Assembly (NCBI GenBank): GCA_025765615.1
Contig: JAIVFJ010000062.1
Coordinates: forward strand, 1 to 64,000
DNA length: 64,000 nucleotides
From: Zopfochytrium polystomum
Taxonomy: Eukaryota; Chytridiomycota; Chytridiomycetes; Chytridiales; Chytridiaceae
Direction of reading: 5' to 3'
The stretch's first letter is position 1. Every line of letters begins with the position of its first letter. Made by a program: the position numbers and the translations under genes. The notes below the pieces were generated by a model. It did no database searches and was not told where the DNA came from. It saw only the letters and a list, made by a program, of their open reading frames with translations. Below, piece after piece: positions 1-64,000 of the stretch.

Positions 1-1217
1 CCCAGAACTTGTAGACCATCATGACGGCCAAGCTTGATAGAATGCCAAAGAAGAGTCCGTCGACGTAGTGTTTCGCAGTGTCGCAAATTCGGACGGAGAG
101 TACCCATTCAAAGACTTGACCGATCACAAAGAACGAAAAGCCGAAGAGCAAGTCGCCTGGATGGAGGGTTCAAAGCATAATCGATATATGAGACCAAGTG
201 TAGAATGAAGTTACCAATGGGCCATCGGTCATCCAAGGTGTTCACCACAAGAATAATTTGCAGCACAACGTAGAGCAAAATGAATGCTCCGCCGAAAACG
301 AAGTACACGACAAAAGGCGAATGGGCTGGAGAGCTGAACGGCCCAATGTTTTTGAAGGTCAGAATGGAGACGGCGAAGGAGAGAAGGAAGATCAAGAGCG
401 CAGAAAGACGCAGGGACTAGGACAGACGGAAAGAGTCAGACAACTTTCATGGCACGAGGTTTCAGCGAACCCACCCAAAGGGAAAGCGGAGTTCCATCGT
501 CCATCCACTGGAATCCAACAAAGCCGTTGAACAGAAGTGTCCACAATGTCGCGAGCAAGAGACCAACATATACGGCGGTCATGTACTAAATGATTGGTGA
601 GAAAGCGATGTTGCTGATAACGGTCGCTTGGCAGGAAAGTGGCTCACCTGGTACGCGACAGTGTAGGTTGGAATGATGTTGGAAATGAGAAGGAATTCGA
701 CGATCGTCGTGATGGCATACATGTAAAAGAAGGTAACGATCTCCTTCCGGCCTGTATTGATCTTGTTAGACTGCGAAAGTAAAGATTGGAGAGGAAGGGT
801 GCACTCACCAACAGCCGTGTACTTGGACTTAATGCTGTAGATCATGATAGCGGTCATCGCGAGGGCGACGATCTGAATCGCAAGGGTTCCTGCAAGCAAA
901 TGCTGTCAGTTGGTGGGGAAAGAGACGGGTTGATGAAGAGGACAAAGACGATGGTAGTGTAAGGGCGGACAGGCTGGGCCATCTTCACGCTCGCACACAC
1001 ACACACACGCACCCGGTTCGAAGACGAGGGTGCCGCCGCTGCCGAGCTGGATGTTGCGCGAGTAGCAGAGCGGCTCGACGCCGCCCTGGATGGAGCCGAC
1101 GAGCGGACAGACGGGCAGGGACACCTGGCTGCAGATGTAGTCGAACGAACCGAACGAGAAGGCCGGGGCGGCGGCGCCCTGGAGGCCGGCGGTGGTAGTG
1201 GTGGAGGAGTTAGCCAT
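1..1217 (-). CDS. CHS7: Chitin synthase export chaperone Chs7 (3' end outside window)
   Basis: Chs7 is an ER membrane protein needed for folding and ER exit of chitin synthase. The start ATG is at 1217-1215, and the first exon reads AFSFGSFDYICSQVSLPVCP, the family's N-terminal signature. Six exons splice with GT-AG borders: 1217-1013, 889-809, 751-648, 585-475, 416-215 and 156-1. Joined, they give the family landmarks in order: the ALAMTAIMIYSIKSKYTAVG helix, GRKEIVTFFYMYA, LLFNGFVGFQWMDDGTPLSLW, VVLQIILVVNTLDDRWP and YVDGLFFGILSSLAVMMVYKFW. Several hydrophobic helices match the multi-TM family. The last residues and stop lie beyond base 1. Splice phases were checked by hand and the frame is intact throughout. 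The leader upstream of the ATG is dominated by a long (CT)n tract. Confidence 0.93.
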
Positions 1218-1500
1218 CTCTTCGCTCCGTCAAGCCTCGATCCGTTCAGTGGGTGGGTGGGGGGTGGCTGGTGCGTCGCGCGATGCCGATTTTGAAGCTG
1301 ATTTTATTATCGTTTTCCCTCTTTCTTCTTCGCTTTCCTCCTTGGCCGACAGAGCAGCGAAGGCGGCGGAGGCGTTTGGACGGGCAGCAGACCGTCCGAC
1401 AGACAGGTGCGCAGGTAAACGATGCACAGAAGCCAAGCCACGCACTGTCCGTCTGTCTGTTGTTGAATTGGCAAACAGCGCACAGACTGGGATTGAGCCT

Positions 1501-1511
1501 CACTCTCGCTA

Positions 1512-1545
<34 letters not shown>

Positions 1546-1672
1546 CTCTCTCTCTCCTCTCTCTCTCTCCTCTCATCTCTCTCTCTCTCTCTCTCCTCTC
1601 ATCTCTCTCTCCCCTCTCCTCATCTCTCTTCCTCTCTCTCTCCTCTCTCTCCTCTCTCTCTCTGTCGCTCTG
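1501..1672. repeat. (CT)n imperfect microsatellite in the CHS7 upstream region
   Basis: About 170 bases of CT dinucleotide with small variants lie 280-450 bases upstream of the CHS7 ATG; on the CHS7 coding strand it reads (GA)n. The surrounding 1218-1978 has no convincing gene. The long open frames there only translate the repeat as Ser/Leu or Glu/Arg. Confidence 0.9.
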
Positions 1673-1978
1673 CCTGCCTCTCTTCCCAATGACCACAGTC
1701 ACGCCCTCCATTCTCCGGGCCCTTGCTTGGCTCGCCGCTCTTCTTGCTGCTTGCGCTGCTTGCTGTTTCTTCTTCTTCTTCGTCTTCTTCTTCGAGACGA
1801 GACGAGAGGACTCGGTTCGTCGGGTACGACTTATTCTCCGTTGGTCAGTGTGCGTGTGGGTAACGCCGCTCTTTCCAAACAAGACATCAGTACTACTGTA
1901 CATTAGGAGAAACATGCCCCCCCAGTACTACTTCATCCGCTGCCTGGATGGAAATAAAGCAAAATCCAAGAAATATAG

Positions 1979-3693
1979 TCACAAGCAAAACTGGAGTCTT
2001 CCATATAATGATAGTTTACAAGCCATAATAATAACGAGTTCGCGTGGCCCTCTAAATGCCGTCAAAGCAAACACCCTACTGGACCGGGTTCTAGAGCCGA
2101 ATCCCGGATCGTTTCGCGCCAGAGACACCACTCGACTGAGGTTTCCGCCCTCGGACCACGGCACCGTCTTGAGCTCGTACGGGGTCCCTTCCTCCACAAC
2201 CAGGTCGCTCTCCATCAACTTGCGCGTCACGTCCTCGTTGAAATGCTTCCGCTCCCGCACGACGGCGTGCCGGTACCTCTCCACAAGCAGCGCCCACGTC
2301 CAGCCAGCCCCGGTACCGCTCTCCGCGTCTCCCGACAGCGCGTACGCCAAGTTCGAGCACGTCACCGCCGGCCGCGCACCACGCCAGACCACAACACACA
2401 GCACCGCCCCGACCGCCGCCAGCAGCCCCACGCTCGCGTCCAGCAGCTCGCCGTCGTACTCGACGTAGTCGACTCGCCCCGTCGACGGGCCCGGCAGCCA
2501 CAGGTCCACGTCCAGCAGCGTGCTGATCGGCGTCGTGCCGCTCAGAAACGTCGGCTCCGTCACGTAATATGCAACAGTCTCGGCCACACCGTCCGCACGT
2601 CAGACCCCACCGCCATCAGCCGTCGTGCGGCCGCAACGTCCAGCCCGTCGCACGGCCGTCATCGGCCACGCCACCACGTCGTCGTAGTCCGCATCCAGCC
2701 CCGACAGGCTGACCGTTAGCACGTGCTGCTGCGGCGTCCCCGCGCCCGCGGCTGCGACGCTGGTGTGATGATGGCCGCGAGCCGGTTGCCCGCGCTCAGA
2801 GACGTGCCAAAGATGCACGCGCTGCCCACGAGGCTTGTGTCGTCTGGAAGCGCGTCCCGCGCTGTGTAGTTCACCCTGACGAGCTCGACTGTCAGGTTGA
2901 ATCCGAACCGCGCAGGTACCGTCGCAATGTCCAGAAAGGCGTAAGTCCGCGCGTTGGCGCCGCCGTTATTGTCGGCCGACGACGCATCAAACGGGATGAG
3001 TACGTTGCGGCTCGTGTCCGTCCAGCTGTCGCTGCCGCCGCCGCCACCGCCACCAGAGCGGCGGTAGCCAAAGCTGGCGGCGAGCAGCGTGTCGTGGTGC
3101 TTGCGGTCGCGGATCGCCAGGTTGCGGATCTGGACCTGCGTGCAGTTGGTGTAGGCGGCGCCCCTTGCGGCTTGCGCCAGGACGTCCGACATGTTGAACG
3201 CGCGACCGGCGCCGGTGACAGCGGGGCGGTCTTGCCACCAGCGCAAACCACTCGCGGCCGGTCGCGTCGAACGGCGGCTGGAAGCCGTTGTACACGGTCG
3301 CCGCGAGGGGCGCGGTGATGTTCCACACAAACGGCTTGCCCGAGATCACCTGGAGGTTGAAAGTTTTGTTTGACTTCACCTTGACGACGGACCCAGGTCA
3401 CCGGGCTGGACAGGAGTCGCCACGAGGTACGTGTCGACCGTTCTGATCGCGCATAGGAGGGTATACACCGCGAGCGTGGCGATGGCGACCGCGACGGCCG
3501 GCGACGCGCGCAGCTTGGGAAACCCGCGGATCCACGGCGACGGGCCGGAAAAGCCGAGGCGGACGGCGAGGCCGAGGCCTGGTTTGCGCGCGTGGAGGAA
3601 TGCGATCGAGACGACCTTGGCGAGGGCGGCCTCGACGAGCGCGATGCCGACGGAGAGCCCCGCCGCGAAGTACTGCTTGTCGATGTACACCAT
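1979..3693 (-). pseudogene. Broken paralogue of the uncharacterised membrane protein at 5612-7162
   Basis: Translated pieces align along the whole length of the intact neighbour at 5612-7162. The N-terminus is MVYIDKQYFAA (ATG 3693-3691), followed by VRLGFSG, AIRTVDTYLVA, KTFNLQVISG, FDATGREWFALVA, LIPFD, AFLDIATVPA, LLDVDLWLPGP, VEYDGELL, WTWALLVERYRHAVV, DVTRKL and ELKTVPWSEGG. The frame changes near 3400, 3235 and 2760, and an in-frame TGA sits near 2602-2600. The function of the family is unknown. The intact relative has an N-terminal hydrophobic region, a long segment with possible N-glycosylation sites and a C-terminal membrane helix. With three shifts plus a stop this is most likely a pseudogene, although indels elsewhere in the window mean sequence error contributes to the doubt. 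Confidence 0.7.
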
Positions 3694-4335
3694 TTGTGAC
3701 GACGACGACGACGACAACAGGGGAGCGCGAGCGCTTCACGCCAGCAACCCCTTCCTTCCCTGGACAGACAGGAGAGGGCGAATTTAAGTGAGCGGGTGGA
3801 GTGGAGGGGCGGGAAAGGAAGTGGCTCATTTGTGGGGCGAAGCTTGCTTTTCCCTCGGGTCGGGCTTTTTGGGGTGCCACCGCGACGAAACCCACCCTCC
3901 GACCTGTCCTGCAACAAAGGAGAGAAACGGACATCAATCAAACGGGCCCTACAACGTTGCGCAAGCTCCTTTCCACCCGCCCCCCGCCCTTACACCTCTC
4001 CTCCAGCCCTTTGCCAGAGAAAAGAAGGAAGTAGCTTCCTGGCCTGGAAGTATTGAAAGGTGACAAGAGAAACAAAATAAAGAAAGAAAAGAATGCACCA
4101 AGAACATGAAAAATAAAAGCTGCAAAGAGAGGTGCGAACGCGACACGAAAAAACTCGACAAAGCGAGGAGAAAAAGAAAGAGAAAGTCTGAAGGACGGTA
4201 AACTACGCAATCAACTGGACCTTCACACGAAAGCTGTTTTTTTTTTTTTTCTAAGGTTGGGTGTGCTTCTTGGTTCGCAGTGGGCGCGCAAGAAAGCATC
4301 CAAATCTTTTTTCTTCCGTTCCATCTTCTTCTGTT
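3694..4335. other. Intergenic stretch, no gene seen
   Basis: This lies between the start of the broken membrane-protein copy and the end of TVP18, both on the minus strand. It is purine-rich on the plus strand with A-runs. The open frames here lack plausible composition and I see no conserved motif. Confidence 0.6.
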
Positions 4336-5237
4336 TTACACCACCGACGCTCCCGTCGACGCAGACTTCTTGATGACCCCGGAGGCGGCGCCCGCGGCAC
4401 CCTTGCGGCCGCCGCGCGATCCTCCAAGCGCACCGAGCACCGAGTTGCCCGAGGCCTCGTCGCGGCGGAAAGAGGCGATGCCTTTTTTTTTACGGCGAGC
4501 AAACGGGGTTGGATGACGGGTGTGCAGCACCCGGGTTGTCGCGTGAGTGAATCTCGAACAGATGACCAACGAAAGAAAAAAAAAAAAGAAAAAAAAAAAA
4601 AAAAGATTCTATCGAACCTACCGTACAACACGGTCGTAACCGACAGCGCGATGGCGCTAATAACACGGCCGATCCGCTCATCAGCACGCTGAGCCAGAGC
4701 AGAACAGCGAACGAGGCGTACAGCAGGCTCTTGAAAATGGGGTTCGCGAAAAAATTTGACAAACGACTCAGTGCGCGGGCCGGTGCAGGGGCAGCAGGAC
4801 GTGATGATCGGCAGCTCGAGGAGGATCATCACGAACGCGAAGACGAAGGAGAGGACCGCGAACGGGAACATGCCGAGGAAGACGGAGAATCCTGCGATGT
4901 TTGGTTTGTCGGTTGGATTATTGGCGGTGTTTTGTGAGTGTGACAGTGCAGGGTGAGAGGAGGCGAACGGGTTGGGTGCCCAACGTACCCGATAACAATC
5001 ATCACTGGAAGGCGGTATCCAGATGATTCCATGGAATGAAGGGGAGTGAGCGCGGTATCCAGATGATTCCATGGAATGAAGGGGAGTGAGCGCCAACCAA
5101 ACAACCAGCAGCCATCTCAACCTCTGGTCAAGAGCAAACAAAGGCTGGCAGATCACTCAACAGATGATCGAAATGATCGCGGACCACTGGCCGTAGATCG
5201 TAAAGTTGCCGGAGCGAAAGTCGTCACCGAGTCCCAT
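4336..5237 (-). CDS. TVP18: Golgi apparatus membrane protein Tvp18, with frame irregularities
   Basis: TVP18 encodes a small four-helix protein of late Golgi vesicles. Exon 1 (5237-5162) starts at ATG and reads GDDFRSGNFTIYGQWSAIIS, the family's hallmark N-terminus. The next conserved block is GFSVFLGMFPFAVLSFVFAF, with VMILLELPIITSCCPC following, from about 4894 down. Then come FANPIFKSLLYASFAVLLWL, VISAIALSVTTVLYG, a donor near 4622, and a last exon from about 4480 coding a Gly/Ser/Lys tail ending at 4336. A tiny exon at 5004-4989 (LMIVIG) may bridge exons 1 and 3, but its phase does not fit by one base. Two further single-base breaks occur, one at six T's (coding strand) near 4750 and a compensating one near 4670. 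A single-copy housekeeping-type gene with such breaks suggests sequence error rather than loss. Confidence 0.78.
5012..5091. repeat. Tandem duplication, two identical 40-bp units
   Basis: The 40 bases starting GCGGTATCCAGATGATTCCA at 5012 are repeated exactly at 5052. The pair lies in the first TVP18 intron, directly upstream of the candidate micro-exon acceptor. Perfect identity implies a recent duplication. Confidence 0.95.
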
Positions 5238-5611
5238 GGTTGCGAGTGTGGCAGTCGCGGCTGTCGGTGGAGCGTATCTGATTGTGCGGGAGTCTTCGTG
5301 CGACAAATTATGAGGTTTTTTTGCTTCCTTTTGCTCGTTTTTTCGTGACTTCATGACAAAGAATTGTCTCGCGGAACGGTTGGCCCCTCAACTTCCGCCA
5401 GCCTACTACAGTTGATTGCTCGTCCGTCAGTTTCCCGTAGGACGTTCATTGTTCGAGGAAGGATACTTCAGAAGCTGTCGGCACGTTAGTGCTCCACAGC
5501 AATCCGTTACACTGCACGGAACTTCTGAAAGAACAAGTGTTGCGGTGAATGCAAAGTGTATATTGCAAAATGCGGATTAGGGGTGAGGGGTGGAGAACGG
5601 TCAAAAAACAT
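5238..5611. other. TVP18 upstream region / downstream flank of membrane protein gene
   Basis: About 370 bases contain no supported gene. The stretch would hold the TVP18 promoter (minus strand) and the 3' UTR of the gene ending at 5612. Confidence 0.5.
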
Positions 5612-7162
5612 CTACAACGGAATAGCTGCACTCTTGGCTCCTGCAACTACGCGGGCGAGAGGCCCACCCTTCCTCCACTCCACCGTCTTCAGCCCATACT
5701 CCGCTCCTTCCTCCACGAGGACCTCCCTCTCCAAAACCTTCCTTGTCACATCCTCGCCCCTTTGCCCAGCCGCCTCGCGCCCGGCCACCACCGCGTGCCC
5801 GTAGCGGTTCACGAGCAGCGCCCACGACCACCCCGCCGCCGTCCGGCTCTCCACGTCCGCGCACGCCGCGTAAGCAAGATTCTCGCTGCTCATGGCGGGC
5901 CACAGGACAAATGCCACCGCCGCACACAGAAACACGACCGTGGCCGCGATGACCCTGTGACCGACGCTCAGCAGGTCGCCCGCGTACTCCACGTACTCGA
6001 CGGCCCCCGCAGCGGGGCCTGGCAGCCATAGATCCACGTCGATGAGGGTGTGTGTCGGTGCTGTGCCGGTTAGGAATTCGGTCGGGGCGGCGGAGTAGAT
6101 GTGGGTTTCTGCAAGCAGTGTGGTCCGGTTCCGCATTTTTTCCACAATGCTTGCAAAGCTTGAAAGTCCTCCGCAAAGCGACAAGGACCATGGCATGGGA
6201 GCGCTGGTAATGTTGAAAACGGTGCTGTCCACCGTCAGAAAGTGAGATCTGTCGCTGTCCGGCGACGGCGTGATGACTGCCAAGAGAAAGGCGGTGAACC
6301 CGTTGGATTGCATCACGCAGACGCTGGTGGATACGTCTGTCGAGTCGGGAAGAGGGTCAATGCGGGTGTATTTGACCTTTGCGATCTCTGCAGTCAGATT
6401 GTAGCCAATGATGTCCCCTTTCACGGCGGCCACGTCCAGAAAGGAATAGGTGCGGGATCCCGGCACCATGTCGAACGGAATCATGATGGGCCGGCTGGCC
6501 TCTGTCCAGGCGAGGTTGGTGACCTGAAAGTAGTAGCCAAACCCGACTGCGAGGACCGTGTCACGCTTGCGGTGCTCCCGCACCGCCAGGTCGCGGAACT
6601 CGAGCTGCTTGGCAAAAGTAAAGCCGTAGCGGTCGTTCCGCTTCACAAACACGTCAGTAAAGTTGACGGACGGCGCGAGCTCGAGCGCGCTGGGCGGGGT
6701 CTTGGCCACCATGGCGAACCACTCTTGACCTGTCGAATCGAACGGCGGGCTGTAACCGTCGTAGATTGCGGCCGCGACGGCGGGGGTGATGACAAAGTTA
6801 TGCGGGAGCTCGGCGACCACCTGGAGGTTGAACGACCGGTTCGGATCCAGCGCCGCCGACGTCCACGTAACCGGCTGCGGCAGACTGGCCACGACGAGCG
6901 TGTCGACGGTGCGGATGGCGGCCAGGGCGGCGTACGCGGCCATGGCGAGCAGCGCTGGGATTGCGGCTGCGTCACGCATCCGGGCGAGGCGGCCAGACCA
7001 CGGAGAGCGGCCGGAGAAGCCGAGGCGGACGGCCAGGCCGACGCCCGGCTGTCCAGCGGCGAGGTATGCGACGGAGATGGCTTTTGCGAGGGCGGCCTCG
7101 ACGATGCCTGCGACGACGGCGAGGGTGGCGGCGAAGATTTGCTTGTCGATGAAGACCGCCAT
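5612..7162 (-). CDS. Uncharacterised membrane protein, 516 aa, intact member of a local pair
   Basis: A single uninterrupted frame starts at MAVFIDKQIFAATLAVVAGI (ATG 7162-7160). This start is chosen because the broken paralogue begins at the same place (MVYIDKQYF); the open frame upstream is Cys/Pro low-complexity. Hydrophobic helices lie at about residues 4-30 and 62-82, and a strong one (VIAATVVFLCAAVAFVLW) near residue 415. Between them is a roughly 300-residue region with several N-x-S/T sites, presumably outside the membrane. The C-terminal part is charged, with conserved WSWALLVNRYGHAVV, EDVTRKVLEREVLVEEG and YGLKTVEWRKGG. I recognise no named domain; the family looks lineage-specific. 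The absence of introns, unlike its neighbours, is notable. Confidence 0.8.
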   Translation of the reverse strand: MAVFIDKQIFAATLAVVAGIVEAALAKAISVAYLAAGQPGVGLAVRLGFSGRSPWSGRLARMRDAAAIPALLAMAAYAALAAIRTVDTLVVASLPQPVTWTSAALDPNRSFNLQVVAELPHNFVITPAVAAAIYDGYSPPFDSTGQEWFAMVAKTPPSALELAPSVNFTDVFVKRNDRYGFTFAKQLEFRDLAVREHRKRDTVLAVGFGYYFQVTNLAWTEASRPIMIPFDMVPGSRTYSFLDVAAVKGDIIGYNLTAEIAKVKYTRIDPLPDSTDVSTSVCVMQSNGFTAFLLAVITPSPDSDRSHFLTVDSTVFNITSAPMPWSLSLCGGLSSFASIVEKMRNRTTLLAETHIYSAAPTEFLTGTAPTHTLIDVDLWLPGPAAGAVEYVEYAGDLLSVGHRVIAATVVFLCAAVAFVLWPAMSSENLAYAACADVESRTAAGWSWALLVNRYGHAVVAGREAAGQRGEDVTRKVLEREVLVEEGAEYGLKTVEWRKGGPLARVVAGAKSAAIPL

Positions 7163-7377
7163 GTGATGGGGGTGGGCGGGTGTCGAGGGTGATTTGGTGG
7201 TGGTGGGTGGCTGCGAACGGGCAGTCCTGGCGGAAGGTAGGCAGCCAGGCGAGGTGGACGAGCGGCAGCAGCAGCAGCAGCAGCAGCGTCCGCAGGATGA
7301 TGAAAGTAATGTTTTCTGAGGGTGCCTCCCGTGAAACGCAGCCACACATTCCAAGCAAGCCACAACCACGAAAGCGC
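7163..7377. other. Short spacer before the hAT element
   Basis: This is the presumed promoter of the membrane protein (minus strand), containing a CAG/CTG-rich run near 7265-7290. No gene is seen. Confidence 0.5.
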
Positions 7378-10253
7378 CAGGGTTGTTATTTGGACAAAAA
7401 AAGGCACCTGCCTTTTATTGTCCATTTTGGACATTGTCCTTTGCCGGACAAAATGGCGCCGAGTCTGTCGCAAGATCTGTGCCTTTTGGACTGCCCGAAA
7501 TCCTGCCTTTTTTAGTTTTTGATTGGTTTGAGATAAAAAAGGAACCCGTCTTTTATCAATTTATTTATTTCTCACTTCTTACAGCCCGTCTCCTCGATCA
7601 CCGAACAAATCTCCAAACAAGTCGGTTGAAAATCCCAAGAATTCGTTCTTCACAAATTCGTAGAGCTCTGTCCCCTCTAGCTGGGCCATATTAGTAACAA
7701 CAAAGATCACCTTATTTATCACATCGTCGTGGAGGCGATTGCGGGTGTTGGTGTGGGTGCGGGCAAATAAAGAGAAATTTCGCTCTGAAGCAGCACTGGA
7801 TGTGGTGATGGAGAAAGCCTTCAGCGCTATGGGTCTGAGTCGTGGGAACTCGGAACCTCGAGTAAGCCAAAACTCAGATGGTGAAAGCTTCCGACTTTGG
7901 ATGTTTCCCCAATAAATTGGCTCTGTAAGCTGAATTCCATCACACCATAGAACAAACTTCCAGTACTCAGCACTGATCTCGCTTTTTTCAACATCCGATG
8001 CGCCAAGAGCCGCCAGCTTTTCAACAACCTTGCCCTTCTCAGCTGTGGAAAGGTGGGTGCCACAGTGAACTGGATCCAAGAGATTGGCGAATGCATGCTC
8101 GTCACGTCGCATGAAAGCGAATCGAGCTTCAACCTTTTCCAAAAGTGCGGTTTTCATCTCAGTGGAAAACCCTTCGAGATTACGAAATTTATCCTCGATT
8201 GTACGGAATCCCATGTAAACTTCTGAAGCAGGCAACCTGTCGCTTTGGAAGCGAACAAGTTGCTCGTCAATTGGCGTGAGGATTTCGATAGCCATTCGTA
8301 AATGTTCGTCAAAATGCTGGTAGTTTAATATACTCAAGATGTACTGACGATGCTCGCGTTCCTTGCGTTGGCAGTCCAGGAAATCAGTCTGAGATGTGGC
8401 AACTCGCATCAAGGGCAGAGCGTCTAGAACTGACTTTACTGACTTCAGATACGACGTCCAGCGAGTGGGTGCTGGCTGGACAAGCCACTGCAGATTTGCT
8501 CGCTTCATCTCTTGGCGGAGGCGGCCACCAATAATCTGCTGATTGGAAAAAAAGACAACCAGAGTGCGGACATACGAGATGCAGTCAGAGATGTGTATAA
8601 GCGGTGATTGCTCGTCACTGATCACGCAAATGTCCTTTGTGAGAAGATTCAGTCCGTGTGAAACACATCCACCTGCGAATGTTCCTGGTCTCTTTTCTGA
8701 ACAGAAGCCCATGCTTTCTTGTTTGCGCTTGTGTTGTCTGTCACAACACTGCCAACGTTCGAAAATGTTGCAACCTGATCCATTACATCGCAGATTTCGT
8801 CGGCAGCTTTTCTGCAGGGCGTGTCTCACCGCTAGAGTTCTTTGACATCCAGAAAAAGGTATGGGGGCCAGAGACAATCATGTAGTCGGTAATTGGCTGC
8901 TTGTTCACGTTCGTGTATGTGTCTGTCACGAGGCAAGAGGGCTGCTGCACACAGCGGAGTGCCAAGGTCACGGAATTTCTTGTCGACTCGTAAATTTCGT
9001 CAAGGAGCCCCCCAACGATATATTGTCGAGAGGGGAGGACAACATCAGGATTCAACAACCCGGATCGCCTTTCGGAAGTACGGGTTTTCAACAAATTTGA
9101 ACGAATGTGCCCGACGTGTAAAGTGCCATCGCAAGGAAAAAGTTGAACGAGTGCTTCTCATCTGTTGACAAGGAAGAGCCCCCGCAAGAACAACGACGGA
9201 TGTCCGTTTGAATGACCAGCAGGCAGGTAGAACGACGGATAAAGAGAAGGATCCCAGCTCCTTCATCAGGTCGAGGAATTTTGGGCAGCGCCTGACAAGA
9301 TGATTCTCCACCCGATCAACTTTTTTGTGGTGGTTGACCTCCTTTTCGCACAATTTGCAAATGGTTGATTGCTGCTGTCGACACGCATAGTCGTTGGATA
9401 AGTAGCTCCAGGCATCAGATGGTGGGCGTCCAGGGCTCACTGTCGTAGACATACATCTTCTCTTCCGTGAAGAACCAGCATCTGGCAAAATCCCCGTCGT
9501 TTAAGGACGGAGAATGGCGAGACCATTTGAATCGCTTCCTCTCGAGCTAGTGTGGACCAGTATCAGAGTTGACGCTGAGCTGAGGCAGACCATCATGCTC
9601 ATACAACAGTGATTGCGGTGAATCAGAGCTGGACAGTGGAGGTTGTGCGATCGGCTGGATATGTGATGATGATCTGCCTTCAGGTTGCGAGTAGTTGTGA
9701 AAGCACCAGGTGGCGTGTGACCAGGTATGAGGGCATTGCTGACAACTCGGCCGATCGGAAACTCCTTACTCTGACCTGAATTAAACACGGACATGATCAT
9801 CAGCTTTCATCAATGAAACACGCCTGCTCACCACTGCACCCAGCAAGAAAGTCAACATTCATCGTTTGGGCGGCTGACGGCAAGGTGTTGGTCACATCCC
9901 TCAACTGTTGGTGCATCGCTGGGGTTTTGGCGACAGCGGGAAGCAAAGGAACCGAAGATGCCCATTTTTCCGTTTGAAAGAATGGCGGTATTCCAGCACC
10001 AAGACTTCGTCCTGCACCTGCGCTGTTTGTCGTTGTGTTCGTCGGTTTGGTCGAGTCTGTGGCTATCCATCGATCGAGACGTCGCTTTGGTGGTCGTTGG
10101 TGGTTTTCCTTTGCGCCTTGCGATGCACGAACGAGCTAACACATCAACTATTTACCTTCCATTTTGGGTCGCATTTTGGACTGTCCAAAATGCTGTCCAA
10201 AATGGCAGGTTTGTGGCAGACAAATGGACAGTCCTTTTGTTTTCCCAACCCTG
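7378..10253. mobile_element. hAT-superfamily DNA transposon, degenerate
   Basis: The ends are inverted copies of CAGGGTTG: 7378-7385 on the plus strand and its complement CAACCCTG at 10246-10253. CAGGG is a common hAT terminus. Inside each end lie repeated CCATTTTGG/TGTCCAAAATGG motifs forming palindromes (7421-7455, 10160-10206; 10172-10192 is a 21-base palindrome with a one-base centre). The minus strand codes a transposase. The 8-bp flanks (GAAAGCGC and AGTGCCAC) do not match, so the target-site duplication has decayed or the ends are slightly off. The element sits directly upstream of the promoter of secreted-family copy A. Confidence 0.8.
7579..9452 (-). pseudogene. hAT transposase remnant (BED finger + dimerisation domain)
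   Basis: The N-terminal part, in a frame near 9450-9250, has a BED-type finger: CKLCEKEVNHHKKVDRVENH followed by LVRRC. The middle part (9094-8783) reads LVTDTYTNVNKQPITDYMIV, the region where hAT transposases have a catalytic Asp. The long frame 8877-7579 covers the rest. It ends with the hAT C-terminal dimerisation motif ASERNFSLFARTHTNTRNRL and HDDVINKVIFVVTNM. The frame changes near 9250, 9050 and 8840, so no active enzyme is encoded. An ATG for the BED part is available at about 9452 (MSTTVSPGR). Confidence 0.85.
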
Positions 10254-10254
10254 A

Positions 10255-10544
<290 letters not shown>

Positions 10545-10635
10545 AGGAAGCGCAACACAATCAAAACCAACACGGAAGGACATAATTAAAATCGCAGAAA
10601 GTCAACTTGCCATCTTCCCAAGCTGAATTTGGATC

Positions 10636-11862
10636 ATGAGGTTCTCCTCGAAAGCCGTCTCTGCGGCCCTCGCCGCTGCATTTGGCATGGCCAAGTTCTT
10701 CGGGCACGCTGCCGTGCGCCTTCGCGGCGCCCCTCGCCGCAGGCAGTCAAGCAGACGGCCAGATATCGGCATCGCCAATCTCTCCGCTGCTCGCATCAGA
10801 CTTCTCTCCGTACGCCCTAGCCTTCGGTCTGTACCGTCGAGTGATAGAGCCCGTCAGCATGACGGTCGCCGCTACTGGCTTGGGCGTTGCCTGCAACAAT
10901 GGGTGTGAAGAACTTGGCAGAAGTGAGTGTGTGATGCTGTTGAAGAGATCGCGGTTGGTGTGCGTGTGGACTTCAGTTCGAACAAGACAGATAACGGGAC
11001 CCGTTCCTTCCGCAGGCTCACCATCGAAACAGAAAGGCAGCGCAAAAACTTTGTCGAAGATGGGTATAAGGGTGAATACGAGCGCGACAAAGACAAGGAC
11101 ACAAAACGTATCAACCACTATGAGGCTCATCCGTCCAAGAACTGTTACGCTGTTTGCGGTGGTCAAAAGACGCTCAGCCCTGTGAGTGGTGTCATCTTTT
11201 ACTACCAAATGCTTTGCCTCCAACCGCTCAAAATTTGGCTAGGCTGACTGCAGCAAGAAAAAGTTCCGATCGGAGCTCTCACTTTACCGCCGCGCCATCG
11301 AATACCTGTTCGAGGATGACGATGCCTGGGACGAAAACCGCTGTGGATGCTGACTCTGCCATCGACGTCGACTACGCCGTCGAGGATGCGTTGAGAAGAG
11401 CCCGCTCTCTTCGGAAAGGCCACTTCGCCCGTACCAGAAAAAGGCGCTCGAACGCACCAACACGACTCCCAAAACGTACAAGGGGGCGCCGGCTAAAGCG
11501 TCCACTTCGTCCACGACGCCCAGCCAAGGCCGCAACACCCGCCAAGGGCGCTGCGTCGTCAGGAAAGGAGGGCGGCCGCCGCTCCAGCGAAAAAGTCTTG
11601 GAACCCCTTCTCGAAATCAAGCTCGTCATCCTCGTCCGCCAAGGACGACTCTGCCGGATCGTCCAAAAAGTCGTCGTTGTTGTCGTCGTTAAATCCGTTC
11701 AAGAGCAAGGCGCCCAACCCAGACGAAGTCAAGCACGTCAAGGTCGGCGGCGGGCTCCTCAACAAGTTTCGTCCGGCGGAAGAAGATGCGCGCCAGCGCG
11801 CAGAGGAAAGGTCGATGCGCAGGTCGCTGCGGGCGGATGTGCTGTTGTCCACACAAGATTAA
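10636..11862 (+). pseudogene. Secreted-family copy A, degenerate
   Basis: This copy aligns with the intact copy C (17379-18626). It begins MRFSSKAVSAALAAA (compare MKFRQQAVSAALAAA), then shifts frame before AAPLA. It continues with GLYRRVIEPVSMTVAATGLGVA and shifts again before KNLAE. Both intron positions are recognisable (GTGAGT near 10923; acceptor CCGCAG near 11020). Next come YERDKDKDTKRINHYEAHPS and KNCYAVCGGQ, then the CSKKKFRSELSLYRRAIEYL block ending in a premature stop (DENRCGC) near 11338. The C-terminal piece PNPDEVKHVKVGGGLLNKFR is in yet another frame and ends by 11862. At least four frame breaks make it a relic. Confidence 0.8.
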
Positions 11863-12900
11863 TGGACAGCACGGTGTGTGAGCGAGTCATAATGGTGCCG
11901 TCGGTGGTCGGGATATTTTTCCTGAGGATGAGGTTTTTCTTTGGATGGGCGGGTTCCATTTTTTCCGTATAGCCTGCTCTATGCAACGATCACACCTGAA
12001 CCTGTTGTTTCTGCGCACTTCTTTCGGTCCGTCCGCTTTGTCATTCTTCCTCGGCGATGGTCCCTTTTTGTATTCTTTGATTGATGAGCTTTGCGACAAC
12101 ATTCTCCTTGTTGCACCGAAGATGTAATTAGTGGCAAATTCATCTCTCGCTAACCTCAAGCCGTGGCCCCATTTCTGCGTTTCGACTTTCACTGCCGGAA
12201 GCCGACCTGCTTCGCCGTTTCTCGCCCATCCGTTTTTGGACTTGCTCGAGTCGGCGATGATCGTGGGGAAAGCTCGATCCCGAAACTGGATTCCTGCTTT
12301 CCGTCGCCGATGAGAGATTATTGATCATCCGAGCCTGGTGTGTCGAGTTCTGCAGGAACCTCCTGCGGCAATGGTCCCAACTTTGAGAGACCCTGCTGCA
12401 GAAGGTAGGGCAGGAATGGGGAAGCGTCTCCGCTAAAGGCTGCCCTTTGACCGCTTGATCCCAGCGACCCCAGGTATAAACGTCGCCCGGGGTGGCATAC
12501 ACCATACTCCGGGCCTCCCTGCGAGGAATATGGCAAGGTAGTCGGCACACCCTGGTTGTGAAAAGTTATGGCCAGCGTGCGTTGATATCTGAAGCGGCGG
12601 AATTTGGTCGCCAAGGTGCCTGTGCCCAGCGAAGCTGGCGACCCAGTGCTGGTTGTGCGTCGAATGGGCTGAGCGTACACAGGGACATGCAGGCCGCGCT
12701 GAATGCAACTTGCGCAGCAAAAGGCCCTGAAACTCCTTGGGGGAGCGGCTGTAGGTGATTGCTTGGAAGCCAGTCTGCAGAAGTTCGTGCCAGGAAGGCC
12801 ATTACCATCTGCACATCAACGAAAAAGCGTAGTGTTGCCGAGCCAACTTCCGTGTCCTTACTTAGACTTTGATGGGTAGAATTCTCCAATTCTTCTGAGA
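11863..12900. other. No supported gene
   Basis: This lies between copies A and B. Open frames on the minus strand (12140-12980) have mixed composition, no recognisable domain and no clean splice chain. I cannot support a gene, though an ancient exon cannot be excluded. Confidence 0.4.
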
Positions 12901-13094
12901 CAAACCCGTGCCGTACATGCATTTGGTCGCGGGCTCTGCAGTGTTTTGCCAAGAAGACAGTGTATGCCCGCACCTCTGCCAGCCTGCTGGTTTTGTGAGT
13001 TTGCGTGGCGCAGGGGGTGCAATTCCTGATTCACCGGTGGAAATCAGAAGGTTGCGGTTTTCACAAAGCACTTCCAAAAAGAAAGCAAATCGCG

Positions 13095-13150
13095 AAAATC
13101 CGAGAGAAAGAGAGACAGAGATAGAGAAAGAGAGAGAGACAGAGAGAGTA
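13095..13150 (+). repeat. (GA)n leader tract of copy B
   Basis: An imperfect GA/GACA tract follows TCGCGAAAATCCGAGAGA, the same junction as in copy A (TCGCGAAAAGCCGAGAGA). This shows the leader was duplicated together with the gene. Confidence 0.85.
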
Positions 13151-13230
13151 AGAAAGCGCTAAACAGCAAAGAACAGAAAAAATAAGGACCGAAAGTTTTC
13201 AACTTGCCATCTTCCAAAACCAGCTGCAGA

Positions 13231-13760
13231 TCATAGGTTCTCCTCGGAATCCGTCTCTGCGGCTTTGGCCGCTCATTTGGTATGGCCCAGTCCTTCAGCA
13301 TTCTGCCTTGCCTACGGCGCCCCTCGCGGCAGGCAGCACAGCAGACGGCGAGACATCGGTATCGCCCATCTCCCCGCAGCTCGCGTCCACATCAAACTTC
13401 TCTCCGAACGCCCTCTGTCTCCGGCCTGTACCGCCGCGTAGTGAGCTCATCAGCGCGTCGATCGCCGGTGTTGGCTTGGGCGTTGCCGGGGTAATGGGAG
13501 TGAAGAATAGCCTGATGCTCTTGTGGAGATCGCGTTGGCGTCAACTATCCAGTCGAACGAGTAGTAGATAACGGGATCCAATCGTTTCCGTGGGCTCACC
13601 ATCGAAACAGAAAGGCCTCGCAAACCTTTGTAGAGGATGGGTATAAAGCTGAATACGAGCGCGACAAAGGCAAGGATACCAAGCGCATCAACCACTATGA
13701 GGCGCATCCGTCCGAAGTGCTACTCTGTTTGCGGCGGTCAGGCGCTCAGCCCCGTGAATG
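13231..13760 (+). pseudogene. Secreted-family copy B, start codon lost and 3' truncated
   Basis: Aligned to copy A, the start region GATCATGAGGTTCTCCTCG has become GATCATAGGTTCTCCTCG: one G is gone and the ATG destroyed. The mature region is recognisable as GLYRR followed by GVGLGVAGVMGVKN in changing frames. Then come intron 1, ETER..., YKAEYERDKGKDTKRINHYE and CYSVCGG. Homology stops at the second intron donor (CCCCGTGAATG, about 13757). The third exon is absent. It is clearly non-functional. Confidence 0.8.
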
Positions 13761-15300
13761 ACCGTGGTGCCGTTTTTACCATATACTTTGATTAACAGCT
13801 GGAATCACTATAGGCCACGAATGGGGGTAGAGTGAATCCAAATCAGCGATGAACCCTAGTTTAGGAGGACAGGGAAAAGAGCCCCAGCTAACGAGCACCG
13901 TCCGGGCAACGAGGTAGTAACTTCGCAAAAGTGCGAGACAGATGAGCACCACTTTTCCCGAATTCCCCTTGCTTTTTTTATGTAGAGTTAATTAAACGGA
14001 GCAATTACTGCAGCACAAAAACGTTCAGGAGTCGGACTAAAGCTGCATTTTTATTCGCGAAAAATATTGACTGATTTGGTATTTTTGCCAAGCAAACGCT
14101 ACAATGAATAAATGCAAACAAAGAATAAAATGCTATCCTGCGTCCGCCACAGATGAAGGACGAGTCGAGAAAAAACAGGCAGCTGAATGAAGTGCTGTCC
14201 GGCATCTGCCACGGACGAAAGAATTTCTCGTGAACACCAATTGTTTTGATTAGGTTCATAACGTGTTAAACGCAGTCACAACCAAAACTTACCTATTTGT
14301 ACCAATTTTCAATAGCCACCAAAACGTTGCCTTCGCCAGTGCGCTGGGTCCTATGCACTCAACAAAAAGCAAAACAGGCCACCAATCCTCAAAGCGGTGG
14401 TTGTTCACGAAAGTGCACTTTTCTCTTATTCGCACCAGATTTGAGGAGAATGAAATAAGACAATCATGCCGACTTGGTCTGGTATAGTCACCTCAGTAGC
14501 AAGAGGTTTCAGCTCGTTGCACTCAATCTCGTTAAATTGCGTGTACGCACTCAATTAAGCCATCCAAATCCCTTATTTTTCGCTGTCAGTTCCACATGAA
14601 GATTTCGACGAATGTCGAATAGTTACCATCGACAAATGTGGGGTAGGTACCATCAAGATTTTGCAGTAAATCCAGACTTCCGATCGACAAGGTACGGCGT
14701 CGTCAGCACTACCATCACAGGTGGGACGACGTCCAGGTGCTTCTCAACGAGGTCTCCCATCAGCCAGAAGTGCGCTATGGAGCCCAGATCCGCGGGCATG
14801 AGCAAGCCGAGGTGGTGTTTGGGAGTACGAACAGCGTCTGGCTTTGCCGGTGTGACGGCGGAGAGTGCCGAGACTGGGCGGACTGCATCACAGCGGCAGC
14901 CTGGTGTGAAAGTCGCTGCTGGAAGCTGAGGAAAAGCTGGTCGACTGAGTGCGCCATTGCTCAGCAGTGGACCATGAGGAAAACGGGTGGGGAGTACTGG
15001 CGAGGGTTGCGCTTTCTTTCCTCAATGACAACAGCAGGAAGTGAGAAGAGACAACCCTTGGCTGTCGAACCGACCTCGGTCCTTTCATCGCGATTGCCAA
15101 AGAGGCCCATTACCCTCGAATTGATATTGGTGAAACAGTCAGCCGATTTGGCGCGGTTACCCTCCTGCATACTTACCCTCCTTCAGCATTTGCAGAGAAG
15201 CAATGAGTGCTCTTACCGACTTTGAATGTATATGCCAACAATGGTTGGCCTTCTCCATGTAAACTACTACTACGCGGCGCAGTCGTATGCTTCTGCGCAA
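13761..15300. other. Gene-poor stretch
   Basis: Composition falls to moderate AT between 13780 and 14650, and I see nothing codable there. From 14700 to 15230 a plus-strand frame reads VLLNEVSHQPEVRYGAQIRG and a Cys-rich stretch (WLCRCDGGECRDWADC). It has no start, no recognisable family and no clear splice sites, so I do not call it a gene. Confidence 0.35.
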
Positions 15301-15317
15301 TGATCCCGTTGTTTCAA

Positions 15318-15780
15318 TCATAACCTAATTGTCAATCCATGTGAGTGTTTTTCAGATGCTGCCCAACCAAGCCAATGTGATCGCAGCTGCCAAAACCTAA
15401 CAGTCTGAATGGGCGCAATCGAATAGTTCTGCTGCCATTGTTCTGGTTCAATTTGCAAGCAATGGGGTAAGATCACATGCTCATACAGGACAGAAGCATT
15501 CTGCAAGATGGTGGTCGCTGTATACGTACCAGGGGAATGAAATGTCCTGCATGAGGGAAGGGGACACCAAGCCAGTCGGCGAAGGCAGCGTTTGGCTCGC
15601 AGATGGCGCTCCCAGCTCCCAAGCAAGCTGCTGCACCAGCTCCAAGCAGTGGAAGGAAAATTTCTTCGCTCACTCCATTCTGGTTGAGAACCAACCCCTT
15701 TGCGACATATGTTACAGCCAGATAGCAGGCGAGACATGGTGCCAGCAATAGCAGGCACACGAGAAGGCGCACAAATTCAA
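15318..15780 (-). CDS. Candidate exon(s) of an uncharacterised membrane or secreted protein
   Basis: After an acceptor-like CACAG (complement of 15781-15785) a minus-strand frame reads EFVRLLVCLLLLAPCLACYL. It continues through GVSEEIFLPLLGAGAAACLGAGSAICEPNAAFADWLG, two hydrophobic segments, and stops shortly after HFIPL. A 29-base GT-AG segment (GTACGT...TTGCAG) would join it to NASVLYEHVILPHCLQIEPE, with WQQNYSIAPIQ following, ending at 15318. There is no ATG, so an upstream exon would be needed. A 29-base intron is very short for a fungus; an indel is an alternative. I do not recognise the family. Confidence 0.3.
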
Positions 15781-16000
15781 CTGTGAATGAACAAACCGGC
15801 TGCTTTAGTGAGTGCCCCTAATCTCTTTCTGTTGATTCATCACGCGCTGAAGCAGAGCCTGTGAAACTTCCCGTGGAATTTCATTTCGGAGATTCAAAAG
15901 CTGACAAGTGGGCGGAGCACAACGACCGAATGTCGTTGGACCCGCACGTTCAGATCAGTCAGCAGCCCTGTCGTCGAGGCGCTGCTTTGCGGCGCTTTCC

Positions 16001-16430
16001 TCAGCTGCACCAGCCCCGCCGCAGCGTCCTCAGCCTGGACCGCGATGCGCTCGCTCTAATACTGCGAACCCATCGCGAGAGGAACCTTGTGCCCTTCATC
16101 GACTGGACTCTCCCCGGCTTCGTCCCCGGGCTGGGTCGCGACAATCGCTTCCTCGGCGGCGGCGCCGACGAAGACGCCGACGAAAGCGACGAGGACACCG
16201 AAGGAGGGGAAGACGCCGACCAAATCGATGAGGATGGAACGGGAGATGAGGACCACCATCCGCCGCAACCGCCGCCGCCACTGCCCCTCTTACCTCCCCC
16301 CACTTGTAAGGGTCGAACCACTGGCCCGCGGCTCCGTGAAGCCCTATTCGCGGTGGCGGTGCAGCGAGTCGCCGCAAGCATGGAGCAAGCAGCGAGGGGG
16401 AAGGCGAAGGGAAGGGGAAAGAACCTCATG
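16001..16430 (-). CDS. Possible short gene, GC-rich, tentative
   Basis: A minus-strand ATG at 16430-16428 opens MRFFPLPFAFPLAACSMLAA, a signal-peptide-like start. One frame over, GQWFDPYKWGE is followed by GTAAGA, a good donor. Further down, a frame with a hydrophobic helix (FPSFGVLVAFVGVFVGAAAE) leads to a stop at 16056. These could be exons of one small membrane protein, but no joined frame was verified and the opposite strand is also open. Treat it as a hint only. Confidence 0.2.
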
Positions 16431-16917
16431 GAATGAACTTGATTGGCTGAACGTGGGTGGTCCTTCTCATTTTTTCCTGAACGTATCACAGGAGTCGCTC
16501 CCACCAAAAAAATTGTGGATTTGCAGGATGCGCAATCATTGCGCAAGCAAACCCTTGTCTCCAGAGAGAACGCATTGTGGCTGAGCCAGGGCGGCGCTTC
16601 TTTTCCTTTCTTCGATATCCCAAGTCGGGTGGAGTACAACAGGTACAGAGAGAGGGCAAGAGGGCTTTTTTTTGGTTTCTTCCTTGTTCTCAAAAAAAAA
16701 AAAAAAAAATTTGCGACTGGCGCAAGTTGTCTTTCTTTCACCAACGAAACGGGAAAAGAAGCAAAAACACCAATGAAAGTGAGTGCTCTGCGCCAGTGCC
16801 AACAACAACAACACACATGCAGCGGCAAGCCAAGCGAATTGGCGCGTCTTTCCAGTGCGGCTGGGGCGGTCATTTCTTTCTCAGTCAACCTCGCTTTCCC
16901 TCTCTTCGTCAGTCTCG

Positions 16918-16952
16918 CCCTCTCTCTCTCTCTCAGTCTCTCTCTCTCTCTC

Positions 16953-16986
<34 letters not shown>

Positions 16987-16987
16987 G
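16918..16987. repeat. (CT)n microsatellite
   Basis: About 70 bases of CT lie in the far-upstream region of copy C. The stretch 16431-17378 otherwise contains only an A-run (16691-16709) and repeats, with no supported gene. Confidence 0.9.
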
Positions 16988-17199
16988 AGAATTCAACGGT
17001 GTTTGCTCAGCCCGCGCCGAGCGAGCGTGTCCGACACTCAGTCTGTCTGTCTGCCTGCCTGCCTGTCTGCGGGAAATTGCCCAAGTGTTAAATAACAACC
17101 CAAGAGCGAAGGCAAGCCCCACCACGGTGGGCGCAGCAACGTGATATGGAAGTCACCAAAACGGAAAGCCAGGCAGAGAGAGAGCAAAAGAGTTGAGAA

Positions 17200-17203
<4 letters not shown>

Positions 17204-17239
<36 letters not shown>

Positions 17240-17263
17240 GGTGTGTGTGTGTGTGTGTGTGTT
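17204..17263 (+). repeat. (GA)n-(GT)n leader tract of copy C
   Basis: A GA run followed by a GT run ends about 115 bases before the copy C start codon, the same arrangement as in copies A and B. Confidence 0.85.
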
Positions 17264-17378
17264 GTGAGTGTGCAGCGAAAACGAAGCGCGAAGAGAACAG
17301 CTCGCTCCGAATAGAAGATTTTCTCTTGCCTGCTTTCCGATTCCTCTTCGGCGACAAGCAGATATCAATTACAACAAG

Positions 17379-18626
17379 ATGAAGTTCAGACAGCAGGCCG
17401 TTTCCGCGGCGCTTGCGGCCGCCACCGTCTTGGCACACTCCGCCAGCTTGCTACCATGGGCGCAAGCGGCGCCCCTCGCGCCAGACGGTCAATCCCCTGC
17501 GTCTCCGCTGCTCGCGTCGGCCTTGTCCGTCGCACCGTCAGGCTCCTCGGCGCACGGCCTGGTCTCGGGTCTCTACCGTCGCGTCCTCGAACCCGTCACC
17601 GCGACCGTCGGCGCCGTGGGCTTGGGCGTTGCCGGCGTGATGGGCGTCAAGAACTTGGCTGAGGTAAATCCTCGTTTCTCATGCTTTGCTGGGGTGTCTT
17701 ACTCGGGTGCTGACCGGATGTCGGGGGGTGTCCCAAAGGCCCACCACCGAAACAGAAAGGCGGCCCAAAGGTTGGTGGAGGTAGGGTACAAGGACGAGTA
17801 CGAGCGAGACAAGGACAAGGATACCAAGCGCATCAACCACTATGAGGCGCACCCGTCCAAGAAGTGCTACTCCGTCTGCGGTGGCGAGAAGACACACAGC
17901 CCGGTGAGTGCTGCGTTTTCGATGAGTCGTCGCGAGGTGGTGCATCCAACCGAGATCTGGCCTGATCCAACCCCAAACCTCCTCCTTTTTGGACCCCTCC
18001 CCGTCGCATTCTTTCCCAAGGCCGACTGCAGCAAGAAAAAGTTCCGATCCGAGCTCTCGCTTTACCGCCGCGCCATCGAGTACCTGTTCGAGGACGACGA
18101 CGCCTGGGACGAGAGCGACCTCAACGAGGACGAGGCTGTCATGGACGTCGACTACGCCGTCGAGGACGCGCTGAAAAAGAGCCCCCTCTCATCGCAGAAC
18201 CCGTTGCGTCCGTATCAGAAGAAGACTCTTGAACGCACCAACACGACCCCCAAGCCGTACAAAGGGGCACCGGCAAAGGCGGCCGGTGCATCGACGACGC
18301 CAGCCAAGGCTGCAGCGACGTCGGAAAAGGCGGCGTCCGCTCCGGCGAAAAAGTCGTGGAACCCGTTCACGAAGAAGACCGACGCCACCGCCGCGACGGA
18401 CTCCTCGGGCGCGGCGGCCAAGAAATCGTCGTCGTGGAATCCGTTCGGGAAGAAGGAACCGAACCCAGACGAGATCAAGCACGTCAAGGTCGGCGGCGGG
18501 CTCATCAACAAGTTCCGGACGGCGGAGAAGATGCGCACGAGCGCGGCGAAGAAGATTGACGCGCAGGTCAAAGCGGGCGGATGCGCTGTCGTGCACAACA
18601 AGATTAACGGGCAAGACGCTTGGTGA
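17379..18626 (+). CDS. Secreted protein, intact member of a local family (copy C)
   Basis: The ATG at 17379 opens MKFRQQAVSAALAAATVLAH, a signal peptide of about 30 residues ending near AQAAP. By comparison with copy A there are three exons, 17379-17663, 17739-17903 and 18021-18626, giving 351 aa. Both introns (75 and 117 bases) are multiples of three without stops, so a 415-aa read-through form is possible. The mature protein has a Gly/Val helix-like region (VGAVGLGVAGVMGVKNL) and a highly charged block (EYERDKDKDTKRINHYEAHP) with KKCYSVCGG and ADCSKKKFRSELSLYRRAIE. An acidic stretch, an Ala/Lys/Pro linker with two WNPF motifs and a conserved tail (EIKHVKVGGGLINKFR...GGCAVVHNKINGQ) follow. 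The family is not recognised; the signal peptide and four or more cysteines suggest an extracellular role. Confidence 0.75.
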   Translation: MKFRQQAVSAALAAATVLAHSASLLPWAQAAPLAPDGQSPASPLLASALSVAPSGSSAHGLVSGLYRRVLEPVTATVGAVGLGVAGVMGVKNLAEVNPRFSCFAGVSYSGADRMSGGVPKAHHRNRKAAQRLVEVGYKDEYERDKDKDTKRINHYEAHPSKKCYSVCGGEKTHSPVSAAFSMSRREVVHPTEIWPDPTPNLLLFGPLPVAFFPKADCSKKKFRSELSLYRRAIEYLFEDDDAWDESDLNEDEAVMDVDYAVEDALKKSPLSSQNPLRPYQKKTLERTNTTPKPYKGAPAKAAGASTTPAKAAATSEKAASAPAKKSWNPFTKKTDATAATDSSGAAAKKSSSWNPFGKKEPNPDEIKHVKVGGGLINKFRTAEKMRTSAAKKIDAQVKAGGCAVVHNKINGQDAW

Positions 18627-18934
18627 GCGAGGGTAGATTGTTGCGGCTGGGGAGTTTTGGTGGAGGGGATTCCTGTCAACGGCTTCCCTATTTCTTTGGA
18701 TATGGCGTTACGCTTCTGTCAAGCTCGTTTATGAAGACGTAATACCTGTAACGGCTTTGACGCCAGTCCAAACCGCTGTTTCCCTTTTCTTGTAGCGATC
18801 GAAGTCGTTCTTGTTTTTCCTCGAGTGACTTTACGGCTGATTCTGAGGTCGGGTGGACGTGTTTGAGAATGGAACGAACGGAGGAAGCGCGGTAGAGTGC
18901 CTTTTCCGGGACGATCCCGCCAGGCATAAAAGTG

Positions 18935-19185
18935 AACTTGTCGACGGTCAACCCGTCGACGCCGACTCCACCGTCGATATTGCGAAAGCACGTCGAAGAC
19001 GCTCCAACAGGGGACCGCTCTCTTCGCGAAAACCGATTCCGCCCGCGCTGGCCGACACCACTCCGTAAGAGATCCGCCGGGTTGACAGCAAAGCAGGCCG
19101 ACTCCTCACCTCACACAGACCGTGCTGCCCGATCAGTTTGTTGTGCACAACGACGTCCTGCTTTGGCAGTGCTCGTACCCGTCTC
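18935..19185. pseudogene. Scrambled secreted-family fragment (copy D)
   Basis: On the plus strand, 18950-19055 matches the copy C segment around DVDYAVEDALKKSPLSSQNP (here DSTVDIAKARRR...GPLSSRKP). About 80 bases on, 19110-19170 matches the copy C C-terminus on the minus strand (VVVHNKLIGQ against AVVHNKINGQ). Pieces of one gene in opposite orientations imply duplication plus inversion. It is not functional. Confidence 0.6.
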
Positions 19186-19499
19186 CCTCTCCGCTCTCGC
19201 GCATCGTCTGTGCCCGCGGGAGCTTGCTGATGAGCCTTGACGCCGGCCACGGACCACGGCTACCGAGGAGCATCTGTGAGAGAGAAGTAAGTGTGTTTTT
19301 TTGTTTGATTGTTGGATGGAGGAGACGCTGAATGCAATATGCAATCAAACTCAGACACAGGACTGATTGTGTGCGGCTGGGTACGCGGCGCGCGTGATCA
19401 CAGTGCTCCGTTTTCAGCTGCGCCGCGCTTGTGGCTTTTTGTTGAAACAGAAGCGGAAGAGAAGTTGTTTGCGAACGGGTGAACGCGAGCGACGGAATC

Positions 19500-19625
19500 A
19501 TTTACTTCGAGCACTGTGATGCCAAGAAAGACACTGTCCGTCTGCCTCTGTCTGCTAGTGGTTATCTTGGTTTGTGTGGTGCAGTGTGGGCGCAGCACCG
19601 TATTATCCGCAAATTCACAGGGTTA
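19500..19625 (+). repeat. Diverged copy of the secreted-family leader repeat
   Basis: This resembles 10270-10400 in order: GAGCACTGTGATGCCAAGAA, CTGTCTGCTAGTGG and GTGTGGGCGCAGCACCG. It marks another duplicated unit whose gene body is missing or is fragment D. Confidence 0.6.
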
Positions 19626-20480
19626 CACTATCACTGAAATCGTCTTCTTATAGCAGTGGATCCGAATCTGATTCACCAGCAGATGCGCTAGCAGTCTCTC
19701 AGGTCGCTTTCGGATGGCTGGTGGGATGCCTGGCGGCCAAAGCTGCTCCCTCCCTGTGATTTTGGCATGTCAAAACGACAACTCGCAATTCCCCTCCCTC
19801 TACGCCGCCAGCAGTTACGTAACTAAGTTCCGCCTGTCCCACACAGCGTCAACTGTGTTCTGCCCATCTGAAGCTGTCCGTTGATACTTACATCATTTTT
19901 TTTATTAATTGGGACGGTGTCAAATTTTCGAGTAGTTCACTTGGTGTTATAAGTCCGAGTCTAATCAGCTTCCCAAGTGAAGAAGTCCGGCGGAATGAGG
20001 TGGATGGCAAACATCCTCCGTCATTTCTGATTGAAAAGGAAAGCAATTCAGGAGCGGCGCAACTCTGATTAAAAAACAAAGATCGGGAACTTTAATATTG
20101 TACACGGAACCACGGAACGGACCCTCGGGCTTGTACCAAAAAAGAGTGGGTCAGTCCAGGGCATGGACAAATGGTACCCTGTGCCGTTCCCGGCACGGAC
20201 CGCCAGCACAGTACCGGTCCGTGGAGAGCCTTAGACGCCGATGATGGCGAGGACGGCAAGAACGATGACGGCGGTTGACACGGCCCGTCAGCTGGGCGCG
20301 CCGCCCGCTTGTACGGACGCCATGGTTTTTTTCTCTTTTGCTGTTCAGCCGTTGGTGATACCCACCTCCTTCCCCTCTCGCTTAGCGAAATCGCTCCCCG
20401 CCCTGCCGCCCAGTTTTATTGGCGGTTCCCCCGCCCGACCGGCGTCCGCACATTGCCCGAATCGGCCTAACTACGTGTGT
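19626..20480. other. No supported gene; one strong inverted repeat
   Basis: This is mixed sequence without convincing coding capacity. A perfect 9-bp inverted repeat (CACGGACCG ... CGGTCCGTG) around 20195-20223 could form a hairpin with an 11-base loop. Confidence 0.4.
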
Positions 20481-20481
20481 G

Positions 20482-20650
20482 GGGAGATCTTGCGCGACAG
20501 CCAAGAAAAGAGTCCCGGTGCAGAGAAAGCCTGCAAAGGCAACCCCAGAAAGGAGTTGACGAGCGAAGTAGAGAAAAAAATCGTGTCCTTATTTATCAGG
20601 GAAAATAGATCGAGCGAGCCTGTACACAACACGAAGGAAGAACGTCGAAA
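20482..20650 (+). repeat. Direct repeat R1 flanking the tRNA-Ser gene
   Basis: It begins GGAGATCTTGCGCGACAGCC and contains TCCTTATTTATCAGG and GTACACAACACGAA. A diverged copy with the same motifs in the same order is at 21460-21630, about 980 bases on. Confidence 0.75.
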
Positions 20651-20795
20651 AAAGGAGAGAAATAGTTACTCCACGAGCAAATAAGTCTTCAGAGCTTGTT
20701 GGGCACCACCAGGATGATCAACTCAACTTTATGCACTCGAGTTTCAACGCCCTTTCTTCATATAAAACATTACTGCCCTGAGCATTAAGCCCCTA

Positions 20796-20877
20796 GACAA
20801 CGTGGCCGAGTGGTTAAGGCGACAGACTTGAAATCTGTTGGGGTTTCCCCGCGTAGGTTCGATCCCTGCCGTTGTCG
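20796..20877 (+). tRNA. tRNA-Ser (anticodon UGA)
   Basis: The 82-base cloverleaf lacks an intron. The acceptor arm GACAACG (20796-20802) pairs with CGTTGTC (20870-20876), followed by discriminator G. The D-arm reads GGCCGAGTGGTTAAGGC, the usual serine box A. The anticodon stem is ACAGA/TCTGT around CTTGAAA (anticodon TGA). A long variable arm follows (TGGGGTTTCCCCGC), as expected for serine, then the T-arm GTAGGTTCGATCCCTGC. No CCA is encoded. A TATAAAA lies about 35 bases upstream. Confidence 0.97.
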
Positions 20878-21459
20878 CAAGGAAACGGCATCAGTGAGGC
20901 GTAAGTTCGCCTTCTGCAATGTGATGTCAATTTGATCAAGCCATAAAAATTGAACAGAAGTGACCACATTCATCTTGACTCCACTGCAACTTCACCTTCA
21001 CCTACGAACACCGCGTGGACGACGTTGTATGTGGAAAGCCCTTCGCTGTTGCTCTGAACCCACGGATCCTAAGGCTCGGTGTGGCAGGCTATCTGAAATT
21101 ACCTTTCGCATCGCTACTTTGGGCCGTGGATTATGCGTGGAGCGGCACTCCAACGACCAAGCGTCGTATTCCAGTTTTTTTTGCCCCTTTCCCTGTCCTT
21201 TGTTTGTTTTCGATTGTTTCTTTCCCACCTTTGTCAGTGTCGCTCGGAGTGAATAGATTTGTTGTTCGCATACTTTATTCGGCCATGCTACTGATAGAGC
21301 TTATAATAGCAGCTGACAGAAGGGATGGGAACACTTCGGCTAAACGAGTCCCCAACTCTATGTCCGTTTGCGTCGCTGCGCGTGCCCCCGCTCCAACCCC
21401 GTCCCGCACATGTTTTTTCCGCCTACCAGGAGCCAGCCCAGAGAATGAAAAGGAGTGAG

Positions 21460-21630
21460 AAATGAGATCTTGCGCGACCCAGCCAACAAAAAAGTCCTGG
21501 GGCAGGGGAAGCTTGCCAAGGCATTCAAAATAGAGTAAAAACAAAGCATCGCATCCTTATCTATCAGGCATAGCCGAACGAGCAAGTCGGGGTACACAAC
21601 ACACACGAAAGTAACGCGCTAGAAAAAAAA
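21460..21630 (+). repeat. Direct repeat R2, diverged copy of R1
   Basis: It contains GAGATCTTGCGCGACCCAGC, ATCCTTATCTATCAGG and GTACACAACACACACGAAAG in the same order as 20482-20650. The 20878-21459 stretch between the tRNA and this repeat has no supported gene. Confidence 0.75.
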
Positions 21631-21805
21631 AAAAAAGGTGGAGAAACGTACACGGCGAGCAAAATAAAGCACAGAAAAAAAAACGCCTCCATTGGGGCAT
21701 CAGCAGTGGGCCCCATGAAACCGCACCTCGTGCCAGGCTCACTCCTCCCAAGGAATGCCTGTCTCCACACCAACTTTCCGCCCCCATCCCCACCTTGGCC
21801 CCCCT

Positions 21806-23735
21806 TCACTTCTTCACCACCTTCTTCGCCGCCAGCCTCAGCCTCCCTACCAACGAGTTCTTCGCCGCCTCCTCAATCTCCATATCAATCTGGTCCCAAA
21901 TCGACAGTTCCCCGCCGCTGGTTCCGCCGGCTCCCGAGCTCCCGCCTCCGACCGCAACCGAGTGCCGCTTCCGCATCATGGCCTCGTCCAGCGGGACCGT
22001 GCGCACGCTGGACGTCGTCGACAGAAGGACGGGGTTGGTGATGGGCGGGACGGGCGGCGGAGGGTCCGAGAGCACGCTGTAGGGGACCGCGTCAGCGGAG
22101 GTGCGGCGGGCGAGGGTTGTCGGCGCCGACGAGGAGGACGCGGGAGGTTGTGATGGGGGTAGAGGGCTGGTCGGACCCGCGGAGGCGGCGACGTTGGGCC
22201 ATTTGGGACCGCGGATCCAGCCGGCGGCGGCGGCGGCTGCGGCGTTGAGGGTCGACGCGGTGGAAACGGGGGAGGAGGCGGAGGCGGCGGAGGGCGGGGA
22301 GGCGAAGGCTGGGTTGCTGGTGTTGTTGTTGCGGAGGCCGTCGTTGGACATGGACCGCATCCGCGAGAAGCCGGCTGTGACGTATGACTGTTTTGGCGGG
22401 CGGAGGGACTGCGGCGAGCTCGGGTACTGTTGCTGGTGGTTGAGGCTCGGGTGGGGCGATTGGCTGTTGTACCGCGCATGCGAGGCGGGAGGCGGCGTGT
22501 ACGGCAGGTTAGTGGTGAGGATCGGGCCTGCGCGGATCGCCTGCACGCTCGAGTCGATCACGGAGGAGGCGGTGGACGTGTCGGAGAGCGCGGGGGAGAC
22601 GGGCGATGCAGAAGGCAGCGACGGGGAGGAGGCTGCAGAGCCGAAGCTGGAAGTTGGGGTCGATTGTGGCTCCGGCGCCCGGATCCAGCTGCTGCTGTGG
22701 TGTGGACCAGGCCTCGTAAGAAGGTCCAGGGCGGCGCGATGGACTGTACGAAGCGTCAGCAAACGCGGAGGGGCTGCCAACGTCGAGCTTTAGCAGGTGG
22801 GCCTTGGACGACGAAGGTGGGCTTTTGATGCTTGGCGGTGGAGGCATCGGCAGCGGCTTCCTGCTGGTGGCGACGGCAAGGCCGGGAACAGACTTTGATC
22901 GCTGGTTTGTGCTGGAGGACGGAGGTGGCGGGACGTAGTCGTCCTTGATGAGAAGGTGGCCCGTGCGTTCTTTCACAGAGTGGTTGCTGATGCGTTGGTG
23001 GTTGAGTGAGGATTGGTGATTGAGGGAGGATTGGCGGATGGGGGCAACTGGCTTGGCAATGGGAGTTGGTGCTGCCGCAGCAGCAGTCGATGGCATCGAG
23101 GAAGATGGAGTGAAAGACGGTAGTGACGATGACGAGGACGTTGAGTGAAGGCGAGAGGTCGACATGGATGCGGACCGTGACAGCGGGGACGAGTACGACG
23201 GCGTGTATGAAGTGGAGGTGGGCGAGGCCGATCCCCGCACTGAGAACGACAGATCCAGCTTCGATCCGGCATCGCCTTCCGAAGAGAAGAGACTGCTCGA
23301 GAGGAGAACAGATCGCAGGTCTTCGTTGTGTGGCTTGCTTTTTTGGGTTGTCGTGGAGGCGGCGGAGGAGGAGGAGAATGGTCCTGACGAATAGGGGGAG
23401 TGCGCGGACTTTGATAAGGAGGCAGGGGTTGATGACGAGCCCAGCTTTGATTCGAGGATGGAAAGCAGATCTTCTTCCAGGAGACTTGTGGTGGAGGATA
23501 GCGGCGACGACACGGCCTTTGCAGTAGAAGACGACGACGACGACGGCGACGACAAAGATTGGTAGCGTGCTGGCAAAGAAGGAGAAGACGACGGTGCGGA
23601 CGAAAATGCCTTTGACGAGCTGGATCGAGACGACGACGACGACGATGGCGGCTGCGTCGACGGAGTCCACGTGTAGACGGTCGTCGAGGACGCCGGCGGC
23701 GCCGATGCCGCTGTCGGGGACTGGGACGCCGACAT
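21806..23735 (-). CDS. Ser/Pro-rich disordered protein, uncharacterised (one frame break)
   Basis: The ATG at 23735-23733 opens MSASQSPTAASAPPASSTTV. The N-terminal frame is open to about 22640, and the C-terminal frame is open from about 22680 to the stop at 21806. They overlap near SYEAWSTPQQQLDPGAG, so one base is missing or extra there. The protein (about 640 aa) is dominated by Ser, Pro and Thr with little predicted fold. Islands of normal composition are LLEEDLLSILESKLG, NEDLRSVLLSSSLFSSEGDA, VKERTGHLLIKDDYVPPPP and the C-terminus LSIWDQIDMEIEEAAKNSLV with GRLRLAAKKVVKK, a likely amphipathic helix. No domain is recognised; it could be a scaffold or signalling protein. Confidence 0.6.
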
Positions 23736-24176
23736 TGGGAAATAACCAATGAAGAAAGACAAACAAAAATTGCCCCAAAAAGGAAATCGATGTTGGGCCC
23801 TCGGAAAAATATATGCCCAATGTTATACATGTAGCTCCCAAGAAGACCTTGGTTCTACACTAGAGGACGTTCCACCAGCAAGCCATTTACACCGCTTGCG
23901 CTTGCAATGGAATCAAAATAACCTTAATATGCTGAATAGGTTGAACAGCAGCGGGTGCCTTGATGGCACGGCCCATCTGAGCCACAGTGGTATTTTTTAA
24001 AGAGCTTTCACGGGCGAAGGGAGGCATCTGACATATGGTCGCGTTGATGCATGCTCCTTCACTCTTCCTGATTTTGACCAAAGAAGTCTTTCACCACCCT
24101 TTCTTCGGTCTGTCTTCCAGGTTGGGTACTCAAAGTTTCGACGTCAGCGGCAAGGATCTTTCAATGTTCGACCAAT

Positions 24177-24225
<49 letters not shown>

Positions 24226-24739
24226 TGAGAGAGACACGCCCGCGCACGAGAAGCAAATTTTTCCGAAGAATGAAAGCCCGCCACTGCTTGCTCAACGCTG
24301 CGGCCGCGCGTTTTCCTTCCTTCCATGGAAAGCTTTTGGCAACGGCACACACACATTCTGCATTCTCTGTCTGCCTGCCCGGTCTGTTCCTCCTTCTTCT
24401 CCAAGTGTTTTTTGTTTGGCGCAACCAAGCCGCTCTTGGCCGCTCGTTTTCCTCTTCGATTGTCTTCAAAGAGTAGCGGTCAACCTTCGTCTGTCTGTCG
24501 CTGCCCCTATCCGCCCCAGCTTCACGCATTGGACGAATTGGCAGCAAACAGCAAAGAAAGTTCTGTCTCTCTCTCTGTCTCTCTGTCTCTCTCTCTCTGT
24601 CTGTCTGCCTGTCTGTCTCTCTCGCACACCATCCACCATCCTTTCTCTGTCTCTTCTTTCCCTCCATCCCGTCTGGCATTGCAATAATATTTCTCTGCCT
24701 CGCCGCACTCCTCCTCCACCCATTCCCGCCGCCGCTGCA
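23736..24739. other. Shared upstream region of two divergent genes
   Basis: This separates the minus-strand Ser-rich gene and the plus-strand phosphatase and should hold both promoters. It contains a (GA)n tract at 24178-24222 and a CT/GT-rich tract at 24567-24630. No gene is supported. Confidence 0.55.
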
Positions 24740-26495
24740 ATGGCCTCCTCGACGCCGTTAGCCTCTGCAACCCCGCCGTCTTCGTCGCTCTCCATCGCTC
24801 CCACACCCGCCCCAGTCCCTCACGGCCGACGGCAAGCACGCCATCCCAGGCTCAACCTCGCCATCCCCGCCCCGCCCCCTCCGAACGCCCAGTTCGCCTC
24901 CCTCTCGGCCTTCCCCGCATTCGCCGCTCCAAGCTCGGAGAAAATGACCATGACGATGAACCCCTCCGTGGCTCAACACTCTGCGCCTGGCCCGCTCTCT
25001 GCCATGCCCTCCTCCACCGTCACCGCCTCTGCCAGAAGTGCTTCTTCGACCGTCCCCCGCCGCTTCTCTCTTCGCATCGACACCGCATCCGCCGCCGTTG
25101 CCGCCGGATCGCCGTCCATGCCGTCGGCAGCCGCCGCCGCCGTCCCGCGCTGCATGGACTCATCGTCGTCCTCGTTTGTCACCGCCCCGAGCGTCCCGAT
25201 GCCGCCCCCGTCAGACAACGTGCCCTCGATGCGCTACAACCACAGCCTGCGCCGCCCGAGCAGCCCCGCCTACATCCCAACGTCGCCGTTGCAGCCTCCG
25301 GAAACCCCGACCTCGGCCCTCTCGGCACGCTTCCAGGCGCTCCTGAGCGCACCGTCCTCCGCCGTCCCTTCTGCCTCGCAGGACCTAAAGTCCCCGCTGG
25401 CGTCCCGCCTCCCCCTCCCATCCTCGCCACCCACCCCCATCCAACCCAACGCACCCTTCTCCGCCGCAGCGGGCGCCGCCGCCATCACGGGCACCTCCTT
25501 CCTCTCCAACTCCCTCGGCGAAGCCGAAGCGCTCGACAACCACGACCGCGTCAATGACCTCTACCAATTCCGGCCCGATCGAGATCCTCCCTGGCCTGCT
25601 CCTCGGCTCCGAGCACAACGCATGCGATCGCGAATTGATGGAGCGCTTCGGCGTCGTCTGCGTCCTCAACGTCGCCGAGGAGGTGGTCAACCCGCTGCTC
25701 GAGGTCGAGGCAGGGTCGAATGAGGAGGAGGTGCGGAGGAAGAGGAGACGGTCGGCGGGGAGCGAGATCTTGAGGGATGTCGATTGGGAGGAGGTAGCGC
25801 CGCTGTCGTGGGAGCAGATTGTGAGCTGGCGGGACCCCGTGGCGATGGAGACGACGCTGGCCGCCCCTCTGACTGGTCTTGGCGGCGATACTGGAGACTC
25901 TGCGGCCTCTATCGATGCGTCGCTCGTCCCGCTTCGGAAACGACGACGGTCCACGACTGGGCCGGTGCCCACGGTGGCTCCAGCCACTCCCGCTGTCTCC
26001 CTCGACCACCCGACAACAGACCCCACCCCCGACCTCGTCTCCACCACTGCTCCGTCCTCCCCCATCGAGCCCTCTGCAGATACTCCCGCCGCCCTCGACG
26101 TCACCCTCGACACCAACGACGACACTACCGCCCTCCGCCCCCTCCCCTTCTACAAAAAGCTCCCCTGGTCCCACTCCGAGCAGCACATCGCCCGCTCTTT
26201 CCCAACCGCATTCGCCTTCATCGACCTCGCCCTCTCCCTCTCCGCCTCCTCTTCCTCCTCCGCGCAGCTGCCCCCACACCCGTCGATCCTCGTCGCGTGC
26301 CAGCAAGGCATCTCGCGCTCCGCGTCGCTCGTCATTGCCTACGTGATGCGACGGCTGGGTCTGCCGCTCGCAGACGCGTACGAGCACGTCAAGGATAGGA
26401 GCCCGTGGGTCGCGCCGAATATGTGGTTTTTGGGGCAGTTGGCTGAGTTTGAGGTCGTGATGCGGACCGGAGGGTACGAGCGGTATCTGTCTTGA
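24740..26495 (+). CDS. Dual-specificity protein phosphatase, MAP-kinase phosphatase type (one frame break)
   Basis: The ATG at 24740 (GCTGCAATGG context) opens a roughly 270-residue Pro/Ser/Ala-rich N-terminal region. The catalytic part is one frame over from about 25554: GPIEILPGLLLGSEHNACDR and FGVVCVLNVAEE, a 150-residue low-complexity insert, FYKKLPWSHSEQHIARSFPT, then the active-site loop VACQQGISRSASLVIAYVMR. This has the C-x2-G-x-S-R signature with Ala where most relatives have His before the Cys. WVAPNMWFLGQLAEFE closes the domain. Such enzymes dephosphorylate Thr and Tyr of MAP kinases, as yeast Msg5 does. The two frames must be joined by a single-base correction near 25560, or the enzyme starts at the ATG at 25554. 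Confidence 0.82.
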
Positions 26496-27890
26496 GGGTT
26501 AGCTCTATTTTGGCGTTGCCTGCCTCGGCAATTTCTGTTCCCCCACCTTTTTTAGTTGTGCGTTGCGTCTGTTTTCTTGCTTATGGTACCAATGCGTTTC
26601 TCCTTTTTTTTTCCAACCTACTTGCGCGAAAAACGTGGGATTGGGGAATCCCACTGCAAACTAATCTCCTTTTCCTTTTTTTTTTTTTTTTTTTTTTTTT
26701 TGGGCGGGTTCCTGTTCAAATACTTAGCAAAAGTTTGGGTCTTTTCTTCCCACCTGCTTTCTCTTTTTCCCCCTCAGCCTTTCCTTCTTCCTCCAAAAAG
26801 TCTATCGGGATTCTCCTTTCCGTCTACCTGCGCTCAGCTCTCCCTGCAGCAACCCCCATGCGAAACCACTCCCCGCTTCAAGGATATCCACCGCCTTTCT
26901 TCTACTTCCTGGCCTGTGCTTTTTTATTGTTGCGTGCGTTTTTTAGTGTGTTGTGCAGTGAAACCACGATGTCTTTCTTGTTTTGTTCCCTTTCTTTCTT
27001 CGTTGTGTTGGGGTGCATGGGGGTTATCTGTGATCCTTCCCCCTTCCCCCTACCCCCTCTTGCGTTGCGTTTCATGTTCAAAAAGAAATGAAGCAGGTTT
27101 GAATTTTGAAGTAACATTTCGCGAGGCAGCAGCCTCGGGCGGGACTTGCAACCTTCTCTTGGCACCAGACCCGACGCGTTCGGCGAGCCACTCTCTCTCC
27201 CTCTCTCTCTCTCGCTCGCGGTCCCAGCTGATGCGCGGCGAGGGAAATTGAACGAGCCCGTCCTCCGTAACGTAAAGAAGGAAAAATGTGAACGATACCC
27301 AAGCATCGCGGCTGTTGATTGGTGGGACTTGGTGCAACTCCTCCCTTTCCATGTATTCTGTTGGGACTGACGCGAATGCCCGCAGTCCGCAGCAGCAAGA
27401 AACGACAATTCAGCGATCCCATCACCCTATAAATGGGGAAGCCTGCCCTTACCCTTCTTTCAGTTTTTTCCCTCTCTGGCGTTCCAACAGTCCTCTTCAA
27501 TGCGATTCTAACTTTCGCCTTTTACTAAAGTTAGCCGTGTTGGAGCGCCGCTTGCTGAGAGTGTGCGAATTTTTTGAAACAAACCATTCTCCCAAACGGG
27601 GGAAAGGTCTCTGTACCAGGCAGTAGTTGATGAAAAAACGGCGAGGTGTTACCTTTGACAGAAGCGTCGTGGGCCTTGAACGACGGCGACTGGGAGTTGG
27701 AGGGGGTGCTGGGGAGCGGTGGCAGCGAGTTCGCTGTAATCATAACAGAGGAACTTGAACTTATTGTCTGACTGACCCTAAGGCACTTGCGAGACGTATG
27801 AGACATGAGCGCGGGCCAAGTGTTGCGTGTTGCCTCATCTCCACCCTCGAGGGTGTAAAAGATAATACCTCGGCCTCACAATTATCATTC
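26496..27890. other. Long intergenic stretch with T-runs; no firm gene
   Basis: This is pyrimidine-rich on the plus strand (a T-run of about 28 at 26674-26701). A short minus-strand exon-like frame around 27745-27650 (LPPLPSTPSNSQSPSFKAHD, then ASVKG followed by GTAACA) could belong to a small spliced gene, but no partner exons were found. Confidence 0.4.
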
Positions 27891-27923
27891 GCCTAAAGCA
27901 GCCAGCGCTTCATCGCAGGTCTG

Positions 27924-28400
27924 TCAATCGCAATAGCCCCTCTGATGCTCCAGCACTCGGATTCTGCCGAGCATCTCACTCGCCTCGGCGTCAGCGTCCA
28001 ACACCATCTTCCCGCTCTCCACGAGCCTCGCGAACGTGGCCATGTAACGTCCACGGATACGTCTCCGTCGCCAGCAACTCCGCCAAGGCCCGCCCGCCCA
28101 CCTCTTGGCCCACCGGGGTCTTCCGAAGCTTCCCAGCAGCATCTGCTGCGCTGCCGCCCACCTGGCCTCCGAGTTGACGCAGTAGAACGATCGCGAGACG
28201 GTTGCGAGCGCGCAGTCGGAGCGATCGAGGCCACGGTCGACGGCGACGAGCAGGATCGAGCGGAGCACTTCCGGGGGAAGGTTGCGGATCGCGCTGGCTA
28301 TGCTTGTCCGGGAGGAGGGAGGATGTACGAGAGGTGGACGGGCTCGTGTTCTCGTACATCCTCCTCCCTGACAGAGTTTGATAGGCTCCTTTGGCTTCAG
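27924..28400 (-). pseudogene. F-box/ankyrin relic with internal deletion
   Basis: The minus-strand frame contains an F-box-like start, AIRNLPPEVLRSILLVAVDR, with GLDRSDCALATVSRSF. It then jumps to the family's C-terminus, FARLVESGKMVLDADAEASE and MLGRIRVLEH, ending at 27924. Compared with the divergent neighbour (28615-29556), the whole ankyrin region is missing. There is no ATG at the frame's start. Confidence 0.7.
28318..28364. repeat. Perfect 15-bp inverted repeat
   Basis: GGAGGATGTACGAGA at 28318-28332 and its exact complement at 28350-28364 are separated by 17 bases. The repeat lies at the 5' end of the minus-strand F-box relic, between the two divergent F-box genes. It could be a hairpin or the scar of the inversion that created the divergent pair. 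Confidence 0.9.
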
Positions 28401-28614
28401 ACAAAACACGTCAACGCACGGGAAAGTCTAACGCGGCTCTCACGTGGAACAAAGAGTGGTTTCCACAGTGGCTCTCTCTCCCGCACTCTCTGTTTTTTGC
28501 CTTCGTTCGACAGTCGCTTGTTCGGTGAAGGCATTTCCTGGATTCTTCGACTGCGCCACGCCCGATCGCGAGATCCTCGGCGTTGCGGTGAAAGTTGTGG
28601 TGGACGCGATCGCC

Positions 28615-29556
28615 ATGTCTGAGATGCGGTTAAGCGCGACCACGATGTCGGCGCCGCACCGGCACAGATGTCCCACCTGGAGAAGCAGCGCCATCTGCAA
28701 CCTTCCTCCGGAGGTGCTCCGGTCGATCCTGCTCACCGCCGTCAACCACCGCCTCGATCGCTCCTACTACGTGCTTGCGACCGTCTCGCGTTCGTTCCAC
28801 CGCGTCCTCGCCGACGACTCAGGTCAAGCACGCCATCCTCCGCGCGAATTGGGACCGCGATCTCCTTCCTCTGCTCGAGTGCTGGGCCGGCGCGCCGGAC
28901 CGTGGAGCGCCTTCTGACGACCCTCCTTGCCACCGACGCCGCCAAACTCGTCGCGGCAACGGCCGCCGCAGCCTCCTCCGTCGCTGCTCGACTTTGCCGT
29001 CCACAACGGCTTCCTCGACCTCGCCCGCCTGCTGCTGGAAAGCGGCGCAGACCCGAACCGCCACGATCCCTTCACCGGATACGACGACTGCGCTTCGCCC
29101 GTCTGGGCCGCCCTGTCGCGCGACAATATCGCGATGCTCCGGCTGCTCGTCGAGTTTGGCGCGGTGAACCCGGACAGCTTTGGCGAGACGGGCCACGCGG
29201 CGGCGAGGTCGGCAGCCGCGCACAGGCTGCTGTTGGAGGCTTCTGAAGACCCCGACGGGCCGACAATGGTGCTGCAGGCTGGGTTCGCGCGGGGGGACGT
29301 TGGGACGGTACGACTGGCGCTCGCGGTGGAGGTGGGCGGGCGGGGGCTGGCAGAGATACTGGCGACGACAACGCTGCGTCGTGCGCCAGACGTGGCGACG
29401 AACGCGAGGCTCATAGAGTGCGCGAAGATGGTGTTAGACGCTGGCGCCGACGCGACAGAGATGTTGGTCCGGATCCGAGAGCTGGAGCATAAGAAGTGCT
29501 TCTCCGTGGGCCCCCTAAAGGAGCTTAAAGAAAATTTGATGTCTGCGATGAGGTAA
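28615..29556 (+). pseudogene. F-box/ankyrin-repeat protein with several frame breaks
   Basis: From the ATG at 28615 the frame gives an F-box-like segment (CNLPPEVLRSILLTAVNHRL, then DRSYYVLATVSRSFHRVL). The frame changes near 28815, 28890 and 28980. An ankyrin region follows: LLDFAVHNGFLDLARLLLES with GADPNRHD, and ALSRDNIAMLRLLVEFGAVN. The conserved tail is NARLIECAKMVLDAGADATE with MLVRIRELEHKK, stop at 29556. F-box proteins recruit substrates to SCF ubiquitin ligases, with ankyrin repeats as the binding part. Three breaks within 200 bases suggest decay, but sequence error is possible. Confidence 0.65.
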
Positions 29557-29789
29557 GGTATGGGCAATCTGTTGTGGGAAGAGACTAGGAGGAATCGTGA
29601 CCCCGCATCATCCATTCGCACCTGGAGATTTGTACTCTTGAACACAAAATCGTTCATTCAGTATCGCTCCGCGAACGCCCTTGCAGCCGTTACTGCAAAA
29701 CCACAGTGGGGACGATCTGCGATCTTTTCAAAGAAAGTGAGGAAGATGGCAACACTGCAATTATAAAAGGGTAGTGAAAACGACTCTTT

Positions 29790-30040
29790 TATTCATTTCC
29801 CCGAAGAAGAAAAAAGTGGGCGGGCGAGCCGTTTCTGGTTGGCACCAGAGAGGAAACGCTTGCACCTTCTGGCACATCAGAAGAATAGCGCAGGCGCTCC
29901 CACGGTCGTTAAAGTGTGGCGTGTACGAAAGCTTGGAGAGTCAAAGGAAAAGAGTGTGAGGGCGACTCCGACCCAACTTACATGGAGATCATGTGAAAGC
30001 GAGGATAGGAGGTGGTAAAAAACAGAAAGGAGTGAGGGAG
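29790..30040 (+). repeat. 3' flank of OPT gene, duplicated at 34090-34350
   Basis: Blocks such as CACCTTCTGGCACATCAGAAG, AATAG(C/T)GCAGGCGCTC and CACGGTCGTT reappear at 34165-34210. ATGGA...ATCATGT...AAGCGAGGA reappears at 34300-34325. The repeat shows that the OPT duplication extended past the stop codon. The rest of 29557-30081 has no gene. Confidence 0.85.
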
Positions 30041-30081
30041 CAATTTCGATGGCGACCGTTTTAACAAATCACCACCGCTCA

Positions 30082-32919
30082 TCAAGCTTGACCAAAGCTG
30101 ATACTGTTACAGTAGTCGTCTTTGGTGATGTCATACTCCCTTCCGAAGTTGCCCCCGTAGTTTGCGTTGCCCTGGCACGTCAAGTAGTAGTCTGGCGCGC
30201 AGCCCTCAGCGTCTGCGAACTGCACCTTGCTGAAGGGCAGCGTAATCTGGTACGCGGCGTTGAATGTAAACGCGAAAAACGTCACGGTCAGCGCGACGGC
30301 CGTTCCAGAGTCGGCGGCGGCGGACAGTACGTATGCGTACTTTTTCCACCACGCGTGGTTGTGCTTCTTGACAAAGTAGTTGACCGCGAGGCCGACCACG
30401 AGCGGCATGATCATATCCGCGCGCGAGCTGTTGATCTGCACGGGGAAGACGGCGATCAGTGGCACGTTGACGAGATGCCAGTAGCCGTTTGGGTAGAGCT
30501 TGTGCATGGCGAACGGGATGATAGGTGCGACGAAGCCGGCGAGGAAGCCCCAGAGGGTGGAGACGTAGGGCGACCCCGGGCCGAAGAATCGCGCCGGGCC
30601 GATGGCGCCCCAAATCGCCCCGGCGTTCAGGAACACGTTGAAGGAACTCGCGGTCCAACCCAGGGGCGGCTCGTCGGACTGCAGTTTCCAGATCTTGCCG
30701 GACGACGGATCGTTGGGTACAATGTATTCTGCCTTGTCGGAGCGTCCAAAGGACTCGTAGATGCCGAATGACACGAAGACACTGACGACCGCGGCGAGTA
30801 TGGTGCCGAATAGCTGGACGGTGAACATGGCGCGGGGCGGGACTTTCAGGTAGTGGCCGAGCTTTAGGTCTGCAACGAGTTGAAGGCCCTGGTACATGGA
30901 CATGTACGACAGCGTCTTGAACGACATGACGGCGGCGATGCGACCAGGCAGAATGAGCCCAATGAGGAACTCGGACATGACGTTTAGACCGATCTGCTGG
31001 CCGGAGATGGCTTGGATTGTTCCGATTGGGATGACAGACACGATGGCTAAGAGGAGGCCAAGGATAACGCCCCACCACGGAAGGTCGAAGCCGCCCCACT
31101 GACAAACAGCAATCGCAACCACGAGGTTAACGGCAAGAAGGATAATGTACCAAAGGTCTGGGACGTCAGGGTACACGTCCATCATTTTTGCGTGCACATC
31201 TGAGCTGTCGAGGTCGCGCATGGCGGTTCGGAAACGGCGCCAAATGTCAGAGCCGTACCAGAGACCGACGTGGACGAGAGCTGACACAAAGACGATGAAT
31301 GAGGTCAGGTACTCGATGGCAAAGTAGGAGGTGATGCGCATGGGGGCCAGCTGGTTGTAGAGATCTTCTTTGAGTCTCAGCGATGCCTTGTCGACCAGCG
31401 ACCGTGAGGGAACGTATGAGCCGTTATTGTCAAACAGATCAGGAGTGTTGAGAGTGAACCCAAGGAAATAACGGCCGGTTCCATTTGGACCTGCCCGTTT
31501 CAGTTGAATGTTGGAGAGAGAGAGAGAAAAGGCAAAGAGACAGGCGGAATGCGGTTTCAGCAACGTGCGAATGTCTTACGATCACGTCTGCTGATAATAT
31601 ACCTTGGTGAGGGTTCGTCCCGATATCGAAGTCCTTGCCAAACGCATTGTTAACCCAGACGAGAGGAATAATCACTGTGCATGTTGAAGCCATGAGAAAG
31701 AGAAGTATGAATAGCATGGCTATCAGGTAAATTACCATAAAGGAAGAACCACACCCCAAGGACCTGATTCAATAGAGCCCAAAGAGGAGTTGTAATTGGA
31801 TTCTGGACTTGAATGACGGACCAGTCGAGCGTGAGCGCAAACAAACCGATTCCACCCCTTGGCTGGGCGGATCCAAGACCCCGCAAAACCTTGGCCGTAT
31901 ACGACGACGGGATGGCCGAGTCGTTCGACAGTTTCGGCGCAACATAGCAGAGCAATGAGATGGAAGCGAGCACGGGCATGAGGAACAGCGGAAACCATTC
32001 CCAGAGAAAGATGAGGGCCACGGCGATCCAGAAGAAGGCGAATCGGGACAGCCTGAGCTTTCCGTTCGCGCCAGGCGTGTTTGGTTCGTGGAGCGAATTG
32101 AGCATCGCGATGATTGACAGGTTGGTGGGCCAAAGCATGGCGGCGGGGCGGACGAGGTATCGGCGACAGAGACCAGCGAGACCGTAGCCGAAGCACTGGG
32201 TCACAATGGCAAAGAAGACGCAGGCAACCGTGGTGAGATCCGGCTGGTAGAGTTGGTATTTTTGACCGATGATGTTTAAGAGGGCGTAGGTGAAGTTGGC
32301 ACCGCAAGACGAAGCGACGTAGATGAGGGCATGCTCCTTGTGGTTGAACTTGCCGGGGTTTAACGTTAGCCCGAAAACTTTGCCTGTTGGGAGGGCCCAG
32401 GACATGAAGATGCCGATCGGGTACGACACGAGGACGCCAACTATCGCGTTCAATTGCTGGAAACAGAGTTAGATTGATCTAATGAGGTCGGGAACACTTA
32501 CAAAGTAGTTGGTCCTGAAGTAGAACAAGGTGTTCACCGCCGAAAGCAGCACGTTGAAGATGATGCCGAGGAACGCAACTCGAAACGTCAAGGCTGGAAG
32601 AGTAGGATCATCGGTGCGAGGAACGACGGCGTCGACGATGTCGTAAATCTCATCGAGAATCTCGCCGCTGGCGAAAGTAAAATACATCAACAAGAATTGC
32701 AGACAATCGACGCGATAGTACCTCTCTGGATCGGCTTCCCCATTCTTGTCAAATTCGATCTTTCTCTCCACAGCGTCTTGCAGGTCGCCCTCTGATAGAA
32801 CGTACGGACCTTGCTCTTTGATCGAAAGAGGAAATGGGGAATGAGTGGACGTGGGCGGCGAAGCCAGGACCATTAACGTCTTCTAAAAATTTACCGTCTT
32901 CTTCCGTGGTGTGCACCAT
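30082..32919 (-). CDS. OPT-family oligopeptide transporter
   Basis: This is a proton-coupled plasma-membrane transporter of short peptides. The ATG is at 32919-32917 (MVHTTEED). Exons are 32919-32895, 32815-32502, 32456-31736, 31674-31603 and 31490-30082; all phases fit and give 846 aa, normal for the family. A further in-frame 54-base intron within exon 2 (GTACTA...GCCAG) may be removed, giving 828 aa with PESGEILDE. OPT landmarks are DDPTLPALTFRVAFLGIIFN, LNPGKFNHKEHALIYVASSC, FFWIAVALIFLWEWFPLFLM, WWGVILGLLLAIVSVIPIG with TIQAISGQQIGLNVMSEFLI, and KLGHYLKVPPRAMF. About 14 hydrophobic helices are visible. The gene is fully open, unlike its decayed duplicate at 34300-35250. Confidence 0.93.
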
Positions 32920-33930
<1,011 letters not shown>

Positions 33931-34299
33931 TTTGCCTATACAGCTTTACGATCATCAATCGCAGGCGCGTCCTCTGTTGAGGCCATCTGAACTATTGTCG
34001 GCGTCAGGGTTCTGGGCTCACAGATTCAATTGCTGGATCGAACGCTTCATTTGGCACTCGTTTCGTGGAAAAGTAGATAATATTTTCATCTCAATACAGA
34101 AAGAAGAAATGAAGAGTAAGAGAGCGACTGTTTCTCGTTGGCGACAGAGGAGACACCAAGCACCTTCTGGTACGCCAGAAGAATAGTGCAGGCGCTCTCA
34201 CGGTCGTTGAAATGTGCAAAGCATGGATGTTGAAGGCAAAAGAATGCGAGAGCGACATTGGGACAGACCAAACCACGGTGGACCCCCACCCAGCTCACA

Positions 34300-35250
34300 T
34301 GGAATCATGTTAAGCGAGGAGCGGAGGATTTCAAACAGCAGAAATGGTTGTATTTATCCTCTTTGACTCTCAGTGTTGCCTTGTCGACTAGCGACTGTGG
34401 GGAGACGAAAGAGTCTTTACTGTCAAACAAATCAGGCGTGTTCAGCGTGAACCAGGAAGTAGCGGCCGGTTCTGTTTGGACCTGAACTTTGTAGCGAAGA
34501 GAGGGACGAAAAATCAGTTCTAATATTTTGGCGAACGTCTCGCAGGCGAAACCAACCTTGTTGAGCTTATTTATTTTTTTAATAAGGCCCAGAGAGGCGT
34601 TGTGGTCGGATTTGGAATTGACCGACCAGTCGAGCGTGAGTGACAATAAACCGATTCCACCCTTTGGCTGGGCGGATCCCAGACCCCGCATAACCTTTGC
34701 TGCATACGACGAGGGGATCGAAGAGTCGTTCGACAACTTTGGAGCTACGTAGCAGAGCAAGGATATGGAGGCGAGCACGGGCATGATGAACAGCGGAAAC
34801 CACTCCCAGAGGAAGATGAGCCCGTGGCGATCCAGAAGAAGTCGAGTAGACAGCTTGAGCTTTCCGTCTGCGCGAGGGGTGTTGGATTCGTGGAGCGAAT
34901 TGTGCATCTCAATGATGGACAGATTGCTGGGCCAAAGCATGACTGCAGGACGGACGAGGTACCGGCGACAGACAGGTGAGACCGTTTCCGAAGCACTGGG
35001 TCACGTGGTAAGATTCGCTGATAGAGTTGGTGCTTTTGACCGACAATATTCAAGAGTGCGTAGGCGTAGTTTGCACCGCACGACGAGGCCACGTAGAATG
35101 AGGGCATGCTCCTTGTGGTTGACCTTGCCGGGGTTTAACGTGAGGCCCAAGAACTTGCCTGTTGGGAGAGCCCAGGCCATGAAGATGCCGATCGGGAGGA
35201 GGTTAGAACGGCAACAATCGCGTATAGTTGCTGTCGAGGCTGATTTTATG
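34300..35250 (-). pseudogene. Decayed tandem duplicate of the OPT transporter
   Basis: Minus-strand pieces match the intact gene at 30082-32919. They are YVASSCGANYAYALLNIVGQ with KHQLYQ, MLWPSNLSIIEMHNSLHESN, FLWEWFPLFIMPVLASISLL with CYVAPKLSNDSSIPSSY, and LGSAQPKGGIGLLSLTLDWS. A gap follows, then WFTLNTPDLFDSKDSFVSPQ and SLVDKATLRVKED, ending in the duplicated 3' flank. The N-terminal exon, part of the middle and the whole C-terminal half are missing, and the frame breaks several times. It arose by direct tandem duplication and is non-functional. Confidence 0.88.
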
Positions 35251-35429
35251 TTCGGAATCCTTCCACCTTCATTTTCGCCTTTGACTCCTCAATCAGGATG
35301 CTGCGAATTCTCCTTATAAAGGAGTTCTTCCTAACTTTTCTCTTCCATCGTCAGCCTCGACTTGCTCGGTTTGCTTGGTCCCAGCGTGCGCCAATTCCTT
35401 GGATTTTGTCTCCGTCCCTCCCGATAGAT

Positions 35430-38400
35430 ATGGCGCACGCCCAGCATGTCTTCCTCGCCGAGTTCGACATCGACCGCGGCGCCGCCGTCCGGTACCGCTA
35501 CCCGCCGCACGATCAAAAGAGCCCGTCCGCGGCATTCGACGATCGGTACAGATCTCTCCCCCCGCTCACTCACTGTGTCGCCACAGAAGCGCCTCGCAGA
35601 TCCCTCTCTTCCCTCGACAGCCCGCTTCGCCACCATATCTGCTGACTCTCGAACACCTGGCAGCCTCCTCGCAGAACTGATGCTTCCCGACGGTGCCCAC
35701 ATGCGGGAGGAGGACTGGACGATCTTCTACCTCAACCAGACATCCGCGACAGACCAGGACGCGCCGGTGATCTCGCGTCAGCGGCGTCCAAAGGATCCGA
35801 GCCTTCTGTGAGTTTAACATCCATTGTCCATTGTTGATCGCCATTCTCTGAAAGATCTGCGCCTGTTGGACAGAACAAAGGTGCTGATCAACGTCGAAGG
35901 GTACCGGTACGCGAACCGGACATGGTCGACGGTGTCGCGGACGCACAAGCTGGTTCTGTGTCTGGAGGATTCGCTGGTCAGCGTGTGGGATGAGGCCTGC
36001 TCACAACGGATTTTGAACATGTACGTTCTTTCTTCTGACGCGATCTTCGCCCTCCTGCCTCGTCATGAATGAGCCATTCTTTCGTTTTCAGCAACGATGC
36101 GGACGCGGAGTACCGTCAGATCGAACCGCTTTGTGTTGCCGTTTTTTTCGGTGGCAATGTGTTTGGTACGATTGCCGTTTTTCTGTTGGTGCGATTCCCA
36201 ATTTTGATTGCTATGATCTGGATGAGCAGGACTACGATTCGCGACCGCAGAGGATGAGATTGTTTTGCTCAATCACTTTGACGACAATGTCAAGCTACAT
36301 CGCAAGTTTAGCCAGAGACTTGGTGTGTGCTTGACGCGAAGTTAACTTCACGGTTTCATTAACCTTCGTGTTGGCAGAAATACCGCCTCCGCCACCTTCT
36401 GGGAGCGGTGCCAAGTCTCTCTTATTTGTTCAAAATCTTGTGTGGATGCGTCAAGTCGCGGGTGCTCGCCGTGGGACGAGGATGCTGGCGCTAGCCGTCG
36501 CGTCACGGCATCCTTGGATCCACGTTGTGAAGGTATTACTTTCCTTTGTTATTGTCAAATCGCAATCCTCATTTACTCGAATGCTTGGTCAGCCACTCCT
36601 CGAAATTGCGCTCGACAGCATCTTCCAAAACGATCGCCCGGAGGTCCTCGCAGCCCTGTACGACACCATCAACAAACTCGACCTTTCTTTGATGCCTCGC
36701 CTCACCCTTGTCGAGAAGTCGATCCTTAGGTACACAGAAGACAGGCTGATGTTTGACGACAAGTTTATTCGAATGGAGGAGCTGGCGCAGTACCGCCGGC
36801 AGCACGGGCAGGGAGAAGGCGCATTCTCGCCGGCAACGATGGCTCACGGGAAAGACCGGCACTACTTTAACTCGACGATCGAATTCATGCGGAATCGGAT
36901 TGCAGTTCGAATCCCGATGGCCATTTATCCAGAGGAAATCGGCGATGTAAGCCCTTTTGTGTTACAAGCTGAACTGGAATCTTATTTCGCAACTTACTCA
37001 CCGCGGCCCTCTTCATCATCAGTTCTCCGTTATTCAACTCATCACAACCTTCTCTGCGCTGAACGCGATCAACCCACCGCCACCCGGCACGCCGCAGATC
37101 CGCTGGAAAGCGGGTTCTCCGTACTACTGGCACCCTCACCTGGATTGTGGCCACCTCACACATCCAATAGTCTTCCTCCTCGGCGCTCTCCTTACGCAAA
37201 AGCGGGTCGTGTTCTTGGGACACCAGCGCCCCGCCGGTGAAGTCGCGCAGTACGTTGTTGCGGCAAGTTCCATGGCGAGCGGTGGCGGAGCGCTCTTGAG
37301 CGGCTTCGCCGAGCGGTGCTACCCATATATAAGCCTTTCGGCGTTGGATGCCTTCCAAGCGACGTGAGCCTCTTCATTCATTCCTTTTTGAGCCGCTTTT
37401 GACGTGAACCCCGCCCCTCACCCCACCTTTCCTGCTCACTTCCAGACCTGGGCTGATCGCGGGCGTGACCAATCCTATTGTCGAAAACCAGCACGACTGG
37501 TGGGATGTTTTGTGCAACATCAACACGGGTCGAATCACGGTGTCGCCCAAACTGGACGTGGGTATTGGTGTCGACGATCGGATCATGGGAAACGAGAGGG
37601 AGCGAGACTGGATGCGAAGCGGATTCTGGGACGGTGACAACGACTTTGTCGCAGATGTAAGCCCCCTTTGATGCTTTCACCACATGCTTTGCTGATCGAT
37701 GTTCCAGCTCGTTACGGCAATCCAAAATAACATGGCTGAACTGCAAGTCCGTCAAAAACTCTACGACTACATCAGAAGATTTATTGACGTTACTGCAACG
37801 TACGAGATCGAGACGATCGGAACCACAGGGATCGGGTTTACAGCGATGAACACGGGCAACGTGGAGGTCGGGGTTGGAACCTTTTTTGTGGACGAAATCG
37901 CAAAGCGGAAGGAGCTCGCGATGATGAAGAACCGCATCGAGGGGTGGAGAAAGAGCAAAAGCTACTTGCTCTATCAAAAGGTGATAAACGACAAGATCGG
38001 ATTGGATTTTGTTTGTATGCGGCCGCCTAAAATTTTTGCATCCCCATCTCTTGTAGGACTTTCAAACAACAATGCAGCGTCGGTCCATGAAAGAGGTCGA
38101 CTTGCAATACGTCGTCTCCGCCCTAAAGCGTTCAACCTCCCTCGACGATTCTACGACGGTCCGGATGTTTCTGGCGCTGCAGGACGCACTGGTCCGCAAC
38201 TCGGAGACGTCCCTGACAGAGTTTCTCAGCCTGCTTCCGCAAAGCTCTGGTGGGCTGCTGCCAATCGCTGCCGGTCTGTGCCACTCACGGTGGGAGGTGC
38301 GAAGAGCTGCGACGCGATTGCTGTGGAGACTGGACTGGCACAAGGTTGGCATTTTTGTGTTTCAATGCTCGTGCTGGAGTGGAGTGTTGACCCTCTTTCC

Positions 38401-39593
38401 AGGTCGGAACGCGTTTTGTCATGCAGCTCAACCCTCTCCTGCGTCTTACTTACAGCAGACTGAGCCGAGACCTTTTGGAGGCAGCAGAGCACGAAGCGTA
38501 CCTGGACGACCCAGACTTTATCCCAAGCGTCGAGGACGTTCCCGCAATTTCAATCAACGCCGCCCCCGAAGTGCCCGACATTCAAAACGACCTCGGCCGC
38601 CCGCTGGGCGCTCGGGAAAAGCGCATCAGCCAGCTCCGTCAGCAGTCCGCGCGCCGGTCACTCCTCTTCGACGCCAAGAACGCCGCGCGCATCCAGTTCA
38701 ACAACAGCCTCGGCCCACCCGACTCCCAAACTCCCACCAGCTCACCGCTCGCAAACTCGTCCTTCCTCAGCCCCGAGTCCACGCCCGCGCCCACGCCGTC
38801 GCCGGCGCCCGGCCGGCTCAACTCGGAGGCGAGCCTGCGCAACCAGCTGCTCGACCCGCGCGGCAAGGCCGACAAGCGGTCAAAGTACAACAGCCGCAGC
38901 TACCGCACGTCCGTGCTCGTCAGCGACGACGAGGACGACGCGCCGTCGCCGGCGCCCACACGCGCGCCGCCGCGCGGCGGGCTGCCGTCGGCCGGCCCTT
39001 CCCCGTCGATGCAGGCAGGGCAGGTGCGCGCAAACAACCAGCGCCCGGTGCTGTGGGGCGCGCAGGAGTACGACCCGGACCGCGACGGCGACGACGACGA
39101 CGGGCTCCGCTCCCCGGTGGCCATGTCGCGGTCCCCGCCCTCGTCGTCCGCAGGCGGCGGCGGCGGCGGCCAAGGCGCACCGCGCGGTCTACCCGCGGAC
39201 GTACTTCTCCGCAAGCTGGCGGAGCAGCAGGCGAAAGCGGAAGCGGTCAAGTCGAAGCTGAACGCGCTGGAGAAGACGGACTCTGTGCGCAACTCGGTGC
39301 TCGCGAACGTGACGATGGAGCCGTGGAGCCCGTACGACGCGACGGACCACATACGGATGGGCAGCCGGGAGGAGCGGGAGCGGGCGCGGGAGAGGGAGGC
39401 GGAGGAGGCGCGGAGGGCGCAAGGGGTCGGGAGCGGGCTGTCGCTGAGGTCGCCGCCGACAAAGGGCAAGAGGCCGGACGGGGGGCCCGACGGCACCGCC
39501 GAGGAGGGTGGTTCCGCCACCCGGGCAGGAGTTTGGGCAAGGGCAGGGGTAGGGTGGAGGACGTTTTGTTCGTGTGTTCAGTGTCCGTTTTGA
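35430..39593 (+). CDS. Afi1/SPA-domain protein (polarity, DENN-like)
   Basis: This is related to yeast Afi1, which binds Arf3 and stabilises the polarity axis; the SPA domain is a DENN relative. The ATG at 35430 opens MAHAQHVFLAEFDIDRGAAV with RYRYPP. Intron 1 is 35546-35663, then LLAELMLPDGAHMREEDWTI with FYLN. Exons between 35820 and 36360 are unresolved (one reads TKVLINVEGYRYANRTWSTV). Then LLFVQNLVWMRQVAGARRGT, LAVASRHPWIHV, LLEIALDSIF, PMAIYPEEIGD, FSVIQLITTFSALNAINPPP, FLLGALLTQKRVVFLGHQRP, AGLIAGVTNP and WWDVLCNINTGR appear as successive exons. The C-terminus beyond LDWHK/VGTRFVMQLNPLLR is low-complexity, with a Glu/Arg coiled coil near GSREERERAREREAEEARR. About nine introns are likely. 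Symbol withheld because orthology is not proven. Confidence 0.82.
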
Positions 39594-39820
39594 TGGCTTG
39601 CTTTTGAATAGAAAGACAGGATGCCGCGGGAACGAGAGATAGGCTCCACTTTGAGTCGCTTTGTGTGGGCGAAGATCAACGTGGGGGCGGAACGCTCGTC
39701 TTAAAGAGTCCGTGCTTTGTTCACATAAATACGTCATTCGAGAATGTACTGGAGAGTCTAATTTCGGTTCGGCCCCAGCCAGACACTTCCGCACAATCTG
39801 ACACACATTCCCACCCTGTC

Positions 39821-39860
<40 letters not shown>

Positions 39861-40764
39861 ATGGCGCCCAGTAAAGTCGAGGCTGTGCGCGCTATTCTGG
39901 GAGGCTGACTCCGCACTAAAATGCAAAGGTGCACAGCAAAGAAAGCCGAAAGCCCTTCCCAGCTCCGATTCACGGACGCAGCAAAAACGAAAGTGGCGTT
40001 GATTGTTGACTGCCTTACTTTCAGTGCGGAACTGGAACAACAAGAACCCGGTCGCCGCAGTTGCGGATACCGTCGATGCCCTCGCTACACCGGCAACCGA
40101 AAAGGCGACCACCGACTCTGCCGGGGTGTAGGTTGCAGCGAGCCCCCTTTGCCGACTCACCCGACTTGGTCGACGACGCGGCCGGTTCGTTCGGCCTTGA
40201 CGACGGGTAAGCACAGGGTTAGGGTTGGAAAGTGCCACACAGCTCAACATTCTGCCTGCCCAAAATTCAACATGATTCTTCTGCAGCCGAACACGCTGAC
40301 TCTCTCATACCACGCCGGTGCCGACCCTTGCCCTCCACCCACCAGGGGCACCATCGATTGCGACACGCTTCAGCACGGATGGAGAGGAAGCCAAAGGGAT
40401 ATATTATTGTTTGGCAGATATTCCTAGTTACTTGGTGGATCCGCACTTGTATCCACTTCACACCGGCTGGCGACGCGAGACACACACACACACACACACA
40501 CACACAGGGAGAGAGAGAGTGAGAGACACACAGACAGCGAGATGACAGCGCAGAGAATGAGAGACAGAGAGGTGAGATGACGGCTTGTTGCCAAATCGCA
40601 AGCCTGTCTTCCTTGGGTGCCTGTTTGGCTGTCTTCTTCGACCTTCCCGACAGCAATAAAAAGAGGGCTGGTTGCCGCCATGCTCACTCTCTCCGTGCTC
40701 TCTCCCTCTCCTTCTCACTTCCGCCTCTACCCTCTCCCAAAGACCTCGCGACATCACCATTCGA
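39594..40764. other. Intergenic stretch with poly(A) run; possible exon relics
   Basis: It contains a 37-base A-run (39822-39858) and a (CA)n/(GA)n tract (40482-40520). Around 40030-40210 a plus-strand frame reads NPVAAVADTVDALATPATEK. After an AG comes APFADSPDLVDDAAGSFGLD, then a GTAAGC donor. These may be exon remnants of a secreted protein, but no start or complete frame is found. Confidence 0.35.
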
Positions 40765-41380
40765 ATGCGTTTCCCCTCGTTCTCTGAGCCCTTTGCCGTC
40801 GCCGCGTTATGGCTCCTCTGCATCTTGGTCTGCCGCGTGGCGTCACTACCTCTCGAGCCTGCTGCTTCTGGCCATGCCGCCTCCAACAATAACCATTCCC
40901 TTCTGGAAACCCAGCTTGTCCGACGCGCCTTCGCCATTCCAACACTGAGTGAAATCAACGCCCATTACATCAACGACAAGATGCCGACGATATTCTACAG
41001 TGGCTTGTACGGTCCAAAGCCAGTATCAGGAGCGGTTAGCCCAGCTGGCCCACCAGGTCAAAGGGAAGCTCTGCGAGCAGTCCTTCCGCCGTGACAACAA
41101 GTTTCCTCGTGAAAAGTACACCAACAAGCATCAGGGCATGAGCGACAAAGAGTATAAAGAGTTCTGCGAGAGATTTTCCAAAGTCCTCGCTGCAAGGGCT
41201 GAGGGTGTGGCGTACGTCGTGTTTCGGGACCGGACCAGCGTCTCCTCGATTTTCAGGCAGATCGAGTTCCCGACGCTCAAGAAGAACCCGAAAATCAAGA
41301 AAGTAGTCAAGATCGACTTTGCTACAGGAGCACAATCAAATTACTGGGTGGCCTCGCGCGGAAAGTCGCGCGGCACTTGA
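40765..41380 (+). CDS. Small secreted protein, uncharacterised (one frame break)
   Basis: The ATG at 40765 opens MRFPSFSEPFAVAALWLLCI, a clear signal peptide. The N-terminal frame continues to MPTIFYSGLYG (about 41015). The rest, SQYQERLAQLAHQVKGKLCE to the stop at 41380, is one base out of frame, so an indel near 41015 must be assumed. The mature part (about 180 aa) reads KYTNKHQGMSDKEYKEFCER, AEGVAYVVFRDRTSVSSIFR and QIEFPTLKKNPKIKKVVKID, a compact alpha/beta-like sequence. I recall similar short secreted proteins in fungi and bacteria but cannot name the family, so no function is given. Possible extracellular enzyme or effector, by inference only. Confidence 0.6.
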
Positions 41381-41434
41381 TTTTCTGTCAGCAACGTGGA
41401 ACAAATAAGGCGCCCTCAATAGAATTATTCCCCT

Positions 41435-41438
<4 letters not shown>

Positions 41439-41492
<54 letters not shown>
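41439..41492. repeat. (CT)n microsatellite
   Basis: About 54 bases of CT start about 60 bases after the stop of the secreted protein. A (GT)n tract follows at 41915-41952. Otherwise 41381-42254 has no supported gene. Confidence 0.95.
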
Positions 41493-41495
<3 letters not shown>

Positions 41496-42254
41496 ATGAC
41501 GCATTGTGAGCAGTTGTTAATTTGTCTTGGAGAAATCTCATCCGCAATGGAGTGGCAACTGGGAGGTATGTATGTAGGATGAAGGGTTGGAGAGTATTTT
41601 GGGAGGTTTCCAATATGATTGCTTTCACTCTTCATCAGCGATCACGAGTGCCTTCTTACTTCTTCTTCGTTGTAGTTTATCTCAACGTGCCATAACGAGT
41701 TGCGGCTCCACCCCCCTCGAGTCCGCCCGTTCCGCGCTGCTTTCGGTTCCGATAAGGCGGCGGCGGTCGTGGGTGGGTGTGCTCAGCCCGCGCTGCGGCC
41801 CGCATTTCAAGCAGTTTGCGTTGCTGTAAAATTTCGTCGCAATTGCGAGCACTGGAGAGAGAGACAAACAAACAAACAGCACTGGGAGCAAAATTGCATC
41901 CTGTCATGAAAATGTGTGTGTGTGTGTGTGTGCGTGCGTGTGTGTGTGCGTGTCCGTGGGTGCCCGGCAAGCAGCCTTGTTATCCGCTTCGGCAATTCGC
42001 GGAACTGAAAGCTATTATACTGAAAACGAACCAAAAAAGAAACGAAAGAAAAAAAATTGACAACAAAAGCGAAAATAATTCGCTTGCGTGTCGCTCCCAG
42101 TCACAGGCGGTCCGCCCCCGCAATCAACAACGAAGAGGGCGCAGAGCCAGTATGGAGCGCAGAGAAGCCCAAACAGGATAAATATATAAACAAGGCCCCT
42201 CCCCCAAATGGATAGTGTCAAAAAGAAAGGACGACCGAACACCACCCACCAAAG

Positions 42255-43300
42255 ATGCAAGGCACCCGCACTGTCCCGCTCTCCCAGCCTCGGCCTCCGT
42301 CGACGGTGCCTTCGGCGGGCCAGCAAGCAAGCCAGGTAGGTCAACTTCGTCTTGCAAGTCGCCGTACCGGCCAACCAGCTGATGTTGCGCGGCGGGCTCG
42401 GAACCGGCGGCGCATTCCAGCTGTTTGCTGCACCGCAGCAGCAGCAGTTGTCGATTCCAATGGTCACCCACTCGGGCCAAGTCTTTCATCTGCAACTTGC
42501 GTCGCCGGCGGTCCCATCACCGCCTCGACCACCACTCCTTCCACCTGCGCAGTCAACCGCCACGTCCTCACCCCCCACTGCCGCCGCAGAAACTTGCCCA
42601 ACCCACTTGCGCGCACCCAACTCCAAACTCCAACGTGACTCTTCCAAAGCTCGAGCCGGCCTCCGTCACACCACCATCACCTCCCACAAGCATCTTGCAA
42701 GCTCCCACCAGACCCGCCACACACACCAGCACCGCCACCAGCACCGCCACCAGTACCACCGTCACCACCGACACTTCCACCGCCCACCGCCACCGCCGCT
42801 CAGCGCCCTGCGCGCACAACCGCCGGCGCTCGCAGTGCATCGCATGCTTCGAGCTCGGGCACGGCGGCGGGTCTATCTGCATCCACCGACGACGGAAAGC
42901 CGGCTGCCGGCTGTGCCGCATCGAGGGGCGGCGGTACACCGACGAAAGCGGGCAACCGCGACGCCGGATCCGCGGGCCAAACACGTACGTGCCGCCACCG
43001 CCGCCGCCGCCACCGATGCCGCCGCAGATTGCGACGGCTGTGGCGGCAGGTAGTACGGTGAGCGGTGGTGGCGGCGGCGCAATGCCAACGACGACTGCGA
43101 CGGCGCCGGCGCCGCCGCAGTCGAAGGGGCCCAGCGTGTTTAGCGTCGAGGCGCTGTGCGGGCTGCCAGTGCACGCGCAGAGGACCCCGGCGGAACCCTT
43201 GGGCGGGCTCCGGTCTCCCGAATCCACTCCAGGGTCGACCAGGCGGTCGGTCTCAGGGTCACCGACGCCCGAGGTCGAGCAGCATGCGCTGAGTGCATAG
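42255..43300 (+). CDS. Pro/Ala-rich protein with a Cys/His cluster, uncharacterised (frame breaks)
   Basis: The ATG at 42255 opens MQGTRTVPLSQPRPPSTVPS. One base out of frame from about 42350 come VAVPANQLMLRGG and QLFAAPQQQQLSIPMVTHSG with QVFHLQL. A second shift near 42590 leads to the long C-terminal frame. Its core is RRSQCIACFELGHGGGSICI, then HRRRKAGCRLCRIEGRRYTD, with spacing C-x2-C-x11-C-x8-C-x2-C and His residues in between. This looks like a zinc-binding knuckle. The flanks are disordered (Pro-Gly-Ala runs). The QLFAAPQQQQ and Cys-cluster layout suggests a nuclear or transcription-related protein, but no known zinc finger matches exactly. Confidence 0.5.
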
Positions 43301-43671
43301 GCCGATTGTGCAAGCTCATCAATGGAAGGAGGATGGAGTTCAAGAGCCTAATTTATTTGTAAAGAAAGAGTGCAGGGCGGCATGAAAGAGGGAACGAGAA
43401 TACACATATGCAGTTGGTGGCTAAGAACCATTTTTCTTGGAAGAACTTCTGTGCGGGGTTCACTTAAAGAAGTAGGTTTCCGCTAGAGATCGGTGAATAC
43501 AATATGTGTGCAAGCCCAAAACTCTGTCGAGTCCATTTAATCACAACAGCCGCCATCAAGGCAGTACAAGCAATCGCACTCCAAGTTGCCAATTTTTTAA
43601 CTTGTCTGTCTGTTTGCTTTTCTCCGTAAATAGAGAAAAAGAAGAAAAAGACAAATTCAAAATTCGCCGCG

Positions 43672-44924
43672 ATGGCGTCGGGCGACGCGCCGGCATCATC
43701 GTCGCCACCACCGCCGCCTCCAACAACAGCACCAGCCGCAGCAGCAGCAGCAAGCAGCCCAACCACCTCCGAAACCAACCACCACAACCCCGACACCGAC
43801 GACAACGAGCCGACCACCACCGCCGCCGGATCCTTCCGCCTGGGAGTCTCGCCCGCCCTGCGCCGCATCGACGGCTTTGTCCCCACCACCCACAGCAGCA
43901 GCAGCACCGCCGCCGACCCTGACCCTGCGGACGTCGACGGCACAGCAGCGGGTGCGCGCCGCGCCCAGCGCGAAACAGACGATGCGGAGCAGGCGCGGCG
44001 ACGGTACCTGGAGCGGATGGATCCCGAGGCGGCGGCGCCTGCAGCAGCCTCTCACACCCGTGACACCGCCGTTTCGATCGAGATGCTCGAGATGCGTCTG
44101 CGCAGGGCAAGGGCGCGGCACACTCGTCGCTTGGTGACCCTGCGCGTCCGCTACGACCAAGGCAAAAAGTATCTGGACGACACGTTCCCCGAGGAGCTCG
44201 AAGGAATCGTTAAGTGTCACCCCCCCTCCTCAGCCACCCTTCACCACACACACCCACACAACCTCACCGTAAAAATACTCCCCAGATCCCCAACACCCTC
44301 TACCACACTCGCATCACCGCCCTCAACGCCGCGCTCTCCCGCTTCCGCAGCATCCGCGACGCCTCACCGCGCTCCCGCCTCCTCATCTCCCTTGCCTCCC
44401 TCTCCTTCTCCGCCCTCCTCATCGGCCTCGGCTCTAGTGGCCAGCTGCCCGCAATCCTCATCGCCGTCGTCGTCGTCGTCTACTTTTTCCTCCTCCTCTG
44501 TCTCCTCTCAGGCAGGTTCGCCGCATCGCCGACCGGTGCGGTCGATGAGGTGATTGCCGGGTTTAATAGGGAGGACGCGGCGCCGCCGAGGAGGCTGTTT
44601 TGGATGTCGTGTAGGGATGAGGTGTTTGGGTATGCAGTCACGGCGGTCGAGACGCCGTGGGAGATTACCGTGGATCGGATTGAGGCGGGGAGAGGAGACG
44701 GTATGGACCCGCCGCCACCGGTTGACGACGGGGACGACGACGAGGACGCGTTGCCAAAGTACGAGGCGGACCCGCCAGCGTTTGTGCCGCCGCCGCCGCC
44801 GCCACAGAGTCTCTCGCGCGATCCGCCGCATCCACCGCTGCTGCACGCGCATGCGGATCCGGACCCGCGGCTGCCACCGGAGTTTCTGGTCGCGGTCGGC
44901 GCGGGGACGCCGCGCCGGGATTGA
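43672..44924 (+). CDS. Two-TM membrane protein with disordered ends, uncharacterised
   Basis: The ATG at 43672 opens MASGDAPASSSPPPPPPTTA. Exon 1 is 43672-44208 and exon 2 is 44286-44924; the 77-base intron (GTTAAG...CCCCAG) keeps the frame, giving 391 aa. The N-terminal 90 residues are Pro/Thr/Ala-rich. A charged helix follows (RDTAVSIEMLEMRLRRARAR, then HTRRLVTLRVRYDQGKKYLD), then TRITALNAALSRFRSIRDAS. Two adjacent membrane helices come next (LLISLASLSFSALLIGLG, LPAILIAVVVVVYFFLLLCL). The C-terminal half contains DEVFGYAVTAVETPWEITVD and an acidic/proline tail with PKYEADPPAFVPPPPPPQ, a possible PPxY-like or SH3 target. The family is unknown. The frame is completely open, so the model is sound. 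Confidence 0.75.
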
Positions 44925-46617
44925 CGGAGAGTGGAGACCCTGTTTTCTCGTCCTTTTTCTTACCTTACCGTGCCTGATCGTTATACCTTTTCCACCCTCT
45001 GATCCGCCATTTGCTCTGACTGTGACCTGACCTCAGCTTTGTTGAAGTGTCTCCAAACCGTGCCGCGACTGATTCCCTTCCCCCCTTTGCTGCTTGCGTT
45101 GTTCGGATTTGAAAGAGACCGCATGTCCAAGTTCGTATGCATAGTCCAAACCGAAGATCTCCGGGACAGACTATGTGGAGAGGATGGAAATTCCGATGCC
45201 CAAGAAACCCAACGGCGACTTGGCGGTTATTAATAATATCCGCGATTTTTTTGCCTAGTGGCAAGTTCTTGCGCGGTGCGATTGCGGTGGCCTTGGGGTT
45301 TTCCGACGAGCGAGCGAGCGAGAGACAGATATTAACGGGAGAGAGAGCGAGAGCGCAAGAGCCAGCTGAGCGGACGTCCCCGCGTCCTGTGTTTGCCCCC
45401 AAACGCAGGGGGGGAACCAGGCAGCCTCCGGCGCCACCCGACGATCACGTCACGCTGGTGCGTGGGGCGCTCGCATCTTCGTTTCGCGTGCCGATCGGCC
45501 TGACCCGATGAATCCAATCAACATGAATTCAGTAAAGTGCTGTCAGTTCCGGGTGAAGCAACGTCCAACAAATATTTCATCGATAGAGAATCAGCTGATT
45601 CGCAAGCCTTCTGTGTCTTCTCAGCCCACGTTCCGGGGTCGCCCGACGCACCACGAAGGTCCTTCCAGCGCCTCCGCCGGCGCCCCCATTTTCCGCACCA
45701 CGGGGTCCCCCACGGCCTCCGCCGCCATTGGCTGTCGTGAGCCGCTATCGCTGTGTGTGTTCGTAGCAACCCCACCCGTCAGCCAATCGAAAATGAGCTT
45801 GCTACCCATCCGATTCACCATTCTCTTTTCATATTTTTCGTTGGGGGAATCGCGGGGGCAATCAGATTTCGTTTTCCGTTTTGCACCAGGATAAACCTCA
45901 ATTGGCTGTCGATTACATAAATAGCGAGTGTTTTTTTCAGGGACAACTCTTTTTTTTTTTTTTTGGATTGAATTCGCTGTTTGTGTTCAGTCACTGCCAT
46001 CGTTTGCGGCTGTTTCAATATTGTTCGGCCAGCCCAGTTAGCTCGACCGCACCTTTCCCACCCGCCCGCCCATCGCCCATCTCGCCATCTCGCCCAAGTC
46101 GACATCGACGACGCCCTCACACCACCACCTCATTCCCAACTTCCCTTCCCTTCCATTTCCCTGCGCAGCCAGCCGCCGCTGTCAGCAACGACAAAGCCAG
46201 CTCTGCAATCAAGCCCGCTTGTGTCTCGGTCTGTCTGTCCGCCTCCGTCTGCTTTGCACCCAATCAATCAGTCCCATTAGTTAGCGCGTGACCCCCGAGA
46301 GTGAATTGACCCCCCGTGCCCCACTCTCTCTCCTTGGATATCCCTTCTACAGCGACCACCTGCCGTTCCTTTCAGACTCCGCACCCCTCTTTGCCTTCGC
46401 CACCTTTTGCTGGCAAATACCACCCAGGCAACACACACACACACACACACACACAAACAAACGACAACAACGCACGCACAGACGCACACAAACTCGCCGC
46501 TCGCTCTCTCACCCCCGGCGGATCCATCGGCGCAGGAGGCCCCCAGTCAACACACACACACACACACTCGCACACACACTCCAACACACTCCCACACACG
46601 CATCATCATCATCAGAA
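44925..46617. other. Long intergenic stretch before the carrier gene
   Basis: No gene is supported. The final part, 46433-46600, is (CA)n-rich and presumably the carrier's 5' UTR. T-run at 45949-45964. Confidence 0.5.
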
Positions 46618-48172
46618 ATGGCGTCGCCGTCGACCTCCGCATCCTCCCAAAACGAAAAGACCGTCTGGGCTTCCATCCAGCCGTTCGTCTTTGGCGGCCT
46701 TGCCGGAATGTAAGCGAGCGACAGAACCTTCTTCCTTCTCTACTCTTCCCTTCCTTCCTTACCCCCCGCACTCCTCCTCCTCCCAGACTAGACTGACACT
46801 GGCTTGCTTCTGTTTTGTTTGCACCCATCCAGTACCCTCTATCGCAGGACCTGCAACAACAGGTCATCCAACCAGTCGACATGGTGAGCTTCCAATCTGT
46901 GTGGACTGTGCCCATCCGACCAGCATCCACACTCTGACAGGTTCCGATCCCGTGCCCTCCTCCTCCTTTAGGTCAAAGTCCGGCTACAGCTCGTCGGCGA
47001 AGGCGCGCACGTCACATCCCGCCCCAGTCCTTTCAAAGTTGCCTACTCCCTCATAAAATCCAATGGCTTTTGTGAGTATCTTATCCTTTTGCTGCATGTG
47101 ACTCGTGCAAAGTCTCATCCAGTTCCACCCACCGATAACAAAATAAAAAAAAACAATAACAGCATCTCTATACACCGGCCTCTCGGCCGGCCTGGCTCGT
47201 CAGGCTACATATACTACAGCTCGAATGGGAATATTTAACTCGCTCATGGCAGAGATGCAGAAGCGGGAAAACGGAACCGTCACGATGGCCCAGCGCGCCG
47301 CCGCAGGTTTGCAGATCTTGCGCCCCCCTTCGCTTTCCGCCCCCACTGCCCAGAGCTGATCTTGCCCATAACAATCCCAAAAAACCTTAAAAAAAAAAAA
47401 AAAAAAAAAGGTCTCGCGGCGGGTGCACTGGGCGCCGTGGTCGGCAACCCGTGCGACCTGGCACTTATCCGCATGCAGGCGGACGGCCTCCGCCCCGCCG
47501 CCGAGCGCCGCAACTACAAGAGCGTCGTCGACGCCATGGTCACCATCGCCCGCGAGGAGGGAGTCCTCGCATGGTGGAAGGGGTCCGCGCCCACCGTCGC
47601 TAGGGCCATGGCGTTGAACTTGGGGATGCTGTCCACGTGAGTGATTGATTTCTTCTCTTTGTTTTGAAAGGATTTGTCTCACACACACACCACAACCACA
47701 CACACACGAACACACCCAACCCCGCCAACACAGCTTCTCTGAAGCCAAATCCCGCATCGAGCCGCACCTCGGCAAGGGCACGCTCGCGACGCAGCTCAGC
47801 GCGTCGGCGTTTGCCGGGTTCTTTGCGTCCTTCTTTTCGCTGCCGTTCGACTTCGTCAAAACGCGCATGCAGAAGCAGACCCCAGACGCCGTCACGGGCA
47901 AGTTGCCGTACCGTGGGTCGCTCGACTGCGCCGTCAAGGTCGTGACGAGGGAAGGCCCGCTGGCGTTTTACCGCGGGTTCGCGACGTATTACGTGAGGAT
48001 TGCGCCGCATGCCATGTGAGTTTCTTAGGTTTTTTTTTTTTACTTTTTCAAATGTCGGCATTTTGGGGTTTTGTAACCTTCGTTATCCCTTTCACCGTCT
48101 CCCCCGAATTTCATCCGCAGGATTACGCTCCTCATTGCAGATGCGCTCAACAGCCTGGCAAAGAAGATATGA
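46618..48172 (+). CDS. Mitochondrial carrier, 2-oxoglutarate/malate type
   Basis: This is an SLC25 inner-membrane antiporter. The ATG at 46618 opens MASPSTSASSQNEKTVWASI. Three carrier signatures are spread over about seven exons. QPVDMVKVRLQLVGEGAH is repeat 1; NPCDLALIRMQADGLRPAAE with RRNYKSVVDAM is repeat 2; LPFDFVKTRMQKQTPDAVTG is repeat 3. The second signature and the RNYKSVVDAM context resemble the oxoglutarate/malate carrier. Other exons give SSLYTGLSAGLARQATYTTA with RMGIFNSLM, and VARAMALNLGMLST. The last exon ends DALNSLAKKI with TGA at 48170-48172. The small second exon near 46860 does not join in phase as read, so a one-base discrepancy or alternative splice site lies there. The dicarboxylate carrier is the alternative assignment. 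Confidence 0.88.
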
Positions 48173-50519
48173 TGAAAAAAAAAACAAGTCGGGGGCTTGC
48201 AGTCGTTTTTGCTTTGATTCCTTGGTTGATTCTTATGACGGCAGTGGCTCTCGAAGAGCGTGCAAAAAATTGCGTGATGAAGGAGTAAGCTGCTTCTCTC
48301 TAGTCTCAAACCCGCACCCCCCCACCTCTTGATGATGAACACACGACATTGTCCGAAAACTCTCCTTCCCAAATCGCTCTTCCCCCCCTCCCCCCTCCCC
48401 CGCCCCTCGCTCCGCTCCGCAGGCTCCCCCCTTCTCCCGCTTTTGCAAAACCACATCCCCACGTCATTGCCTCTTCCCGTTACATGCCTCCCGTTTGAAT
48501 ACAATGAGCGGGAGGCTCTTGTAGTGTTGTTATGTTTGTTTGTTTTGCTCCTTTTTTTTGGATTGCTTGCTCTTTCGTGGTTGCCTTGTTGTCGAACCCC
48601 CACGCGCGCCCCAAAAGCAGGCGCTGATGAATATGGATACAGATCGAGCGGGCTCCTCGAATCCCGAAACCCGAGATTGTGTTCGAAAAAGACACCCAGA
48701 AACAACGTTTTCGAGTGAGCGCCACCTTCGCGAGGAGATTGGCACGATGTTCCTTTATTCTACCCAAAAAAGGGATGCCCTCAAGCGTGAGCGCCTGGGG
48801 GTACGGGTATTGGCCGAAGCGCATAGCTCAAGAGGGATCCCTTTTGTTAAGCTCAATAGGCGTCGCAAGAGCGAGAGACAGAGTGAGAGAAGATAGATAG
48901 AAAGACAGCAGCAGTCACAGCGGATCCGAAACAAAAAACAAAGTAGGAGCTCAAATTCGAGCCGTAAAGAAAGAGTCCATCAAAGGGTATTGACGACTCA
49001 GATAAGCACCGGGGGAAGCTACTCTTTGAGAGATGAATAGAACCACGCTCCACCGACAGCCGAAATGACCGGGGCCTCTACAACGACAGGCGCAAAGATG
49101 ACCGCAACAGGAAGCGTACATGCTACAGCCGTGGCAGCCAGGGTTGCTAAGCGGATTTGCTCTAGGTTCTGTAACGGCGAATGGCGTTCAAGGCCGGGTC
49201 CTGAGGGGTGATTCCAAGTGAGCGCCCGTGAAGGGAAAGCCGCTTGGGTGTCCACACCATCGCCTGCAGACGAGGACGCAAAACCCCATTGGCAAAACGA
49301 CAGACTCCCGACTTGCCGTTTTGCCTCGCAGGACAAACCCCTGCTGGGGGAACAGGTTCTTGAAGCCGCCCACCCGTCTAGCCAGGCCACCCCAGCCCCA
49401 CAGCGCCAACATAAAAAAACGGAAAGGAAGAACTACTTCCAACGCCCTCTCCCTTACTTTCTCCCCAAAAAAACCCCCAGAATGACTCAACTCACCAAAC
49501 GTCCCTCCGCCCGCCCCATCGGTCTCTCCCGGCGTCGTCCTCGTCGCGGCAGTTCTTGTAACGATGACCGTGTTAATCGCACTCTCCGCCGCGCCCCCCT
49601 TCCCGGGAACTGTCAAGGCGGGGGATGCATCATCAACGACCACCGCCGCGGCAAGGGCAAGGGCAAGGGCAAGGCGGCGGACGCCGTCGACACGTACGAG
49701 CGAATTAATCGAAGGAAGGGGACCACGTCGACTGCAGCTCATCACGCGCACCCGGAGGAGGTGGGGTGCCCATGCTTGTCTTTAACACACTATTGCCATT
49801 GACGTCTCCGCCTGGAACCCGATGACTGTTCCTCCTTCCCGATCGCTTTTTCAAGTAATCCGAGAGCAGGTTTTCGCGATTAGTTCGCGCAGCAATGAGC
49901 CAGCCCACCAACCAGCAGCACTGAGTCTGTTTTCTCGCATTTGGAAACATCGTTTGGAGGGGGGGAGCAACAAAAATGAAACAACTCAATAACCGAAACC
50001 TTTCCTATTGCTTTCTTTATGGCTTTCGGTGTACGATTGTTGCCCGCTGGTGCCTAGCTCGGCGAACTGTTGTTGTCCCGCACAATCCTGCCCACCCCAA
50101 CGCATCATCCGTCGTCCGCCAAATGCGAAGCGGGGCATAAAGAGACGAAGGGTGACGCGTTCTTCGGAAACATCTCCTTGCGGCTTTTTTGCTCCGCCAA
50201 CGCCGCAACTCGTGCAGAATTAGCGGCTTGGCAATCTGCTGGCGCATTGCAGTCCTGGAGCAGCGCATAGGAAAGCAGAAGGAAAAAAAAAGGGGATGAA
50301 AGAAAGACCAATAATATCCAAGAGGGAGCTCCAACGTGCTTTGTTCATCGTTTAAAACTCGCTTGAAAATGGAATCCCGTGCCCAAAGTTCAGATACACG
50401 GCACGCCAACCAAGACCCTGAAGCTGTGTGTAAGTCCGCAATGCAATGGTTAAAGGCGGCTTGCACGTTCAAATCCAAAGAGACACAGACCTTATGGAAA
50501 AAGAATGCATCGCGGGTAA
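48173..50519. other. Mostly non-coding; tentative minus-strand spliced gene at 49019-49720
   Basis: 48173-49000 has no supported gene. On the minus strand a frame reads RVDGVRRLALALALAAAVVV ... GTFG followed by a GTGAGT donor (49500). Further down, LEQIRLATLAATAVACTLPV with AVIFAPVVVEAPVISAVGGA ends at a stop at 49019. Both are hydrophobic and could be exons of a small membrane protein, but the joins were not verified. 49800-50519 shows nothing. Confidence 0.3.
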
Positions 50520-51658
50520 CTAGGGGATAAGAAAATTGCCACAAAGGGGATTCAAAGCAATCCGGCTCATGAGACTGACAAGAAGGTTCCCTCGTACCCA
50601 AGAAGATGCTCCAGTCTCAAAAGTCCCAACGAGGGCTCCGGTCTCGACATTCCACACCCACGTGACATTTGGGTTGCGACTTACAAATGCAACTTTGTTC
50701 TCGTCGACCTCAAAGACATCAGCTGATCCAGCCCGTCCGTGGCTTTGAACGAGAACGCAGTCGTGCAACCCCGTCCTGAGGCACCACCTGTTGATCGATC
50801 CGTCGGAGGAAAGGGATAGCAGCCACTTCGAGGTGGCGTCCCAGTCGGAGAATTTCCGAGGAACGTTGATGAAGTGATAAAGCAACTTTCCAGAGACGCG
50901 GTTCCACACCGCGGCGCTTCGAAACGAGCTCACGGCAAGTATAAAGTCGCCGATGATCCGCACGCGCAGCAGCCGTCTTAAAATAGTCGTGCGGGCTGTG
51001 CAGAACGAGCGTGCAGGTGCCCGTCTACAGCGTCCCACAACCGAACCGTCTTGTCTGCAGACCCGGTCACGATGGTCCCGCTCTCGGCGTCATAGTGGGC
51101 GCGCTGTACGTCGCCGTCGTGTCCTTGAAGGATCTGAACACAGCTCCAATCCGTTCGCGAAAGGAGCATGGCCTTGTGACGGGGGAAGCTGGCGATAACA
51201 AAGTCCGGGTGTACTGAAATCACGAAGGCATTCTGAAGGGGATACGTCTCCTCCACATAATCGCCCTGGCTCCATCGATCCTCAAGCGACAGCCGATACT
51301 CGAACAGCTTCTTCCAACCGACGTCCGCGATCGGCAGGGCTGTCGATTGGCCGCTTCCGCTTTCCGTCACGGCGCCGTCGCGATCCGCCGTCGACACCTC
51401 GCCGTTGGTCCGGCTTCTGCGCCATTGCGGTCTCCGCCACCGCGCAAGGAACAGGGGTTCCCAGAGCTCGTCGTTTGCCGCGCGGGACGACCAGAGCTTC
51501 GAGGCGCAGCACAGCCGGGTGAGGCATAGGGGATCGGACAGCTGCAACAGGATGCGGTGTGCTATTTCGAACGGGAGGGCCGAGAAATAGTCCTGGAGCG
51601 GAGGAGGGGAGTGACAGTGAGTGCAAGGGTTGGGGGAACCAGGAAGGGCGCATCGCAT
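50520..51658 (-). CDS. F-box/WD40-repeat protein (one frame break)
   Basis: The ATG at 51658-51656 opens MRCALPGSPNPCTHC. The F-box is FSALPFEIAHRILLQLSDPL with CLTRLCCASKLWSSRAANDE and LWEPLFLARW. A WD40-like region follows: LQGHDGDVQRAHYDAESGTI with VTGSADKTVRLWDAVDG, then one base out of frame from about 50990 IIGDFILAVSSFRSAAVWNR, SKWLLSLSSDGSINRWCL and NPNVTWVWNVETGALVGTFE. The stop is at 50520. Such proteins are SCF ubiquitin-ligase substrate receptors. About 380 aa is short, with few repeats. The break coincides with a blade boundary, so an unrecognised intron or an indel is possible. Confidence 0.78.
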
Positions 51659-51941
51659 TCAGATCGATGAAGCGTCGGGGACTGTCTTTGTGCCAGATTA
51701 CATCAAACTGGGATCGTGATCACGGTTACAAGGCTGAGCGGGCGTTACCCTCTTTTCCGTGCCGTCGGGATGGTCAGCAACATGATCGTGAGTTTTTGGA
51801 GGCATGAGCCGCAAGTTGCCGGGGCCGCACTCGTCACACTCTGCCAAAGACAGGTGCTGGAAACAAGACTGCGCCACCACGCTCCGTCTTCTGGCCCGGG
51901 ATTCCATTCCCAACTGCTGCTCCAGCCCTCTGCACTCGCAC

Positions 51942-52442
51942 ATGACCGCCCTCGCCGCACGCATCGTCATCACCGTACTCTACGCTCTGTGCGCCGTCCC
52001 CGTCACTTCAGCCGCCGGCACCTTCATCCTCTTGACCTTGACTCTCTTCGCGGAGGAGTCGCTCGAGATCCTCAAAGTGTTCTTGAACATCCACATCTAC
52101 ACCCCCCTCGTCTTCTACGGCGTGGTCGCCTTTCCGCTCTCGGCCATCCTGATCTGGTTCGTCCCCGACCCGCCGGCAACCTCGTTCATCGTGGTCGCCG
52201 TGCTGCCGGTCGCAGACGCAATTTTGCTGGTGCTTCTGTACCCGGGTTGGGCCGATTGGCTGTACCCCAACTTCTTCCGACATGCATCTCCTGCCGAGAA
52301 CGCCTCCAGCTCAGGTGCGGCCGACGGCTCTGCTGCTGGCGATCCCAAGGCTTTGGCGGTCAATGGTACTGCGCAATCGGTAGAGCCGGGCTTCATTCCT
52401 TCGACAGTCGGTCACCCGGACGGACTCGTGACGTCCGTTTGA
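51942..52442 (+). CDS. Small multi-TM protein, intact member of a four-copy local family
   Basis: The ATG at 51942 opens MTALAARIVITVLYALCAVP; 166 aa, no intron. Hydrophobic helices lie at about residues 5-35, 50-70 and 77-105: AARIVITVLYALCAVPVTSA, IYTPLVFYGVVAFPLSAILI and SFIVVAVLPVADAILLVLLY. A short cytoplasmic or luminal tail follows (Ala/Ser/Gly-rich, ending HPDGLVTSV). The segment FYGVVAFPLSAILIWFVPDP with PATSF is the family's fingerprint and is found in three decayed copies nearby (52790-52960 minus, 54693-55076 plus, 55559-55860 plus). No known family is recognised. Confidence 0.7.
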   Translation: MTALAARIVITVLYALCAVPVTSAAGTFILLTLTLFAEESLEILKVFLNIHIYTPLVFYGVVAFPLSAILIWFVPDPPATSFIVVAVLPVADAILLVLLYPGWADWLYPNFFRHASPAENASSSGAADGSAAGDPKALAVNGTAQSVEPGFIPSTVGHPDGLVTSV

Positions 52443-52769
52443 TGTGCTCAGATCGATCATGCAACACGTGCAGGTGCAACGACGCGGACGGGAGGCTTCT
52501 AAAACAACAAGAACAACCTCAACATCAGCACCATTCCCTCATAACTGCATCCCGCCTCTTTTTGCTCCGTTTTCTGTTATTGGGGATGGTGACGAGCCGA
52601 AAGGCGAAAGGAAGGTATTTTTCATGGCAAGGTGGGGGGGATCAAAGCAGAGGGTGGTGTGCGGGATCAGTGCCATACGAGGTTTTGTGTCAAAGCTTGG
52701 AAGCTGCGACAGTAATGGAATCGCCGCAACGTCGGCGCGGGCTTCTTCGTCAACCCCCTCCCAAAAATA

Positions 52770-52965
52770 AACATCCGTCTGACTCCGTGGGTAGGCACTG
52801 CGACAGCGACGAACGAGGCTCCGGGAGGGTTGGCGGCGAACCAGATCGGAATAGTCGAGAGCGGGAAGGCGAACAAGCCGTAGAAGACCACCAGGGTGTA
52901 GACGTGGTAGTTTGCCAGCGCGTCGCGCAGCGAGCATCCGTGGAAGAAAATTCTCCTAGCTGGAA
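52770..52965 (-). pseudogene. Fragment of the small multi-TM family
   Basis: The minus strand reads YHVYTLVVFYGLFAFPLSTI, then PIWFAANPPGASFVAVAVPT. This matches IYTPLVFYGVVAFPLSAILI with WFVPDPPATSFIVVAVLP of the intact copy. No start is found and the flanks are unrelated. It lies opposite in orientation to the other copies. Confidence 0.75.
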
Positions 52966-53048
52966 CAAGCCTGAACAGCACGGCAGCGGCTGAAATTGAA
53001 CACCAAAATTTGGTGACTTTGCCGGCTCGGAAAACACTCATCCGATTG

Positions 53049-54391
53049 ATGCCGCGGCACCCAAACTTCGCAGCCGCCGCCGTTGCCGCGCTCCCCGATA
53101 CCACCCTGGTCGCCGTGTTCTGTGCCTTTGTCGAAAGTACCCCGCCTGCCTCGCTCTGCCGCATCGAGGCCACTCTGGCGCTCTTCCGCCTCCGCCTCGT
53201 CTGCTCCCGCTGGCGCCATCTCATCGAGACGGACACTGTTGCTCGCTGCGCCCTCGGCCCGTGTCGCCAGATCCCTTCCTTGTCCGACTGGCGCGATTCC
53301 CACGAAGGCTCCCCGACAGACTACCCTGCCGTCGCGTGGCATGAGATTGTCGACGGCTCGCTTCGAATCCCTGGGACGGCGTGGAGGAAGAGTCGGTGAA
53401 CGACTACGGTGGGGCCCTCGCCGGCTTGTGGGGAAAGCCCGTCTACCGGCTACCGCCGGTCAAAATCTTTCGCTGTGGCCGCGTGGCTCCTTCCATCGAC
53501 CGCACTGTTGCCCCCACAGTTCGCCGCCCACCAAAGGCCACTTCCCGCCTTTCCAACCGTTTGTCCCATTTGGGCAGCGTCCACGACGACGACGGCCCGT
53601 GCGCGCCACGCGGCGGTTGGTTCGACCTTCTCGTCGACGTCACTTTTGTTTCCTGGCTGCACGCAAAACTCGGCATTCACCTCACCGACGATGGCTACGG
53701 CGGCTATTACGAACGGGCGACGCTGCCCGTCCTCTTCTCAAACCCGCGGCGCACCGATGCTGCTGCCAACGTCGACGACGAAGCCGGCACGGCTGATGTG
53801 GCCGCCTCCGTCCACACAGGCGAGGCTCGTGCTGAGGTTGCCAAAACCGCTGAGGAGGAGCTGGCGGCAGCGACGACAGTGGACCGGCGAGCCTTTGACG
53901 ACGCAACCTGCGGCGCTTACGTCCCAGAGTTCCCGCTGCGTGTGTGCAAAGTAGCAGGCGCCGATTCGGTGGATTCTCTTGTAGGCCTTGGTGACTGGAC
54001 GGGCAAGCTGACAGCTGAGGACACAGCTCTGCTCGCGTGGAGACCGGCGGCGGAGCTATGCGCAAGGCAGTGCACGTTTTGCATTGCGGACGAGGCCGGA
54101 TGTTACTTCAACTGGAAAGAGAGCAACTTCAACGGGAAAGGCAGAGGAGGAGGAGGTAGAAGGAAACGCTGTGATAAGACAGTGTGCAGCCGCTGGGCAC
54201 TAGATAAGATTGCGCAACGGTGCCGCGGTGGCGGAGTCGGTGGTGCCGAGGCACCCGTCTCTTGGTTCACTGTCACGCCCGGGGGCCAGGTGGATGACTT
54301 CACTCTCCACACGTATGTGCTTGCAATTCACCCAAAGACTCAAAGGCTCTTAGGTGTTGTGAGCTGGTTTACTGACGGGTGTGGACCATGA
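53049..54391 (+). CDS. F-box protein, uncharacterised (one frame break)
   Basis: The ATG at 53049 opens MPRHPNFAAAAVAALPDTTL. The F-box-like segment is ALPDTTLVAVFCAFVESTPP with LFRLRLVCSRWRHLIETD. Near 53375 the frame moves by one base and then stays open for 330 residues to 54391 (GVEEESVNDYGGALAGLWGK ... VVSWFTDGCGP). The C-terminal part has a Cys-rich patch (CARQCTFCIADEAGCYFNWK, then KRCDKTVCSRW) of unknown role, possibly metal-binding. No WD or LRR repeats are seen. It is probably an SCF adaptor with a lineage-specific target domain. It sits between copies of the small multi-TM family. Confidence 0.6.
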
Positions 54392-54692
54392 CGACGACTG
54401 AGGGATTAATAAATAGAAACCATCTATTCAGGCCCTTTCCATGAGCCTCTTCGAAGAGGACTCCGCAAGTACAAATGTCCAAACGGTGTCGAGAAGGCCG
54501 ACTGTTTAGTACTCGATTTTGTGGATGTGACTAGGCGAGAAGCGGGCATGAGAATGACAGTCCCGTCTCTCCTGGGTCTACGCAGCGATTTCGAAATGAA
54601 ACCAGGTAGGATTGTGTTGAGCCAATGTGCCGATTCCAGTTCAATGTCCACCTTGACAGAGCCACGACCCGCAACCCAGCCACACAATCAGG

Positions 54693-55076
54693 ATGGGTGC
54701 CCTTGCCGCACGCATCGTCATCACTGGGCATATGCGCCGTCCCAGTCTCCGCCGCCGCCGGCCTCTTTCTTATGCTCTGCCTAGGCCTCCTCTGGGAAAC
54801 CCGCTCGAGCTCCTCAAGTTTCACGTCTGCTCGTGGTCGTCGTCTACGGCGTGGTCGCCTTCCCGCTCCCCGACCCGCCTGCGCCCTGGTTCGTCGCCGC
54901 CGCGCTGTGCCCCGTCGCGGACGCGGTCTTACTCCCGTACCCGGGCCTTTTGGCGGATTGGCTGTTCCCCGCCATTTACGAGGCAGTTGCGAAGATGAGG
55001 AGGGGATCTCCGCGAGAGAGAGTAACGCCGGTTCCGGCATATCCGACGGCTCTGCTGCTGCCGACGATCCTCTGAC
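54693..55076 (+). pseudogene. Decayed copy of the small multi-TM protein (copy 3)
   Basis: It begins MGALAARIVIT at 54693 (compare MTALAARIVIT at 51942), then breaks frame. The middle VVVYGVVAFPLPDPPAPWFV with AAALCPVADAVLLPYPGLLA and DWLFP matches the intact copy in another frame, with an internal deletion. The stretch 55077-55558 shows no other gene. Confidence 0.8.
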
Positions 55077-55558
55077 AGTGATAGTACATTATGCCGCAGC
55101 CCCATCGGTTGGGCAAGGCTAGGATCTTTTGACTGACGGTTCCGCTGACGGATTCGTGACTTCTGTTTGCTGTGATCAAGGCCGAAAGAATCGGGCGAGG
55201 AGCGGGAGTCTCTTTTTGCCTAACACCTTGAGCAACCTCACCAGTAATCCATTTTTTTTATCGTTTCACAGAGGAGGAATTCAACGTATCTTTTCTTTAA
55301 TACAGTGCGTCGCGGTGGACTAGGATTGAAAAGAAAAGAAGAGAAACAGCTGGAGCGACGCTGTTTGAGAATAACGACCCCGAACGCATCGACACTCAAA
55401 TTCATCAAACTTTCATCCCCTTGATAAACTGAAAAAGCCGGCATACTTGTTGTACTTGGCGTTTCTCACCCCTCCTGGAATCGGCCACGACCGCAGCCAC
55501 GCAGCCAGGTTTTCTTCAAGTTGTCGCCAAATATTTATCACCTGCCCCGCATGCCAAG

Positions 55559-55905
55559 ATGACCGCCTTCGCCGCCGCAAGCCTCGCCATCAGCGTGATG
55601 TGCCACGGGTGCGGCGTCGCAACCGCGCCCTTCGTCTCATGGGTCCTCATCTTTCTGTTGAGCGCGCCCTCCCCGAGTTCGACTTCCGCGAGACGATCGA
55701 GGATCTGATCCGCTATCACATCTACACCCTTCTGATCCCGTACGCCGAGTTTGCGTGCTCGCTCTCCGCCGTCCTCTCTGGTACGTCCCGGACCCGCCCG
55801 CGCGGTCGTTCATCGGCGTCGCGGTGCTGCCTGCTGCGGACGCTACAGTGATATCGGTCGACCAGGGTTCGGACCCTGTCCGGATTCGTGACTTCTGTTT
55901 GACTG
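55559..55905 (+). pseudogene. Decayed copy of the small multi-TM protein (copy 4)
   Basis: The start is MTAFAAASLAISVMCHGCGV at 55559. WYVPDPPARSFIGVAVLPAA with DA appears in a different frame near 55788, and PDGFVTSV-like remnants (GCCGGATTCGTGACTTC) follow near 55880. Stops and shifts lie between. It is in the same orientation as copies 1 and 3. Confidence 0.75.
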
Positions 55906-56203
55906 TTGTCGAGGTCGATTTCATCCCCGCACTGCTGATTCGGAATCTCACTTCACTTCCGTCGTTTCTTGCTTCTTTTTTGTTTGTTTTTTTTTTTTTT
56001 TTTTTTGTTGGGGCGGTGGCTGTCTGTCTGTCGGTCTGGCTCCGAGCGTCCGATTCGTCGATTCGTCGCCCCAGCTAGACAGACAGAAGCAAGCGTTTCT
56101 CTTTGCGTTGCTTTTTCCTCTTCTTTCCTTCGGATCTTCGGAGCCTGAACTTTTCTCCCACTTTCCGTACCTCTTTCCTTTCTTGCCCTTTTCTCTCTCC
56201 CAC

Positions 56204-56204
<1 letters not shown>

Positions 56205-56254
<50 letters not shown>

Positions 56255-56320
56255 CTCACTCTCTCCTCTCTCTCTCTCTCACTCTCGCTCTCTCTCACAC
56301 ACACACACACACACACTTGA
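56205..56320. repeat. (CT)n-(CA)n compound microsatellite upstream of the proton channel
   Basis: About 95 bases of CT-rich repeat are followed by about 20 bases of CA, ending about 85 bases before the ATG at 56400. It probably lies in the promoter or 5' UTR. Confidence 0.95.
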
Positions 56321-56399
56321 TTCTCCCAGAACTTCCGCCTCCGCGGGGGCAAGAAAGAAAAAGCCCCTCAATCTCTCGCAGACCTTTGCCAAGCCCCAA

Positions 56400-57636
56400 A
56401 TGACCAAGTCGAATACCAAAACGGCCCGCTCCTCGTCGCCGTCGTCGCCGCCCTCAATGAAGCGCCGCGTCGCCAGCGTCATCTACACCGACAACTGGCA
56501 CTACGCAATCATCGCCCTTGTCCTGCTCGACCTCCTCCTCGTCTTTGTCGACATTGTCCTCTCGCTCAACACTGCCTGCACCCCGCCCGAGAAGGAGGAA
56601 GGCGGCGATGACCCCACCACCACGCCCACCGCAACCAACGCCACTCTGAATCACCTGCTCGCCCTCGCCTTCAGCCTATCATCCGGAGCAGCAGCAGTGA
56701 ACAAGTCGACCGAGTCCACAGCTGCAGTCGGCTGCACGCCAAACATCCGCCCCTCGGCGGGCCTGTCGACCCTCGAGGACGCGCTGTTCTGGATCTCGAC
56801 GTCGCTGCTGATCGTCTTTGCCGCCGACGTCCTGCTGCACCTGTACGTCGAGGGCTTGCGGATGTTCAAGTCGCTGGTGACGAGCTTTGACGCGGTCGTC
56901 GTTTACAGCTCATTGGGTGAGATTGTGTTTTCTGCTTTCTCTTGTACCTGGTGCTATTTGGTCTGCCATCTCACACCAAAAAAAAAAACCACCCCAAGTC
57001 ATGGTCCTCGTCTTCAAATACACCAACACCGGCCAATCCGGCTCCTCGGCCATCGTCGCCCTGCGCATCTGGAAAATGATCCGCGTCATGCACGCCATGT
57101 CCGCGTCCATCGAAATGAGCCACCAGCGAACCATCCGCGCCATCAAGTCCGCAAACGAGGCCATCTCGGCTGCATGCCGTCGCACCGCGCAAGTCTTTAT
57201 CGACGCCCGGAGCGGGTTCCTCGACGCCGTCAAGGGCGTCGAAGAGGTCGCTGCTGTTACTGACCAAGGCGACGGGAGCGAGGAAACGGCAGCCCACCAC
57301 GCGATGGCGCTGACGATGGCCGAGGCCGCGGTCGCGGTCGACGCGATGCGCGCCGCGCTCGACGTGTTGAGGGAGGACGTCGCGGCGGCCAACAGGCAGC
57401 GGCTGGAGCGGGCGGTGCGGATCAACAATATGACGGTCGAGGACGCGGAGCGGATGGAGCGCGAGGAGCAGGAGATTGAGGAGATGTTTAGGCGGCACGT
57501 CATGTCGCTGAGGGCGGCGAGGACGGGTGCGGGCGGTGTGGGGGGCGGTGCTGCGGCGTTGGAGGAGGACGGCAGCGGGTCGAGGGAGGTGTTGGTTGGT
57601 GGGGAGAAGAGCAAGGGGTTTTTGGTTAGTGAGTGA
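56400..57636 (+). CDS. Voltage-gated proton channel, Hv1/HVCN1 type
   Basis: The ATG at 56400 opens MTKSNTKTARSS. Exon 1 is 56400-56916 and exon 2 is 56999-57636; the intron (GTGAGA...CCCAAG) keeps the frame, giving 384 aa. Four voltage-sensor helices are seen and no pore domain. S1 is YAIIALVLLDLLLVFVDIVL, whose Asp44 aligns with the selectivity-filter aspartate of Hv1 and Asp51 with the following acidic residue. S2 is ALFWISTSLLIVFAADVLLH; S3 is SFDAVVVYSSLVMVLVF. S4 is RIWKMIRVMH (residues 195-204), an R-x-W-K-x-x-R pattern with His where animal Hv1 has Asn. A long S1-S2 loop (about 70 aa) is N-glycosylation-rich. The C-terminal coiled coil (NRQRLERAVRINNMTVEDAE, then RMEREEQEIEEMFRRH) probably drives dimerisation. 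Function: voltage-gated proton efflux. Confidence 0.87.
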
Positions 57637-57881
57637 ATGGGGGGTTTGATCGGGGCTTGGTTGTGTCGAACGCTTTCTTTTTTGTAATTTATTCAACGTT
57701 GAACTCAATCGGCAAGGAAAGGAAAGGGAAAACCAACAGAGCACATTGGACCAGCAACGGCGGAGAACGATGGCAAAGGACCAAAAGGAGAAATGGGAGA
57801 CGAGAAAGCGCCCAGGGGGTGCATTTTTTGGCTCTTGCAGTTGAGGTTGCTTTCTTGCAGTTGCAGGTACCGATCCGCCCT

Positions 57882-58253
57882 TCACGCGGCCGGCCCGAGC
57901 TCGCCATCTGCGCCGCAGCTGTGTACACCCTCGCTGCAGTAATCCATGGGAGAGGGCGGGTAGTGTCAATGGGTCAGCGAAGCAGCGGCGCCTCCTCTCT
58001 CACAAACAGAGAAAACCAGCAAAGAAACTCACAAGTAGCACGCGGTGCCGCACACCCGCGCGCCGAGGGGGCACAGCGACAGGTCGTTGAAGCAGTTGTA
58101 CTTTGTCGGATTGTAGCAGGCCTCGCCGCAGGCCGACAGCCCGGACGCGGCGCATTCGGCCTGCGCCTGCTGCTGCGGGAAGGCCATGGTGGGGAGGGTG
58201 GCGGCGAAGATGGCGACGGCCAAAAAGAGGAGCTTTGCTGCTGCGAGCTTCAT
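57882..58253 (-). CDS. Small secreted Cys-rich protein, CBM52-like (copy 1)
   Basis: The ATG at 58253-58251 opens MKLAAAKLLFLAVAIFAATL, a signal peptide. Exon 1 is 58253-58033 and exon 2 is 57933-57882; the donor GTGAGT and acceptor CTGCAG keep the frame, giving 90 aa. The mature part, CGEACYNPTKYNCFNDLSLC then PLGARVCGTACY and EGVHSCGADGELG, has the doubled CG-x-A-C-Y ... Y-x-C layout of the fungal carbohydrate-binding domain CBM52, which binds beta-1,3-glucan. Eight cysteines remain after cleavage. It has no catalytic domain, so it may act as a free wall-binding protein. Its paralogue lies 730 bases away in the same orientation. Confidence 0.8.
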
Positions 58254-58439
58254 GAGTACGGGGGTTGGAGGAAGGGTCGGCGGAGTGGTGGGGGGTAGCG
58301 TCTCACTTAAGACGTATCTTTGGAGCGAAATCGTTTTCTCCCTTTCTTTTATTTTTTATTTTGGTCTCCCGGCGGCCTTCGAAAACTTTCCATTTCGATC
58401 GATATGGGCCACTCAGAGAAAACGAAGGGAAAAAAAAGA

Positions 58440-58478
58440 AAAAGAAAGAAAAAAAAAAAAAAAAAAAAAAAGAAAAAA
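58440..58478. repeat. A-rich run
   Basis: Poly(A) with occasional G on the plus strand (T-run for the minus-strand gene), about 190 bases upstream of the copy 1 start. No gene is seen in 58254-58984. Confidence 0.8.
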
Positions 58479-58984
58479 TGAGAGGGAGAGAGGATTCGAT
58501 TTGATTCTTTGCAAACTTACTTGTGCGTGGGCAATCCGCCCAAGTGATCTGCCTTGAGGATCGGATGAGTATTAATAAATGTTTGTGCAGCGCCGGTCGC
58601 ACGCGATGCAAGTAACGGAAGTGGAGGGGGCCGCCCGGCGATCTGGCTGCGGCTAGAGACGGTATAGAAGTGCTACGCAAGAGTCGGGGAGGCGGTGCAG
58701 CAGAAGCTTCCCTTGGGGGAGGTGTTGTATTTTTTTCCGGATTATTCCGCGACAACTATTCCCGCCACGAGACGGAGAGAAAAAACGAAGCGCAAGCGCA
58801 ACATGGGCCAGCCCATGGACAGCAACGATTTATGAAGCGGAAAGCGGGTGGCGGAAGCGTGAGGGAGAGTGCGAGAAGGAAAACGGGAAAGGCGGAGGTG
58901 TATCTGCGAGTGTGCTTGTGTGCGAGAGCGTGCAGAGTATGGTTTCTTGTCTTGCGGCAGGGACAAGCAAAGCCATCATGCTCC

Positions 58985-59483
58985 TCAAGCGGCTGGGGCG
59001 TCCACCGGGGCATCCACCGGGGCATCGACAGGGGCATCGACAGGGGCGTCGACAGGGGCGTCCACCGGGGCATCGACCGGCGCGTTAACCGGGGCTTCGA
59101 CGACGAGGGCAAGCTCGCCGTCCGCGCCGCACGTGTACACACCCGCGCTGAAATTTAAAGAAGCACAAAGGTGGATCGGCAGTCGTTAGCACGGAGAAAA
59201 CAGGCCGGTTTGCTCGCCCCCTCAAAAACAAGATCCCTGGCAAACCACTCAACTAGAAACACGCCGTTCCGCAGATCTGCGAGCCGACGGGGCACAGCGA
59301 CAGGTCGTTGAAGCACGTGTACTTTGTGGGGTTGTAGCACGCCTCGCCGCAGGCCGCCTGTCCCAGCGCCGCGCAGTCTTGAGCTTGCGCGAGGGGCAGG
59401 GCGGATGAGGGCGTGGACGTCGCGGCGAAGAAGGATGCGGCGGCGATGACGGCGAGGACGAGGGCGCGGGTTGTGGAGGGCAT
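58985..59483 (-). CDS. Small secreted CBM52-like protein with VDAP-repeat tail (copy 2)
   Basis: The ATG at 59483-59481 opens MPSTTRALVLAVIAAASFFA. This start gives the best signal peptide; an upstream ATG at 59528 adds 15 residues. Exon 1 is 59483-59254 and exon 2 is 59147-58985; donor GTTGAG and acceptor TTTCAG keep the frame, giving 130 aa. The CBM52-like core is CGEACYNPTKYTCFNDLSLC, PVGSQICGTACFY and AGVYTCGADGELA, nearly identical to copy 1. The tail is new: seven VDAP units follow EAPVNAP, coded by a 12-base tandem repeat (about 58992-59085), ending in AA. Pro/Ala repeats of this sort could serve as a wall spacer or stalk. Confidence 0.82.
58992..59087 (-). repeat. 12-bp coding tandem repeat (VDAP)n
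   Basis: Units of the GTCGATGCCCCT type on the minus strand are repeated seven times, plus a variant unit coding VNAP. They differ only by synonymous changes, so the peptide repeat appears to be under selection. Confidence 0.9.
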
Positions 59484-59528
59484 AGTGGTTTTTTCGATGG
59501 GTTGGTGGAGGCTTTCGGCCCCTTGCAT

Positions 59529-60460
59529 CTTAGTACTGCCCTCGAAGACACAATATCAATGCACGACAAGCCGCATGCATCAATTTAGCGCAACTCCTTT
59601 CAGGGAAACCGCCACGGAAGAAAAGCAGCGCCACCGGAACTGTCACCTGATCTCATCAACTTGCAGACGCTTCCGCACCGAATTGGACGAGAGAGAAATT
59701 GCATCGTCCATCTATTTTTATTTTTTTCACATCAACTCTACTTTAATGAAACTCTGCTTCTCAAAGACGTTTCTCGATGAGCCCGCTGGCTTACACACTG
59801 CGCAGAGCGCTCTCAGACGCCGATCCTGTCGTAACTTGCTTCCTCGAGCCGGGTTGGACGCCGTTTTTCTTCTGCATGTCCAAAGCAAGCTTGCGGACAC
59901 CGTCAAAGTCAGGGAGATATCGACCCGGAGTACCTGCACGGGCGAGTGGTTGTTGCATTGCGAAATATTTGTTGGCCACTCTCTTTCCGTCCTGTCCCGC
60001 TCAGCTTCGCCTGATTTTATCCATGATCATTCGCGATCGCATCATTAGCCGTTGTTCTGAGCTCCCGCTGCTCTGCGACTGAGCGAAAAAAGAATCAGAT
60101 TTTTTTCTTTCCAACAAAGAGCTCAGGCTAAATGAACAAAGCTTCGCTCCAGCATTTCAGCTGCAGGTGATCGCTGCACAATGACAATCTTGACCTTTCG
60201 CCCAGTCCGCGTCCGATAATCCGAATACCCAATTCCCTGAGCGCATTAACAAGTTTCACGCCTGCACAAATGGAAACCTCGAGGGATACACAACAACTTT
60301 GTTGAAGAAAAAAAATCCTAAAACGCGACGGCGAAAAAAACAAAACAAAAAAAAAAGCAAGAAAAAAAGACGTCGCCCAAAGCCTGAGGCGAGACGAGAA
60401 AGGGAAGAAACGAAGTGAAAAGAAGAGGAAAGGGGGGAATTCTTTTTAATTTTTTTTTTT
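59529..60460. other. No gene seen
   Basis: The upstream region of CBM52-like copy 2 is followed by A-rich sequence (60300-60370). No coding or RNA feature is recognised. Confidence 0.5.
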
Positions 60461-60760
60461 TCAGTGGCCCCCGTTCAGCGGGTGAAATCCAGGGTTACGA
60501 TTCTTGGGGTCATGGTTCAACGGATGCCACCCCGGGTTTGCCGCCTTCTTCTCAGGGTCAAGTGGGTGCCAGCCCGGGTTCGCCTTTGCAGGCGGATTAG
60601 GAGGCAGCGGGTGCCAGCCGTTCGCCGGGAGGGCGTTGACAAACTTGGAGGCGAAAAAGGCATGTCCCGGGGCGAGCGACGCGAGAGGCGCGAGCAAGAA
60701 CAAGAGGAAGACCAGCGGGAGCGTCAGGCTTGAGTGAGCGCGGACGCGAGCCGATCAATG
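60461..60760 (-). CDS. Secreted repeat peptide precursor with four GWHPL units (start unresolved)
   Basis: A minus-strand frame begins SSLTLPLVFLLFLLAPLASL, a strong signal peptide cleaved near GHAFFA. It continues with four 14-residue units: NGWHPLPPNPPAKA, NPGWHPLDPEKKAA, NPGWHPLNHDPKNR and NPGFHPLNGGH, then the stop at 60461. The unit spacing is exact (42 bases). Basic residues (K, KK, KNR) precede each later unit, as in kexin-processed peptide precursors. No in-frame ATG exists between the upstream TGA (about 60754) and the signal peptide, so the start must come from an upstream exon or an indel. Function unknown; a mating or signalling peptide is conceivable, as is a structural repeat protein. 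Confidence 0.6.
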
Positions 60761-60993
60761 GCGGCGGTTACGGGGCTGTGGCGTCTGCTGGCGTGACATC
60801 GGATTTAAGTAGGGGAGAAGGGTTACTGGGATCGGCAAAGTGGTGGTGTGTGGAGTTTGAGTTGTGGAATTGGAGTATGGGTGGTGGAATTGGAAACTGG
60901 AGGATGGGTATTTTATAGGGTTTAGGGCGGGACGATGCGAGATGTCTTCTGTGCGGTGGGCTAAGTTTTGGGAGAAGAATTGGAAGGTTGAGT

Positions 60994-60995
<2 letters not shown>

Positions 60996-61030
<35 letters not shown>

Positions 61031-61031
61031 G

Positions 61032-61072
<41 letters not shown>
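60996..61072. repeat. (GA)n microsatellite
   Basis: About 75 bases of GA mark the left border of the compositionally different block 61075-63250. Confidence 0.95.
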
Positions 61073-61073
<1 letters not shown>

Positions 61074-62679
61074 CTATGTTACCTGTGCTATTATTATTTG
61101 CGCTAGTATTATTGTTATATTTTTGTGTACAACAGCTGCAGACACAGGGCGTCAGTTTTTGCTCAGGTACTGGCATAGGGCTCCCTTGCTGAGCTCTCCC
61201 TTCAATTGGGAAGGTGCCAAGTTTGAGACATAATCGCTGTTGGGCTGCAAAGTCCACCATGTCGAGCTGACAACCCCTCACTTTTGGAATGACTAAGAAC
61301 TGGAACCACTTCTGTGGGAGTAGTGCAAAGTCCAGACGCCCACCTACCATGATGTTATGCCTCATATGAGTGGTATGAGAAGACAGGGCTTTTCTTTCTC
61401 TTTCTGTTGGTGATTTTTACTTATTTTTCAATTTGTATTTTCCTTTGTTTGGCTCTTTCTCTTGTTTTATCTTTCATTTAAGGGAACGGCTATTCACAGA
61501 CTCCCTGTGACTAGGACGGTGGACGGGATGGGAGACCCCCTTGAACCACCTTTCTTGTCGTTTTCACTTTCATTGATATTAATTCATCTCTGCGAAATGA
61601 CAAGCTTTTGGACCGGCTTCGCCGATGCCAGTGGCTGCTGCTGCGTCAATAATGCTGGTGTTTATCTGGTGTTGGTTGCTGGTAGTGATCTCACCGATGC
61701 TGATGGAGCTGCGGATCAGCTTGAGCTAATAATTCGGGCACGTTCGACAATCATTCCCAGCAACCTGGCAAACCCCAGACATGAGCTTTTCACCAACTCA
61801 AACTGACTTGGGATGTGAGCTGTAGCTTTTGCGAGGAGTTTTCTCTGCTTAGACATGTTTGGCCTTCCACAAACCTGTGCTGTTTCTGGGTTGAAAATAA
61901 CCTGCCCTGCAGGACCTCCAATGATTTCCCACAACTGATCTAGCAGGCGCTGTTTTGCTGCTGCTGGAAGTGAAACAGCGATCGACATGAAATGGGCAAG
62001 TTGCACATCCAGGTCTCTCAAGGTGATATGAATGAGTTGGCTGGTCAGGTACTGCTGTAGGAATGGTCTCTCAGGTATGCCCCCTTCTCCCTGTGTTGGC
62101 TCCTGTGGCCTCTGGTGGGCCTGGCCTTCACTGGGTTCAGACCCTCTTTCTCTCAGATTAATGCCTGTGATGTCATGATGCCACACATGTATGAGGGAGT
62201 GGGTTTTTACCTTCCTTGCTTCTAAGAAAGGGAACTCCTCTGGCCTGGTGAGGCAGATGTCTGTGTCCTCGTAGGATGAAGCAAGAAGAGTCCCACTGTC
62301 TCCCACCCTGTGTACCCCTCCTTGGATTGAGTTGGAACCTCTCTTGGGAGTGAGACAAGATGTGTCTGGCTCTGTTAAGTGGAAAACGGTTCTGGTTTGA
62401 TCCAACAGGCACCTCTGCACACTAACTGTTCCTTGTTTTTTTCCCATTTGTGTCCAACCCCCTCCAACTTAGGGCCTGTCTTCGGCAGAGAGGGAGCTGG
62501 TGCTGCAAGGTGGTGGCTCCAACAAGTTCGGACCTGGCCACTTTCCTCCCCACGCTCTTGTCTTCCCCCTTGGCTTCTGCCTTGGGAAGGATGGCACAGA
62601 TTGGTTGGTGCTGCCTTAGGCGCACCCTTTGTTGCCCTGAGTCTCATTCCTTACCAAGTGATCCAGTCTCTTTGGCTTA

Positions 62680-63236
62680 TGTTATGAATCACCCTCTGGA
62701 AACCTCTGGAACCTTCTAGAACATTCCTTCATGGAACCTTGTGGAACCTTCTGGAACTTTCTGGAACCTTCTAGAACATTCCTTCATGGAACCTTGTGGA
62801 ACCTTCTGGAACCTTCTTTGCTTTCCTGACTTGTCTTGTTGTCATTGGTATCATTGGTATCATTGTATTACTAATTGCTCTTTCTGGAACTTTCTTTGAG
62901 TCTTGACAAGGAAGACTCTCAAAAGGTATAAAAGGGGGATGGGGGACCTGTCCCATCCCTCAAGTGAATTATTGTTTCCAATACAATCATCACTCCTCTC
63001 AGTTCCTTGTCTGCCATGCCTTGCCTTGTCCTGCCATGTTCCTGACAGCTTATTGGGGTTTCTCTGTGTCTTGGACCAGAGGCATTTTGCACTTTCTTTT
63101 GTGATTGTGCCACCCCTGTCACACTTTTCTTATGTTTCCCTTTTAGATGTGTGATGGCTCCTCTTTTTTTGTGTTTAAAGAGTTTCTTTTGTGTTTGATG
63201 ATGAGCTTTAGTAGACTCCAAATACATTTTCCTGTC
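62680..63236 (+). mobile_element. LTR-like sequence with TATA box and PBS-like border
   Basis: It starts with TGTTATGAATC (5' TG) at 62680. TATAAAAG at 62928-62935 fits a U3 promoter. The right border ends in AATACA or CCTGTC and is followed at 63237 by TGGTGACCCC, where a tRNA primer site would lie. A second LTR is not in the window and no purine tract precedes 62680, so a solo or 5' LTR is as likely as a 3' one. Confidence 0.45.
62708..62817. promoter_or_regulatory. Tandem 55-bp units carrying perfect heat-shock elements
   Basis: GGAACCTTCTAGAACATTCC at 62708-62727 and again at 62763-62782 is an alternating nGAAn/nTTCn array, the binding site of heat-shock factor. The 55-base unit is duplicated in tandem, and additional GGAACCTT / TTCTGGAA pentamers fill the spacer. 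The array lies 110-220 bases upstream of the TATA box at 62928. Confidence 0.75.
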
Positions 63237-63250
63237 TGGTGACCCCTAGA

Positions 63251-63778
63251 CGCCTTTTTTTGCCCTTTTCATTAGATAGGATTGGTATTTAGGCCATTGC
63301 TCTATTTCCACCTTCAGCCCAGGGTGAGGAGATTTAGAGAGCACAGTCTCACATCCGCCGCAAGGACGAAGACGGTAGACCCAAAAAAGTCCATTCATCA
63401 CGCAGTGCTGTTGGTCAGCGCGTCCTTAGCCCTCTTGCGGGGATGGTGGTTTCTTCAGAAGATTGTCTTGTGGTCGATTTGAGGTGAGAGTTGATCAAAC
63501 ACGACGGAGTTAAAGTTCGGATTCTGGCACTGGGAAGTGCCTTCATCGAAGTAGCACTGTGCGATAACGAGCCGTTCGCGATCATCTTCTTTTGGGCACT
63601 GCCACGAAAAAAAGAAGTCCGGAATAAAATATTTTTCTATTCAAAGTGGCAGCCTCCAGCCGGGGGGTTGGACTGGAAAGGGAAATCCCCCCTAAGAATG
63701 TGCATAATTTGGAATAATTTTGGTGAAAAAGGAAATCGAGATGGGCTTACTCTTGCAGACCCGTGCACGTTCATATCA
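63251..63778. other. No gene seen
   Basis: A return to mixed composition after the repeat block. This is the 3' flank of the partial channel gene at the right edge. Confidence 0.4.
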
Positions 63779-64000
63779 TCATCCCTTTACCGCAGTAACT
63801 GCCGCCGCCGCCGCCGACGCAGTAACAACCCCACCTTCCTCCCTGCTCGCGCCAATCATCTGCTTGTGCCTCCTATACATCTCCTCGATCTCGCGCTCCT
63901 CGCGTTCCTGCTCCTCCACCTCCTCGACCGTCAAGTTCGTATTCTTGATCGCCCGCTCCAGCCGCTGCCTGTTCGCCACTTTCACCTGCTCCCGCAGCTC
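63779..64000 (-). CDS. C-terminus of a second Hv1-like proton channel (5' part outside window)
   Basis: The minus-strand frame open at the window edge reads ELREQVKVANRQRLERAIKN, TNLTVEEVEEQEREEREIEE and MYRRHKQMIGAS, then a Gly/Ala/Val tail ending at TGA (63781-63779). This aligns with the coiled-coil end of the channel at 56400-57636 (ANRQRLERAVRINNMTVEDA, EEQEIEEMFRRH). The voltage-sensor helices should lie beyond base 64000, so the assignment rests on the coiled coil alone. Confidence 0.7.
   Translation of the reverse strand, partial: ELREQVKVANRQRLERAIKNTNLTVEEVEEQEREEREIEEMYRRHKQMIGASREEGGVVTASAAAAAVTAVKG

Follow-up and report, generated by a model that had tools for sequence, protein, structure and literature searches.

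Four G[WF]HPL motifs lie in a 97-residue open frame (P0001; 60754-60461, minus strand) of the chytrid Zopfochytrium polystomum. Our leading reading, to which we give about even chances, is that the gene belongs to an orphan family of small proteins, secreted or membrane-anchored, and has been disabled. The copy examined is most probably either a pseudogene or a null allele. The window is the whole stretch of DNA that was analysed, 64,000 bases long (C62:1-64000), from a genome of 80,164,350 bases in 761 contigs. An earlier note on this DNA had described a secreted repeat precursor in an early-diverging fungus, with four GWHPL-type motifs. The motif count was correct, and the organism belongs to Chytridiomycota, Chytridiales; the named database relative of a paralogue is also from Zopfochytrium polystomum. 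The features of the locus are given in Table 1.

Table 1. Positions of the repeat gene, its upstream elements and its paralogues. Positions are those of the window unless a locus is named.
Feature	Position	Strand	Remarks
Block upstream of TATA-like box	60937..60946	minus	GACATCTCGC
TATA-box-like element	60912..60920	minus	CCCTATAAA; first base 121 bases from ATG (133 in C276)
Start exon as assembled	60758..60799	minus	ATG + 14 codons, MSRQQTPQPRNRRH, then TGA
In-frame TGA	60755..60757	minus	Between family start and hydrophobic segment/repeats
Open frame P0001	60754-60461	minus	97 codons + stop (TGA); hydrophobic segment, four G[WF]HPL units
Hydrophobic segment	60671..60715	minus	P0001 residues 14-28; putative signal peptide or membrane anchor
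Repeat unit 1	60605..60625	minus	ANGWHPL
Repeat unit 2	60560..60580	minus	NPGWHPL
KK	60545..60550	minus	Sole dibasic site of P0001 tail, between units 2 and 3
Repeat unit 3	60518..60538	minus	NPGWHPL
Repeat unit 4	60476..60496	minus	NPGFHPL
Paralogue copy in L028 (C242)	1660-1926		Near-identical to copy in L021
Paralogue copy in L021 (C276)	1471-1869		Near-identical to copy in L028

The repeat array and its conservation

All four G[WF]HPL motifs found in a six-frame count of the window fall inside P0001, in its Pro/Asn-rich tail; their cores begin at P0001 residues 46, 61, 75 and 89. The spacings are thus 15, 14 and 14 residues, and the first unit reads ANGWHPL, so that the array is less regular than the four even 14-residue units first proposed. 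The spacers had also been described as basic-ended, which they are not with any regularity. The residues directly before units 1 to 4 are LPA, AKA, KAA and KNR respectively, and the tail contains one dibasic site, KK.

When the residues of P0001 were shuffled, only one of 200,000 shuffles had at least two G[WF]HPL motifs. A DNA pattern for PGWHPL had two matches in the genome, both in the window array, and the reversed control had four; a single motif is therefore neither rarer nor commoner than expected, and it is the array that stands out. A pattern of two WHP blocks 21-51 bases apart gave 11 genome matches (reversed control, 2), two of which are the window array. The remaining nine, viewed as matched DNA only, include near-identical copies. 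Other long frames are present at the locus, for example one of 83 aa on the plus strand, so the openness of the 97-codon frame by itself says little.

Over the six core pairs, in which a single change may enter several pairs, base differences at codon positions 1, 2 and 3 numbered 3, 3 and 17 (17 of 23 at the third position). Among 30 core codon pairs, 16 differences were silent and three changed the residue. When equal numbers of changes were placed at random on unit 2, which all three comparisons share, none of 20,000 trials gave as few residue changes. Since the differences lie mostly at third codon positions, there is good evidence that the motif was under selection as protein at some time, as judged from the codons. 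Core residue pairs differ in 9 of 42 cases in the GWHPL frame. The other five frames were rejected as the coding frame of the repeats, with 24/48 to 35/48 core pairs differing (23/42 in one frame).

The MSRQ family

The window gene shares an MSRQ start, a basic stretch and a hydrophobic segment with P0002 on C129 and with P0003 and its near-identical copy, P0004, on C276 and C242 respectively. These features define what appears to be a family of short MSRQ proteins, so far seen only in Zopfochytrium polystomum. The general plan would be the MSRQ start and a basic N-terminal stretch, then a single hydrophobic segment and finally a tail that changes fast. P0002 has 115 residues and starts MSRQTPRSARVRSSPSLTFPLLFLLL, and P0003 has 132 residues and starts MSRQQPQ; neither has a stop near the start. 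Their tails are unlike that of the window gene and contain no GWHPL repeats, being Ser/Arg/Gly-rich in P0002 and His/Pro-rich, then Ser-rich, in P0003.

The window matches the C129 paralogue over residues 1-42 at E 0.0036 (E 0.0019 in the reverse search from C129), and the C129 protein in turn reaches C276 at E 0.011. Taken alone, the matches at E 0.0036 and E 0.011 would be weak indications of kinship. The copies on C276 and C242 also have the upstream block in common with the window gene. The pair of GACATCTCGC followed by CCCTATAAA occurs at three places in the genome (C62, C242 and C276) and at none in the reversed control. The C129 contig ends before its promoter region is fully visible.

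Over the 396-base P0003 frame, C276 and C242 differ at seven places, one of which, an extra base, puts C242 out of frame. The public gene model for C242, P0004 (92 aa; hypothetical protein DFJ73DRAFT_784326 [Zopfochytrium polystomum]), omits the stretch around this shift. The omission suggests that an intron was modelled to get past it; a real intron is also possible. P0004 was the sole database relative of P0003 among those scored at E up to 10. In the protein database, annotated Z. polystomum proteins included none that matched the window gene at E up to 10, and they did include the C242 copy of the paralogue, in keeping with a disabled window copy.

Start and interruption of the window copy

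P0001 contains no ATG. The ATG at 60799 is very probably the inherited start of the family, judging by the MSRQ start that the paralogues share and the promoter block common to the window, C276 and C242. The first 15 bases from this ATG are identical in the window and C276. An upstream start codon, whose absence the earlier note would have counted against its reading, is present and in frame, and a TGA (60757-60755) intervenes between it and P0001.

This single TGA falls within the window's match to the C129 paralogue. The C129 and C276 genes have an uninterrupted frame from start to hydrophobic segment and the window copy does not; with no stop in that region of the paralogues, the window copy is taken to be interrupted as assembled. 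Two points count against expression of the precursor as it was first written: the stop ahead of the hydrophobic segment, and the absence of the repeats from the paralogues on C129 and C276. Transcribed from the shared promoter, the gene would yield a product of 14 residues, the stop being reached 14 codons after the start, and the loss of function of this copy may be fairly recent. Leader dN/dS was 0.88 for window/C129 (44 codons), 0.83 for window/C276 (36 codons) and 0.47 for C129/C276 (35 codons). The window values fit weaker constraint and a disabled copy, with the reservation that each comparison covers few codons (35 to 44).

A GT-AG intron that would hide the TGA was rejected, since none joins the ATG to the repeat frame stop-free. 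Three stop-free GC-AG joins do exist; their donors, GCAGAC, GCCACA and GCCCCG, are in our judgement unlike real donors. Selenocysteine at the TGA was judged unlikely; a scan of 59200-61200 against Rfam, to E 1, gave no match.

The 97-codon frame after the TGA is open and its cores are intact, so it could alternatively still be in use, and it is possible that the TGA is an assembly or allelic artefact. As assembled, the window gene is a caution for repeat-peptide mining from raw sequence: in a copy whose own start does not permit its translation, a repeat pattern kept as protein can survive.

Possible processing of the repeat tail

The main alternative to a disabled copy, possible in our view and on balance unlikely, is that the gene is intact, the stop being an assembly error or confined to one allele. 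The protein would then be a secreted precursor that releases peptides of the NPG[WF]HPL type, either by cleavage at single basic residues or by cleavage at KK with subsequent removal of Ala. Units 2 to 4 each begin one to three residues after Lys or Arg (AKA, KKAA, KNR), and cutting at these single basic residues is possible on this spacing. Unit 1 has no basic residue directly before it, and the single dibasic site also counts against such a precursor. The genome contains three matches above cut-off to proprotein-convertase P domains, two of them with a TGA inside the matched frame. The extra base that separates C276 from C242 is an example of the small disruptions, real or technical, that occur in this assembly. 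One missing or extra base, however, cannot open the frame of the window gene; that would take either a base substitution or two shifts, a rarer kind of assembly error.

The earlier comparison with alpha-factor and other kexin-type precursors fared poorly. KEX2-processed repeat proteins (KEPs), which include the alpha-factor and dikaritin precursors, resemble the window gene in that short repeats with a conserved core come after a hydrophobic segment at the N-terminus. They differ in having a dibasic site between each pair of repeats, whereas the window tail has only one and its frame is interrupted near the start. Of the published surveys, one requires a KEP to have three or more repeats separated by dibasic sites (PMC7329392) and the other requires at least four fragments (PMC6339444). 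The window gene has enough repeats, with four G[WF]HPL against three, and falls short on cutting, since its one KK would yield two fragments. A kexin-type architecture is therefore not supported for P0001 by its predicted cutting sites. One survey gives 178 KEPs in 19 strains of Chytridiomycota (PMC7329392), so that a chytrid KEP would in itself be ordinary. A dikaritin-type RiPP precursor would be expected to have a UstYa (DUF3328) gene close by. The UstYa profile PF11807 had no match in the genome; it also matched none of 14 control genomes, so this absence is unproven.

The hydrophobic segment and targeting

The best 15-residue Kyte-Doolittle mean of P0001, 2.63, falls on residues 14-28. 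A structure model built without related sequences had low confidence (mean pLDDT 63.4, pTM 0.25) and placed a helix at residues 11-26. Of the proposal of a signal peptide followed by repeats, the hydrophobic segment and the kept-core repeats stand, and the signal peptide is only putative. For the family as a whole, the N-terminal region could, from the sequences, be a signal peptide, a membrane anchor or a mitochondrial presequence. The composition of the tails and the hydrophobic core incline us to a secretory route.

That the family is not secreted at all seems to us quite unlikely. The Arg/Ser-rich start would in that case either be a mitochondrial presequence or form the cytosolic end of an anchor in the membrane. 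This might be suggested by the basic residues ahead of the best hydrophobic window: the stretch there has 16 residues and net charge +4 in P0002, and 33 residues and net +7 in P0003. P0003 also matches DUF1180 (FAM174-like membrane protein), though at 16.9 bits (E 0.0092) the match stays under the cut-off of 27.7. With their richness in Pro, His, Asn or Ser, the tails would nevertheless suit the cell surface better.

If the family is secreted or membrane-anchored, as we prefer, an intact protein would enter the secretory pathway, and it would display its repeats on the outside of the cell in a flexible, multivalent Trp/His/Pro tail that stays uncut and frees no peptides. Such a tail might serve in wall contact or metal binding; the searches found no homologue, and the structure model gave no confident fold. 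The octarepeats of the prion protein and other His/Trp metal-binding repeats are flexible and Pro/Gly-rich, and each repeat has a single aromatic residue and a single His. The window units are perhaps comparable with the octarepeats in residue makeup; their length and residue order are different, and no sequence relation is known.

A bolder extension, which we consider improbable, is that chytrids present the undescribed motif NPG(W/F)HPL on a secreted repeat protein, uncut or cut at single basic residues. Within its family, one leader and promoter would carry very different, fast-changing tails, and the assembled copy would be one disabled allele of a gene that other strains have intact. Intact copies in other strains would make the family a test case for the gain of new tails by one leader and promoter. 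According to one survey, pheromones are largely unknown in early-diverging fungi except Mucoromycotina and Blastocladiomycota (PMC6339444).

The slimmest chance is given to a non-ATG start at CTG 60727, which is in the P0001 frame with A at -3, directly ahead of the hydrophobic segment. The signal peptide begun there would be short, and the upstream ATG would serve as the start of a short upstream reading frame. Against this stand the ATG that the paralogues have at the position of 60799 and the next downstream ATG, 60663, which is in another frame.

Searches for relatives

A search of 5.8 billion proteins gave 78 candidates for P0001, none of them with E up to 10, and a lengthened repeat query had none at E up to 10 among the 7,997 candidates that shared most words with it. 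Pattern matches to the repeats in viral contigs (34) and in bacterial and archaeal genomes (557) included none that was confirmed. No solved structure matched P0001 at E up to 10, Pfam had no match for P0001, and NCBIfam had none for P0001, P0002 or P0003. The searches made thus found no relatives of the repeats elsewhere. In the literature, GWHPL was not found in the text, and NPGWH, PGWHP and GFHPL led to no fungal paper, as judged by title. The earlier note knew of no described peptide with this core, which agrees with these protein and literature searches.

Within the genome, P0001 had three matches. For one of them, on C102 at E 0.77, the surrounding frame of 641 residues has one NPGFHHL, seen by eye, and no array. 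P0002 had seven, among which those on C5, C48 and C6 appeared unrelated; C332 was also listed. The 19 matches of P0003 included four family rows (C276, two pieces of C242, and C129). Eight of the other 15 were examined: seven were copies or variants of one repeated sequence, and the one on C28 appeared unrelated. Weak matches to the P0003 tail were seen on C170, C236, C73, C275, C24, C72 and C2 (L035, L036, L037, L038, L042, L044 and L045). The multi-copy sequence that matches this tail is probably a repeat element.

Neighbourhood of the gene

A gene for a Cys-rich small protein of secreted type lies at 59253-59480 on the minus strand of the window and matches the Pfam family Carb_bind (PF10645; 27.9 bits, cut-off 25). 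A neighbouring second gene of this kind, at about 57880-58253 on the same strand, has a stretch that is 82% identical in DNA over 127 bases and that reads, by eye, CYNPTKYNCFNDLSLCPLG. Adjoining the Carb_bind gene is a short tandem array (58985-59084) whose minus strand reads DAPV and whose plus strand reads STGA. Two membrane-protein-like frames, judged similar by eye and lying on opposite strands (window 56079-57263, plus; L059 500-1099, minus), bracket the region in which the repeat gene and the Carb_bind pair lie. The window also contains a U5 spliceosomal RNA at 27473-27605 (plus strand; 56.3 bits, cut-off 40) and a tRNA-Ser at 20796-20878 (plus strand).
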